The notes under the pieces were generated by a model. It was given only the letters and a program-made list of their open reading frames with translations. It made no database searches and had not been told where the DNA came from. A stretch of 64,000 nt of DNA from Tilletiopsis washingtonensis. Its lineage: Eukaryota > Basidiomycota > Exobasidiomycetes > Entylomatales. Each line of letters begins with the position of its first letter. Position 1 is the stretch's first letter. The DNA is taken from the NCBI RefSeq assembly GCF_003144115.1, contig NW_020312014.1, forward strand, positions 1-64,000, read 5' to 3'. Shown in pieces: positions 1-64,000 of the stretch. The position numbers and the translations under genes are program-made.

Positions 1-113
1 AACCCTAACCCTAACCCTAACCCTAACCCTAACCCTAACCCTAACCCTAACCCTAACCCTAACCCTAACCCTAACCCTAACCCTAACCCTAACCCCTCGT
101 AACCCTAACCCTC
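1..113. repeat. Telomere repeat array (CCCTAA)n, chromosome end
   Basis: Uninterrupted CCCTAA hexamers run from base 1 to about base 93, followed by one degenerate unit and two further units ending near 113. Read outward this is TTAGGG, the telomere repeat of most filamentous and basidiomycete fungi. The C-rich strand at the 5' end is the orientation expected for a left chromosome terminus. Confidence 0.97.
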
Positions 114-2460
114 AGCGCTCAGTCAGTCTGTTCTACTTGCCCCAAGCTGGAATGCTGAAACCCCTCCTATACTGGCGCTCAAGTGCCTTGAGATAACAGA
201 TGCATGTAGGGTAGATGTCCTGCACCACCAACTTGTACCCGCTTGCAATGCATCACACCTTGAGGGCTCCCAACGCACAGACCATTGGGCCCTTGCCACA
301 ACGTGTTGGATGGCCAATGCTGCTCAAGTGCGCACACTGCAGAATGGCTCTGCAGCCTAGTGCCGCTCAGTAGCAGGCCAGTCATGCTGCTGCTGCTCTA
401 ATGCGCTCATGCAGGCAGCGCTGGTAGCTGCACCAGGCAGTTGGGCAATGGCCCAACAATGCAAGCCCTGCTGACAGTACAGCCCTGGTGTGATGCAAAC
501 AGGTACAAGTTGATTGTGCAGGATGTCCAATAAGCTGCAGGACTGGCTTTGGTGCACTGGCCACATTGTGGACAGTGTGCTGCTCAAACAGATCATTTGT
601 TGCTGACAACCTCTCAAATAGTCAGACCAGCCAGACCTTCTTGCGTGCACATCTCCAAGGTCATGCGGTGAGTTTTCCAAGATGATCACAATGTAAAAGC
701 ACTGCTGATGCTCTGCGGCCACCTCTCTCTCAGGAACACCAAGAACACTCAACTTGAGACCAAGATTGCTTGATTCAAGGTTGCAGCCAAGATGAAGGAG
801 CTTGCTCATCAAATGCTGATGGAGGGCCAGAAGGTGCATGTCCTATTTGAGAACACATGTGCCTTTGCACTCAAGAGCAAGCAGCTTGTGCAACAAGCAG
901 GCGCAGCGCAAGCATGACACAGCCTGTCATGTCAGCACAGCGCAGTGCGTCTGGCCAAGGCTGCTGCACCACAAATCAAAATCTGCTGCGCACCTTGCAG
1001 CGCCGCTGGCACCTGGCCAGCATAATCTACAATGCCTTGTGCCTGTTGGGTGTTGCACCTCTTGCATCCAGCACTGTCAACAACACGCCTCCTTGCATGT
1101 GTTGAGTCATAAAAGACCAGCCCAACAATATCAAGGCGCTGATAGGCATGCTTTGCTCCGGCTCCCCTTGCAATTATTGTGTTTGTGTGTGTGTGTATTG
1201 TGCCTCCAAGGGGGAGATTGCAGCCTCCTACCGCATGCTGTGACAAGAGTAGCTGCTGCTCAGAGGGCACAACCCAGCTGAACTTTGTTGGCAATGCTGG
1301 TGACGCTTGTGGTGGTGTCAAGCAGCTCTTTGTTCAGCAGGCAGCCAGCTTGCCAAAATGAGAGCAGTGTAGTTCCTGGATGCTGCTCAGGCTGATGTAA
1401 ATGCATATACAAGGCCAGTAACATAGGTCAGATGGGGTGGCGCAGATGTGGCAGCCAAGCAAGGGAGAAATGCTGTTGGCTTTGCTGGATGCATGCACTC
1501 ACGCATCAATGCGTCCATCAGGCACGCCTGCCAGCTCAAACATTGTGCACTTGTCATGTGCCTTGTTGATGTTGTGCAGGTTACAAGCTGGAGTGAGAGC
1601 CCACTTGTAGGCAGTTTCTGCCTGCATGCCAAGGCAATTGGGGGTGGAGTGGGGGCAAGGGACAAGTGCAGGCTTTGGCAGTTGCTTGGCATGACAAGCT
1701 TTGGCTTCCTCACCAAGGCAAATTGGGTTGAGCAGCTTGGCATAGCACGCATTGGCCGCCTTGGCGGCCATGTCCTTGAGCATTGGCTGTGTTGTGGTAA
1801 TGGAGGCGCTGCTGATGAGCCAGAGCAACTGCAAGTCAGCCTTGCCTGCGTTGGTGCTGTTGCTATGTTGAGGGAAGAGGCGCTCATCCTCTCCACTCTT
1901 TCTTCCCAAAGTGCCTGAGCAGGAGCAGCACTGTGGATTGCATCAGGGCAAGGGGTGATAAACCCGTGTCCTATGAGCAGATAGACAAGGTGAGGGGTCT
2001 GCTGCAGTGGCTCTGGAGCAGGTGAGCGCAGCTTCTGCTGCTGCAGAGCTGCTATATGCTGATGGCAGCTAGGTGCAATGCCTTTAGCTGCGTACCTATG
2101 CATGCCGGCCTTGCAGACACCATGGCTGCATACAGCAATAGCCAGAGCATGCATGTGATGCAGGCTGTGTATCTGTGCTGCTGCTGGGTCCACTTTGACA
2201 ATGCAATCAGGGCCAACAAGCTGGCAGGCAACCCCTGCAGTGACAGTCAAGAACAAACTGAACAGCACTGCTACCATCTCAAGTGCCAGAAGAGGCTGTA
2301 TCCTGACGTGTTTGCTGATCAAGCATGTGCTTGAGGCAAAGTCTGCCCTGGCTAACTGCAAGTCCAAGATGGGAGGTAAGCAGCTCTGGCCTCTCAAGCT
2401 TGTGAGTGCATTGCATGCTTTGGCAGCTGGATCTGTGCGCCAGCCCCGCCCCCAGTTGCA
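114..2460. other. CpG-poor subtelomeric region with degenerate coding relics
   Basis: This stretch is clearly lower in GC than the rest and very rich in TG and CA. Bases 421-600 contain no CG dinucleotide, whereas the 60 bases 2461-2520 contain about ten. Several reading frames look like fossil protein sequence interrupted by stops (for example - strand 1499-1909, + strand 2056-2334), but no intact gene is visible and no RecQ helicase motif was found. A short GT run lies near 1178-1198. The composition returns to the genome norm abruptly at about 2435-2470. CpG methylation followed by deamination, or RIP-like mutation, is a likely cause (inference). Confidence 0.7.
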
Positions 2461-2891
2461 GAACATTCTGGAGCGCCGCGCTTTGCGCGCCCAGCTCACG
2501 AGACCGCCGCCCAGCGCACGGAACGCGGCAGTCGCACGCGCGAGCGCAGCGCCGTGCGAAGGTGCGCGAAGAAGCGGCAGCGTCGCTCCCGGCCGAGCCC
2601 CCGACAGGCCCTGCCCCTCACGGCTCCGCCAAGGCGCTGAACGGCTGGTGCTCAGGCTGTGTGTGAAGGAGCCAACGCTGAACAGGTGCTGCCGAGGTGC
2701 AAGCGATGTGGCAGCGCGCGGGGCGGGGCTGATGTGACGGTGCGGTGCCGATGCAGACGCGGCGGCGGCTGCTCCGCCGTGCGCCGCTTGGCCCGCCGCG
2801 GCGCTTGCCTGCGTCGTCGCCGCACACGCCGCGCACGCTCCAGCATCAGTCCCGACCGTCACCCCACCCCACCACACTCACCCACACCGCC

Positions 2892-3732
2892 ATGTCTGCC
2901 TCCATCGAAGAGATCGCCGACGACGTGCAGGACGTGCGTGCCTGCCTGCGCTGCCGCGCGCGCGTGCGCCGCTGTGCTGACGTGTGTGTCTCCCTCTGCC
3001 GCACTGCGCCCTGCCCACAGCTGCAGGTCGAGTCCGACGTCGAGGCGTCCGGCGCCACCGGCGGCGACGTCACCATCGGCGAGCACGTCACGAGCAAGCC
3101 GGAGCGCAAGGCGCGCAAGAGCCTGCAGAACATCGGCCTCAAGAAGGTGCAGGGCATCACGCGCGTGACGATGCGCCGGCCCCGCGGCGTGAGTGCGCTG
3201 CCGGAGCGGCCGGTCCTGTCGCCCGCCCACTCACCCTCTCGCAGCACCTCTACGTGATCTCGACGCCCGAGGTGTACAAGTCCGCCTCGGCCGACGTGTA
3301 CATCGTCTTTGGCGAGGCCAAGTCGGAGGACCAGAGCATGGCCGCGCAGCAGGCGCAGGCCGCGCAGATCGCGCAGCAGGAGGCGCAGCAGGACAAGCTG
3401 CTCGCCGACAGCTTCGCCGCGAGCCAGGCGCAGAGCGCCGGTGCCGGCAAGGAGAAGGAGGAGAAGGAGGAAGAGAGCGACGGCGAGATCGACGAGACGG
3501 GCGTCGACGCCAAGGACATCGACCTGGTCATGCAGCAGGTGTCGTGCTCGCGCCGCAAGGCCGTCAAGGCGCTCAAGGAGACCAACGGCGACCGTGAGTG
3601 GAGCGTGCTGGCGGTGGCCCTGCGCGTGCTGACCTCTTGCGCCTGCAGTCATCGTGAGCTGCAGAGCTGAGCCTGCACTGCGTCGCGCAACTGACACGCT
3701 TCCCGCAGAACGCCATCATGAACGCCTCGTAG
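2892..3732 (+). CDS. EGD2: Nascent polypeptide-associated complex subunit alpha
   Basis: NAC alpha binds ribosomes with its beta partner and shields emerging polypeptides. Five exons: 2892-2933, 3021-3188, 3245-3593, 3649-3653, 3709-3732, giving 195 aa, a usual length for fungi. The NAC domain has the family motifs KKVQGITRVTMRRPRG and STPEVYKSASADVYIVFGEAK; an acidic linker follows, then the C-terminal UBA domain (DAKDIDLVMQQVSCSRRKAV). The UBA ending DLINAIMNAS is only produced if a 5-nt exon, TCATC, is included. The introns flanking it are 55 nt each. Intron 1 is 87 nt, a multiple of three, and free of in-frame stops, so a naive reading frame runs through it. This is the first intact gene next to the telomere, convergent with the transporter that ends at 3921. 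Confidence 0.93.
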
Positions 3733-3824
3733 ATGCGCGCATCACCTCGCAGGCCGGCGCATGCTGCCTGCTCTCAATCGGAACGGCCTCGGCACCGCCT
3801 CGCGGCACACCCGCGCCGCTCCGG

Positions 3825-3830
3825 AATAAA
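3825..3830 (+). terminator. Possible poly(A) signal of the NAC alpha gene
   Basis: An AATAAA hexamer lies 93 nt downstream of the stop codon, inside the 188-bp gap between the two convergent genes. Fungal poly(A) signals are loosely defined, so this is only suggestive. Confidence 0.35.
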
Positions 3831-3920
3831 AGCAGTCGATCCAACACGTCTGCAGGCGACTCGATGCGCAAGGTATAGATTGGGACAGACAGGCCGGAGC
3901 AGGGAATCGACAGAGGCGCG

Positions 3921-6772
3921 TCAGAACGGGAGCGTCTCGTCGGCATTCTTGAACTGCGCAGAAGGATGAGCTGGGTGCGGGTCATGCTCGCCGGGCGGAC
4001 TCACGGCGTCGGCAGCCTCCTTGCAGTGCTCCTCGCCGCCCGCCTCGTCGATGGAGTAGCAGAGAAAGAGCGTATCGGCGCTGCGGGAAAAAGGGCATCA
4101 GCCAGGGCGGCGTGCAGCTGCCGCCGGCACTCACGCATTGCCGAGCACATCGCTGCACAGCCGCAGCGTCCAGTACGGCACGAGCGCGCAAAGCAGACCG
4201 ACGAGCGGCGCGTCGGCAGGCACATGCAGGTTGTGGGCGCTGAAGAGAAAGCCGGCCACGCCCGCGAGGAACGACAGGGCGAGCGTCATGAGGTCGAGCA
4301 GGAGGTGGATGATGAGGCCTGCCGGGGCGTCAGCAGGCGCTCGAGCGCACGTCAGGCCCGCACTTACCGTCCATGACGCTCTTGACCGCACGGCCACGCA
4401 CTAGGCGTGCCGAGCGGCGTGTTGCAGCGGCGAAGCCCTCGCCCGTGACGCCGACGTAGATCAGCGCAAAGTCCGAGATGCCGCTGAGCACGGCGCTGAG
4501 GCCTGCCAGCAGCGCAGCGCCGGCAGCAAGCGGCTGCAAAAAGTCGGGCGTGCGCGGGTGTGAGATCGCTCGGCTTGTGCGGCGTGCGAGGCCCGCAATG
4601 AGCATGCCCACACGGGCGATGGCGAGCGCCAGCGCCGCGGCGCAGATAGTGCCGAGCGCCGGGCCCGTCGCGCGCGAGAAGGACGCACGCACAATCTCGA
4701 GCTGCGTCGGCTCGAGCGGCGACGGGTCCTGCGTGCCGAGCCAGTCGCCCGGCGCGGGCCCCGGCAGCGAGTCCTCACCCGCCTCGTACTCCGAGTCGAC
4801 GGCCGTGGAGCGCGCCTCGGCGGCCCGCTTCGAGCCGTCGCCGTGGAAAAACCAGTGCGACACGGTGCCGGCGACGGTCACCCGCAGCACGCCGCGCATG
4901 GCGCTCCACGTCCACAGCCACGCGCCGAGCGTGGCCCACGCCAGCCAGCGCGCGCCGGCGTTGGTGATCCACTCCTGGCTCTCGCCGTGCTTGACGCCAA
5001 AGTGGCCGAGGAGGAAGAGGCGCGCAAAGATCGACAGAAGCGGAATGGAGAGCAGCAGAAAGACGCCGAGCTGCGCGAGACTGAGGATAAGCAGCGCAGG
5101 GTGCGCCGCAATGATGCGAGCCGCCAGCTCCAGCACAGCGAGAGTGCGCGCCAACGATGCGCGACGGACCCAGACGGCGCGCACGAAGAGTGCAGCACCG
5201 ATGAGCGGCAGGAACGAGAGCACGCGGAGGCTGTGACAGCGCGTGAGCAAGGTATGAGCTGTCAATGCTCAAAGCGGACTCACCCCGTCGTAGACCAGTC
5301 GCCGCCGCTCCACGCCTCGTCGTCGTACACGAAGCTGCCGGCGAACGCCCAGGCCCAGCCGAGCGCCAGCGCCGTGGGCGTGACAAGCAGGCTGGCGCGC
5401 AGCACGGTGCGGCCGCCCAGCCGCGAGATGTGCCGCAGCAGCAGCAGGTTGCCGGCGCCGGCGGCGACCGAGATGAGCGTGAGCATAAAGAGCACCGGCA
5501 CCGAGCGCGTCAGCGTCCAGTACGGCGACGGCCGCACCGCCGGCGAGGCTGGCCGGCCAGGCGACTGCAGACAGACGTGAGCTCACGCATCGCATCGCAC
5601 ACATCACCACGCACCTGTGCTCCGAGCGCTGCAACACCGCCGATGAGCACCGTAGCGAGCAGCACGAGTGCCCACGCCGCCAGCGCGCCCTTGTCCTTCC
5701 ACTCGCGCCACGCGACGGCGTTGCCAGGCGCCCACGGCGTCCAGCCGCTGTGTGCCGGCGGGTGCGGGTACGCATAGACGTCGTCGATGCCCTGCCGGGT
5801 TGTGCGCCCGGTGAACGCACCCGGCGGCAGTGGCAGCGTGGAGCCCTCGGCGGAAGAGAGGAGCGTCTCATTCTCAGCGCAACGGGCGCCGACGGGCGAC
5901 GCCGAACGCGACGAGGTGGGCGACGAGACAGACGAGGCATAGGCGCGCGGACGCGAGGCCTGGCGCGGCGGCTGGTCGTCATCCGAGTCCGACGGCCGCC
6001 GAAAGATGTCGCCGTCGGCGGGCGCCGCAGCGAGTGCCGCTGCCTGACGCTGCGCTGCCGAGCGCGGAGTGCGTGCGGCAGACGGCGGCCGCGCCTCGTC
6101 GTCGCCGCTCGAGCTGCCGGTGGTCGACGAGGCGGCGTGCGCCAGCCAGCCCTGCGCGTAGGCGGCGCGCCCGGGCGCGCTGGGCGTGGTGCGTGCGGCG
6201 TGCGGCGGCGGCACAGCGCGCGCATCGTCGACGCTGGCGTGCCCGACGAACGGGTCCTCCTCGTCGACGGCACGGAAGCCGCCGATGCGCGACGCGGCGG
6301 GCGTGGCGTCGCCGTCGTCGGGCGCCAGCAGGCCGGCGGCGCGGCGGTCGTGGCGCCAGAGGTCGCCGTCGTCGTCGGCCTCGTCGTCGTCCTCGTCGGC
6401 CATCTCGCCGATGGCACCGGGCGCGTCGCGCGCGTGCGGGCGGCTGCTGCGCTCGCGGCCGCGCGCCGAGGCGAGGCCGTAGCGGCTGGCGCCCATCAGC
6501 GACGCGGCGCCCGGCGGCGCGCGCAGCGAGGCCGAGGGCGAGGGCAGGCCGTCGGACGCGGCGGGCGACGAGACGGCGCTGCCGCTGCTGCCGCTGCGTG
6601 CGTGTGCGGCGGCGAGGAAGCCCTCGCGGCCGTGGCCGGTGCGGGCGTAGGGGTCGGCGCGCGTGGCGGCGAGGGCGGCGAGGGCGCTGCTGCCGGCGAG
6701 GCTGGCGGCGGCGCTGGTGCTCGTGCTTGCGCTGGCGCTGGCGGCACTGCGGCGCGGCGGCTGCGCAGCCAT
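3921..6772 (-). CDS. PNS1: Choline-transporter-like protein (CTL/SLC44, Pns1-like)
   Basis: Multi-pass membrane protein of the CTL family (PF04515), at the plasma membrane in yeast; substrate in fungi is unsettled. Six exons on the minus strand: 6772-5615, 5564-5284, 5230-4368, 4318-4135, 4080-4005, 3953-3921; about 864 aa. The first 350 or so residues are disordered, Ser/Ala/Arg-rich; the membrane part starts at WALVLLATVLIGGVAALGAQ. Family signatures are SPYWTLTRSVPV, VGVTGEGFAAATRRSARLV and the C-terminal DTLFLCYSIDEAGGEEHC. The last 51-nt intron (3954-4004) is a stop-free multiple of three; splicing gives the family-like ending EAADAFKNADETLPF, while retention would add 17 residues. The start at 6772 was chosen because sequence upstream has promoter-like composition; an upstream in-frame ATG exists at 7006. 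Confidence 0.85.
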
Positions 6773-7604
6773 GGCGGCGTGCGCCTGAGGTGTGCGAGTG
6801 GAGCGGGTGTGAGAGCGGGTGTGCCGGCGGGCGAGGTGGTGGTGAGAGGGCGAGGCGGGCGCAGCACGAGACACGCGCAGCACTCCACACAAGCGCCGTG
6901 CTTGGCCCCCGCAGCGCGGCACGCAGGCAGCGCAGCAGCCGCGCGCCGCCATCTGCATCACCGCATCGCCCCTGGCCGGTCGCGTGCTGATCCGATGGCC
7001 ACACACGCCGCCGCCTCAGCATTCGCGCACCTCTGCGGCGCCACCTGCCTCCGGCTCGACAGCCATCGCACAAGCAGCTGCCACATCGCAGTTTCAGCAC
7101 CTCTGATGGCCTCGCTCGCCGCACAGATGGAGCGCAGTGCCATGCTCCGCCGGCGGAGCCTTATCGCGGCTGCACCCTGACGGCGCATCGCGTGGGAGCA
7201 GCGCGCGCCGGCGGGGTACGCACGCCGCCGCGCCGCATCCGCTCGCCCTCGGCAGCATCGCAGCAGCGAGCGCCACGCCAGGCAAGCGCTCACCCGGCAT
7301 ATGTGGCGCTCCTCAGCCGGTCTACTCCAGCATGCGATGGCATTGCTGATCACGGCAGTCAGGCTGTTTGCTGCATGCTGCGAGGCAGCAGGCTTGGCGT
7401 TGTGGCGTGGGCAGCGCGGCGATCTCGGCCGGCATGCGCCGACGATATTTCGGCGCGGCGCGTTACGCTTGCTTGCTGCTTCGCGTGCTTCCTCGTGGAG
7501 GCGCGTTGTCTGGCCTGCCTCTCCTCCATCACGCCCCTCCTCGCTGCTCGTCGCTGCACCTCGCACCCGCGCCTCGCTCGCCGCTCACCGAGCCGCACGG
7601 CGCC
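6773..7604. other. Divergent intergenic region, 832 bp
   Basis: Shared upstream region of the CTL transporter (-) and RPC82 (+). Open frames here are GC-driven and show no family-like sequence. I see no RNA gene or repeat. Confidence 0.6.
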
Positions 7605-10180
7605 ATGTCCGCCGCCGCCGCCGCTGCGCCCGTGCCGCGCCGAGGCGCTGCGGCGCACAGCCGCGAGAAGCTGCGCCTCTGCCACAGCATCGTGCTCGAC
7701 CACTTCGGGCCCACCGCGGCGGTGAGTCGGCGAAGAAGCACGGAGCGCTTGGAGTGGTGTAGATGCGGGCGCTGTCATGGAGTCCATACTGCGGATGGCT
7801 GGGATGTATCGTCCCCTGCTCGGACTGGCGTTGCTGCAGGCGAAGCAGGGGCTGGGCGCGCCGTGCTAAACATGCTCGGCCGTGTTTGCGCATCCCTCGC
7901 ATCCGCCGCAGCCGTTGCGCTCATTTGCGTCTTGCTGACACTGGCTCTGCCTCAGCGCGTCGCCTCGGTGCTGCTGCAGCGCGGCCGCCTCTCGCTGCGC
8001 GAGCTCATGCGCTTCCTCGCCACGTCGAGCGCCGCCGCCGCCGCCGGCCTGTCTGCCAGCGACAAGATCTCGGCCGGCTCGGGCTCGGTGGACATTGCTG
8101 CGTCTGCTGCTGCCGCTGCAGTGGCGGCCGCCGCCTCGGCCGCAGCGTCGCCGCTGAAGAGTCGGCGTCTCGTGCAGCAGACGCTGCTCATCCTCGTGCA
8201 GCACGGTCTTTGCTGGCACGTGCGCCTCGACGCCGACGGCATGATCCTCGACGACGACAACGACGACGACGCCGGGGCAGGTACCGAGTGGTTCGAGATG
8301 AATGCCGACGCGATCCTGCCGCGGGTACGCCTTGGCCGCTACGTCGACATCGCCGAGGCTGTCGGCGGCAGTGAGGCGCGCGACGTGGTCCGCCTGATCC
8401 TGCAGAACGGCCGTCTGCAGGCCAGCGACGTGATCGAGCGGCTGGGCGATGGCGATGCGAAGCGTGAGTGTCGCGTGCGCGAGCGATCGACCTGCTGCCT
8501 GACGCGCAGCCCACAGGCTCTGCGTCGGTCGCGCAATTGCTACGCACGCTGCTCTACAAGGCCTACCTGCGGCCGTCGGTCGTGAGCCAGACGAGCAACC
8601 CGCGCGACAAGGAAATCTCGTACGAGCTCAACGAGGTCAAGGGCGACCGAAACATCAAGACGCCCAAGCAGCTCAAGGAGATCAAGGAGCGCGTCGCGCT
8701 GACGCTGGCCGACGAGGAGCGCGCGCAGTGGGAGGGCGGCACCATGGACGCCGGCGGCGTGCTGCAGGGCGGCAGCGGCCGGCTTGGCCTGTTGGTGCGT
8801 AACGTTGCTGGCTGCGCAAGCTATTCCCCTGACCCGGGCTCTGCCGCAGAAACGCAAGGCGGCCAAGCAGGGCTCCAAGAAAAAGGGCGCCGCTGCTGCG
8901 TCGTCCAAGAAGCAAAAGGGTGAGAATGGCAAGGCCAAGGAGGCGCCTGTCTCGCTGGCGGGTGCCGAGGACGACGAGGTCCTGGAAGGACTCGAGATCG
9001 ATGTAAGTCTGCCGGGCCCGTCGCTCGGAGCAGCGCTCACTCCTTCTCCCAGCCAAACGTCTTCCTGCTGGTCCACTACGACCGCTTCGACGTGCACATT
9101 CGCGACGAGGTGCGTGCAGCGTCGTGCCGCGCATCAGCGCACACTGACTCCGTGCACAGGTCATTTACAAGGCCGTCGAGGGCAAGTACAACAAGAACTT
9201 TGCCGACGTGCTGCGCCTCATGGTCTCTGCGGGCGAGGCGCGCTCGGAACGGCCTAGCGCCCGCAACGAGACGTCAGGTGAGGCATGATGCGCGAGCTGT
9301 GCATGTTTCTCGCTGACCATCGTCGCAGGCATCGTATCCAACACCCTGCTGAGCACCCATCTGGGCTCCATCTCGCTGTCAAAAGGCTTCGACAAGGACT
9401 ACCTGCGCTCGTCGGGCTCATCAGGCTCGGGGCCCTCGCGCTTCGAGCTGCTGGCCGAGTACGCCGGCGTCCTGTCTGCGGTGGACAACGTGTCGCCCGA
9501 GGCACAGTCCACGCGCTTCCTCGCCCCCGTCGGCAGCGGCACGACGATCAGCGCCGGCGGCTCGCGTGCGCCGCAGACGTTCACCATCGAGTACGCCAAC
9601 ATCGCACGCAGCCTCAAGCGGGCGCTGCTGCGCAACGTCGTCGAGAACCAGTTCAGCTCCGCAGCCACGCGCATCATGAGCATCCTCATGACTATGGGCA
9701 AGCTGGAGGAGAAGCACGTGCGTAGCCACACAGCAGCATCTCGTGTTCTCTGACTGACACCACGCGCAGATCGCAAAGGTGGCGCTGCTCTCGGTCAACG
9801 ACACGCGCGACGTCTGCGCGCGTCTCTTTGCCGCCTCGCTCATCTCGATGCAGGAGGTGCCCAAGTCGGCCGACCGCTCGAACCCGCAGCGCATGTTCTT
9901 CCTGTGGTACGTCGACGAGGCCAAGTCGCGCGCCTGGCTGCTCGACCACCTGTACAAGACGCAAGCGCGCCTGGCGCAGCGGCGGCGCGAAGAGGCGCGG
10001 CGACAGGAGGCGCTGCTGCGCAAGACGGAGCGCAGCGACGTCAAGATGGACGCCGCGACGCTGCTCGCCGACTGGGAGAAGGAGCAGCTGACGCGTCTCA
10101 ACAAGACGCTCGAGCTGCTCACCGTCGAGGAGATGCGCACAGACCTCGACGCCTTTGTCGTCAGCCATCTGCCGGGGTGA
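7605..10180 (+). CDS. RPC82: DNA-directed RNA polymerase III subunit C82/RPC3
   Basis: Subunit of the RPC82-RPC34-RPC31 subcomplex that helps Pol III open promoters; nuclear. Eight exons: 7605-7721, 7956-8463, 8517-8794, 8850-9002, 9053-9109, 9160-9277, 9329-9717, 9770-10180; 676 aa against about 650 in yeast. The N-terminal winged helix begins SREKLRLCHSIVLDHFG and continues after intron 1 with RVASVLLQRGRLSLRELMRF. The middle reads FEMNADAILPRVRLGRYVDI, and the C-terminal helices include SLKRALLRNVVENQFSS and RMFFLWYVDEAKSRAWLLDH. A lysine-rich segment (KRKAAKQGSKKKGAAAASSK) sits in exon 4. Intron 1 is 234 nt, long for this genome, and has no in-frame stop; family alignment by eye argues that it is removed. 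The gene is convergent with the RING protein, whose stop lies 73 bp away. Confidence 0.92.
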
Positions 10181-10253
10181 CGCGTGACGTGTGCAATCTA
10201 ATCTAGTAATACAGGGAAGCGTGGCGCTGCGGGAGTGGTCGAGGCTATTCAGG

Positions 10254-11814
10254 TCAGGTCGCACCGAGTCCTCCGGGCCTGCTTCGACGGAGCATGAGCC
10301 GCAGTCTTGCCTCGCGAGCCAGAGCGCGCAGACGTGCCTCCGACTCCTCGCTGCTCTGCGCAGGCTGTCCTTCGGGCAAAGACGCCACCGACGGACCCTT
10401 GGACTCTGCAGCACGCTCTGCTAGGGCAGCACGCTCGACGTCGAGCCTTTGGAGAAGGGCCGCTCGCTGCAGCGCGATCTGCGCTCGCGTGGGCGGCGCT
10501 TGCACAGCAGCTGGCGCATCCGCAAGAGCAGTGACGACCGCTGGCGGTGGCGCAGCAGACGGAGGCTCTTGCTCAGATGCCGACAGCCCAACCGCCGCTG
10601 TGGGAGCTACAGCTGCACTCGCTGGCGTGCACGCGTCTACTTGACGCCGTGTCCGACGCGCTGGCGCTTCGCGCGAGCGGCGCCGCTTGTTGCCAGGCGC
10701 TGGCGAGCCGAGCGGCAGGTAGCTTACGCTGCGGTCCCACTCGCGCAGGCCGCGGTTGCTGCGCATGTAGCAGTCGAGCTCGTGCAGAAAGTGCTCGGTG
10801 TGCGGCTGCAGAAAGGCATGCAGCAGACGCACAGCCTCGTCGGAGCGCAGCGAGACGGTGCGTGCGAGTGCGGCAATGTAGGCCCGCAGGAAGGGCACAT
10901 CGAGGCCCGTCGCAGTGCCGCCGCCGAGCGGCAGCGCATAGAGCTCGCGGTGCAGAAAGGCGGAGAGGCGTGCCTGCGCTGCACTGCTTTGCGCAATGGC
11001 ACTCGGCGACGCCGTGGCAGAGTAGCCGCTCGCGCGATTCGAGCCGACGTGCTGTGGTCCGCGGTCAGCCGGCAGCACATCATGCTGCGCGCTGGAGCCA
11101 CTCACCAGCGCCCAGCGATCGTCGACGTACGCGCTGCGCCGCTCCCGCACCTGCAGGTCCCAGGCCTCCTCAACGCTGCGACGCGGCACCGGAGCGCCGA
11201 AGCGCGGACGGCGCGGCGGCAAGAGCGGCGCCCCCGACAGCCCAGCATGCGCCGGTGCGGGTGGTGCAGCAAAGGCATAGCGGCTGCCCGACGGCGTAGC
11301 ATGCAGGTTGTGCAGCACATACGGCCCCAGCGGAACAGAGCACAGCGGACACTGTGTCCACCAGCGAGAGTCAGCAAGAGGCCACCTAGGGCGCATGCCA
11401 GGCGCCGGCCAGCCGCGGCGGGCCGTGCTCAGCTCGCCGCCAGGTGCCAGACTGTGCGCAAGCCCCGGGCCCGCGCCCTCTACAGCGTCTCGCCAGAAGT
11501 CGCCGTCGCCACTCCACTGCGCTGCCGAGCCGCCGCCTGCTGCCACTCACACGAGCGCTGACGTCGCGCCACGTCACGATGCACGGCAGGCAGAAGAGGG
11601 CGTGCGAGCAGGCCGGCAGCACGACACGGTCGAGCGACGCCGGCGCCGTCGGGCTGCTGCGGCGGTGCAGCGTCGGCGCATGCGTGCCTGGAATCGGCGG
11701 CAGCGCCTGCAGGCAGATGAGGCAGCAGTCGGCCTCGTCGGCGGCCGGCGGCGGCGGCCTGCGTGGCGACGTGGAGCCGGCGGCGGGCGCCGTGGCGGCC
11801 GGCTGCTGTGCCAT
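10254..11814 (-). CDS. Topors-like RING-type E3 ubiquitin ligase
   Basis: Three exons: 11814-11551, 11351-11106, 11051-10254; 435 aa. The RING finger starts near residue 41 with CCLICLQALPP and continues LPACSHALFCLPCIVTW; joining exon 1 to exon 2 across a 199-nt intron gives the closing pair SARCPLCSVPLG in correct spacing. Downstream, RRSAYVDDRWAL joins HVGSNRASGY, and then RLSAFLHRELYAL ... LLHAFLQPHTEHFLHEL, which matches the conserved region after the RING in Topors. The second intron (54 nt, 11052-11105) is a stop-free multiple of three. Topors proteins are nuclear ligases for ubiquitin and SUMO; the fungal substrate is unknown. The tail is basic and Ala-rich and probably disordered. 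An in-frame ATG at 11925 would extend the N terminus by 37 residues. Confidence 0.8.
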
Positions 11815-12855
11815 GGGTGCCAGTGCGGCGCCGTGCGCAGTGCTGCTGGCACGCCGCGCCCAGCGAGCCGTGGAGTGGATGGGGCGATGCGATGCGGTGC
11901 GGTGAGGAGCGTGGAGGCGAGGCAAGTCGAAGCAGCGCAGCCGCCTCGCTGACGCTTGATCCGGCGGAGCAGCGTGGGAACAGCAGCCAGCGCATCTCGC
12001 CGCGCCCTTTCACGCCAGCGCGGGCAAGCGAGGCGTGTGGAGGAGGCTGCCGCCCCCGCGGCCGCGTCGCAACACGCATCTAGCGGCGCACCCCGACGAA
12101 TGCCGCGGGCGCGCGGCTCTGGCGATGGCGGCACCCGCTGCGCCCGCTGCCGAGCTTTGCTGCGGCGTGCGAGTGCGGGGAACGCGGGAACAGCGGCGCG
12201 CAACGGCGGCGAGGGGGGCCGAGGAGGCGGGGTGCGGTTGAGCTGGCGGCGGACCCTCGCGCCTCGCCCTCGCCGCGCCGTGATGATCGGCACGGCGCAC
12301 GCGCCGCGGCATGCCCAAGCCACGCGCCAGCGCCGCGCTGCTGACGACGCCGGCGCGCCTGCTGGCCCGCTCCAGCACCAGCTTCCCCGCACCGCTCCGC
12401 CTCCTCGGCCAGCTTCACACCACCACCTGCAACAGCACTCGGCACACACTCGCGGCCGTCACACGTAGACTCTGCGCCGCCGCTCTCGCAGCGCGCCCTT
12501 CCGTTCTTCACAGCGCGTGCTCAGGTGAGTCGCCGTGCCACGCCTCTGCCTCGCTGCACCGCCTCGGGCCAGAACATGGCTGCGCGGCTTGCACCGCCGC
12601 AGCCGCACCGTAGCGGCCACTGCGGTGCTCAGCCTGCCATGATCACCTCGCTCCCGGCGAGCTTGCTCCTCGGCTGGCCAGCGCTGTGACGCGACTGGGC
12701 GCGCTGATTGGCGGTACGCACCCTGCGGCGTGTGCTTCTCGCACAAAGTGCTCCCACCGCGGCACCTCAGGGGCCGGATGGTTACGAGAGACGATCGCGC
12801 ACCGACGCGTGTCAACCCCACCGCTACCACCACCACGCACGCCCCACGCTGACCC
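11815..12855. other. Divergent intergenic region, about 1.04 kb
   Basis: Lies between the RING ligase (-) and the kinase-hydrolase gene (+). One plus-strand frame, 12311-12613, starts with an Arg/Ser/Thr-rich segment resembling a mitochondrial presequence and carries a good donor (CAG|GTGAGT near 12525), but no matching downstream exon could be assembled. An in-frame TGA at 12850-12852 directly precedes the kinase start codon. Nothing else recognised. Confidence 0.45.
12311..12613 (+). CDS. Doubtful small ORF with presequence-like start
   Basis: 100 codons beginning MPKPRASAALLTTPARLL. It is rich in Arg, Ser, Thr and Ala and nearly lacks acidic residues until the end, like a mitochondrial targeting peptide. 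A GTGAGT donor at about 12525 suggests that it could be the first exon of a small gene or an upstream exon of the kinase transcript, but I could not find a partner exon. It may equally be a chance frame in GC-rich DNA. Confidence 0.2.
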   Translation: MPKPRASAALLTTPARLLARSSTSFPAPLRLLGQLHTTTCNSTRHTLAAVTRRLCAAALAARPSVLHSACSGESPCHASASLHRLGPEHGCAACTAAAAP

Positions 12856-15800
12856 ATGCCCGACTCCTCGCCGCTCGCCGGCGCGTCCAGCTCGTCGCGT
12901 CTCGCCGCACGCCTCTCGCAGCTCCGGCGTCCGCTGCTCGTCGTCGCTGCCGCTGCTGCTGGGCCGTCTGCGCCGTGCTCGCCTTCCACCCGGACGCCCG
13001 CCTCCTCGCAGCCGCCGTCGCCGCGCTTCAAGCCGCCGCGCACGCCGCGCACGCGCGACCGCCTCAACATGGTCGGCCACAACCTGCACAGCGCATTCCG
13101 CAGCTGGTTCAAGGATGTGAGTGGGCGCTGGCATGTAGTCGCTGCGCAGCGCTAACAGTGCTGTTCAGACTGAGGAAGATGGCACGCCGCTGCTGCCTGC
13201 AGCGCTGTCAAAGAAGTACACGGTGCTGCCGCGCGTGCTGGGCCAGGGCAGCTTTGCCGTCGTCAAGGCGTGCGTCGAGCGCGCCACGGGCACAGAGCGC
13301 GCGCTCAAGATCATCGCCAAGCGCCCGTTGAAGGACAGCAACGAGAAGATGCTCGAGGAGGAGATTGCCATCCTGGGCAAGGTGGAGGAGGCGCACGTGT
13401 GAGTCGCAGTGGTCGTAGGTGCCCGCGTGCGGAGCTGAGACCTGCTGCAGCATCAAGATGTGGGACCTCTACGAGACGAAGGAGGTGCGTGACGTTGCTA
13501 GGCTCCTGCATGTCCGGCACTGACGAGGCCGTCGCAGGGAGTCTTCATCGTGACGGATCTCTGCCGCGGCGGCGAGCTCTTCGACCGGCTGGTGCGTGCT
13601 GCAAGGCCGCCCGCCGCTGGCCGCACTGACAGCCCCTCCCTCCAGGTCGAGAAGGTGCACTACAACGAGCTCGACGCACGGCACATTGTACGGCAAATAT
13701 TCCAGGGCGTGGCGTACCTGCACGCCCACGACATCATCCACCGCGACCTCAAGCCCGAGAACATCCTGCTGCGCGACGCCGGCGAGCCGTCTGACGTGGG
13801 TGCTGGCCGCTGCGTATCCTCTGATCGCGCTGACCTCGGCCGTGCAGATTGTCATCTCCGACTTTGGCCTGTCGCGTTTCATTCCCGACGAGGGCCTGCT
13901 GATGACGGCCTGCGGAAGCCCGCAATACGTTGCGCCCGTGAGTGTCGACGCCGCACCGCAGACTCGCCGCGCTGACCCCGCTCGTAGGAGGTGCTGCTCG
14001 GCAAGGGCTACGGCCCGCCGGTCGACATTTGGAGCGCCGGCGTCATTGCCTACTGCCTGCTCGCCGGCTACACGCCTTTCTACGGCGAGGACCAGCCGTC
14101 GCTGTTCCAGCAGATCATCGGCATGCACGTCGAGTTCGAAGAGCAGTACTGGAGCGACATCTCGCAGGGCGCCAGGGACTTCATCCTGCGCTGCCTCTGC
14201 CCCGCCGAGCAGCGCCTCACGGCCGCGCAGGCGCTGCAACATCCGTGGCTCAGCAACCTGCCTACGATTTCGCACGACACGCCCGACGAGCACCGCGGCG
14301 CCTGCCTCAAGGAGGTCGCCAAGCGGCACTCGACGTCGAAGCAGAAGTTCGGCCGCGCCGTCACGGCCGTCGAGACGGTGGCGTACCTGCGCAAGCTGCA
14401 CACGCTGCGGCAGCAGCACTCGCACCCGGACATGCATCCCGAGAAGCTGCACAGCCTGCTGCGCGTCGCCACTGCCATCGACATCAACACCGAGGGCCAG
14501 GCCGTCGTCAACCCGCACGCGACGGCGGAGCAGGCGCGCGACGCGCAGATGCTCATCGACAAGGCGTCGTCAAAGACGCTGACGCCCGAGCCGTCGCGCG
14601 ACTCGTCGCTGCTGGACGAGAAGCGCAGTCACGGGCAGCGCGCGCCGTCGCGCATGGACGTCGAGCTGTGCATCATGGGTGGCACAGCACCGACGCGCGG
14701 CAGCGGCGGCGGCGGCACGAGTGCTGCCGCAGCCGCTGCCGAGGCCACGTCTCACGGCGAGAACCCGGCCGGCAACTCGCTGGGCCGGCCAGTGGAGGAC
14801 GCAGAGGCTGGCAAGCAGGGCGGCGCGCCGGACAGTCCTGCGCGGTCCGCATCGGGCCTGTCCGACACGACCCTCAAGCCATCGGGCCGCAGCAGTGCCG
14901 CCAAGCAGGCCAGCGCCGCGCCGACCAAGGAGTCGACGCTCGACGCGCTGCTCGACCAGTACAAGTCGAGCGCGCTGCCGTCGTCGGCGCGCGTCGACCC
15001 GCACGCGCCGCTCACGCAGCCCGAGGGCATGAGCCTGTCCAAGGCGTGGCGCTACGTGCCCTTTCTCTTCAACCAGGGCATCTCGATTGGCAGCGCAATC
15101 GCCTCGCACGCCATGTACGGGCCGCTGAAGAAGAGCTGGGGCCTCGAGATGACGATCTTCACGCGCATCATCCGCGAGACGGCGCGCTACTCGGAGTTTG
15201 CCACGATCTCGGGCCTGCAGAACTTCTTTGAGATCAGCAACTTCCTGCCCGTGCCCAAGGACGGCCTCATCACGCCCGTGACGTTCCGCGTCAAGAAGCG
15301 CGGCCTGCGCGGCCTGCTCGCCGAGGCCGACGCGGCCGAGGACGGCAAGCGCGAGCTGACGGGCGAGTGGGTCGTCGGCAAGCAGACGTGGCGCCGCCTG
15401 CAGGCCGAGTGGCGCACGGGCAAGAGCCGCGACAAGGAGCGCGTCATTCTCTACATCCACGGCGGCGCGTACTTTATCATGTCGGCCGTGACGCACCGGC
15501 CGGTGACGATCTCGCTGTCCAAGTACACCGAGTGCCGCGTGTTTGGCATCAACTACCGCCTGGCGCCCGGCTGCCAGTTCCCGGGCCCGCTGCACGACGT
15601 CGTCTCGTCCTGGTTCCGCCTCGTCGACGACCTCGGCATCCCACCGGGCAACATCGTGCTCGGTGCCGACTCGGCCGGCGGCGGCCTGGCGCTGGCGCTG
15701 ATGTACTACCTGCGCGACAACAAGTACGACCTGCCCGCCGGCGCGATTCTGTTCAGCGTGAGTTGCATCGCGTCGCGTCGTGACCACATGCTGATGCCTC

Positions 15801-17010
15801 GCGCAGCCCTGGGTCGACCTGACCATGTCGTGCGACTCGTGGGAGACGAATGCCGAGTTCGACTATCTGCCGCAGATGACCAGTGGCAACCACATGGACC
15901 CGGTGCGCGCGTATCTCGGCGACAACATCGACAAGTACATCACGCATCCGTACGCGAGCCGTGAGTCATGCGCCAGCTTGCTGTGTCCGCATTACTGACC
16001 CCTGCCCAGCGCTCTTCGGCGACATGCACGGCCTGCCGCCGCTGCTCATCCAGTGCGGCGACGCCGAGGTGCTGCGCGACGAGTGCACGCTGCTCGCACA
16101 CAAGGCGTCGCTCTCGGGCGTCGCCGTGCGCCACGAGCTGTACGAGGACTGCGTGCACGTGTTCCAGGCATTCCTCTTCCTCGACGCCTCGCGCAAGGCG
16201 CTGCAGTCCGCACGGCACTTTGTGCGCACCGCACTCGACAAGCGCGGCCGCCGCAAGGCCGAGCAGCGCGAGGGCAGTCGCAAGGACGTCGACGCCGAGA
16301 TGCGCGCCGGCATGCAAAACGAAAAGGGCGAGCGCGTCGAGCCGCGCACCGGCCGGACACCCGGGCCGGGCGACCGCGAGGGCGCCGACTCGGACACCGA
16401 GACGATGGGCCAGGGCTCGAGCACAATGGACGGCAACGCCGCCGACGAGCGCAGCGACGACGACTGGTCCGAGTTCGAGGGGCGCCTCAAGCAGGGCGTG
16501 GCCAAGACGGCCAACGCGCCGGCCAAGCTCGCCGCCAAGGCGCTGGGCGTCGACGACGAGGACGTCACGCGCCAGCAGGCCAACGCCGGCGAGGGCTCGA
16601 GCCGCGCGAGCGAGAAGCGCGCCTCTGCCTCGTCGAGCGAGATGCGCCGCAGCCAGAGCCAGCCGTCGGACGCGCCCTCGATCACGCCGACCTCGCCGCT
16701 GGCCAGCGGCAGCACCGCCGCAGCATCGCCCGCACCGGGCAGCGCGCGCAAGCACCGGCGCAACCTCTCCAACACGTCGGGCGTCACGCCGTACTCGCTC
16801 TCGGCGGCGCGCGAGCGCGCCGAGGCGGGCATGAAGCAGCAGGAGTCGGCGGCGCAGGCACACAACCTCGCGCGCTTCCACGACCCGGCGCAGGCGCTCA
16901 AGCCCAAGATGCGGCGCACGGCGAGCAACGCCGCCATCGATGGGCTGCTGCAGTCGTTCGAGACGGACCCCAAGGCTGTGCGCACGCGCGTCTTTACGCC
17001 GGGAGAGTAG
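12856..17010 (+). CDS. CaMK-type protein kinase continuous with an alpha/beta-hydrolase
   Basis: Nine exons: 12856-13116, 13169-13398, 13451-13484, 13538-13591, 13646-13795, 13848-13937, 13988-15757, 15807-15960, 16010-17010; 1247 aa. The kinase spans about residues 100-367: glycine loop LGQGSFAVVKA, VAIK-type lysine in RALKIIAK, HRDLKPEN (catalytic Asp227), DFG at 248, and P-E at 273-274. A CaMKI-like autoinhibitory/calmodulin-binding segment follows (SKQKFGRAVTAVETVAYL). After a Ser/Ala-rich linker, an HSL-type (PF07859-like) hydrolase carries HGGAYF at 764, GADSAGGG with nucleophile Ser835, Asp932 in CGDAEVLRDE, and His964 in DCVHVFQ. A roughly 260-residue disordered tail ends the protein. 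Exon 7 (1770 nt) holds the C-lobe, linker and most of the hydrolase with no stop. Likely roles are calcium signalling and lipid or ester hydrolysis; a link between them is inference. Confidence 0.85.
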
Positions 17011-17047
17011 CTGCGGCGCGTGTCTCTTGTCGTGGCGCGATTCATCA

Positions 17048-17914
17048 TTACAGCATCTGCGCGCAGGCGTCCGCCAGCGTGGCGTCGTCCAGGGCGAGGA
17101 GCGTGTAGACCTCATAATCCGTGGTGATCGCGATAAGATGACTGGATAGTGTCAGCGTGTAGTCGTGGCGCGCGCATCGCAATGCAGCTCACTCGCTGAA
17201 CAGCTGCTGCACACGCTCGGGCACGACAGCCGACGGCGTCGAGGCATTGACGCTTGGCGCATCCAGCGGCGCAGACATATTGGCTGCCGAGCTCCACAGC
17301 GCCGCCTGGGCGCCGACGGACGCCAGCACCGCGGCCTCCTGCGCCGGCACGGTGAGCGCCTCGCGGATGGCCGTTGCATTGGGCGCCGGGCTGACGAGGA
17401 GGGGACAGAAGGTTCGCGGCGCTGCGGCTAATTTTGAGAGCGCCACGTCGTTGCCTTTGGAGATTCGGACAGCGCAAAGCGTCAGTAGCTGCGCCGATGC
17501 GTGTGCGGCGAGCGGCGCCGAGTTCGTGAACGGCGCTGGTGGGCTGCGGGCCGTGGCGTTGAGGAGCTCGTCGTAGTAGGCGTCGAGGAGCGACACGCCG
17601 GTGCTGTTGCCGCGATTGTCGCCCCAGCGCTGCGCCACGGCGGGCGTGCGGGCCACCGAGATGAAGGGGTACGCCGGCGAGCCGACAAAGGGCGCAGGCG
17701 CGTCGAGTCCGCTGAGCTGGAAAGCGCTCCTCACGGCTGCTGCCTCGTCGCTGCGTGCGTCGGCTGTCACCGGCAGCGCAGCGCGGGCCAGAGTGCTGTA
17801 TAGGATACCGCGCTGCATGGTGGCCAAAACGGCGCGCACCTCGGCGAGCGACTCGGGCGCGGCGGCGGTGGACGATGCAGCGAGGAGCGCAAGCGGGGCG
17901 AGATATACGCGCAT
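17048..17914 (-). CDS. Secreted protein of unknown function
   Basis: Two exons, 17914-17193 and 17141-17048, separated by a 51-nt intron; 271 aa. The N terminus MRVYLAPLALLAASSTAAAP is a clear signal peptide. The mature part is Ala/Ser-rich with several N-glycosylation sequons (NRGNST, NATAR, NATAI, NMSA, NAST) and two cysteines. Exon 2 contributes the ending ITTDYEVYTLLALDDATLAD. I do not recognise the family, and there is no membrane anchor at the C terminus. It converges on the kinase-hydrolase gene, 37 bp away. A cell-wall or extracellular role is only a guess from the signal peptide. Confidence 0.72.
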
Positions 17915-18839
17915 GTTCGGAGAGGTGTGGTGGTGTGAAGCACGGCTGCTGGCGCCGCAGGAAGAAGGTCCGAGCGCGCTGCTCAGGGGGCGGGGCGGGG
18001 GCGTCAGGGGACCGAGCGCGCGATCCGCCGTCGCGTGCTTCGCTGCCAGACAAAGATGCAGTGAGATGCGCCCAGCGGTGAAGGTGGCAGCGGACTCTGC
18101 AATCGGGTCGAGCAGTAGCAGGAGAAGATTGTGCGCACAAACGGTTCGGCACACACGCATGCCGTCTCGCAGTCTCAGCCTGGGGACGCCGCGGCAGGAC
18201 ACGGGATGCGAGGGGCAGTGCCGGGTGCGTAAACGTGGGAGCAGCGCCACCGACAGGCGCCGCATCTCGGCGATCTCCGCATTCCTGCGTCGCTTGGCCT
18301 TGCCAGCAGTTGCAGCATCAGCAGTTGGTGCGATGGCGGAGGCTGGGCGGTGGCGGCTGACAGCGGCCTGCACGCCTGCACCGCGCTGGACCCTGGCGCG
18401 ATGTGGAGCTGTCGCGCGACAGCCGTGCACGCGCATCTGCATCTGGCGCGGCGTCCTGCGCCGCTGACCACGCCCGGCAACCGTCAGGGCAAATCGGCAC
18501 AGCGCTCGGCGTGGCAAGACACATCGCATGCAGCGGCAATTCTCAAAGGCGAGGAGCCAGCGCTGCAGCCTTCCTTGTATAGCGGTACAAGACGATCCGC
18601 GCGGGCGCGGCACGTGCGCCACGCGGCGGCGGCAGTGACGCGCCTTGCTCCACCTGCCCTCGTTGCCATGACGACGGCTGCACCCTGAACGGGAAGCGCA
18701 ACTGCCGCTTGCGCTCGCAGCAAGAGGCGTTTGCAACGGCGCGACCCTCCGGCCCACGCTGCGCCGCCAACCTCATAAGCGCTGGGCCTCGCCGCTGCGC
18801 CCTTGTCTCGCCACCACCACCACCCCCAAGCACCCCACC
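17915..18839. other. Divergent intergenic region, 925 bp
   Basis: Upstream region of the secreted protein (-) and the alcohol dehydrogenase (+). A long minus-strand frame continues through it from the secreted gene but has no conserved content. No RNA gene or repeat seen. Confidence 0.55.
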
Positions 18840-20292
18840 ATGACGCCCGACATTCCCAAGCAGATGAAGGCGGCGCGCATCACGCAGTTCAAGCAGCCCA
18901 TGGCGTGCGAGACGATCGACGTGCCCAGCAAGCTCGAGGGCCACGAGTGCCTCATTAAGTGAGCCGCACACGCCTCGGCATCGCCGCAGCTGTGCTCACA
19001 CCTCAATCGCAGGATTCAGGCCGCAGGCTGGTGCCACACAGACCTGCAAGTCTGTGATGGGGTCTACGAAGCTCAAGGCGCCCACAGCGGCCTCGTGGGT
19101 AGCCACGAGCCTGCTGGGCTGGTGGTCGAGCTCGGCCCCGACGCGGAGAAGGAGGGCAAGATCAAGATTGGCGACCGCGTCGGCTCGACGAACACGTTTG
19201 GATTTTGTGGTGCCTGCTCGAGCTGTCGCCAGGGCAAGCAGCTGTGCGAGAACATCAAGGGCCTGCTCGGCCTGACGGTGAGCCGCGCGCTCAAGCCACC
19301 CACCCCCACATGCTCACGCCGCCTTGCCAGATCGACGGCGGCTTCTCCGAGTACATGAAGGCGGATGCCCGCGTCGTGACGCGCATCCCCGACTCGATCG
19401 ACTTTGTCTCGGCCGCCCCGCTCTTCTGCGCCGGCGCTACGGTCTACGGCGCGCTCATGGCCGCCGACCTGAAGAAGGGCCAGTGGGTCGCCATCGTCGG
19501 ATGCGGCGGTCTCGGACACCTTGGCTGTCAATATGCGCGAGCGCTTGGGGTGTGAGTGTCGCTGTGGTCAGTCTCCAGCTCCGGCTGACGCCGCCTTCCC
19601 GCCGCAGCAACGTCGTAGCCGTCGACAACCGCCAGGAGGGCCTCGAAGTGCTTAAGAAGGCGCCCAAGCACCTGCAGCCCGACGAGACGCGCCTCATCGA
19701 CTCGGACGAGAGCAAGGAGAGCGTCGCCAAGGAGCTCGGCGGCGCCTTCCACGAGACGAACGCGGGCGTGGACCGCGTCGTCATCTGCGCCGAGGACAAG
19801 AACCTCGTGCTCTGGAGCCAGAAGCTCCTGCGCAAGGGCGGCATCATCGTCGACGTGGGCCTCGTGAGTGCCGACGCGCCTGCGCCGCTGTCACTGCTGT
19901 GCGCGTGCTCACCGCCAAATCTTGCTCCTCTCCCTCCCCTGCAGCCTGCCGATGGACCGGTGCGTCGCCCGCACGTCCACTCGCCTTCGGCACATCGCGC
20001 TGACTTCTCCCGCGTGCAGTTCCTTGTCGACAGCTTTGCGCTCAACTTCTGTGAACAGCAGCTGCGTGGCCGCCTGATCTGCTCTCCCGAGGAGATCGAG
20101 AGCATGCTGAAGCTGCACGCGGACAACTCGTGCGAGACGTACGTCGAGAAGACGTACCGTGTCGAGCAGATCAACGACATGGTGAGCCTCGCGCCGCAGA
20201 CGCGCCCGGCGCACTCCGCTGATGCCCAATCGCAGATCGAGCACTACAAGTCCAAGAGTCTCATGGGCCGCCTCGTGATGGACTTCCAGTAG
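18840..20292 (+). CDS. Zinc-dependent alcohol dehydrogenase
   Basis: Medium-chain dehydrogenase/reductase that interconverts alcohols and aldehydes or ketones with NAD(H); probably cytosolic. Seven exons: 18840-18958, 19013-19277, 19331-19551, 19608-19863, 19945-19959, 20020-20181, 20236-20292; 364 aa, the normal size. Catalytic zinc ligands are in GWCHTD and SHEPAG, structural zinc cysteines in CGACSSCRQGKQLC, and the Rossmann glycines in GCGGLGHLG. The start is confirmed by the usual fungal beginning KAARITQF. Exon 5 is only 15 nt and encodes PADGP, placed where the family has a short loop after VDVGL. The motif GSHEPAG departs slightly from the usual GHEGAG, so the substrate range may differ. 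Confidence 0.9.
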
Positions 20293-20747
20293 GGAAGTGC
20301 GCCCCTCCTTCTGCCGTGGCCCGTGACGAATGCGATGCGTGACCTCCTACTCCGTGGCCTGCTTGTGTGGGGCCGGTTGCCAGCCCGGTGGGGGGAGCTG
20401 CTGCAGCATGCCGTGCAGACAGCGACCGGGCCTCCGCCGGCTGCTGCAAGGCGCTTGCCGTTGCCCAGCGCAGGCTTGCGATGGCGTTGCCGTGGGAGCA
20501 CGCACCGCCCCGCCCCCGCGCGGGCCGCGGCGTGCGCCTCCGGCTTGCAGCGCGTGGGAACAGGCGGCGGGCGGCATGCGCGGCGGCCGCGGCGGGCGGC
20601 CGATCGCCGCGGCCGGATTATCACGGGCGGCCTGCGAGCCAACGGCGGACGGCGGCTGAGGTTAAGAAGCGCCGCGCGCGTCCGGCAATCTGCGGCCGCC
20701 GCACATTTCGCCCATCTCTCCTCCGCACCACCACCTCCGCCGCTGCC
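20293..20747. other. Intergenic region, 455 bp
   Basis: Between ADH and BNA2, both on the plus strand: 3' end of the first and promoter of the second. Very GC-rich around 20510-20630. No feature recognised. Confidence 0.5.
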
Positions 20748-20765
20748 ATGCTCAACGCCGCCGCA

Positions 20766-20800
<35 letters not shown>

Positions 20801-22785
20801 CGCGGGCCCCAGCCATGCGGCGACGCTCGACTGGGCCGTGCCGCCGAGCCACTTCCTCGCGCAGCAGGGCGCCTTCAAGCCGCGCCGCGAGGCGTCGCCG
20901 CCGCCGCTGCCGGCACATGCGCTGCCGCTCGCCGAGCTGGCGCAGGCGCTGCCCGCCGGCATGCCCGCCGCTGCGCTGCTCGGCCCCACGCCGCTGCGTG
21001 CGGCGCCCGCCGACGGTGCCATGCCCGACACGAGCACGGTGAGTCGTGCAATGGCCGCCTCTGCGTACACACCGAGCTCACGTCACACCAGGTCGCCGCA
21101 GCCGACTTCGACGTCGACGTGCTCAGCGGCTTCCTGCCGCCCGAGGCACCGCTGCGCCGCCTCGGCGGCGAGTACGAGGCGTGGGAGGAGCTGCTCGACG
21201 CCGCCCAGCGCCTGCCGCTCATGCAGGGCGCCGGTGGCGCCGCCGTCGATGCCACGCAGCGCCGTGCCGCCCGCGCGTGGCGCCGTAGCATCCGCGAGGT
21301 GAGCCGCGCTGGACCTCTATGACTGGAGCCCATGCTGACGCTGCGCAGCTGCCCGTGCTGCCGCTCTCGCCGCTGCTCCTCGGCGATGTGCGCCACGCGC
21401 GCCGCGCCCACCTAGTCCTCTCCTTCCTCGCACACTTCTACCTGCACTCGCAGCCCGCACCCGCCGTCGGCGCACGCCCGGCGCCGCGCACGTGGCGCAG
21501 CTTCCTGAGCGCCGCACCGTCGCCCGCCGATGCTGCCGACGCCGCCGACGCTGATGCCGAGGCGCGCGGCGTGTACGCCGAGACAGTGCCGGCGCCGCTG
21601 GCCGTGCCGTGGGTGGCCGTGTCGCAGCACCTCGACCTGCCGCCGATCCTCACGTACGCCACGACGGTGCTGTGGAACTGGTACCTCGTCGACGAGGCGC
21701 GCGGCCTCACGCCGGACAACATGCGCATCGCCACGACATTCACCGGCACGCGCTCCGAGGAGCACTTCTACTTTGTCTCGCTGGCCATCGAGCTGCGCGG
21801 CGTCGAGGCGCTCAAGCTGATGCGCGTCAGCCTCGACGAGGCCTTCGTCGCCGACGCGCTGGCGCGCCGGCGCATTGCCGCGTATCTGCGCCGCATTGCC
21901 GCCGTCGTCGACGAGCTGCGTGCGCTGCTGCGCAGCATGAGCGCGCACTGCGACCCGGCCACGTTCTACTGGGGCATCCGCCCCTGGTTCCGCGGCGCCG
22001 ACGGCGGCGGCTGGCACTACGAGGGCGTCGATGCGCCCGGCACGCACCGCCGCCTCACCGGCCCGAGCGCCGGCCAGTCGTCGCTCATCCACGCGCTCGA
22101 CGTCTTCCTCGACGTCGACCACTCGCAGACGAAGCCGCGCGTCAACCGCCCCGTGCCGCCGCTGCGCCGCCGCGGCCCGCCCGCCGCGCCCGCCGACGCT
22201 CACGACGAGGCCGAGGCCGGTGCGACCCAGAACGCCACGTTCATGGAGCGCATGCAGCTGTACATGCCGGGCCACCACCGCGCCTTCCTCACACACCTGC
22301 GCAACCTCTCCTTCGACGACTCGCCCGACGGCCCGCCGGCGCCCGAGCCGACCGAGAGCGACGCCGCGTCGGCGTCAGGAACCTCGGACGACGACGAGGA
22401 TGCGCTGCCGCCGGCGCCGTCTCACCCCATCCGCACGCTGGCGCTGGCCACGCCGCCGGCCGGCAAGCAGGACGGCCTGCGTGCGGCGTACGACGCCGCG
22501 CTCGTCTCGCTGCGCCAGCTGCGCGACGAGCACATGCGCATCGCCACGCTCTACATCATCTCGCAGGCCCGCCGCCCGCCGCCGGCGCAGTACGCCGTCC
22601 TGCCCGCCTCGTTCGCCGGTGCGCCCGCCGCGGCGCCGGCGCTCGAGACGCTTGCCACGCCGCCGCCGGCTGCCGGCGCGCCCAAGGGCACGGGCGGCAC
22701 GGACCTCGTGAGCTTCCTCAAGGAGTGCCGCTCCAACACGCTCGACGCCATGCTCGGCCCCGGCGACTCGCCGCAGCCGCTCTGA
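20748..22785 (+). CDS. BNA2: Indoleamine 2,3-dioxygenase
   Basis: Heme enzyme that opens the tryptophan ring to N-formylkynurenine, the first step of de novo NAD synthesis. Three exons: 20748-21038, 21092-21298, 21349-22785; 644 aa, longer than the usual 400-470. Family landmarks are LSGFLPPEAPLRRLGGEYEA, LPVLPLSPLLLGDVRHARRA, VPWVAVSQHLDLPPILTYA with WNWYLVD, AGQSSLIHALDVFLDVDH, and YMPGHHRAFL, where His476 should be the proximal heme ligand. The extra length is a poly-Ser N terminus, an insertion after residue 205 and an acidic stretch after the heme helix. The adjacent convergent gene is a heme lyase, only 61 bp away; both use heme, but functional coupling is not implied. Confidence 0.88.
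20766..20800 (+). repeat. TCG trinucleotide repeat coding for poly-serine
   Basis: Eleven TCG units plus two bases in the first exon of BNA2, encoding most of a 12-serine run just after the start codon. Likely length-variable between strains. Confidence 0.85.
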
Positions 22786-22846
22786 TGCCCCACACCCCAC
22801 TGTACACTACTCAACGTCACACAATGCCAGCACATAGATCATGCCC

Positions 22847-23712
22847 TCAATTTGGCCGCAGGAAGAGGCGGTGCGCGCGCATCTTGATGCCCTCGAGGTC
22901 CGGCGCCGGGCGCACGTCGAGGTAGAAGCTGATCGGCGAGCGCGCCGGCGCGCCGCCACCGCCGGCAGCCGCGGCAGCGCCGGCGAGATCAGAAGCAGGC
23001 GCGCCCGAGTAGAAGTCGATGATGTAGCGCACGCGCGTGCCGCATCGATCGATGATCCAGTCGTGGCGGTCGAACGGCGCCGCATAGCTGCGCTCAGCGT
23101 CAGCAGGGATGGTGGCACCGCGTGACAAGCTGCACCGCGCCGTCCGCCCAGCTGCCACCGAGATAGGTCCAGCACTCACCCCATCAGGCCGCGCCCCCAC
23201 GCCCGCCACGTGCGCTCCGTCTGCCGGTTCTTGAAGCTGACGAGCTGCGGCCCGCCGCAGCGCGCCTGCGCCGACGCGTCCCAGCCGGCCTCCCAGTCGC
23301 AGATCTGGCGCCACGCGCGCTCGTTGACGGCGTTGTGGATGGGCACGACGATGTCCATGTCCGGCGCCTGCGGGTCCTGCTGCTTGCGCGCCATGGCGGC
23401 AAAGAACTGCGCGGGCGAGGGGTAGACCCAGTTGCGCGACTCGTCGGGCTCGCTGCCGCCGGCGTCGGGCGCGCCGGCGCGCGAGAAGCGCGGGATCGAC
23501 GAGACCTCGCGCTGCGTCGAGAGCGCGTGGAAGTCGCGCCGCTGCTGCGGCGTCACGGCGGCGGCGCCCGGCGACGACGGCCCGGCGCTCGAGGGCCCGG
23601 CGGCGCCCTGCGGGTTGCTGGCGAGCCAGGCGGCGCGCGTCTGCGCATCGACGGGGCACGCCGACTCGTCTGCGGGCTGCGCCGTGCTGCTGCTGGAGGC
23701 GAATGGCCACAT
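22847..23712 (-). CDS. Holocytochrome c/c1 synthase (heme lyase, Cyc3/Cyt2 type)
   Basis: Attaches heme covalently to apocytochrome c or c1 in the mitochondrial intermembrane space. Two exons, 23712-23180 and 23087-22847, with a 92-nt intron; 257 aa. It carries one CPV heme-regulatory motif at residues 19-21, then [35 protein letters not shown], and after splicing [20 protein letters not shown] followed by [10 protein letters not shown], all hallmark heme lyase blocks. The CPV near the N terminus fits both the Cyc3 and Cyt2 branches, so which cytochrome it serves is left open. The N terminus ([18 protein letters not shown]) has no obvious classical presequence, as is usual for these intermembrane-space proteins. 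Confidence 0.9.
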
Positions 23713-23918
23713 GGCGGGCCGGTGAGGCGAATGAGGGGTGCGGGTGGCGGAGGAGCGGCGGCAAGTGAAGTCAGCGCGGCGCGGCGCAGCTTTTTGTAGG
23801 CGCAGCGGGCGCGGCTTTGCGGCCGAAGCGCGCCGCACGGCAAGAGACAAGGCCGAGGCAGCAGCAGCGCATCGCGGCGCCGGGCCCTTCCTTCCCTCCT
23901 CACCATCCTCGCACCATC

Positions 23919-24557
23919 ATGACTACGCCGCCGCCTCGCCGCGGCACACCCCGCCCGCCGCCCGGCGCCTCGCCGTGGGCCGCTCCGCAGTCGCTCGCCT
24001 CGCCCACGGCGCCGCGGCACCCGCCGGCGCCGCCAGCGCGCCGAGACGCCTACTTCCGCCGCGTCGCTCAGCCCGCCGTGTACGCGCAGGGCGGCGACGT
24101 CGCTCCGGCACCAGCGCCGTGGCAGCGCCGCGCAAACGTCCTGGCGGCCGTCATCGGCGGCACGGCCTGCGCCTACCTCGTGCTGCTCGCCGACTTTGGC
24201 CCGCGCGAGCATGTCTTCAGCGGCGTGAGTACACTCTGCGGGAAGGCGCGGGCTGCGAGGAGCTTGCGCAGACGGATAGCGGCAGCACCTGTGCCATCAC
24301 ACTCGCTCTAGAGCATGCGCAGTATACATCTTCTGCTCGTGCTGCTCGTGTTCGCTCTTCTCAAACGCACAGACATGCACCTTTGCTGACCCGCTGCTGT
24401 TTAGCTGCGACGCTCGCTCGGCCTCCCAACGCACAAGCCGCGCGCCGAAGACCCGATGGGCCTCTACGCCGCCTCCATTGCGCCGCCGCTAGGCGCACCA
24501 ACATCGCCACCCGCAGGCTCGGGGCGCGACGTCAGACGCACAGAGAAGCTCGTCTGA
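23919..24557 (+). CDS. Small single-pass membrane protein, unknown
   Basis: Two exons, 23919-24224 and 24405-24557, joined across a 180-nt intron with a TTGCTGACC branch site; 152 aa. The N-terminal 60 residues are Pro/Arg/Ala-rich; one membrane segment, ANVLAAVIGGTACAYLVLLA, is followed by DFGPREHVFSG and, after the splice, LRRSLGLPTHKPRAEDPMG. The basic proline-rich leader and single helix would suit a mitochondrial or ER small membrane protein; I cannot assign a family. It diverges from the heme lyase (207 bp between start codons) and its stop is 37 bp from the end of the convergent ankyrin gene. Confidence 0.6.
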
Positions 24558-24593
24558 TGGTATTGCTACGTGCCTGGCCACGCACCCAGCGCA

Positions 24594-25466
24594 TCACCCG
24601 CTGGCAGGCGCCGGCTGCTCTCCGACAGGCCCACTGCCAGGCACCCGCCGCGCCTCCTCGCGGTCCTCGACGGCCGCCGGCGCCGGTGTGCTGCCGGCAC
24701 CGCGGCCGGGTGCCTGCGCAAAGAGCGCCGCAAAGCCGGCGTCGCCGTCGAGCTTGTTGAACATGCGTGCCGTATCCTCGGCGTTGGGCTGCCCGGCGAG
24801 CGGGTCGGCGCCGCCGGCGATGAGGGCGCGCACGACCTCGGGAAAGTCTTTGAACACGGCGCCGGCGACACACGACTGGCCGCGCCCGTTGAGCTGGTTG
24901 GCGTCGGCGCCGAGCTCGAGCAGCGGCGCCACGAGGTCGGTGTGCCCGTGGTACGCGGCGAGCATGAGGAACGAGTCGCCGCGGTTGTTGAGCATGTTGG
25001 GCGGCACGCCGGCGCGGATGTAATCGAGCAGCTGCGCGTCGTTTGTGCGTGCCATCTGGAAGAGCTGTGGGCGATGGTGTGAGCCGCGTGTGCATGGAGC
25101 AACGATGTGGAGTGCGCAGATGAGGCTCGAGCCAATGCGGTCACCCTAGCTCGTGGCCTGCAGTACAACACCCAGCCACGACGAGAGGCACTGCCTGGAC
25201 GCATCCCGCCTTTCCTCCAGCTACGCTCTTGCACTCACCCGTGCGGCCAGGTCAAGTGCCGCAGCCGGCAGCTCTGCGGCGCTGGCCGGCGGCCGTTGCG
25301 GCTGAGCGGCGTCGCCCTGCTGCGTCGCGTGCGCGGCCTCGGTGGCGGCCTCTGCGATGCTGGGCGCCGCGGCGGTGGCCTCGTCGGGCGCGGCTGCGGC
25401 GCCGGCGGGCGTCTGCGTCGGCGTGGCGGGGCGCTCCTGCGTGGGTGGTGCGGGGACGGGCGACAT
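24594..25466 (-). CDS. Ankyrin-repeat protein
   Basis: Two exons, 25466-25239 and 25064-24594, with a 174-nt intron; 232 aa. The first 70 residues are an Ala/Pro/Thr-rich disordered leader. Ankyrin repeats follow: ARTNDAQLLDYIRAGVPPNM, RGDSFLMLAAYHGHTDLV with LLELGADANQLN, then GQSCVAGAVFKDFPEVV with LIAGGADPLAGQPN. This resembles the small fungal proteins that carry two to four ankyrin repeats and act as adaptors. No catalytic domain is visible and the binding partner is unknown. Confidence 0.82.
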
Positions 25467-25724
25467 GGCTGAGGTGTGTGCTGATGGTGCGGAGCGAGGA
25501 TGCAGTCAGCCGAGCGGGCAGCAGTGTGGAGGCGCGGCCGACTACAACTGGCGCGCACACAGCGCGGATTGTAGTCGGACCTGCGCGTCACGTGCGCCGC
25601 GTGCGCTGCCAGCCGTCGCCGCCCGAGCGCCGCGCCGCGCCAGCAGCGCCGCCGCGTCCCGGCCAGGCGCCGGCGGCCTTCTTCCCCACCGCACCCTCAC
25701 CTCTCCGCACCTCTCGTCGTCGCC

Positions 25725-26666
25725 ATGTTCGGTCTTAAGCCGTGCGTTCGCTCGCTGGAGGCGCCGTCACGTGGCGCTTGCTGACCTGCTGCTTCCCGCC
25801 CTGCCCTCTCCGCCCGCCATTGCTCCGCTGCCGCTCCCTGCTGCACCCTCGTCCATGCGCATGCTCGCACACAGCTACCCCACGCCCATCGTCAAGCCGC
25901 TCTGGCCCTTCATGGCCGCCAGCGTTATCGTCTTCTTCGGCGTCAGCGCCATGCAGAACGCCGGCGTCAGCACCGCCGAGGCAAAGGCCAACCCCAAGAA
26001 CCCGTACGGTGCGTGTGTGCGCGGGCAAAGGTGGTGGGGAGCGAACGCGGGCAGAAGCGGACAGTCGGACGGGAGACACGTGCGGGAGACGCGCGAGGAC
26101 TGCTCTGCACGGTGGCTGGCGGGGCTGCAGCTATTGAAGAGCCAAGGTGCTGGCGCGACAGCCTGGCGCGACGGCGCTGGTGCGAAGACCTCGACGCGAT
26201 GCATCAGCAGGGCGCCGTAGCTGCTGCAGCGTCACTGGCCGCAGCTGGGCGGGCGCTGCTGGTGTGTCGGCGATGCTGCGACGCTGCGGTGCTCCGCAAA
26301 GCTCTGCGGAACGCACCACCATGCCGGTCGCAAGTCGCCGCGTGGGAGACGGTGTCCGCTGGCACGCGTGACCTGTCGCATGGGCAGCACTGAGTCGGCG
26401 GACTGGGCCAGCGCGGAAACGAGCTTGTGCGAAGCTGTGGACAGAATGTCCGGATGCAGGGGGCAAGAGACGTTTCGTCCCTCGGGCGCACAGCAGGTGG
26501 TAGTGGGACGCTCAGCTGCTCTGCATCGTGTCTTGGCACAGGCGCTGTCGCGCGCTGTCGCTGTGCTCCTCTCTGCATCCCGCGCTCCAGCTGCCGTTCG
26601 AAGCGTGCTCATGCTGACGCACTTGCCCTCGCAGCGCTCAAGGGCGGCAAGGCCGAGCACCACTAA
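25725..26666 (+). CDS. ATP18: Mitochondrial ATP synthase subunit j
   Basis: Small Fo-sector subunit of F1Fo-ATP synthase, inner mitochondrial membrane. Three exons: 25725-25741, 25875-26008, 26635-26666; 60 aa, matching yeast Atp18 (59 aa). The protein begins MFGLKP and splices to YPTPIVKPLWPFMAASVIVF, a single membrane helix, then ANPKNPYALKGGKAEHH, the conserved NPR/NPY...KGGK ending. Exon 1 codes for fewer than six residues. Intron 1 is 133 nt and intron 2 is 626 nt, far above the genome norm and over three times the coding length. The gene is too fragmented to show as a single open frame. Confidence 0.9.
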
Positions 26667-27215
26667 GTGCACGCGACGCTGCAGCCGTGCATTGCGGCAT
26701 CGCTCTCACCGGAAGCGCGTGTGGTCCCTCAGCGGCCGCGTCGCCGTGCCGCAGGGCTGCATGTCGCTGCAATGAAGTGAAGTGATAGAGCTGCGAGGGT
26801 GCTGGTGTGAGCCCGCGAGGGTGCCGGCTGGGACTGTAGGAGTGGTGTCGGCGCAACAGTCTGAGTTTGAGGGCGGTGCCGCAGAGCTCGTGTCTGATCG
26901 ATGGGAAAGCTTGCAGTGCCGTGGAGCAAGTCTGGTGCCTGCGGTCATCCCGAGATGTTTGGGCTGGCGTTCTGGGCGCGCTGATATGGCAGAATGCTTG
27001 GCGCGATGCGCCCGCCGAAGCTGGACCACGGCCGCGCGTCCAGCTTGCCCCGCCTCCACCACCATCTCGCACGTCTGTCCCGCGCCTATTGCCTGAGCGC
27101 GTCGTCTCCGCTTCCCGCTCGCCGGCCGGCCTGCTGCGTGACCGAGACGCTTGCACCGTGCGCGCCGCGCATGGCCTATCCTCCACGTCCAGCCGGCCGC
27201 AGCGCGACCTCCACC
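26667..27215. other. Intergenic region, 549 bp
   Basis: Between ATP18 and the sugar transporter, both on the plus strand. Bases 26760-27000 are lower in GC than the flanks and purine/TG-rich. No tRNA or other RNA gene recognised. Confidence 0.5.
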
Positions 27216-29216
27216 ATGCCCGCAGCGCTCCCGGACGAGCCGAGTGCTGCGCCGGCATTCGCCGCCGAGGCTGCCGCTGAGGCCGCACCGCTTTCAGCGC
27301 TGGGGCCGCCATCGAGCGCATACCTCTCGCGCATCGTGCTCGTGTCGACGCTGGGCGGCCTGCTCTTCGGCCTCGACACGGGCATCGCGTCGGGCATGCT
27401 CGTGTCGCTGCGCAGCGACCTGGGCCACGTGCTGAGCGCACGCGAGCAGGGCGTCTTCGTGTGCGCCACGACGGTCGGAGCCATCGCTGGAGCACTGGGT
27501 GCGGGCAAGCTGGCCGACTGGCGCGGGCGCCGCAGCGTGAGTGCAGTGAGCGGTCGTGCTGGCTGACTGCTCTGCTAACCCGCACCGCCAGGCGATGATT
27601 GTTTCGTCCGTCTTCTTTGCGCTCGGCTCCATCGAGCAGGCGGCGTCGCAGGTGCTGCGTGAGCTCGTGCTGGGGCGAGCGCTCGTCGGCGTCGGCGTGG
27701 GCATGAGCAGCATGGTCGTGCCGACGTTCCTCGCCGAGTGTGCGCCGGCCGACGTGCGCGGGCGCATGGTCGGCGCCAACAGCCTGCTCGTCACGGGCGG
27801 CCAGGTGCTGGCGTACGCGGTCGCAGCGCTCTTCTACACGCTGCCGCACTCGTGGCGCTGGATGGTGCTGCTCGGCGCCGTGCCGGCGCTGGCGCAGCTC
27901 GCCGGGCTGTGGACGCTCGACGAGTCGCCGCGCTGGCTCAGCGCCCACGGCCGCCATGTGCAGGCGCGCGCCGGCGTCGTGAAGCTGTATCCGACGGCGA
28001 GCAGCGAGGCCGTTGATGCCTACCTGCGCGGCTTTGAGCGCGGGCACGAGGAGCGGGTCGACAAGCGGGGCGCGCTCAAGGAGCTCTTCCAGAGCAGCAA
28101 CGGCCGCCGGGCGCTGGCGCTCGCCTGTGGCCTGCAGGCGGCCCAGCAGCTCTGCGGCGCCAACTCGATGTGAGCTGAGAGATGAAGATACACCAGTGCT
28201 GCAAGACTGACGCCGCTGCACAGCCTCTACTTCTCCTCGCGCCTCTTGCTCATGGCCGGCTTCTCGGCGAACCCCAACGTGCCGGCGCTCGGCGTGGCCG
28301 TGGGCAACTTTCTCGGCACCTGCCTGGCGCTGCGCCTCGTCGACCGGCTCGGGCGGCGGCGCCTGCTGCTCGGCGCCACGGCGGCGGCCAGCGTGGCGCT
28401 GAGCATGCTGGCCGTGTCGCTGGGGCAGATCCGCATGAAGGACGTCGTGGATGGGCAGGGCGACGGGCCGGCGGGCGAGCAGGCCGGCGCCTGGGCCTAC
28501 GTCAGCCTCGTGATGGTCAGTAGTGGCCAGGGCCGGCGATGCTGCGGCTGCACGGCTGACAGCGTGCATGCAGATGATCGCCTTCATCTTCAGCTATGCA
28601 CTCGGCCTGGGCATCATCCCGGTGTGTGCTGGGCGCAGCGAGACTCTGGCCACCGCGTGTTGACTCTCTCTGCAGTGGCTCGTGCAGTCTGAAATCTTCC
28701 CGGGCCGCCTTCGCGGTGTGAGTGCCGACAAGCAGGCGTATCACAACATCCGCTCATGAGTCTCCCTCAGGTCGGCGGGGGTCTCGCAACGGCGACCAAC
28801 TGGACATGCAACCTGCTCGTCGCGGCCACATATCTCGATCTCGTACGGCGTGAGTGCTGCCTGCAGGCTGGCGCTCGGACCGCTCTGCTAACCCTGGCCG
28901 CCAGTCATCACGCCGCAGGGCACCTTCTGGGGCTACGCCGGCATCGCAGCCCTCTCGTGGGGCTTCACCTACGTCTACCTGCCCGAGGTGCGCCGCCTGC
29001 TCGCGTCAGCCAGTACACATGCTGACCCAGCACCAGATGGCCGGCGTCGAGCTCTCCGACGCCACGCGGCTCTTCGACGCCGAGCAGGCGCATCACCGAG
29101 GCGCTGCGCAGGGAGAGTACGAGCCGCTGCGGCCAGACGGCGAGGAGTGGGATGCAGAGGACGACGAGCCGAGCATACGGCCTGTCGCACGGCCCGTAGA
29201 CGGCGCAGACTCATGA
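27216..29216 (+). CDS. MFS sugar/inositol-type transporter
   Basis: Twelve-helix plasma-membrane permease of the sugar porter family. Eight exons: 27216-27536, 27592-28169, 28224-28515, 28574-28621, 28676-28717, 28771-28849, 28905-28987, 29037-29216; 540 aa. Signatures: GLLFGLDTGIASGML in helix 1, DWRGRRS after helix 2, GRALVGVGVGMSSMVVPTFL, DESPRWL at the end of the first half, QAAQQLCGANSI in helix 7, DRLGRRRLLL, SEIFPGRLRG, and YLPEMAGVEL at the end. The substrate (hexose or polyol such as myo-inositol) cannot be told. The start at 27216 has a CCACCATG context; an in-frame ATG at 27171 is an alternative. One donor is GTCAGT (28516), unusual here. The cytosolic tail is acidic. Confidence 0.88.
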
Positions 29217-29317
29217 GAGACATGTCATGCTTCGATAAGTTCTCAATTGCTGCTCGAGGCGCTTCGAGGCGCCTCGAAGCGTGGTTCAGCAACAGCGCAG
29301 ATGCTGCGGTCGCACGT

Positions 29318-32214
29318 CTACCAGATGATGCAGGACTCATTGCCGCGCGACATCTTGTCGCGGCCGGCCTTGCAGCCCCAGGCGGCGCCGAACTCCTTGA
29401 TGTTGGCGAGAGCGGCGTTGACGCGGAATTTGGTTCTGAGGGTGTGGAGTGAGCGTGGTGTGGACAGGCAGCGGTCAGGGCGTACGCACGGCGAGTGCGG
29501 GTCGGTGCGCCAGCGCAGGATGGCCTCAGATTGGCGCAGGTTGCGGGCCCTGTGGTGCACAGCGTCATGTGAGAACGGGATCAGCGAGCAGAGGCCGGGC
29601 CACTCACCATCCGACCGCGTAGGCGAGGTAGAAGAGCTGCTCGTTGGACAGGTGCTCGAGGCCCGGCAGCGCCGGGTTGCGCTCGGCGGCGCCCGGCGTC
29701 TTGAGGCTCTCCTGCCATGCGCGCCAGCTGGCGGCCAGGCCGCCGAGGTCGCCGATGTCCTCGCCGATCGTGTACTTGGAGCGCAGGTGCAGCTGTGCGT
29801 GCGCGTAGGGTCAGCTTCGGGTGACTAGATGCGTTGCGGGATCAAACGGCACGCACCTCGCCGCCCTTGCCATCGGGGATGGTTTGCCTGCAGGGAGGTG
29901 GTGAATACGAAGCACAGCACGGGGGACCAGCCTTGCTACTCACTTGCCGTACCAGTCGATGATGCAGTTCTTGCGTTCGTCGAAGCGGGCGGCAGTCTCG
30001 TCACTCCACCAGTTCTTGAGCCTTCCGTCCTCATCGTAGAGGCGTCCTGATGGGTCAAACGCGTGCGATGTCTCGTGTCCGGCGACTCTGCCCGCCGGAT
30101 GTCAGCGGAGGTGCGGGAAGGCGGATGGTAGTGCAATGGCCAGAGGAGCTTCACTCACGAGCCAAATGCGCCGTACTGCAGCGCGTCGGTCCAGCGGTAC
30201 GAGAAGTACGCCGGCTGCAGGATGCCGGCGGGGAAGACGATCTCGTTGGCGAGCGGCGTGTAGTACGCGTTGACCTCGGAAGGGATCATCTCCCAGGCCT
30301 TGGCGTCGAGCGTCTTGCCCGCGGCGGCCCAGTCGTGGCGGACACCGCGGGCGAGGCTGCGCGCGACGTTGCCGAAGAAGTCCTTGGGCTTGACGTCGAA
30401 GTCGGCGTAGAAGCGCTCCATGGCGCCGGCGTCCTTCGTCTGCGGGCTCTCGGGCCAGCCGACCTTGATGCGGATAGCATCGGCCTTGCGCTCGGCGCGT
30501 GCGCGCGTCGCGTCGTCGAGCCAGGCGAGCTCGGGCAGGCGGCTCTTGAAGGCGCGGATGATGTTGTGGATGATGAGCTCGGCCTTCTCCTTGCTCTGCG
30601 GCGGGAAGCTGTCGGCGACAAAGAAGCGGCCCGTGAGGAAGCCGAGCACGTCGTTGAGCGAGTTCTGGCAGAACGTGGCGCGGTCCTCGGTCGCGTCGGC
30701 GCCGATGCCCTTGCTGCGCCGGTCGAGAGCGTCGAGCGGGCGCCGCAGCGGCACATTGGGGCCCAGCGCCAGGCCGAGCGTGCGCATCGCCGTCCACACA
30801 AGGTACGCCTCGAGCACGTCGTCGGGCGTGCGGCTGATGAGGCTGTCGAGGCGGCGCACGAAGCGCGGCGAGAGCACGTTGATCGACTCCGGGCGTGCCG
30901 CGCCGAGGTCGTGGAAGTACGTGGCCACCTCGAGCGAGGAGAGATTGCGCGAGAGCTCGGCGAACGACGTCGGGTTGTATGTGCCCAGCGGGTCCTCGAG
31001 GTCCTCGTTCTCGGGCGTGATGGCGGCAAGGGCGATCTCGAGCTCGACGACGGCGTCGGCGCGCGCGCGGATCTTCTTTTCCGACTCGGGCTTGCGCTGC
31101 TTCTTCTCCGCACTGAGGCTGTCCTGCTCGGCGGCAGCCAGGGCCACGAGGGCATCGGCCACGACCGTGCGGTAGAAGTCCGTCTCGTCCTTGTCCGTGT
31201 AGTAGTCCTTGTTCGGCAGGCCGAGACCGTCAGGCTGGAGCCACGGCGTGGCGAACGTCGGGTCCTTGACGGGCTCGCCCTGGATCGTCCAGCTGAAGAA
31301 CGCCATCATGCCTGCACAGAGGGTCAACTCTTGCCGCCGAAGCTGCATGTCATGCCACACCACTCACCACGCGCGTGTGCCCAGGCGAGCGCCTCCGTCA
31401 GGCCCTGCTGACGGCCCGCCTGCGGCGGCAGCGGCGCCGGCTCGCTGCCAGGCACCGGGCTGTGCTGCACCGGCTCGCGCTCGGCGGCGCCAGTGCGGTA
31501 CAGCGCACGCAGGTGCGAGACAACGTCGAGCAGCGGCTTGGCGCCGGCGGCGTCCTGGGCCGCGCGGTCGGTGCAGCTGGTGTAGTAGTCGCGCAGCTTG
31601 GCGATGTTGCGTGCGTCGATGGCCTTCTCACTGTCGTCCGCGGTGTTCACCTTAGCATCAGGCGCCTCGTTGAGCAGGCGCTGGATGACGGCCGCGTTCG
31701 TCTTGGTGATGTCCTGCGCCATGCCGTACAGCGCGGCGTCGGCGGGGATGGGGTGCGCCTCGCGCCAGCCGCCGGTGGCGTACTGGTAGAAGTCGTCGCA
31801 CGGGTCGGCAGTCGTGTCGATGGCACGCAGCAGGTCGGCGGCAGTGCGCACGCAGTCGGCCGTTGTGCACGGCGGGCCGTGCGGGTGCGGGCCATGCGGC
31901 GGCGGCGGCGGGCCGTGGGGCGGGTGCGGCGGGTGCGGCGGGCCATGCGGCGGGTGCCGGTGCGGGTGCGGCGGGTGGTGGGCGCGCGCGCCGGCAAAGA
32001 GGCCGCCCAGCACGGCGGCGGTGAGCAGCAGCGCGAGCACGAGGAAGAGCAGGAAGCGCTCGAGCGGGCGCAGCGTCTGCGGCGACGCCAGCGGCGCAAA
32101 GGTGCGCGCGAGGTGGGCGCGCGTGCGGGCGACGAAGCCGCGCGGCGCCTCGGCGGGCTCGTCGGCACTGCGCTGGCCCAGCAGCGGGGCGCGCTCGTCG
32201 GCGGCGGCAGGCAT
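29318..32214 (-). CDS. M13 family (neprilysin/ECE-like) zinc metallopeptidase
   Basis: Type II membrane peptidase expected to act outside the cell or in the secretory lumen. Seven exons: 32214-31368, 31311-30159, 30087-29944, 29887-29857, 29792-29608, 29549-29490, 29435-29318; 845 aa. A cytosolic tail with PLLGQ is followed by one membrane helix (residues 52-76), then an unusual His/Pro/Gly spacer, then the peptidase domain starting DPCDDFYQYATGGW. Substrate-binding NAYYTPLANEIVFPAG; zinc site HETSH at 671-675 with third ligand Glu736 in GEDIGDLGG; C terminus FRVNAALANIKEF and a final CIIW, matching the CxxW ending of the family. Exon 4 is only 31 nt. All catalytic residues are present. Confidence 0.92.
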
Positions 32215-32672
32215 GGCTGGCGGGTTGAAGGGGTGGGGAGCGAGAAGGAGTGGGGCGAGCGCGCATCAAGATAGCGCAACCGTGCGCTGGCAGCAAGCGA
32301 CCTTCGCGGCGCGCTGCACCGATTGCTCCAGAAGCTGGGCCGGCGCCACGCCTTATTCCCGCTTCCCGCCCCTCGGCGCGCCCAGAGTGCGGGGTAGAGG
32401 TGCCGCCGAGGGGCAGGCCGCAGCAGCAGAGCGCTCGAGTGTGAGCACAGCAGCACAGCGGCTGAAGTCTCGGGTGTGTGCGACAAAGATCGGCGTAGCC
32501 GGCGACGTGCAGCTCTGCCGGCGTTCCAGGCGGAGGCCACTTGCCGGGCGGCGCGGGGCGGAGTGCGCACAGACCCGAGAGCGCGGCGAGCGCCAGAGCC
32601 GGAAGCGGAGACAGACAGCGGGCGCAACGCCTCACGCACTCCGCACCCACCACCACCGCCGCACACGACACC
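32215..32672. other. Divergent intergenic region, 458 bp
   Basis: Shared upstream region of the M13 peptidase (-) and the cyclase-family gene (+). No element recognised. Confidence 0.5.
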
Positions 32673-34737
32673 ATGCCGCACGACGCCGGAAGCAGCAGCA
32701 GCAGCGGCGACAAGCACGCCGGCGAGCAGCACCACCACCACCGGCACCGCAGCATCGCCGAGCGCTTCGGCGCCGTCGTCACACGCACGCCCGCCGCCGT
32801 CGTGCCGTCCTTCGCACGCTCGCACCGCGAGCACCACCACGCCCACGACGCCGGCGCCACCGATGCGGCGCACCCGCAGCCCGAGTCGGCACGCCACCGC
32901 CTCGCCGCCATCGCCGGCCAGCTGGCCAGCGCCACGAGCGGCGCCGCGCAGAGCCTGCCGCAGCTGCCGCACCGCACGCTGCGCCGCAGCGACTGGAGCC
33001 ACATGCCGGCGTGAGTCAGTGCACGGAGGGAATGGAAGGGCAAGACGCAGTGCAGAGCAAGACGCAACGCTGCTCGACAAAAGGCGCGAGCGTGCTGGCT
33101 GGCGCACGCGCGAGGTCTGCGAAGGTGTCGCACCTGCTGCGAGTGCCTTCTCTGCTGCACACGCAGCAGCGTCGACCGCACTTCGACTGACCGCCTCCGC
33201 AGCTACGCAGACCTGCCAACTGAGGGCGGCTTCTCCGGCTGCGCGTGGGACGTGTGGGGCAAGGGCGACGAGCTCGGCACCATCAACCTGCTCACGCCCG
33301 AGGTCGTGTCGCGCACGGCGCGCGAGGAGATCAAGAGCGGCGTCGCCATCTCGCTCAACTGGGCGCTGAACATGCCCGACGTGCCCTTCTTCGGCCGCGC
33401 GTGCATGCAGCACAGCATCAACGCCAAGACGTCGCCGGCGTACGTCGAGCGCCGCAGCGCCAGCATCGCGCGCCTCAACGCCGCCGGACACGGCGTCGAG
33501 GACCGCTCGGACCCGAACGGTGCGTGCAGCAGTGCCTGACCAGGACGCTTGTGCTGACTGCGCATGCAGACCCCAGCGCGGCCCCGCTTGCCGACGATAC
33601 CGTCTTTATGAACACGCAAAGCGGCACGCAGATCGACGGCTTCAGGGTGAGTCCAGAGTGCGTGCTTGTCGGTGCCCCGCTGACTCTGCTGTGCAGCACT
33701 TTGGCCATCTCGGCCTGAACTGCTACTACCAAGGCGTCAAGCAGGCCGACCTCGCGTTCGGCAAGCAGGACGGCAGCCAGGGCACACAGCTCGGCGTGCA
33801 GGCGTGGGCGCAGCACGGGTGGGTCAAGGCCTGCCAATGCAGCTAGCCTTGCAGCTGATCACCCCGCACGACAGCATCCAGGGCCGCGGCGTGCTCATCG
33901 ACGTGTGGGGCTACTTCAAGCAGAAGAATGGCGGGCGCGACCCGTGGGGTGAGTGGCACAGTGTGGCCGTCTTTGGCCGCGCAGCTGATGACCTCTGCCA
34001 GATCCGTGCACCACGTTCCCGATCACGCTGGCCATGCTGAAGGAGGCCGCACGCGCGCAGGGCGTCAACCGCTTCCACAAGGTGCGTGACGTGCGAGCTG
34101 CGCCATGAGCTGCCATTGAGCCCATGCGTGCAGGGCGACATCCTGCTTGTGCGCAGCGGCTTCATCGAGCGCTACACCAGCGCCTCGGGCCTTGAGAAGC
34201 AGCACTGGGGCCAGAAGGGCCAGGAGCGCTTTGCCGGTCTGGCGCAGGGCGAGGACATGGCCGAGTATCTGTGGAACAATGTGAGTGGCGCCGAGCGAGC
34301 ACTTGCGGCGCTCTGCTGATCAGACTGCATGCGCACAGCACTTCGCTGCTGGTGAGACGCCCGACGCACAATGCTCCGGCTGGCACAGACTGACTCCGCA
34401 GTACAGTCGGCGGCGACGCACCCGCATTCGAAAGCGTGAGTGCCGGCCGCACACCCACTCTGCCCGGCGCTGACACGTCTCCAGTGGCCGCCGCCGCTCG
34501 GCCACTCGTACCTGCACGAGACGCTGCTCGGCCTGTTCGGCCTGCCGATTGTGCGTGTCCACGCCGTCCTGACTCGCCCTCCGGCTGACGTCCTTCTGGC
34601 AGCTCGAGATGGTCGACCTGCAGGCGCTGGCGGCGCACTGTGCCGCGCAGCGGCGGTGGACGTTCTTCTTCTCTGCCTGGCCGCTCAACCTGCCCGGCGG
34701 CGTCGCCTCGCCGCTCAACGGCAGCGCCACGTTCTGA
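32673..34737 (+). CDS. Cyclase-family (PF04199-like) metal-dependent hydrolase
   Basis: Related to the fungal putative cyclases and, distantly, bacterial kynurenine formamidase. Eleven exons: 32673-33010, 33203-33519, 33570-33646, 33697-33818, 33875-33948, 34002-34081, 34134-34280, 34339-34351, 34407-34435, 34485-34550, 34603-34737; 465 aa. Family blocks: YADLPTEGGFSGCAWDVWG, DELGTINLLTPEVV, DGFRHFGHLGLN, WAQHGIQGRGVLIDVWGY, GDILLVRSGFIERY, HFAAVGGDAPAFESWPPPLG, SYLHETLLGLFGLPI. The N-terminal 110 residues are a His-rich disordered leader, possibly partly targeting sequence. Two exons are tiny (13 and 29 nt); their choice is forced by the family sequence around the active-site loop. Substrate unknown. 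Confidence 0.85.
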
Positions 34738-34841
34738 TGCCTCGCACACCCGTAGCAGCCACCCCTGTGCCGCGCGCGCTGGTCTGTCGGACCTGTCTAG
34801 ATTACCCGTGCACCCTGTGCAAGCCCTATGCTGTTCCTTCC

Positions 34842-35727
34842 CTATGCCGGCGGCACGGGCGCGCCCGCCGGCACGACGATGCCGGCGCCTGACCGGGCAG
34901 CGGCCGACGCAGGCGGGAGCACCTCGCTGAGGCTGCCGAGGCGCGGGCCAGCTGACGCGTCGATGAACTCGGTGGGCACGGGCAGCTTGGCCGATGCTAG
35001 CCGCAGAGCTGCAGAGCGTGTCAGTTGGGAAGAGACATGCACGGCGGTGCACGCACCCTCCTTGGCCACCTCTGGCCGAATGTCGACGGGGCCGCCGATC
35101 TCGAAGATGACGCGGCCGATGGGTGCGCTGCGGCGGAGTGTTAGTGGAGGTGCTGCGACCAGCTGCTGCACGACCCGCCATGGCACGCCGAGACGCCTCT
35201 TGCTGCACTCACCGACAGGCCCAGAACTCAAACGTGCCCTTGCCCTTGCCCATGCGCGTCTCGTTGCCCTTGACGCAGACGGGAATGTCGGGGAAGACGC
35301 GCATGAAGACCTGTGCGCCCTTGATGATCTTGAGCTTGCGCTTCAGCGCCGTCTCGGCCGACGTCAGCTGCTTGGCGCTGAGGCGCGCAGGCGCCAGCAG
35401 GCGCAGGCCATAGGCGCCCTCGGCCAGCGTGGTGCCCTTGAGCGAGCCGCCGATGGGAATGGGCACGCGCTGGAGAAGGGTCAGCGCAGGCAGAGCACGA
35501 CGCCTGGTCTTCGCACTCACGCCCTTGTGCGCCTTGCGGTACTTGGTGCGGCGCGGCGCCAGGTTGCTGGCACACCGCACGGCGTCGGGCATCGCCAAGT
35601 GCGGCGGCGCGAGAGACGGGCGCAGCGGGGCGAAGCGTGCCGGCTGCAGCGCCACGCGCGACGAGCTGGCGCCGGACGGCATGGCGAGGGCGCGGAAGGC
35701 GCCAGTGAGGCTGCGCAGCGAGGCCAT
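34842..35727 (-). CDS. MRPL16: Mitochondrial large ribosomal subunit protein uL16m
   Basis: Binds the 23S-like rRNA near the peptidyl-transferase centre of the mitoribosome. Four exons: 35727-35521, 35469-35213, 35127-35057, 35008-34842; 233 aa. A basic Arg/Ser/Ala-rich mitochondrial presequence ([16 protein letters not shown]) leads into [67 protein letters not shown] and [10 protein letters not shown], then [16 protein letters not shown], the typical order of L16 blocks. Intron 1 (51 nt) is a stop-free multiple of three. The C-terminal 40 residues after the core are Ala/Pro-rich. Convergent with the cyclase-family gene across 104 bp. Confidence 0.93.
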
Positions 35728-35919
35728 GCTGGGCAGTGAGCGGGGTGGACGTGGAGTGGAGTGGAGAGCTGCGAAGGTGCGAAGGAGGCAGCGGGACGGC
35801 GGCGAGAGCGCGACTCTGCCGTTCCCACGCCGCGCCGCCAACTTGTGCCTGGGCCTTGGCGCGCTCACACGAGCTGGCCGCCTCTCACACCTCCACCACC
35901 GCTCCTCAAGCACCCAGCC

Positions 35920-38266
35920 ATGTCGCGCACCGCCGAGCAGGCGCCGCTTCTGGCGCAGCAGAGCCGCGATGCTCAGCCGCGCTACGGCGCAGCGCAGCCC
36001 GAGGGCGCCGCCGAGCCCGGCTCCGCCTCCGAGCCCGCTCCCTCGGCGCACGGCGAGACGGACGTGCCGTTCCCGCCGCTGCGCGTGCTGCTGCCGCTGC
36101 TCTTCACCATCTGGGTGCCCGTGTTTGCCGCCTCGCTCGACGGCACCGTCGTCGCCACGCTCGTCGGTAGCATTGCCAGCGACTTTGAGGCCAGCGAGCA
36201 GGCCGCGTGGCTCGGCAGCAGCTATCTGCTGAGCGTGTGCTGCTTCACGCCGATCTACGGGGTGAGTGTGCGGAAAGGCAGCGGCCGTGGAGAATGGGGG
36301 GCAAGTGCGGCAGCTTAGACGCTTGGTCGCGCGATGGCAGGCCCGGCGGCGTGGACTAGTCGAGGGAGCGCTGCCGTGGCAGCTGCCACGATGAGGATTG
36401 GTGGTGGGCGCAAGGCAAAGCGGTGGCTGGGATGTGCTGCAGCTGCGCCAACTGGCGGCTATATGTGACCGAGACCGACAGTGTGGACGAGACTATGGCC
36501 TGCTGTCTCTCTCGGCGCGTCCGGCGAGCCGCAGTATCGAACACCAGCTCATGTGCTTACCCCTGTCTTCTAGCGGCTGTGCGACATCATCGGCCGGCGT
36601 CGCGCGCTGCTCACGGCGCTCACCTTCTTCGTGACGGGCACGTTCGGCTGCGGCGTGGCGCAGAGCATGGGTCAGCTCATCGCGGCCCGCGGTCTCGCCG
36701 GCGTCGGCGGCGGCGGCCTGGCAGTGGTCAACAGCACGATCATGAGCGATGTGATCCCGCTGCGGCATCGCGGCCTCATGCAGGGCCTGACGTGAGTGGG
36801 CCGAGGAGACTGCCGCTGCTGCGTGCTCACCCGGCTCGCACAGCAACATCATCTTCGGCCTGGGCAGCGGCCTTGGCGGACCCGTCGGCGGCTTTGCCAA
36901 CGACAAGCTGGGCTGGCGCAGCGCGTTCATGCGTAAGTAGCACGGGCTGCGTGTGCACTTGCCACACTGACATGCTGCGCAGTGCAAATGCCGATCCTCG
37001 GCGTGGCCCTCGTTGCGGCCCTGTTCGTACCGCTGAGCCCGCCAAACCAGCCCCCCAAGCCGTCGCCGCTGGCCGGCCTCGGCTGGACGGACAAGCTGCT
37101 GCTCATCGACGGCCTCGGCTCGCTCTTTCTCGTCGGCACCGTCGGCAGCTCGCTGATCTCGCTCTCGCTCATGTCGGCGCAGGACCTGAGCTTCAGCGAG
37201 CCGGTGGTGTGGGGCGGCCTAGTCGCGGGCGCCGCGAGTGCCGTCGCGTTTGTGTGCGTCGAGCTGTGGGTCGCGCGCAAGCCCATTCTGCCGATCCCGC
37301 TGCTGCTGCAGCGCACCGGCGGCAGTGTCGCGCTGGCCAACTTTGCCTTGGTGAGTAGCGCGGGCTGAGAGTTGCAGCACGATAGACTGACCCGCACTGC
37401 AGGCCGTCATGTCGTTTGCGCTGCTGTACAACTTTCCGCTTTGGTTCCAGGCCGTGAAGCTGCAGTCGGCCTCTGAGGCGGGCCTGCACCTGATCCCCAA
37501 CTCGATCGGCCTCAGCGTCTCGTCTGTCACGGCGGGCCTGTACATGCGCTGGCGCGGCGTCTACTGGGCATACAACCTCGTCCACGCGGGCCTGATGCTG
37601 GGCGGCTCGCTCATCGTGCTCAGCTTCACCGCGGGCACGCCGGAGTGGCTGACGTATGCTGGCATCGTGCCGAGCGGCGTGGGCGTGTCGGGCGTGCTCA
37701 CCTGCACGCTGATCGCGTGAGTATGCTGGTAGCGCGGGATTTGCACACCTGCTCACGCTGCGATGCAGGCTCATCAACTCGGTGCCGCGCGAGGACATTG
37801 CGGTGAGCAGCCAGGTCTCGCAATCGCACGCGGCCTGCTCACACTCTCACAGGTCGCCACGGCCATGTCGTATCTCTTCCGCACGTCGGGCCAGGTCGTC
37901 GGCGTGGCGCTCTCCGGCGCGATACTGCAGGCGAAGCTACGCACCGAGCTGGAGAAGCGCATCTCAGGCCCCGATGCCGCCAAGGTAAGCTTCACGCTGA
38001 TGCTCACCCAGCACGCTGCTCACGCACCGCCGCAGACGATCGCCGCGATCCGGCATCAGTCGTCGATCATCCCCACGCTGCCGGCGCACGAGCGCGCCGC
38101 GGCCGTGGCGGCGTACGCCGTGGCGCTGCGCTGGGTCTTCGGCTTCGTCGCCGCCGCCGCGCTCGTGACGCTGCTCAGCTGCATCACCATCGAGAACCGC
38201 ACGCTGCCGGAGCACACTAAGAGCAGCACGGACGACGCAGAGCAGCCTGCCGATGCAGAGGATTGA
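35920..38266 (+). CDS. MFS multidrug exporter, DHA2 (14-helix) family
   Basis: Proton-coupled exporter of toxic compounds or metabolites. Eight exons: 35920-36261, 36574-36791, 36844-36932, 36983-37350, 37403-37716, 37769-37802, 37853-37984, 38036-38266; 575 aa. Key motifs: [18 protein letters not shown] (helix 1), [31 protein letters not shown] (motif A), [37 protein letters not shown] (motif C region), [16 protein letters not shown], and the late motif [19 protein letters not shown] typical of the family. Intron 1 is 312 nt, the others 50-52 nt. The N-terminal 45 residues are cytosolic and carry APLLAQQ, a dileucine-like sorting motif also seen in vacuolar transporters, so vacuolar location is possible. 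Confidence 0.88.
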
Positions 38267-38342
38267 CGCGCGATGCATTGTCATGGGAGAGCAATTGATC
38301 ACCACTGCACCAGGCGTTGCACTCGCTGGGCCTGCGCCGCGA

Positions 38343-38891
38343 TCACAGGTGTGCTTGAGGGGTGACCGCCTTGTAGATGCGGTTGCACTCGCGCTCGAGG
38401 TCGTCGAGGGTGCTCTGCAGCTCCGCGGGCTGCTGCAGCAGCGCGAGGAGCTTCGCGTTCTTGGCGCTGCGCACGGCGGCCTCGGCGTTCGCGGCTTGCG
38501 TTGGAGCAGGATGTGAGCATGCGCACGGCGTGAGCTCGGCGCGCGCGCAGCCGCTCACTGTGGGCACCGATCGGCTCCTCCGCCTCCTCGACGAACGCCT
38601 GCAGCTCCTTGACGAGCTCCTTGACGTCCGCCTGCAGCGCCTTGAGGCGCGTCTTAAGCTCGTCGACGCGAGCCTGGCGAACATCCTGCGGATGAACTTG
38701 CTGGTCGTCAGCGCCGTTCAGTGCTGCGACGGATGTGCGAGGGCAGCGGGGCCCAAGCCAGCGCGAGTGGCTGGCCCTGGGCGCGCGGGGCGTGCGCAGG
38801 CAGCCGTACGCGCACCGCAATGCCGCAGCGGACTCGGCTTCCTGCCCGCCTCTCCGGGACGCACACTACTCACGAGCGAGACGAGCGACAT
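38343..38891 (-). CDS. Small coiled-coil protein, unknown
   Basis: Three exons: 38891-38874, 38685-38559, 38494-38343; 98 aa. Exon 1 codes only for MSLVSL. The protein is almost entirely helical heptad sequence: VDELKTRLKALQADVKELV, KELQAFVEEAEEPIGAH, AEAAVRSAKNAKLLALL, LQSTLDDLERECNRIYKAV. This small-coiled-coil pattern is common in kinetochore, tethering and respiratory assembly subunits, but I cannot assign one. The acceptor of exon 2 is uncertain: 38700 is equally in frame and would add QVHPQ. The start rests on the only suitable upstream ATG. Convergent with the DHA2 exporter (76 bp). Confidence 0.6.
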
Positions 38892-39653
38892 GATGAGTGA
38901 GATGAAGAGTAGAGAGGCGGGTGTTGAGGATGGTGGTGGTAAGAAGCAGAGCTCGGCGCAGCACATCAGCGGCTGGCTGGCCGGACACGCGGCGACGCGC
39001 GCCCGAATTAGCAGCCCTCTGACCCCTGAGGGCCAAGAGTGGTCGACCTGCCTCGCACGGACGCTGCGAGACACCTGCCTCCTCAGACCATGACGTGCGG
39101 CTAGACAGTGTGCACCGGTCAGGCCTTGTCAGTAACCAGCGCCCTGCCGAGCGTCGGTGGAGGCGGATGCGGTCATGCAACGTGGTCGCTGCGCCAGAGT
39201 ACATCACCTCGGCGCTGAACGTGTGCACAAGCGCCGTGTAGAAGTGACATGGCTTCAGAGAGCCGTTGTGCAGCCTACGCACGGCCAGCAAGCAGTGCTC
39301 AAGGGGCTGTGAGTCTCAGTGTGCGGCTGAGGGAAGGTAGCAAGGACATCACCACAGCAGCCGCTGCGTGTGCGCGTGTCGCTGGGCCAGAGAGCAGAGG
39401 ATGAGCAGCGCGATGACTCGCATAGACACAGATCGGCACGCGGACGAAGACAAGCAAGCAAGCACTGCTACACAACCTTGCTCGCCCCTCAGAGTAGACC
39501 AGACACGCATGAGAGAGCGCAGGTGCGCAGACAGACATGGAGCAGGGGCGCAGACAGACGTGGAGAAGCGAAGAACAACCACTAGAGGATCATGAATGGA
39601 TCGAATGGTACCGGACGAGTTGCGCGAAGGCAGGAGGAAGCCGCGGAAGCGCT
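38892..39653. other. Intergenic region, 762 bp
   Basis: Upstream of the coiled-coil gene and downstream of the aldo/keto reductase, both minus strand. Bases 39340-39600 are relatively AT-rich with short repeated GCAGACAG-like words. No gene recognised. Confidence 0.5.
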
Positions 39654-41035
39654 CTACGCTCCGATGTTGACACGGTGGTTGGCCTTCTTCTCCTCCGGCT
39701 CGCCGAAGACATCGATGTCCTTGACGGGAGTCAGCCAGTGATCGCCTGAGGGCTCTAATACTTCGCCTTCGCCTCACCCAAGGATAGCCGATAGGCACAT
39801 TAAATCGCACGTACGATCCGTGGTCCTTGATGAGCGAGGAGACCTTCTCGAACTCCTCGTCGGTCAGCTCGATCTCCTGGAAGTTGCTCTCGATGCGGCT
39901 GGGCGTGACGGACTGCGATGGCGGGTCAGCGATGACGAGAAGCAGCAGGCGCTCGTGCTGCGCACCTTGGGGATCACGCTGGTGCCGCGGTGGGCGCCCC
40001 AGGCGATCAGGACCTGGCCGGCGTCGACGCCGTGGGCCTTGGCGACCTCCTGCACCTGCTTCGAGCCGGCGATGTCGACGCTCTTCTTGCCGTAGCCCGA
40101 GGCGTTGCCGAGGGGCGAGTAGGCGGTGATGTGGATGCTGCGCGGGTGTCAGCAGTGAAGCTGCAGGTGCTCCGTCTAAGTGCTCACCCCTTGAGCTGGC
40201 TGTACTTGACCAGGTCCTCCTGCGGCAGCAGCGGGTGGCCCTCGATCTGGTTCACGGCGGGCACGACGCCCGTGGCGCTGATGATGCCCTCGAGGTGCGC
40301 CTGCGTGAAGCTGCGGGCGAGTGTCAGCTGCAGCACATCGCAGCACAGTGCCTGTATCGCTCACTTGGACACGCCGATGCTCTTGACCTTGCCCGTCTTC
40401 TGCAGCGCAATCATCGCCTTCCACGTGTCAACGAGCGTCGTCTTGAGGTCGAGCTCCTTGAAGTCGCTGCCGTCCTTGGCGGGCGGCATGAGGTTCTCAA
40501 TGTCGTCGCCGGACTCGAGCGGCACGGGCCTGGGCGAGGGGTCAACTTGTGCCAGGGTGCAGCATCCATTGGTGACCCTCGACGCACCAGTGGATCAGGT
40601 ACAGGTCGAGGTACTCGACGCCGAGCTCCTTGCACGTGGCGTCGTAGGCCTTCTCGACGAGGTGCGGCTTGTGCGCATTGTTCCACAGCTTCGACGTGAG
40701 GAAGAGCTCCTCGCGCTTGACCACCGAGGGGATGACCTCCTTGAGGCCCTCGCCGACCTGGGGTGAGAGAGTCAGCAGCTGCACCACAGACGCAGCCACA
40801 CCACCACGCACCTCCTCCTGGTTCTTGTAGATCTTCGCCAGGTCGAGGTGGCGGTAGCCCGTCTTGACGGCGTGCGCCACGGCGGCCTTGACCTTGCCCT
40901 GGAGGTGAGAGGGTCAGCAGGCAGCTGCAGATCGCGCACCGCTGCACCACGCACCGGCTCCGAGAGCCACGTGCCGAGGCCAATGCGCGGCATGACGTTG
41001 CCGTCGTTGAGCTTGATCGTCTTTCCGAAGGACAT
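39654..41035 (-). CDS. Aldo/keto reductase
   Basis: NADPH-dependent carbonyl reductase of the AKR superfamily, cytosolic. Eight exons: 41035-40955, 40898-40812, 40757-40588, 40529-40365, 40310-40188, 40137-39966, 39912-39778, 39719-39654; 332 aa, the standard length. The catalytic tetrad is complete: Asp46 and Tyr51 in [10 protein letters not shown], Lys79 in LFLTSKLWN, His112 in YLIHWP. Further signatures are [22 protein letters not shown], the NADPH-binding [15 protein letters not shown], and the ending [17 protein letters not shown]. All introns are 50-58 nt. The C-terminal loop, which sets substrate choice, does not identify the substrate. Confidence 0.93.
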
Positions 41036-42290
41036 GCTGGGTGTGTGTGAGGGGTGTGGTGAGGTGGTGGTGGTATGTTGAAGAGGTATATTGAAGCGGG
41101 CCAGCGCTGGCGAGGCGCACGGACGACGCCCAAACTGGCAGGGTCGCTGCTGCCCAAACTTCCTTCCTGGGCCAGGGCACGCCGCCGGCACCTGCCCGAT
41201 GCGCGCATCATCGCTCATGGCGTGCAGCCCTTCCCTCCACTTCCGCGCATGAGGTGCTCCGTGCCTCTGCGCACGTTTGTTCGAGAGCGCGCATGCCGTG
41301 GGAACAGCACAGAACGCCGCGACCCGAGAAAGCACCTTTTGCAGCTGCCGCTCCTCCCCGCCATGCCATCGCTGCCGGAAGTCGCACCGAGGGTGAAGCG
41401 GAGGCAGCACTGCATGGCGCTGCGCGACAGAGTGAACGATGCGTGCATAGCGCAGCGCGCGAGCACAACGGGTCCAGAGGGTAGGTCACCGCTGCGATGC
41501 GGCGGCGCCAAAGGTGCCGCGCCGCTCCCCGGCGCGTCCTCGGCGGCGAGCAGACATCACAATCTCAGCTCGCCAGGCAGGCACCCGCGACAAAGACGCT
41601 TCGCTGATGCCATCACAATTCGACAGCAGCCTCAATCTATGCGGTGAGCTCAAAGATCGGCAGATGGGAAGCGAGGAGTTGCTCGGCTGGCGGCCGCCAG
41701 CAGCTGCAGTACCGCAGACCGTGAGGGGCGCGATTTTGAGGCGCCTCGAGCTTCACCTCCCGCGTTCGGCACGCCTGCCCAAGCCTTCCTGCCCCGCCTG
41801 CGAGCCGCGCTGCTCGCCTTGCCCGACAAGCAGCACTATTCGGAGATGTTTCGGCAGCGAGAGCCGGCCTGCGGCTCGCAAGGACGAGGCGCTGCTGCGG
41901 CACGCTCACGCCATGCGATGCTGCCGCAGCTGGCTCTTCGCGGCGCTGCACGCGTCCCGATTTGGCCTTCCGGGCCGCGCCTCTCCCACGGCACGGGCCA
42001 CCAGCATGCACGAGCGCCAGCTCAGGGTGCAAGGCCGCACACTCGCCGCCGGCCTCGAGTCCGGCGCTGCTCGGCTGCTGCCTCTTGAGAAGGCTCAGCG
42101 CTTTCAGCAGCTGCGCCTGCCGTCTATCTGTGGGCGCTGCGACGCGGGCTTCTTAAGGTGCGCGCCTCGCCCGCCTTCCTCCCTCCGCTCCTCCTGCACC
42201 CACTCCGCGCCGTGCATGTCCCTGAGCCCGCCACCGCTACCTCGCCGCCGCTCCGTGCCTCTACCAGTCCTTGAGCCAGCTCTGCCGAGC
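41036..42290. other. Divergent intergenic region, about 1.25 kb
   Basis: Upstream of both the aldo/keto reductase (-) and the PUF gene (+). An open frame in phase with PUF extends back to 41514, but its sequence is Cys/Arg/Pro-rich without low-complexity or domain continuity, so I regard it as a long 5' leader or promoter. No repeat or RNA gene recognised. Confidence 0.45.
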
Positions 42291-45200
42291 ATGCCGCCCG
42301 GCTGCTGCGACGCCGCCGCCGCCAGCGTCGCGGCGCAGCGCAGCCCCAGCCTCGTCAACGTCAAGGACCTGCTCGCGCCCGCGGGCATCGTCGACATGCC
42401 CTCGCTCCTCGCCGCCTCGACGCCCGCCTCTGCGCACAGCGCGCTGGCGAGCTCCTCGCAGAGTGCCAACGTCGACGCCAGCAGCAGCAAGGCGGCGGCG
42501 CCGGCTGCGCCCTTCGAGCAGATCGGCTCGTCGCCGCTCCTCGACCCCATCGACGCCGCCGACCCCGAGCTAATGGCGCTCAGCGGCGGCAGCCTGCTGC
42601 TCGAGCAGTCCCGCGCCGCCGGTGGTGGCACGCGCCGCCGCCGCGCCCGCACCGCCAGCAGCGCCGCGCAGGAGTTCACGCCCGCGCCTCTGCGCACCCG
42701 CGGCCTCAGCAGCGCGGCTGACAAGGGCAGCAGCAGCGGCCAGCAGTACCTCGATGCGGCTGCAGCTCTTGGATCGGCCTCGACGAGCTCGTCGTCCGGC
42801 ACCGAGGGCACCACGCTCGCGCTGCCCGGCTCGTCTGCGCCGCCGAAGCAGGGCGCCGTCGTCACCAGCGCCGAGCAGCCCGGCTCGACGTCGCTCTCCT
42901 TCGGCGACACCACCACGGATGACCCTACCACCCACAGCTACCTGGACGACTTTACGATGGACACGACGCAGAGCCAGGCCACGTTCAACACGACGTACGC
43001 CTCCGTCGACGACAGCCCGGACAAGGCCGAGGCGCCGGCCAACGTCTTGGACACACATACGGCCGGCAGCGCCGCTGTCCTCACCTCGCCGGCTCGCGGC
43101 AGCCAGCAGAGCGCCTTCTTCGACGACGTCTCGAGTGGTGCAAGCCCTTCGCCGCACGAGAGCACACCGCGCAGGACGTTTGCGAGCCGCAGTGCCGAGG
43201 CTAGCGCGGAGCACACCTCTTCGCCGTCGTCGAGCTCCCTTCGCGAGGTCGGCTCGTCGCAGGTAAGTCGTCACATGAGCCGCGACGCGGCCAAGACTGA
43301 CTCATACTCTGCAGCAGCGCAGCTCGCCGATCTTCATCCCCACGAGCGGCCGCGGCGTGCGCTCGCACACGACGTCCGGCCTGCCTGTGCGCAGCTTCGC
43401 CCTTCCGGACGGCCGCATCGGAAGCGACTCGAGCGACAGCGAGCTTGCGAACGTGAGTGTGGCAGATGAGCAGTGCCTGTGTGCGTGGCTCTGACACGCC
43501 TGCAGCTTCGCGAGCAGCTCTCGGCCACCGAGGCCATCAACACGCTGCTGACGTCGCGTGTCGCCGAGCTCGAGGCCGAGACGGTGGCACTGCGGGCCCT
43601 CCTACAGCCCTCGATGGCCGCCGGCAGCTACGCCGCCGGTCTTGCTGCCGGTCTCGACCGTCAGAGCGACCCGGCGCACCTCGCCATGCTCCACTCGCAC
43701 GCGCCGCCGAGCGCGTTTCCTCACTTTGGCGACTTTTCGCCCGCCAGCACCGGTGCGAGCGTCACGCCCGACCCGTTCAGCCCGTTTGCGCCGCAGCAGC
43801 CTCTCGGCCACCCGCAGTTCGCAGCCGAGAGCCCAGTCGACAGCGCGGAAGAGTTCAGCTCCCGCGGCGGCTCCATCCCTGCCACGCCCGACCCGGGCGC
43901 TGACCTCTCGCAGTCGCCCTTCATGAGCATATCCAAGCGTTCACCGCAGCTCGTCTCGCTTGCGCATCAGCAGGCCAGTACAATGCAGAGGCAAGGCTCG
44001 AGTGCGATGCAGGCCGGCTTCGACGACTCCGAATACGCCTCGCGTCCTTCTCTGCTGCAGTCGTACAGCAGCTCGTACGCGGCGCAGCTGCAGAGCTCGG
44101 ACTCGCACTCACGCGGCCAGACGGCAAGCGACGGCTACTTCATCGTCGATCCGCACCAGAGCGACGGCTACCTCCACGTCGTACCGCAGCTATCGCCCAT
44201 CGGCCTGGGCCTCGAGTTCGAGGGCGACAGAGCACACGCGCCGACGTCCAGTCCTCCGGAGCCGGCTGTCGCCTCCGGATTGCAGCTCCGCTCGAATGCA
44301 GCGCCGACGACGTACATGGCCGGCAGCGTGCCTGGCCCTGGCCTAGGCTCGACTCGTATGCGTGCCACGATCCCGTCGGCGACAGACGTACCTGTGAGTG
44401 CTTGACCACAGCGGCAGCGTTGCTCCGCTGACGCTGACATGTCTCCAGGTGCCACGCAAGGACAAGGCACCTGCGCACGAGATCTACGTGCCGCCGGATG
44501 TGAGCGCGGCCCTTTCATGCTCTTTCTCTGCTGACACGTCCCACCTAGGTCCTCGTCAACCGCGCGCTGAGCGGACGCAGCCAGGACGCCAGCATCACGC
44601 TCCAGGTGAGCTGTTCCCACGCTTGCGAGCACATGGAGGCGCTCACCCCTGGTGTCCTTCCAGCAACAGCTCAAGTCGGCCACGCCTGAGCGCAAGGCGG
44701 CAATCATGCGTGCTCTCGAGCCTCATCTGCGCCGCCTCGCCGAGGACAAGCATGGCAACTTTCTTGTGCAGCGCGCCAGTGAGTATGCAAGGGCGCGCCT
44801 CGCGAGGCCTGGCTGACCTGCTCCGCAGTCGGCTGTGATGCGCAGATCTGCTGGAAGCTGAGGTGAGTGCTCCGTCACGGGTGAGCAATTGAGCGGTCAC
44901 TGACTCGGCTGCGTCAGAGGCCACTTTGTCGATCTCTCACTGTCGCAATTCGGCTGCCACGTTGTGCAGCGCGTGAGTCGGCCCTCGCTTCGTGTGTCGC
45001 GCTCATCACTGACGGCGCGCCCTCAGATCCTCGACGAGGATGAGCGTCTCAAGATCAGCGTCGTCGAGGAGCTTCTGTCGGACCGTCTACTCGACACGCT
45101 CACCTCTCGCAACTCTATCCACGTTGTGCGTGCGCTGTGCGTGTGCTCATTGTTCAAGCTGACCCTTCTCGCTTGCAGTGGCAGAAAGTGCTCGAGGTGA

Positions 45201-46174
45201 GTGGCCGCGGCACGTCTCGGAGTGCTCTAGCTCACAGCGATACCACGCCAGATCGACTGGACGCAGCCCGAGTTCCGCTCGACCGTCTTCGACGTCATCA
45301 ACCACGCCATGCGCGGCCGCTGGGCCGACACGGCGACGCAGGAGACGGGCTCGATCATCTGCCAGAACATCTTCGAGAGCGCGGACCCTGCAGAGAAGGC
45401 GAGTGATGAGCTCTCCGGCCTCGGCTCCGGCGTCGGCATCTGCCAGCTGACCCATACCTGCGGCCACAGGAAGGCTGCATCTCCGAGATCCTCGAGCACA
45501 CATGCGAATGCGCCGCGAACCAGTGGGGCGTATGGGTGGTGCAGCACATCATCGAGCACGGCGACACGTGCGTAGGGCGCCGGCAGGGTCGCTTGCACCG
45601 CTGACGTCCGCAAGCAGGAAGCACCGCCAACTGGCGTTTGAACGTCTGCTGCAGCAGGCCGTTCCCCTCACGCTGTCGCAGTACGGTGCGTGCCGCTGCT
45701 GCACGTGCTCAGACCGCCACTTACAGCCTCTGAGCAGGCCAGAAGGCCATCATGAGTGCCCTCAAGTCGCCCGACCAGCACTTCCTCAACGCCTACCTCG
45801 ACGTGCTGTGCGATCGCGAAGGCGCGTCTGGCGCGGCGGGCATCAGCGCCGCCAGCTCCTCGCACCGCCGCTCCGTGCTCGTTGACGTGGCGTCGGCGCC
45901 GCAGGGCCTGCAGATTGTCACTCTGGTGCGTCGTGCCCCCTCATGCCCACCTGCTGCATGCTCACCGCCCCTGCAGCTCCTCACGTCGGTCAGCAACGAG
46001 CAGCGCGAGCGCATCATCCGCACCGTGCGCAAGAACAGCGTCTTTCTCAAGGGCAGCAAGGCCGGCCTGAAGGTGCACCAGCTCTGCGGTGAGCAGCCTC
46101 TGCTCTCGTGCTCTGCACACGCACTGACTCGTCTTGTCACGCCAGAGCGTGCCCGCGCCTTTACCGGCTACTGA
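42291..46174 (+). CDS. Pumilio/PUF-family RNA-binding protein
   Basis: Post-transcriptional regulator that binds mRNA 3' UTRs through an array of PUM repeats. Sixteen exons: 42291-43262, 43315-43452, 43506-44393, 44449-44499, 44549-44605, 44664-44778, 44829-44862, 44918-44972, 45027-45125, 45179-45196, 45252-45398, 45470-45567, 45618-45685, 45738-45925, 45977-46088, 46146-46174; 1022 aa. The first 680 residues are Ser/Ala/Pro-rich and disordered, with one short coiled coil (LREQLSATEAINTLLTSRV). Repeats include KHGNFLVQRAIG, QFGCHVVQRI, NSIHVWQKVLE, ETGSIICQNIFES and NQWGVWVVQHIIEHGD. Intron 11 (45399-45469) is GC-AG. The start could be 42216 instead. Confidence 0.85.
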
Positions 46175-46497
46175 TCCGTCGTCTCGTCAACCACACACCA
46201 TGCTATACCTACAGTCCCGTTCAAACCTAGTCACAACCACCCCGCAAAAGCCGCACGCGCTGCTCAGCAGCCCTCTGCACCGTCTCGTCCTCATCCGCAT
46301 CATGTCACTGTCCCTGCGTCGGCAGCACGACGCGCCCTGCTCGCACTTCATACTCTTCACGCGCACGCTGTCTGATGTCTGAGATGCGAAAATTGAGAGC
46401 TCGATCTAGCGGCGGTATGGTACATGGCAGAGACGTGACGGGAGGCCCAGAAAGAACGTGTGGTGGTGGCATGCGAAGCGGAAGGTAGAGGGGCGCA
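46175..46497. other. Convergent intergenic region, 323 bp
   Basis: 3' regions of the PUF gene (+) and the symporter (-). Somewhat AT-richer than coding sequence; no feature recognised. Confidence 0.5.
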
Positions 46498-48755
46498 TCA
46501 AGTCTTGACGGGCGACTCATCGGGCGAGACGGGCACGACCTCGACGCGCGGCTGCTGCGCCTGCTCGCCACTCTTGCTCGTCTCCGACTTGTGGTCCTCG
46601 ACCTTGCTGCCCTCTGGTTTCTCCTCTACCGAGCTCTGGCCGTCGCTTGCCGCCTGCTTCTGCTGCTCGCGCTGCTCCTCGAGCTCGCGCTCCTCGAGCG
46701 CATGCAGCGCCGGGTGCTGCGCGTGCGGCACGGTAGGCAGCGTCGACTCGTCGCGGCGCTCCGGCGGCACGAAGACGTCGAACCAGCGCGGCATGCTAAA
46801 GCACAGCACGATCACAACGATCGGAATATGTCCCAGGGCGAAGCCGAGGATGTGCAGCGGGTCGTAGCGCAGCTGGTAGAAGCTCGGGTAGCTGAAGCTG
46901 TAGACGATCGCGAGCACCGGGCCGGAGACGTAGCGCAGCAGCGGGCCCCAGAACGGCGGGATGCTCCAGTTCTTGCCCGTCGCGACGATGCGGTTGAGGT
47001 CGCGGCGCAGCTGGTTGCCCTGGTAGGCGGCCACGTACCAGAAGCGCTCCAGCCACACGTACTTGCCCCAGAAGCTCGGCGGGCGACTGAGCGGCGTCTT
47101 GCCAAGAATCATGGCGGCCAGGCTGCCGAGGATGTAGAGGCCGAAGCCCACGCCTGCTCCGGCTGCCGGAGACACGGCATGCGCGACGGTCACGCCACAG
47201 ATCATGCCTCCAAAGTAGCCGCTGTTGTAGCTTGCGAACGCGGGCAGGCCGACCTCGGTGATCACGTCGCGGTACCGATACACGGACGTGGAGAGCGTCA
47301 CCTCGCAGAATACGACGAACACCAGCGCCACGTCCGAGACCCAGCGATCGACGCCGGTCAGGAGCGCCTCGCCGAACTGCGTGCAGTACGGCAGCGAGAA
47401 GCAGAACGAGACGAGCACGCATGCAGCGACGACGAGCGTGCGGTTCTGGACGCGTCCCGTATCCAGAATCGCCGTGACGACGGCATCAAGCATGGCGAAT
47501 GCCGAGCTGTAGCCGAGCGTCATCAGTGTTGTGAACAGGGCGAAAGCCCAGAAGTTGGCGCCGGGCAGCTGTGCCACGGCCTCGGGCAGCGTGAGGAAGC
47601 CGACGGTAAAGGCGCCGAGCGGCGGCGCGCCGGGCTCGGGGAAGAGCTGCAGGAAGCCCACGACGCCGAACACGGCGAATGCGGCGAAATTCTCGAAGAG
47701 CACGTTGCTTCCAGCAATCAGTAGGCCGTCGACCACGACGTTGCTGAAGCGACTCGAGTACGAGGCGTAGCTGGTGAAGTAGCCGAATCCCACACCGATC
47801 GAGAAGAAGACCTGGGAGCATGCCGTCTGCCAGATGCGACCGTTGGCGAGCTGTTCTCCGCGCCACGTGCCGACGAAGAGCCGGACGCCGTCGACGGCGT
47901 TGGGCAGCGAGCATGCCCGTCCGACGAGGATAATCGTGATCACAATGGGCATGCCCATCGTGAAGTATACGACACGGCCTGTCATGCCTACACCTCGGAA
48001 AATGCTGATGAACACGAGGAAAAACGTGAAGACCGACCATCCAACAGTCTCGCCGATGAAGGCGATGTTCGGGTACTGCGTGTAGCTGAGCACGCTGTTG
48101 CCGGAGGCGGACAGCTCGCCGGCGATCGGCGTTGGGTTCGCCACGACCTCTGCGTAGAAGTCCGGAGCACGGCCGGCCCACGGCAGGGGCGAGATGAACG
48201 AGTTGCGCCAGTACGTCATGACTGCGAGGCGTCAGCACGCGTGCGACAGATGCCGTCGACTGTAGTGCCGGCACTCACTCCAGGCGAGGTTCACGACGAA
48301 ATAGGGAACCACCAGGAAGGCGACCCACAGCATGCCCAGTCCGACGCCGCGCAGGCGCTTGCTGAGCGCGTTGTACGCGACGACGCCTCCCGCGCGGTGT
48401 GCCTGTCCGATCGACAGCTCGAGCATGAGCGTCGGAATGGCGATGAGGATGACGGCCATGAAGTAAGGAATGAACCATGACAGGCCCGCCTGGGCGTTGT
48501 AAACTAGTGATGCAGCAGTCAGCACGTGGCCAATCTGCGCACAGACGCCGCTGCACTGTCCGGAGTGGTCCCGCCATGTCCAGCGCAGGGTGTTCACTCA
48601 CCGACCGACGGATAGCGCAAGAGATTGCCCATGCCTGCGCAGCCCGACATGCTCGCAAGGACGAAGCCGGCGCGCGAAGGCCACACGTCGCGCCCATCGC
48701 TGCCCTTGTCGGCCGTCGGCGCCAGCTTGCGCCCGATGCGGCGGAGGGCGTTCAT
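46498..48755 (-). CDS. Sodium:neurotransmitter symporter (SLC6/SNF) family protein
   Basis: Polytopic membrane transporter with the LeuT fold, expected to move amino acids or related solutes with Na+. Three exons: 48755-48602, 48503-48279, 48221-46498; 700 aa. The protein opens with VWPSRAGFVLASMSGCAGMG and NLLRYPSV, helix 1 of the family, followed by VYNAQAGLSWFIPYFMAV, LELSIGQAHRAGGVVAY and YFVVNLAWIMTYWRNSF. The middle carries SQVFFSIGVGFGYFTSYASY, and ITEVGLPAFASY later. The last 90 residues are a charged Glu/Gln/Lys-rich cytosolic tail ending PVSPDESPVKT. Fungal members exist but have no well-known substrate. The SCD6 gene upstream is on the same strand, about 1 kb away. Confidence 0.88.
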
Positions 48756-49794
48756 CGTGTGAACGGAGAAGAGAGCTTGATGCTCAAAGCGGTGCAGCTA
48801 TAGGGCTTGATGATGGCGAAAATGCGAGGTGAAGGGCTGATGCTGGAGGAGGTGCGAAGGTGTCCCTCATGTGGAGTCGCAGCTGCCTTTTGTCGGCGAC
48901 GCGAGCCCGACGCGCGGGCGGCTCACAGTGCGCCTGCGCTGCGGCGCGTCACTGCCCAAGTCTTAGTGCCGCACGGCGGCGGCGCGCCAAGCATGACGCT
49001 CGCAGCGCCAAGACCGCGCCTGCCTGCGGCGCTCGGTGTCTTTGCCGCCGCGTGACAGCCTGCAGCAGCAGCCGCAGCCGCAGCATGAGGTGCGGGTGGC
49101 GCGGGGCGTGAGAGCAGCATGTGCGGCAAGATGGCGAGATGTGCGAGAGAGGCAAGATGTTAACCCAGCTGGCACGACGTCAGTGTGGCAGAGGAGGGCT
49201 CGTCCTCGCCCTGAGGACGGAGGCACCACACGGGAGGCCAGCACCGCTCGAGGGCGCAGCAAGAACGCCGGACGCTGAGCTGCTCCGCTCAGGTACCGCC
49301 AGGACACGGCGCCGCCCGCCATGGGCACCATCTCCGTCTCCACCTCGCCGGCCTCGCTTCCCTGCTCGGCACACCTGCATGCATCCTGCAGGCTGCAGCA
49401 CGAACCCATGACGCATCGGGAGACCCTGAGCACACCATTCGGCGGTGTGCGGGGCGCACGTGAGCTGCCTGCCGGGCGGGTTCCTGTTGCGGGATGCGAG
49501 CGTGTGCATGTGGATGCGGGCCAGGCACGAACCTCCGCCGGCTCGGAGGCGCTGCCGACGGAGCCAGCAGCCACCCGCACACCGTGTGTGCCTGGCGCTC
49601 TGCATTTGGCATCTCTCCTTCAGAGCTGCATCAGCCACAGCCGCCTCTCGCAAGCACAGCAAGCACTCCACGCATGAGACTGGTAGCTGGATGATCAAGG
49701 AACTGTGTAGTTGCAAGAGTGACGAGGACGGACGCAGGCAGAGAGCAGCACGCTCGCCGGGCGCGCGTGACTTTTGAGGGCAGCGACCAGCGTC
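48756..49794. other. Intergenic region, about 1.04 kb
   Basis: Promoter of the SLC6 gene and 3' region of SCD6 (both minus). Two minus-strand frames of about 180-205 codons cover 48963-49716 but are Cys/Arg/His-rich without conserved blocks; I treat them as chance. No RNA gene seen. Confidence 0.45.
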
Positions 49795-51251
49795 TCAGAG
49801 GCCGCCGTTCTGCTGTCCCTCTCCGCGCGGTGCGCCGCGCCCTCTTCCCCGTACACGGCCCCGCCCGCGGCCCCGGAAGCCCTCGCGTCCCGAGCCAAAG
49901 GCGGCCGTGTCACCCACCTCGCCAAACGTGCTCATGTTGCGGCGCTCCTCTGCCATGCGATTGGCGCGCGCTCCGCCACGCCCACGGCCGCCGCCCATGC
50001 CGTTGTGCGGTGCCTCGGGCGCAGGGTTGCGCGGCCCGCCATGGCCGCCGCCGCGACGATCGTGCCGCTCGCGCACTTCGGAGGAGATGCTGTCGAAGAA
50101 AGACTGTGCGTGCCAATGTTCAGCCCTCGCACAGCATCGCACGTCAGGCGCGGCACTCACCGTGCTCTTGTCATAGAAGCTCTTCGGCTCCGCGGCAGGC
50201 GGCGGAATCGCATCCAGACCGCCCTCGGCCGCGCCGCGCTCCTGCTCCGGCGAGCCCGCTGCGGTCTCGCGCTCCTTCTCGAAGCGCGCGTTCGCAGCGG
50301 CAAAGTCAAAGTCCGCGTCGGGCACCTCCACGAGCGCCGCCGCGGCTGGGCCACGCCCCGCGCCCTGATCAAAGACGCTGCGCTCGGCGCGCGGCGCAGC
50401 GCGGCCGCCGGAGCCGGGCACGGCGCGCGTCTGGCGAGGCGACGTCTGCCCCTGGCGCGCGGCAGCGGCGGCGGCGGCGTGCGGCACGGCGGGCAGGTTG
50501 GCGCTGCTGGGCGCTGCGGGACGGCCGTTGGCCTGCTGCGGCGCCTTGGCCGGCGGCGCGCTGCCAACAGAGAGGTTGCCCATGGACGAGGCCAGCGAGG
50601 CGGCCGTGGTGCCCTCGCTCGAGGCCGCGGGCTGCGAGGGAGCGGCGGCAGCGCTCGGAGCGGAAGCCTGAGCGGCAGCGGGCGCAGCGGCAGGCGCTGG
50701 AGCTGCTGCCGGCGCCGGAGCTGGAGCAGGTGCTGGAGCAGGCGTAGACTGCCATCATGCGGCGTTAGCATCGCCCTCTCACCCAGGAGGCGCCGTGGAC
50801 ACTCACACCGATGATGGCCGGATCTTGGAAGGCCGGCTGCGCAGGCGGCGGCGCGACCTCCGGGTTCGGGTCGTCGATCGTCAGATCCTTGACGTCGGCG
50901 GCGCGGAACACGATGCTCTCGTAGCGGTTCTCGCTGCCCGGCATCTCCTCGTACGGGCGCCCAAGCGCGGCGAGGCGCCCTTCGGTGCCGCATGCTCGCA
51001 CTGCGGGGCCGTGTCAGCGCTGAGAGACGGACTGCGCAGGGCGACGGAGCTCACCATTCTTGAGCGAGATGGTCGCCTGCTCACTACGAAGCCCCACAGT
51101 GTCAGCATCGCTGCTGCACAGCTCCCGCCGAGCCGCAACTGCGCCTGGCGCTGCACGGCACGCACCTGTTGAGCGACACGAGGCGGCCCTGGTAGCGCAC
51201 CTCGGACTTGGACGTGAGGCTGATGAGAGCGCCGATGAACTGGTGCGCCAT
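49795..51251 (-). CDS. SCD6: LSM14/SCD6-family mRNA translation repressor
   Basis: P-body component that binds eIF4G and decapping factors to repress translation. Five exons: 51251-51166, 51083-51055, 51000-50807, 50748-50161, 50103-49795; 401 aa. LSm14 domain: MAHQFIGALISLTSKSEVRY, GRLVSLN then SEQATISLKNVRACGTEGR, and YESIVFRAADVKDLTI. The middle is an Ala/Pro linker with PAPAPAPAPAP. The FDF motif is DADFDFAAANARFEKE, the FFD box YDKSTSFFDSISSEV, the TFG box NMSTFGEVGDTAAFG, and an RGG tail (FRGRGRGRVRGRGRGAPRG) closes the protein. Exon 2 is 29 nt; its acceptor at 51083 was chosen because it alone restores the conserved NSE motif. Confidence 0.93.
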
Positions 51252-51550
51252 GGCTGCGGGCGAAGACGGAGGCGAGGAGGACAGAGAGAGAGTGACCCGA
51301 GGCGGATGCAAGAGGTGGGGAAGCAGGCGCGGGAGGCTTCGCGCTTGTGCGCATCGACGCAGCGGGGTCGTGCGCTGGCCGCTGGCGTGTACATCACGTG
51401 ACGCCGTCCCCGCACAGGGTTGCGTGCAGCGGAGGACCTCGCTTTGGCACTCCTCTGCTTCAGAGCGACGCAGCAAGCATTGCGATTGCGCCCCGCTGCA
51501 GCCCAGAGATCTAGATACACATCACAGAGAGGGGACAGGGTTCCTAGTGC
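51252..51550. other. Intergenic region, 299 bp
   Basis: Promoter of SCD6 and 3' end of the VTT protein gene. No element recognised. Confidence 0.45.
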
Positions 51551-53367
51551 TCAGCCACGGCCGCCGACCACGCGTGTCCACAGCTGGCCGGCGCGCTCGC
51601 CCAAGCCCGGCGCCTGCTGATGCTGGCCGGGATAAGGCAGGCCTGGGCTGCCGCCATGGTGGCCCAGCACGCGTGCCGCCTTGCTGCCGCGTCGTGGCGC
51701 CGCCTCTTCCCGACGGTCGTCAAAGACGCGCGGCGCCGACGAGAGGCTCGCCGCGTCGGCGTCTTCGTCGTCCGAGGAGGGCACACTGGCGTTGCGCTCA
51801 TTGCGCCACGCCGCTGTCCCACGTGCGCCGGGCAGCGCCGCCTCTTCGTCGCGATAGCCACTCATGGCATGGCGCAGCGACACGCGCGGCAGCTCGTCGT
51901 CGTCCGACTCGTCGTCGTCGGCAAAGTGCCCCGTGCCGCGGCGGCCCACGAGCGTCGAAGGCCGCGCGCCTTCCTCGCCGTCCAGACGCAGACGGCCGGC
52001 GGGCGCCTCGGCCTCCTCGAGCGGCGCGGCGCCCGTGTAGCGCTTGACGAGAATGGGCGTGAGGGCGGCGGCACACACGACGACCATGAGCACCGCGTTG
52101 CGCACGGAGAGGAGGTTGAAGTCATCCGCGCTGCAGAGAGAATCGCGTCAGTAGAGGCAGTGCAAAAGTGCGTCATGCACCACACACCTCGACATCTGAT
52201 CCAGCTTCTCGCCGATCGTCGTGTGGATGACCGACACGGCAAAGATGCCAAAGAAGGTGGACACCCAGAAGAGCGGCACCTTGATGCCCAGGTGCGGCGC
52301 AAGGATGTTGACGATGTTGTGCGGCGGCAGCGGCATCATGCTGTGCGGGCCTGCTGCATGAGCAACCGATCTGCGGCACAGCACAGGCAGACGACGCACC
52401 GGATGACAATCATGTAGCTCAGCAAGTTGTCCTGCTCGCCGATGCGCTCCTTCCACGCATCGACGCGTGCCTTCCACTTGGGCATCGCCACGAGCACCTC
52501 GCCGAGGTACGAGGAGATGAGGTAGCAGATCGTCGCGCCTGTCGCGACGCTCTGGAAGCAGGTCAGGCAAGCGGCGTCAGTGGTAGCAGCGGGCGGCCAG
52601 GGAGCAGAGAACACGCACTGCGCAGACGATTGGCAAAGCCAGCGGCACGCCCCACATGGCGCCGGCGAGGATGGACATGTACATGCTGCCGGGGATCGAG
52701 AATGCCTGCAGGCTGTGGCAGAGAGGAGCGGGCATGAGCATTGCGGTCAGTCGCAGTAGTCCGCCATGCAAACTGCACAGCAGCTGCCTGTTGGGCAATG
52801 CTCCGCTCAACTCACAACATGTACACGACGATCCAGCAGAGCATGACGCGCGCAAAATGCTCCTCCTTGTAGTGCTGCAGCACGGCATTGAGCGCCTTGA
52901 GTTGCTCAAAGGAGCGCGGAATGGCCAGTGCCTCCTTGTCCTCGCTGAAAGCGAGCGTCAGTGCGAGAGTCCAAGAAAGGAGTGCCGGTGGGACGAGAGC
53001 TAGAGCTGCCGCCGCCGCTGCGCCGGTCCTCCGCCCCTCGTCGCACAGCGGACATGTGCGCTCTCACTCACGGACGGATCTCCGGCAGGCCGAGCCACAG
53101 CGTGCCCACGCACACGAGCGCACACACGACAAACAGCGTCGCCAGCTGGCCCGCTGCTCTCAGCAGTGTCTGTCGCTGCCGTGCGCGCAGGGCCGCGTCT
53201 TGGCGCGCCTGCTCGTCGGCGGGCAGCAGATGCACGGCACTGCCGTCGGGCGAGAGCGCGCCGTCGGCGGAGACGTCGCGCAGCGCGTGTCGCGAAGCCA
53301 GGGAGGCGCCCGAGTCGACGCGGCGCAGCGAGGCGGCGGCGCGCGAGGGCGAGAGCGAGTGCGCCAT
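51551..53367 (-). CDS. VTT-domain (TMEM41/Tvp38-like) membrane protein
   Basis: Family of ER/Golgi multi-pass proteins with lipid scramblase-like folds; TMEM41B and VMP1 act in autophagy. Six exons: 53367-53072, 52944-52816, 52712-52619, 52551-52400, 52340-52188, 52130-51551; 467 aa. Membrane helix LATLFVVCALVCVGTLWLGL; then QAFSIPGSMYMSILAGAMWG, matching the VTT motif around F-x-x-P-G; GATICYLISSYLG; PLPPHNIVNILAPHLGIKVP; FFGIFAVSVIHTTIGEKLDQ; and a final helix AVLMVVVCAAALTPILVKR. The last 150 residues are an acidic, Ser-rich cytosolic tail. It shares a divergent promoter with ATG2. Confidence 0.88.
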
Positions 53368-54021
53368 GTCGGGCGAGGGCGCGGCGACGCCGGCGTGGAC
53401 GTGGGTGAGGCGAGGGCGCGCGCAGCTGGCAGCGAGAGATCAGCGCTTGAGCGGGCGTGCGCAGGCGATGAGATAGTGAGGCAGAAGGTGTCGCAGTCGG
53501 GCAGGATGGTGGTGGTGGGAGCGTCGCTGGCCCGGCACGTCGGCACGCGAGGGTCCCTCGCGTGCTGGCGGGCGGGCGACACTGCTGGAGTGCCCGGGCT
53601 GTGCTGAGCTGAGGCTGGCGTGACCTGAGCGGGGTGCGTGGGAACACTTTCCGCACGCGCCGTGTGGAGTCAAAGCGCTATCGGAGCCCCTGCTGCGCCT
53701 CATGCAGGCTCCTCGCTCTCGACCCTCATCCCGGCCGCCGCACGCCTGGCCGCTACGCTCTGTATCTCTGCGTGTCTCAGCCTCACAGCGCAGCGCTAGT
53801 CACGGCCGATCGCCGGTAGCGAAGCCCCTCACGGCGCGCTGCGGCGCACGCGCCTTGCCGCTGCTCCTCCACCTTCCGCTGGACCCCGGCACACTTCGCG
53901 CGGCTGGCCGGCGCTCGTCTGCTGCTGTCAGCACCGCACTCCGCTCTCCTCTACGGCTTGCAACCTTCCTCGCTCGACCATCGGGCCTGCTGCGGCGCCG
54001 TAGGCTGGCGGCCAGAGCAGC
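53368..54021. promoter_or_regulatory. Shared divergent upstream region of the VTT gene and ATG2
   Basis: 654 bp between the two start codons. Bases 53640-53950 are less Gly/Ala-codon-like and more mixed than the flanking coding DNA. No specific binding site was recognised; the promoter role is inferred from position only. Confidence 0.45.
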
Positions 54022-57000
54022 ATGTTCTCCTACCTGCCCTCGCTCCTCTCCGGCGCATGGCAGCACCTGCCCGCGTATGCGGCCCTCTCCGGCGCACTGC
54101 AGCGGCGCCTGCTGGCCTATCTGCTGCGGCGCGCCCTCGGACGCTTCCTGGCGCCCGGCGCGCTCGATGCCGCCAGCATCGACGCCGCCATCGGTAGTGG
54201 CAGCGTCGAGATTGCCGGTCTGCAGCTGAGTGCCGAGGTGAGTCGCATTGGCCGAGCGGTGAGGGAGTAGGTTGAGCGTGGCTTGGAGGCTGGATACTGG
54301 AGGCACGCACGGATAGCGAGAGGTCGGATTGCTGGTAGCGCTCAAGGTCGGTGCTGGCGTGAACGACCACTCGACGCCAGCGTGCAACTGCAGCGCGAGC
54401 ACAGCTCCTTAGCTTCGGTCCGAGGCAGCCTCTCAGTTCTGACCCAGGCCAAGCACGCTGTGGCGCCGGACGCAGCGCAAGCGCGCCTGGCCGGAAGAAC
54501 GTATTGGCTCTCGCTGACGCTCGCTCTGCCTCTCTTGCCGTCCCTTCCTGCACAGGCCATCAACGAGCTCCTCCCACGCGGTCCGCTGCGCGTGGTCAGC
54601 GGACAGCTGGGCCGCGTCGCAGTGCAGCTGCCCTTCCCAAACCTCTGGAGCGGCGAGCTCAGTCTCTCGCTCTCCGACATCGACGTTCGCGTCGCGCTCG
54701 ACGGCAAAGTATCGCCGCCGGCGTCGCCGTTCGACAGTCCTCGTGCTGGCCGCTCTAGCGCAGGCCTCGAGGAGTCGATCCTCGGCGCTGCAGAGAGCGT
54801 GTTTCATGACACGCTCGAGGGGCAGGAGCTGGAGGAGTCGCTGCAGGCGTCGATGCTAGCCGCAAGCACCGCTGTACCAGGCACGTCAGCTGCTGCAGCT
54901 GCGGCGTCAGAGGCGCCCGCGCCCAGCTCGCTCATCGCCGGCATCGTCGAGGGTCTGCTCGCGCGCCTCAAGGTGTCCGTGCGGCGAGTGACTCTGCATC
55001 TGCAGCACTCGCAGCACCTCTCGGCGGCTGCCGGCGTGCAGCTCGAGTTGCGCATGGAGTCGTTCGACCTTCAATCGGAGGCCTCTGCCCCAGCAGCCTC
55101 GCATCCTGCGGCACTGCAAGACCGCCTCGTGCAAGAAGTCGTGCGCACCGCCCGCGTCGCGGGCATCTCGCTCTGGATGACGCTGCCTGCCGACGCCGCC
55201 TCGCACGAAGCACGCGGCACTCGCCAGGCGCGGTGGAGAGCGGCGAGCTCGAGCGAGTCGGGGAGCTCGGACTCGGACAGCGAGACGAACGAGTACATGG
55301 AGATGAGCTCTGCCATTCCGGATCTGCGACAGAGCAGCATCGCCACTGGCGCGCTTGACGCGAGTCAGGCCAGCGTGTATGCCAGCGCAGAGGACATTCG
55401 AGGCGTCGAGGTCTCCCAGACGAAGAGTCGGCCCGACGCGAGCGCCGACACGCAGGACGTCGACCGTGGGCCTGAGATGCTTTTCTCGCTCGGCAGCGAG
55501 GCAATCGTGGTGCGCTTCGCGACGCTCAAAGAGGTGCCGCGGCCTGCGCCAGACAATTTTGCCTCGCAGAACGAGGAACCCGATGCAGGAGAGGCGCAAG
55601 AGAACGAGACAGTCGTGGCACTGCCAGCCTCGCGGCTGCGCACGTCGCTCAGCGTCGAAGTGGGCGCCGTCGTCGCTTTCGTGCATCCGCGACAGCTTGC
55701 GGCGCTGATGTCGATGGCAGGCGAGCTCGGCTCGGCCTCTAGTCCGCCACGCGACGACGAGCAGCCGACCTCCCTGCCTGCTGCTCGAGCAGCCTTCGAC
55801 GCGTCACTGCGTATCGCTGCACTGCACCTCATCTGCGCGTACGAGTCGCCCAATCAGCTGTCGCCGCCTTCGAAGCGAGCAATGCACGAGTCGCTGCAGG
55901 CCTTTTGGCAGCGGCCGGCACGCATACATCCGGCCGTCGGCCACTTGCGTCTTCGTGTGGAGGGAGTGGAGCTCGATTACGCCGTCGCCGCCTCGTCCGA
56001 GCTCTCGCCTACAGCATGCGTTCTGGTGACGGACGTCGGCGTCTACGAGCACCTCTCGCCCCACCTGGCCAACGGCGATGTCGCGACGGTCTTTCCGATT
56101 CTGTTGCCCGACGCCAACATGCAGGAGCAGTACGCGGTGCCGCTGGCCGGCACGCCCTTGGGCCTCGAGAAGAGACGAGAAGCGCTGGCGCCCTTGGAGC
56201 AAGTCAGTATGGACGCGGCAGACTGGCGTCTCGCGGCCAGCGAGCAGCGCTCCGCTCCATCAGCGACTAGCGAAGCTCCGCGAGCGTCGTCACAGGGCCC
56301 CTACTGGCGCGCCTCGTGGGGCGAACGCGCGTGGAAGGTGCGCCCTCGAGCTCGACGCGCTTCAAGCAGCGTCTCGTCTGCTGCGAAGGAGCTCTTGCGT
56401 CCGGCTGTGCGCGTAAATGTCGTGCTGCTAGTGACTGGAGCCTCGACAACGGTGGAGCTGGCGCCGCTACATGTCTTTGTCGACGTCTCGACGGTCAATC
56501 GCCTCATGCCGTTGGCGCAGTCCGCCAGCGCTGCGCTGCGGCAGAACGTGTGGTCGTCGGCACGCTCGGACATGTCGCAGTCCTTCGCCACGCTGACCGC
56601 ATCGCCCAAGGTCAAGAGCGCGCCGCTGCAAGGAGCCTCGACCTCGACGTCGGCCAGCAGGACCGAGCTGCGCTGTGCCTTGCTGCGCGTGGAGCTGCGC
56701 GTGCCGAGCGCGGCTGCGGGACCTCAAGCGTCCGAGCTTCGGTCTGGCATCCTGATCGTCGATGTTCAGGGCATTGATGCGCGTCTCGGTCCGCCAAGTA
56801 GAGATGTACCGCCGCATCGGTCATCAGTCGGCTTCGCGACTGGCCCGCCGCACACACGGGCGCGTCCTGACGCCGTCGCAGAGGACGGACGCTGCTCGAT
56901 CGCCGCAGTTGTAGCCTTCTTCAAGCCGATCCGAGGTGCGTGTGCAGCTGCAGTATTGAGACGTAGAGACTGACCGGCTGCACTACAGAGGCACGAGCCA

Positions 57001-60000
57001 CCGCATTCGCGGTAGTGGGCAAGCTTGCGGCAGACGAGGCTGCTGGTGCACCGCGCGACGAGCCTCGGCCACTGAGCCTCTGCTTGCTTCGTCGTCCCGG
57101 TGCTGTGTTCGCCAAACCGCGCTCATCGATCGACGTGCAGCTGCCGGCCGTGCGCACATCTCTGTCCAAGGCGCTGCTAGACCAGCTCGAGCTGCTGGCG
57201 GACGATCTCTCGCAGTGGTCTGCGGCGCTCGGACGTGAGACCGACACCGACGACGTCGACGGCGGCACCGACGCGCTCAAGATTCTCGGCTCGCGCTTCT
57301 TCGGCACCAAGCACAGCATCTCTGCCTTATCGGGCAGCTCGGACTCCACTGAGCTGGCCGGCAGGGGCGACAGCGCGCCGGCGCTAGCATTGAGCATCTC
57401 CGAAGGTGAGGCTCGTCAGAGAAGCTCCCGCGTCTCACTGGGCTGACTCCTGCCGGCAGCGTCCGTCTCGCTCCACGTTCCACGCGCGGACTCGACCAAG
57501 GATCTGCATCACCTCGAGGCGTCGGCGTCGGAGATCGCTTTGTTCGTCGATCCCGCGCATGCCGAGGTGAGATCTCTGCGCCGTCTCTACTTCATGGCCG
57601 TGACTGACCTGATCTCCTGCAGCTGACTACGCTCATTGATCTTTCGATCATGGACGTCGTGGTCAAAAGCCGCGTGGAAGAAGCGGCCACGACGTTCGTC
57701 TCGCGCACGCTCGAGCAGTCCCTGGTGCGCCGCGCTCGCGTCGCCGCTGCTGCTGCTTCGCTGACACCCCGTCCTGCAGGCGTCGGGCGGCATCGCGATG
57801 ATCTCGCTGCATCTCTTGTCCATCGCCGAGGCGGACACCAGCTACCGCGAGTCCAAGATCGACGTCGCGCTGCGAGGCTTCACCGTTGCCGCCTCGCCGT
57901 CCGACGCGGCGCTGCTCAGCGATCTTGCGCGCTTCCTGCAGTCGCCCGAGGGCGCCTTCGAGCACGTCGAGCCTAACGAGGTCACGCGCCTGTCGCTGCG
58001 CGTCAGAGACGTCTCTCTGGTCGTGTCTGCTCCTCGAGTCAGCGCGCAGGCGGCGGCTGTCATCGGCGAGCTCTCGCTCAAGGCCAAGCTGTCGCCGTAC
58101 TCTCGGCGGACCACGTACAAGTTTGCGCTCCGCAACACTTCCGTGCTGCTCGCAGAGAGGGCCACCGCGCCCTCGGAAGAGAGGCGCCGCAAGATTCGCA
58201 CGCCACTCGACCACTGGGCCGCCTGTGAATTCGCCACGCTCGTCGACCTCGCCGATGCCAAGGGCAGCCTAACGCTCAGCACGCTCACGCGGCCCGAGGT
58301 CGATGTCAAGGTGTCGCGGCTGCGCATCGAAGTCACTGCCTGCGCAGACACGCTGAGCGTCGTGGCTGAGCTCTCTCGCGCCCTGACGCCCGTGCCTGGG
58401 CCGCCTCCGTCATCCAGCGACCCCTCCGACGCGCAGGCTGCAGAATTGCGCGCTTCTGCGGCGGACTCTGACTCGAAAGAGCCAGACGGACGAGACATGC
58501 TCGCGAGCCTGGACGAGGATGCATTCCGCCGCAGCAGTCAGAACGCAGTGCTTGCGTCTTCTGCCGACCTCGTCGAGGACGACATTCCTCGCAACGCAAG
58601 CTACCTTGGCGCCGCGCCCGCCTCGCCCAGCATCGTGTCGGCGGCGCTCGAGGATGACGAGCTCCTCGGCTCGGGCTCCATTGAGACGCTCGACATTGCA
58701 CCGTCCGTCGCCCAGAGCGCAAACGTCGTGCTCCAGAACGACGTCGTGACTGTGCGCCTGCTCGATCCGCGAGGCATCTGCCCGAAGCCCAACTACTTTA
58801 CCGATCCGCTGCTCGAGCCGCACGTGGCGCAGAACTCGTGAGTACCGGAGTGTCTTGTGGTCGTTCCGTCCTTTGCTGATTTGCGACGCGCAGTGCCTTT
58901 GCCAGCTCGGTGCGTGTCCGCATCGCTGACTGCGACTTTGCGCTGCGCCTGTTCGCTGGCTACGACTGGGATGCAACGCGGCAGGCCATCGAGACCGAGG
59001 CCCGGCGGGTGCGACGCCGGCTGCAGAAGATCCAGCAGCTGCTGGACGAAGGCCAGACGCCCGACGACAGCGTCGAGGCCATCACGGGCGCGCTCTTCGA
59101 CTCGATCCACATCTCGCTGCCCGCGGCACAGAGCGAGCTGGATGTCGGCGCCGCCATGAAGGTCATGGACGACGAGCTCGGCGAGCAGTCTGAGACGGCT
59201 TCCAACGCCAGCACGTGGCAGCCACTGCCGAGTGGCGCGGGCATCCGAGCGCCAGTGCACGGCCCCGCCTCGCGCCGCCGGAGCAAGCTGCAGCGCTCGC
59301 ACAAGTCTATGATCGACATTGAGCTGCGAGGCATCGAGGCCGAGTTCGACGCCTTTGGGCGTACTTCGCCGACTGCGTCGCGGCTCGCGGTCAATGCGCG
59401 CTCGCTGCAGATCCTCGACAACATTCCGACGTCGACGTGGCGCACCTTTCTCACCGAGATGCTGCCCGAGAACCGCGCCTTTCGGCGCAACGACGAGTCG
59501 CGCATGCTGCGTGTCGAGGTGCACAACGTCCGTCCGCAGCTGGGCCAGTCGCCGCGCGAAGAGGTGCGTGTGCGTGCCAAGCTGGCGCCGCTGCGGCTGC
59601 ACGTCGACCAGGACGCACTCGACTTCTTCAAGAAGTTCTTCTCGTTCAAGACGCCCGGCGTCGAGCCGGAGCCTGCTGGTGCGCCGGCGCCGCCTTCCGG
59701 CCCCTTTATTCGTGAGTACCCGCGATGTCTGCCGAGTGATGCTTGGCGCTCATCGCGTCGCCCGCGCAGAGCACGCCGAGATCTTCCCCATCCGCCTCAA
59801 GCTCGACTACAAGCCGAAGCGCGTCGACTACGGCCTGCTGCGCGAGGGCAAGACGGTCGAGCTGATGAACTTCTTCCACTTCGACGAGGCAGAGATGACC
59901 CTGCGGCACGTCACCCTCCGCGGCCTTATGGGCTGGGCGCGCCTGTTCGACACGCTCAACGACATCTGGACGCCCGACGTCAAGGCGAACCAGCTGGCCG

Positions 60001-60650
60001 ACGTGCTGAGCGGCATTGCGCCCGTGCGCTCGCTCGTCAATGTCGGTGCCGGCCTGGCGGATCTCGTGCTGCTGCCCATCGAGCAGTACCAGCGCGACGG
60101 GCGCCTGGCGCGCGGCCTGCAGAAGGGCGCCGCGAGCTTTGCAAAGACGACGGCGCTGGAGGCCGTGCGCCTAGGCGCCAAGCTTGCGACGGGCACGCAG
60201 GTGATCCTCGAGCAGGCCGAGCATGTGCTTGGCGGGCGCATGCACTCGGCCGTCCGCGCCGAGGCCATCGCACAGCCCGATGCCGCGGATGCAGGCAGCA
60301 GCGCCCTCGACGCCGCCGAGCGCGACAGCCTCATCAGCCGCTACGCCGAGCAGCCCGAGGACATGCGCGACGCGCTGGCGCAGGCCTACGCCGGCCTCAG
60401 CCGCGGCCTCGGCGACGCCGCACGCACCATCCTCGCCGTGCCGATGGAGGTGCACGAGCGCAGCAGCGGCGCCGGTGCCTCGCGCCCGGTGATCCGCGCC
60501 GTGCCCATCGCCGTGCTGCGCGGCGTCGCGGGCGCCTCGGAGGCGGTCAGCAAGACGCTCCAGGGCCTGCAGCGCGAACTCGACGGTGCGCCGCAGCTGA
60601 GCGAGGACAAGTACAAGGCGCGCAAGCCTCCGCCGCGAAGGACCGAGTGA
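54022..60650 (+). CDS. ATG2: Autophagy-related lipid-transfer protein 2
   Basis: Rod-shaped bridge-like lipid-transfer protein that feeds ER lipids to the growing autophagosome with Atg9 and Atg18. Eight exons: 54022-54237, 54556-56935, 56989-57405, 57460-57566, 57623-57724, 57780-58837, 58894-59711, 59770-60650; 1992 aa, within the usual 1600-2300. The N-terminal chorein-like start is LQRRLLAYLLRRALGRFLAP with SGSVEIAGLQLSAEAINELL; the middle is beta-rich with long Ser/Glu disordered loops; the C-terminal domain is highly typical: RLKLDYKPKRVDYGLLREGK, LMNFFHFDEAEMTLRHV, LFDTLNDIWTPDVKANQLAD, VLSGIAPVRSLVNVGAGLAD, ATGTQVILEQAEHVLGG. Intron 1 is 318 nt, the rest 53-58 nt. Confidence 0.93.
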
Positions 60651-61265
60651 GGGGCTTCAAGAGGTGCTCCGAGGGTGGAGGGGGGTGGGGGCGGCGGAGA
60701 GGAGATAGAGGAGGACGAATTGGGTGCCGGACTGGGATGAGGAGACGCCGCTCCTCGGCCCCTGCCCCGCACCCTGTCATCCATCTCCATCTCCATCTCC
60801 TCCTCTTCCACCCCGTCTCCCTCCCGCTCCTCGCTTCTTCCTTCCGCCCGGACTCCCTCGAGCTGGAAGAGAACCGGGAGGAGAGGAGGGGCAGAGAGGA
60901 GGAAAGGCGAGAGGTCAGAGTACGGAGTGTCGCACACGGCGGGGTGGCTGGAGCGGAATGTCTTCTCCGTTGCGCTTCCCCACCGTGTACGTCCACTTCC
61001 TGACTCTAGACTCTTCTCCTTGATCTCCCCTTCCCCCCTTTCTCTCTCGCTCCGGCGTTGCCCCGTCCTTCCACTCTTCCTGCTACCTGTCCTCTGCCTC
61101 CCCTGCTTCTCCTCTTCCTCCAATATCGATACCCCACGCACTCCCCACATGTATCACTAGCGTCTCTTCATCCCCATACAGCAGCAAGAGTCAGAGTCTC
61201 CCATCCCCTCGCGCGTCTCTCGCAGTGTGTGACATTAGCTCTGCTAGCTCGTGGCAGCTCACGCT
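60651..61265. other. Convergent intergenic region with purine/pyrimidine strand bias
   Basis: 615 bp between the stops of ATG2 and NUC1. On the plus strand 60656-60720 is G/A-rich, 60775-60835 is C/T-rich with CCATCT repeats, 60865-60915 is again G/A-rich, and 60995-61140 is strongly C/T-rich. Complementary purine and pyrimidine blocks lie close enough to form hairpins or triplex-like structures. No gene seen. Confidence 0.6.
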
Positions 61266-62977
61266 CTACGCCGTGTTGCGTCTCTCCACCTTGACCCGCT
61301 CATTCGCCTTGCTGAAGTCGCGCACGATGATGGAGCAGTCCGTGACGCTGCACAGGCTCTTTGCGCCGCGCTTGACGGCGGGCGGGAAGAGCACGAGGCC
61401 TGCGGCACGCTCGACAGTGTCGAGCGGCACCTCGAATGCGCGCAGCGGCACGCTGTTGGGAATGATGGCGTTTGGCAGCACGAAGGCGCCGAGTGCAGTG
61501 ACGCCGTTGCCCAGCCCGAGCGTGGAGAGCAGCTTGCCGCCGCTGCCCGAGTCGATGCCTGGCAGCGGCGCGGGGGCGGTGGAGGTGCTGCTTGCGGCTG
61601 GAGAGGGCAAGGCAGGAGCAGAGGGACGGCCAGAGGCGAGGATGACCTTTGCGAAATGAGTCGGCACTGCGATGGACGGAGGGTTGCCGATGACCCTTCA
61701 TGAAGTCCGCACAGCATCAGCCTCTAGCTCCCTTCTTGTCTCTCTCCAGCGCAGCACATACGCACTCATAGCTGACGCGCCACTTGCCATCCACGTCCTG
61801 CCTCGGCAGGTAGAGCGGAATCGTAAAGACGTACACGTCGCCGAACGCCTTTGTAAGGCGCCGGCAGAAGTCTTCGGTGTGCGCCCAGTAGTCGCGGTTG
61901 AAGCCTTCGCCGACCTGTGCGCGCGCGAGCGAGGGAGAGGTCAGCGATGAGAGGAGGGACAAGGGAGAGAGACGCGCTGCGCACTTGAGGAGCGATGTTG
62001 GTCAGGTAGAACGTCCTGCCGGCATCTGGTCAGCTCAAGCTCGAATGCAGAGTCGGGCCATACTCCCAACTCACTCATTCATAGCCAGCTGGCTGTTCTT
62101 GGCGTCTGCAGCAGGGACCATGTCTGCCCTCGGCCCCATCCTCTCATCAGCGGCCGGCTCTCTCTCGATCTCTTTCCCGCCCCAGTCTACGCAGACTCAC
62201 GGCCCCGATCATAACCGCTGCGAAAGTAATCCTTCAGACGCGCCCTGAACTGCTCTGGGATCCGCTCGTCCTCCTTGAAGACCGAGTTGGAGCGATCGAC
62301 GGGCCCACTGCCCGGCGTAGCGGGTGGCCGGACGAGCGAGGAGGCGGTGAGATGCTCGGCCGTCCAGGCGGGATGCCGCAGGCGGCGATCGTACGCAGAG
62401 ACGAAGGCGAGGTGCGAGAGCTGGTCGAAGATGGGCCCTGAGAGAAGAGCGCCGACAGCGAGCGAGCGTCAGCAACGCAGCTGCACCTGGCCTGCCGCAC
62501 CGAATGCACAGCATCCAAGCATGGCGAGGCCCAGGCCGCAGAAGAAAAGCGGATCCGGACGAGCTCATTCATCACGTCGTTTGCGCAGGCTCCCGTCGAG
62601 CCGTGCGCTGGCCAGGTGTGCGCCAGCCTCCTCGCCCGTTCCACCCGGCGAAGCGTCGCTTCTCTCTCGGCTGGCTGGGCGCCCATGTAGCCCGCCCCTA
62701 CGTGGTTCGGCGCAGCTCGTCTCCTCCACTCACCGGGATGCCCACTGTGCCCCAGAATCTCCCTCACTCGTGCCGTCTCGACGTCACTCAGGCCCGGCGT
62801 AGCAGGCTGCGCCGGCGCAGCGAGTGGCCGTGCCGGCAGCGCAAGCTCGTCCCTCCTGCGCTGCGCCTGCCCTTGCGGCGGCACCTTGGCCGGAGAGGGC
62901 GCGAGCAGGGCAGCGCCGCCCGCGCCCACGGCCAGGCCGACGCCGAAGAGCGAGAGGGGCAGGGCGAGGTGGTGCAT
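61266..62977 (-). CDS. NUC1: Mitochondrial DNA/RNA non-specific endonuclease (EndoG)
   Basis: Beta-beta-alpha-metal nuclease of the mitochondrial inner membrane/intermembrane space, involved in mtDNA turnover and cell death. Six exons: 62977-62734, 62437-62201, 62123-62075, 62015-61985, 61914-61766, 61695-61266; 379 aa. The N terminus MHHLALPLSLFGVGLAVGAG is a hydrophobic anchor. Then GHPGPIFDQLSHLAFVSAYD, HPAWTAEHL, YFRSGYDRGHMVPAADAKNS with the catalytic DRGH histidine, QLAMNETFYLTNIAPQ (metal-binding Asn), FNRDYWAHTEDFCRRL, DVYVFTIPLYLP, and SYEVIGNPPSIAVPTHFAKV. Exons 3 and 4 are short (49 and 31 nt) and split the active site. Intron 1 is 296 nt. Confidence 0.93.
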
Positions 62978-63823
62978 GCCCGTTGCGCTGGAGTGACGAG
63001 GGCCGTAGGTCGAGGTGGGAAGTGAAGCGCACCAGCGTCGGGTGTTGGTTGCTTGGTGCGCGTTGCGCGGCAGCCCTGCTCCTTTGCAGGCCTGCGCGCG
63101 CGCCTCGCTGCGGCGTGCTCTCTCCCAGTCAGAGTCTGAGGACAGCAGTCTCACAGCAGCCTCAAGGAGCACCAGAGCTGCCCGTCAAGAGCAAGCACAG
63201 AGAAGGCATGGCAGGTGTGGCATTCAGGTTGGGGTCTGTCTAGAGTGTCGTCGTCTCGTCTCGCCTCGCCTCGCCTCGCTCATCGCCCTCTGCTCTCTTC
63301 TCCTCTCGCGCAAAGGCACCAGGTCTCAGAGGGTTGAATGAATATGTCGACCAGTTAGCGACGGAACGCCACGTAGGGCCTGTCCGTGCCATGTTGCCGT
63401 GCTTGACTCTGTTTGGATCATCATCGACCGGCGCTTTGTGCGAGAGACGGAGAGGAGTGCAGGAGCACAGAGAGAGAGAAGACGAGGGACGAAGACGACG
63501 GACAGACGAGAGGAAGGGGAACTACATGCAATTGACGAGAGGAGGGACAGGGCGAGGAAAGGGGATGTGGTTGAGAAGGAAGCGCGGGCGAGAGGACACG
63601 ACGCGAAGAGCACTTTTGCAGCGCAGCGGCGCGCATGCAGCAGCGCCACGTGATGCACTCTCGGCACTCGGGCACGATGCTCACCATGGGCCAGCTCCAC
63701 TCTGGCTCTCTCGAGCGCAGCCGCGCTCCTCGCTTCTGAGCTCCTTCCCTCCCACCACTCCACTCCCATCTCGCATCGCCTCTCTGCGCTTGCGCTCGCA
63801 GCCTGCATCGCGCGCTGCCCGCA
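62978..63823. other. Divergent intergenic region, 846 bp
   Basis: Between NUC1 (-) and the partial gene at the window end (+). Contains a short CTCGC/TCGTC pentamer run at 63247-63280 and an A/G-rich tract at 63440-63600. No RNA gene recognised. Confidence 0.5.
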
Positions 63824-64000
63824 ATGCCGCGCCTCCCCGAGCTCGCCAGCTCCTCGGCGCGGCCCAAGCGCTCCAGCCTCGCCCTCTCTCGGCGCACACT
63901 CAGCTCCACTGCCTCGCGCTTCGCCGCCGCCAGCGCAGCAAGCAGGAAGCCGCCGACGGTCCTGCCTGCGCCGCAGCCCATGTGGACGTGGAAGCCCGAC
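63824..64000 (+). CDS. 5' end of a probable mitochondrial protein (cut by the window)
   Basis: An ATG at 63824 opens 59 codons that run off the end of the window without a stop. The sequence starts MPRLPELASSSARPKRSSLA and continues SRRTLSSTASRFAAASAASR, rich in Arg, Ser and Ala and poor in acidic residues, like a mitochondrial presequence, before PQPMWTWKPD. The family cannot be told from this fragment. Confidence 0.5.
   Translation, partial: MPRLPELASSSARPKRSSLALSRRTLSSTASRFAAASAASRKPPTVLPAPQPMWTWKPD

Follow-up and report, generated by a model that had tools for sequence, protein, structure and literature searches.

Lipid hydrolases of the hormone-sensitive lipase (HSL) kind are textbook examples of enzymes regulated in trans by kinases. 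The mammalian enzyme LIPE, an HSL-type hydrolase under phosphorylation control, is acted on in this way by PKA and AMPK, and has regulatory regions of its own. Kinases of the CaMKI type (human CaMK1D, PDB 2jc6, and kinases of Mucoromycota, Glomeromycotina and chytrids) are short and stand-alone, about 330-450 amino acids in most of the sequences compared, while HSL-type family IV esterases (Est8, 6y9k; E40, 4xvc; EstD11, 7at0) are bacterial-type enzymes of about 300 amino acids without kinase, linker or long tail. In the window analysed here, a stretch of 64,000 nucleotides from Tilletiopsis washingtonensis, one gene unites the two: a Ser/Thr kinase of the CaMKI type, whose own tail resembles an autoinhibitory/CaM-binding segment, is followed by a flexible linker of about 160-200 residues, a hydrolase and a disordered C-terminal tail. 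If lineage-wide, such a fusion would amount to kinase control over an HSL-kind hydrolase built by nature into a single molecule, in a subphylum of oil-producing yeasts, plant smuts and lipid-dependent skin yeasts.

The gene model (12856-17010, on the plus strand like all coordinates below) comprises nine exons that join without a stop into 1247 amino acids. Its eight introns measure 49-54 nucleotides; each begins with GTGAGT, GTGCGT or GTGGGT and ends in AG. Exon 1 (12856-13116) encodes residues 1-87, of which the first 71 are poorly conserved among relatives (mean identity 0.07). The conserved N-terminal motif MVGHxLH..F..WFKD begins at Met72 (base 13069); counted from there, HRD lies at residue 154, the same position as in 12 of the 37 fused relatives outside Malassezia, and the separate kinases of Tilletia likewise start at the Met72-equivalent position. 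The gene therefore probably runs from 13069 to 17010, with a product of 1176 amino acids, and Met72 is a likelier start than base 12856, where an earlier sequence-only reading had placed it.

A domain search assigns residues 109-361 to Pkinase, with the glycine loop, ATP lysine, HRD, DFG and APE motifs all present. Exon 2 (13169-13398) carries the N-lobe with the glycine loop GQGSFAVVKA and the ATP lysine, and is followed by exons 3 (13451-13484) and 4 (13538-13591), exon 5 (13646-13795), with HRDLKPEN and the catalytic Asp227 (13745-13747), and exon 6 (13848-13937), with DFG (Asp248, 13860-13862) and the activation loop LLMTACGSPQYVAP. The best PDB match is CaMK1D (E 2.6e-75), then CaMK1, and the loop MTACG[ST]P.YVAPE is shared with CaMKI-type kinases. 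The activation-loop threonine, LLMTACGSPQYVAPE, aligns with that of CaMKI and is a predicted phosphorylation site for an upstream kinase (CaMKK). The alignment continues through the CaMK1D tail, to which residues 381-414 (14309-14410) correspond, and all 37 fused proteins from outside Malassezia conserve this segment. By alignment, the CaM-binding-like tail of the sequence-only reading is homologous to the CaMKI tail; calmodulin binding itself is putative. Where CaMKI has its anchor Trp there is a Phe or Leu here, a point against the calcium/calmodulin-driven reading given below.

The two halves meet within exon 7 (13988-15757), which, as first described, is a single open frame: its 1770 nucleotides, or 590 codons, run from the kinase C-lobe through the tail, the linker and the hydrolase N-terminal region into most of the hydrolase core. 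The linker occupies residues 433-590 (14465-14938). Taken alone, its openness is weak evidence of coding, since 494 of 2000 simulated linkers with the same dinucleotide make-up (186 codons) are also open in a given frame. Because chance openness is not excluded by the frame alone, other evidence of coding was sought. Third codon positions are richer in G+C than second positions (GC3 0.89-0.91 vs GC2 0.59-0.63), and protein blocks are conserved in 37 fused relatives; these two results show that the linker is coding. These blocks are GT.A.A.A...T..G, at residues 516-534 (14714-14770), and SP..S....S..T..P, at residues 555-571 (14831-14881), where SP, Ser565, Thr568 and Pro571 are conserved across relatives. 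The blocks are conserved among fusions outside Malassezia. The linker serines were considered as CaMK sites and dropped, as Arg559 of the window protein is not conserved, which also counts against the reading favoured below. The spacing from HRD to HGGA is 539 residues in this protein and 509-642 among relatives.

The lack of a GTGAGT, GTGCGT or GTAAGT donor between about 14560 and 15030, already pointed out from the sequence, was borne out by a broader scan, which found no GT[AG]NG[TC] at 14560-15030; on this ground a cryptic intron separating the halves was rejected. We infer, with good support, that one chain is translated from the fused frame. Two proteins could instead arise from the locus by an internal promoter, a poly(A) site or cleavage, the fusion existing only on paper; merged gene models do occur, as in some records from outside the smuts that join the hydrolase to Peptidase_M24 or to CLN3, and Tilletia has two genes. 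We regard this as quite improbable: no stop or usual donor lies between the halves, the linker has coding periodicity and conserved protein blocks, the architecture is common to at least 14 named genera, and even inactive kinase halves remain in frame.

Abhydrolase_3 covers residues 760-967 (E 9.1e-43, 146.9 bits), and HSL-type esterases match this half at E 5e-46, sharing the fold, HGG[AG], G-x-S-x-G, the acid and the histidine. The first part of the core (15434-15757) carries HGGA (764-767) and the nucleophile Ser835 (15671-15673); the core continues in exon 8 (15807-15960) and exon 9 (16010-17010), which holds Asp932 (16060-16062), His964 (16156-16158) and the disordered tail. The Ser835-Asp932-His964 triad, assigned by alignment, is present together with the oxyanion HGGA and agrees with the intact triad read from the sequence, and the catalytic motifs of both domains are intact, in keeping with two functional sites. 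Across 121 aligned sequences the serine is invariant (121/121), the acid is Asp in 104 and Glu in 15 (2 gaps), and the histidine is present in 118 (3 gaps). The hydrolase half is probably a carboxylester hydrolase of the bacterial-HSL kind (family IV, Abhydrolase_3), with an ester or lipid as its likely substrate. The steryl acetyl hydrolases Say1 of yeast and Mug180 of fission yeast (PF10340), which have no kinase, also match above threshold (41 bits, cut-off 21), but Abhydrolase_3 fits far better. In the window's genome, we found no other close copy of either half.

The search for the same architecture in related fungi was productive. Of 324 hydrolase relatives found, 120 were listed, and 61 of these carry both domains, as the window protein does. 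The 61 span at least 14 named Ustilaginomycotina genera, with Ustilago and Malassezia among them. None of the other 59 has a kinase domain: seven are from Tilletia, and the remaining 52 are stand-alone basidiomycete orthologues (Pucciniomycotina and Agaricomycotina, for example Gloeophyllum P0078 and Microbotryum P0069) of the same family and with a long C-terminal tail. Stand-alone orthologues of the kinase in other Basidiomycota were absent from the named sequences in the best 120 of 7814 and the best 120 of 7965 matches. Independent records from many species contradict an assembly or annotation artefact, a general possibility for which we found nothing further and which we consider scarcely credible. 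Judged by these sequences, the kinase-hydrolase fusion is a real and old feature of Ustilaginomycotina.

Has this fusion been described? The sequence-only reading knew of no such kinase. A literature search retrieved no functional description; the architecture itself is already in databases as a predicted protein, one example being named 'serine/threonine protein kinase/acetyl esterase/lipase'. A survey of fungal kinomes covers U. maydis and M. globosa (PMC2838846), and its main text contains neither the word 'hydrolase' nor the word 'lipase'. What is new here, at the level of sequence, is the conserved linker blocks, the CaMKI/AMPK-type tail site and the Asp-less Malassezia-type kinase halves.

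The sequence-only reading had named two genes in every orthologue as a result that would refute it; the fused relatives show that this is not the case, although in Tilletia the kinase and the hydrolase are separate genes, which counts against the best explanation. Among the matches listed, these are the closest unfused homologues of both halves, and where the two proteins face each other, their ends look like the corresponding halves of the linker. This likeness exceeded every shuffle for 7 of 7 Tilletia hydrolase N-termini and 3 of 4 kinase C-termini, and exceeded the shuffles for none of 19 other hydrolases and none of 5 Malassezia linkers. It fits a fusion that was later split as well as genes that were never fused. 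In the hydrolase tree, Tilletia nests among fused sequences (80/74), and the test does not reject a tree that groups all 29 fused sequences in a single clade (AU p 0.134); two sequences, P0028 and P0017, are less than half filled because the cutting motif matched early. In the tree of kinase and hydrolase together, Tilletia joins Malassezia (88/87; p 0.0923).

The consensus of CaMKI is hyd-x-R-x-x-S/T-x-x-x-hyd. Of this, PMC11172825 bears out the hydrophobic residue at P-5 only. The hydrolase tail contains a candidate site of this form, MRRTASNAAI (16909-16938), with Ser1220 at 16924-16926. Among the proteins listed, the strict site occurs at the homologous near-C-terminal place in 29 of 38 fused proteins vs 2 of 52 stand-alone ones (Fisher p 1.7e-13, with related species counted as if independent and the pattern picked after inspection of fused tails), in one of seven Tilletia proteins and in none of 19 Malassezia-type proteins. 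A looser basophilic R..S/T site is found there in the tails of 29 of 52 stand-alone proteins and of 6 of 7 from Tilletia. Phosphorylation of the hydrolase by a kinase may therefore predate the fusion. A strict-type site anywhere in the tail is present in 20 of 52 stand-alone proteins and in a fraction of 0.126 of shuffled tails, which counts against control in cis.

We lean, by a little, towards a bifunctional signalling enzyme in one chain, in which the kinase adjusts the hydrolase attached to it via the tail site. A calcium/calmodulin signal, and that of an upstream kinase, would relieve the kinase tail; the linker would keep the kinase near the hydrolase; the kinase would phosphorylate Ser1220 in the hydrolase's own tail; and the phosphate would set hydrolase activity, partner binding or location. 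As the kinase might phosphorylate this motif in the hydrolase to which it is joined, calcium could be wired directly to ester breakdown. Calcium/calmodulin dependence, phosphorylation in cis and its effect are likewise what we infer here.

Alternatively, there is one chain but its kinase may act mainly on other proteins; the hydrolase would then anchor it, for example at a lipid surface, or be a colocalised partner, with no regulation in cis. AlphaFold predicts no docking of the domains: no fixed kinase-hydrolase arrangement emerged (pTM 0.54 and 0.48), so a fixed interface is unsupported by the models, a result that weighs against control in cis. The conserved site also fits other kinases, and the Ser1220 consensus would suit AMPK/Snf1 too. 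Malassezia-type fusions, of which several keep an intact kinase, have neither the tail site nor a recognisable CaM tail. We nevertheless find this alternative rather doubtful, given that the tails of fused proteins are enriched for the strict site at a single homologous position and that fusion and hydrolase are retained where the kinase Asp is gone.

A fuller scenario for control in cis, which we put forward only tentatively, is a hard-wired calcium-to-lipolysis switch. The smut and Malassezia lineage would have fused the calcium/calmodulin kinase to one of its substrates, an ester hydrolase whose tail already bore a basophilic site; this site would then have evolved into the complete CaMKI consensus, to be phosphorylated in cis. 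Some Malassezia have lost both tail site and CaM segment, and there the kinase would be on its way to a pseudokinase that is carried in the frame of the hydrolase. HRD is kept in 55 of the 61 fused proteins and the region is missing in two; in the other four, all Malassezia-type, the Asp is lost (HMN, HTN or NLN), but the kinase half still reads in frame into a hydrolase that is intact. Together with the two genes of Tilletia, these pseudokinases offer natural comparisons for the effect of the kinase on the hydrolase. They also suggest that the kinase domain could control the hydrolase as a scaffold or allosteric module for which phosphotransfer is dispensable. The general retention of HRD makes this unlikely, and the fast divergence of the Asp-less halves (69-82% identity vs 98-99% in the hydrolase among P0060-P0062) would also fit plain decay. 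Nonetheless, three of the four, when scanned, still score 173-185 bits against Pkinase, and the kinase half of P0062 has a CaMK1D-like fold in its predicted model.

The gene is on the forward strand and comprises nine exons with GT-AG introns of 49-54 nt; once spliced, it encodes 1247 amino acids without a stop. Pfam finds both expected domains, Pkinase at residues 109-361 (E 5.1e-71) and Abhydrolase_3 at residues 760-967 (E 9.1e-43), with PF10340 (steryl acetyl hydrolase) as a weaker match (41 bits, cut-off 21). The sequence-only reading had placed the kinase C-lobe, a CaM-binding-like tail and most of an alpha/beta-hydrolase in the single frame of one exon, 13988-15757; this holds for our exon 7, whose frame also takes in the linker. 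It had also noticed no splice donor able to separate the halves, and indeed GT[AG]NG[TC] occurs nowhere between 14560 and 15030. Its gene start at 12856 probably needs revising: conservation and the starts of relatives indicate that translation probably begins at Met72 (base 13069). Residues 1-71 are weakly conserved (mean identity 0.07 in an alignment with 37 non-Malassezia fusions), the kinase motif HRD lies at residue 154 counting from Met72, as in 12 of these 37 relatives, and the separate Tilletia kinases start with the same sequence as Met72 onward.

The PDB entry nearest to the kinase half is human CaMK1D (E 2.6e-75), in an alignment extending beyond the kinase domain across the CaMKI tail, and the hydrolase half has its nearest entries among the HSL-type esterases, for example Est8 and E40 (E about 5e-46 to 8e-46). 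Neither half has a second close copy in the window's genome, where the next-best kinase match is at 41% and other hydrolase matches are short and partial (E 1.5e-8 or weaker). The same architecture was sought in relatives through a search with the hydrolase half, which returned 324 proteins. Judged by listed Pfam domains, 61 of the best 120 combine Pkinase and Abhydrolase_3. The matches listed include fusions from 14 named genera: Ceraceosorus, Exobasidium, Meira, Jaminaea, Pseudozyma, Moesziomyces, Kalmanozyma, Ustilago, Melanopsichium, Sporisorium, Tilletiaria, Testicularia, Thecaphora and Malassezia. None of the other 59 among these best 120 has a kinase domain; seven are from Tilletia, and the named members of the remaining 52 stand-alone hydrolases, among the matches listed, belong to Pucciniomycotina and Agaricomycotina. 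As judged from these sequences, this is an unusual, lineage-wide union of two ordinary domains. One relative, P0063, a fern record (Adiantum nelumboides), has the smut-type fusion in truncated form and probably reflects fungal contamination.

Is the fusion real, or are its two halves neighboring genes joined by annotation? The evidence consists of predicted proteins throughout, and the same listing includes probable merged gene models, with the hydrolase joined to Peptidase_M24 or CLN3. The open linker is by itself a weak argument, because about a quarter of simulated linkers (494/2000) are open given the GC-rich window. The linker does show coding periodicity (GC3 0.89-0.91 vs GC2 0.59-0.63). 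Across the window's protein and the 37 non-Malassezia fusions, with mean identities of 0.80 for the kinase and 0.88 for the hydrolase core, it is variable yet contains conserved blocks at about 494-508, 516-530, 556-571 and 589-599. The distance from HRD to the hydrolase motif HGGA is 509-642 across these fusions and 539 in the window. Three mushroom-group relatives (P0081, P0109 and P0120) join the hydrolase to Peptidase_M24/methionine aminopeptidase, and Pseudohyphozyma P0071 joins it to CLN3; each is either a fusion or a merged model. P0126, a kinase-only record of 786 amino acids with a fused-type linker and an Arg-rich last part without Pfam match, appears to come from a fused gene that carries a frame error.

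Tilletia encodes the halves as two genes, a kinase of 433-445 and a hydrolase of 984-1110 amino acids, whose locus tags are far apart in T. maclaganii. Against profiles of the fused linker, all seven Tilletia hydrolase N-termini and three of four kinase C-termini score above every shuffle, vs none of 19 N-termini from other basidiomycete hydrolases; the linker therefore looks like the tail of a kinase joined to the head of a hydrolase. Forcing the fused rows into one clade gave AU p-values of 0.134 (hydrolase tree) and 0.0923 (kinase plus hydrolase tree). Tilletia may either have split a fused gene or never have had the fusion.

In the hydrolase, all 121 aligned rows have HGGA and the Ser. The acidic residue is an Asp in 104 rows and a Glu in 15, none of which has a kinase, with a gap in the other two; the His is found in 118, the three gaps being cut or truncated rows. 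HRD is kept in 55 of the 61 fusions among the best 120; two lack the region and four (P0060, P0061, P0062, P0064) have HMN, HTN or NLN instead, three of these with an altered G of DFG as well. P0065 has DFA with HRD intact. In the hydrolase tree two of the four HRD-less fusions fall within Malassezia, and the hydrolases of the other two are 98-99% identical to a Malassezia-placed one. All four retain a complete hydrolase triad. Among P0060-P0062 the kinase halves share 69-82% identity vs 98-99% for hydrolase cores; for P0042 and P0044, a pair whose kinases are intact, the values are 74% and 92%. By sequence, the Asp-less halves are fast-diverging pseudokinases, still in frame and recognizable (173-185 bits against Pkinase), and the P0062 structure model resembles CaMK1D (E 3.8e-21). 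Retention of the frame is expected if the downstream hydrolase is translated through the kinase; the dead half may be either decaying or structural.

Outside Malassezia the fused proteins keep the CaMKI-like tail, with Phe or Leu replacing the anchor Trp, which suggests that calcium/calmodulin would gate the kinase through it. The strongest cis-substrate candidate lies near the C-terminus, where fused proteins carry M[RK]R..S...[IVL], followed directly by a short helix of the L..[YFW] type; the window's version is MRRTASNAAI, with Ser1220 at 16924-16926 (+). At that place hyd-x-R-x-x-S/T-x-x-x-hyd occurs in 29/38 fused tails (the window and P0001-P0037), 1/7 Tilletia, 2/52 stand-alone and 0/19 Malassezia-type tails, and the looser R..S/T in 33/38, 6/7, 29/52 and 0/19 (31/37, 5/7, 25/52 and 0/12 in an earlier count); fused rows P0063, P0067, P0072, P0073 and one short tail are excluded. 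The strict site appears anywhere in shuffled fused tails at 0.046. A special link between kinase and site is weakened because 20/52 stand-alone tails have such a site somewhere (0.126 when shuffled), the pattern was chosen after inspection of the tails, the counts come from related, non-independent proteins, and the CaMKI-type consensus is also that of AMPK/Snf1. A loose form of the site may predate the fusion, with the full CaMK consensus evolving from it in the fused proteins, and the long flexible linker would let the kinase reach the disordered hydrolase tail. In AlphaFold models of the fusions P0012 and P0062 both domains fold well and no fixed kinase-hydrolase arrangement is seen (pTM 0.54 and 0.48), which fits a tether better than a rigid complex. 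The CaM-like tail and the tail site are both missing from Malassezia-type proteins, some of which have also lost kinase catalysis. This would fit an abandoned control of the hydrolase; however, several intact kinases without the tail site do not fit.

Databases already contain the fused proteins, with titles including 'related to calmodulin-dependent protein kinase' and 'serine/threonine protein kinase/acetyl esterase/lipase'. We found no account of the fusion in the open-access literature searched, which included the main text of a 2010 fungal kinome study with Pfam domain counts for the kinases of U. maydis and M. globosa (PMC2838846). An expression table lists Ustilago maydis UMAG_06274 as 'related to hormone-sensitive lipase' (PMC10532341). 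Elsewhere in the window are an indoleamine 2,3-dioxygenase family gene (21289-22782, +; PF01231, E 3.6e-103), a sodium:neurotransmitter symporter family open frame (46501-48231, -; PF00209, E 2.1e-46) and a match to ATG2-type autophagy proteins (54271-56970, +; PF13329, E 4.6e-25).
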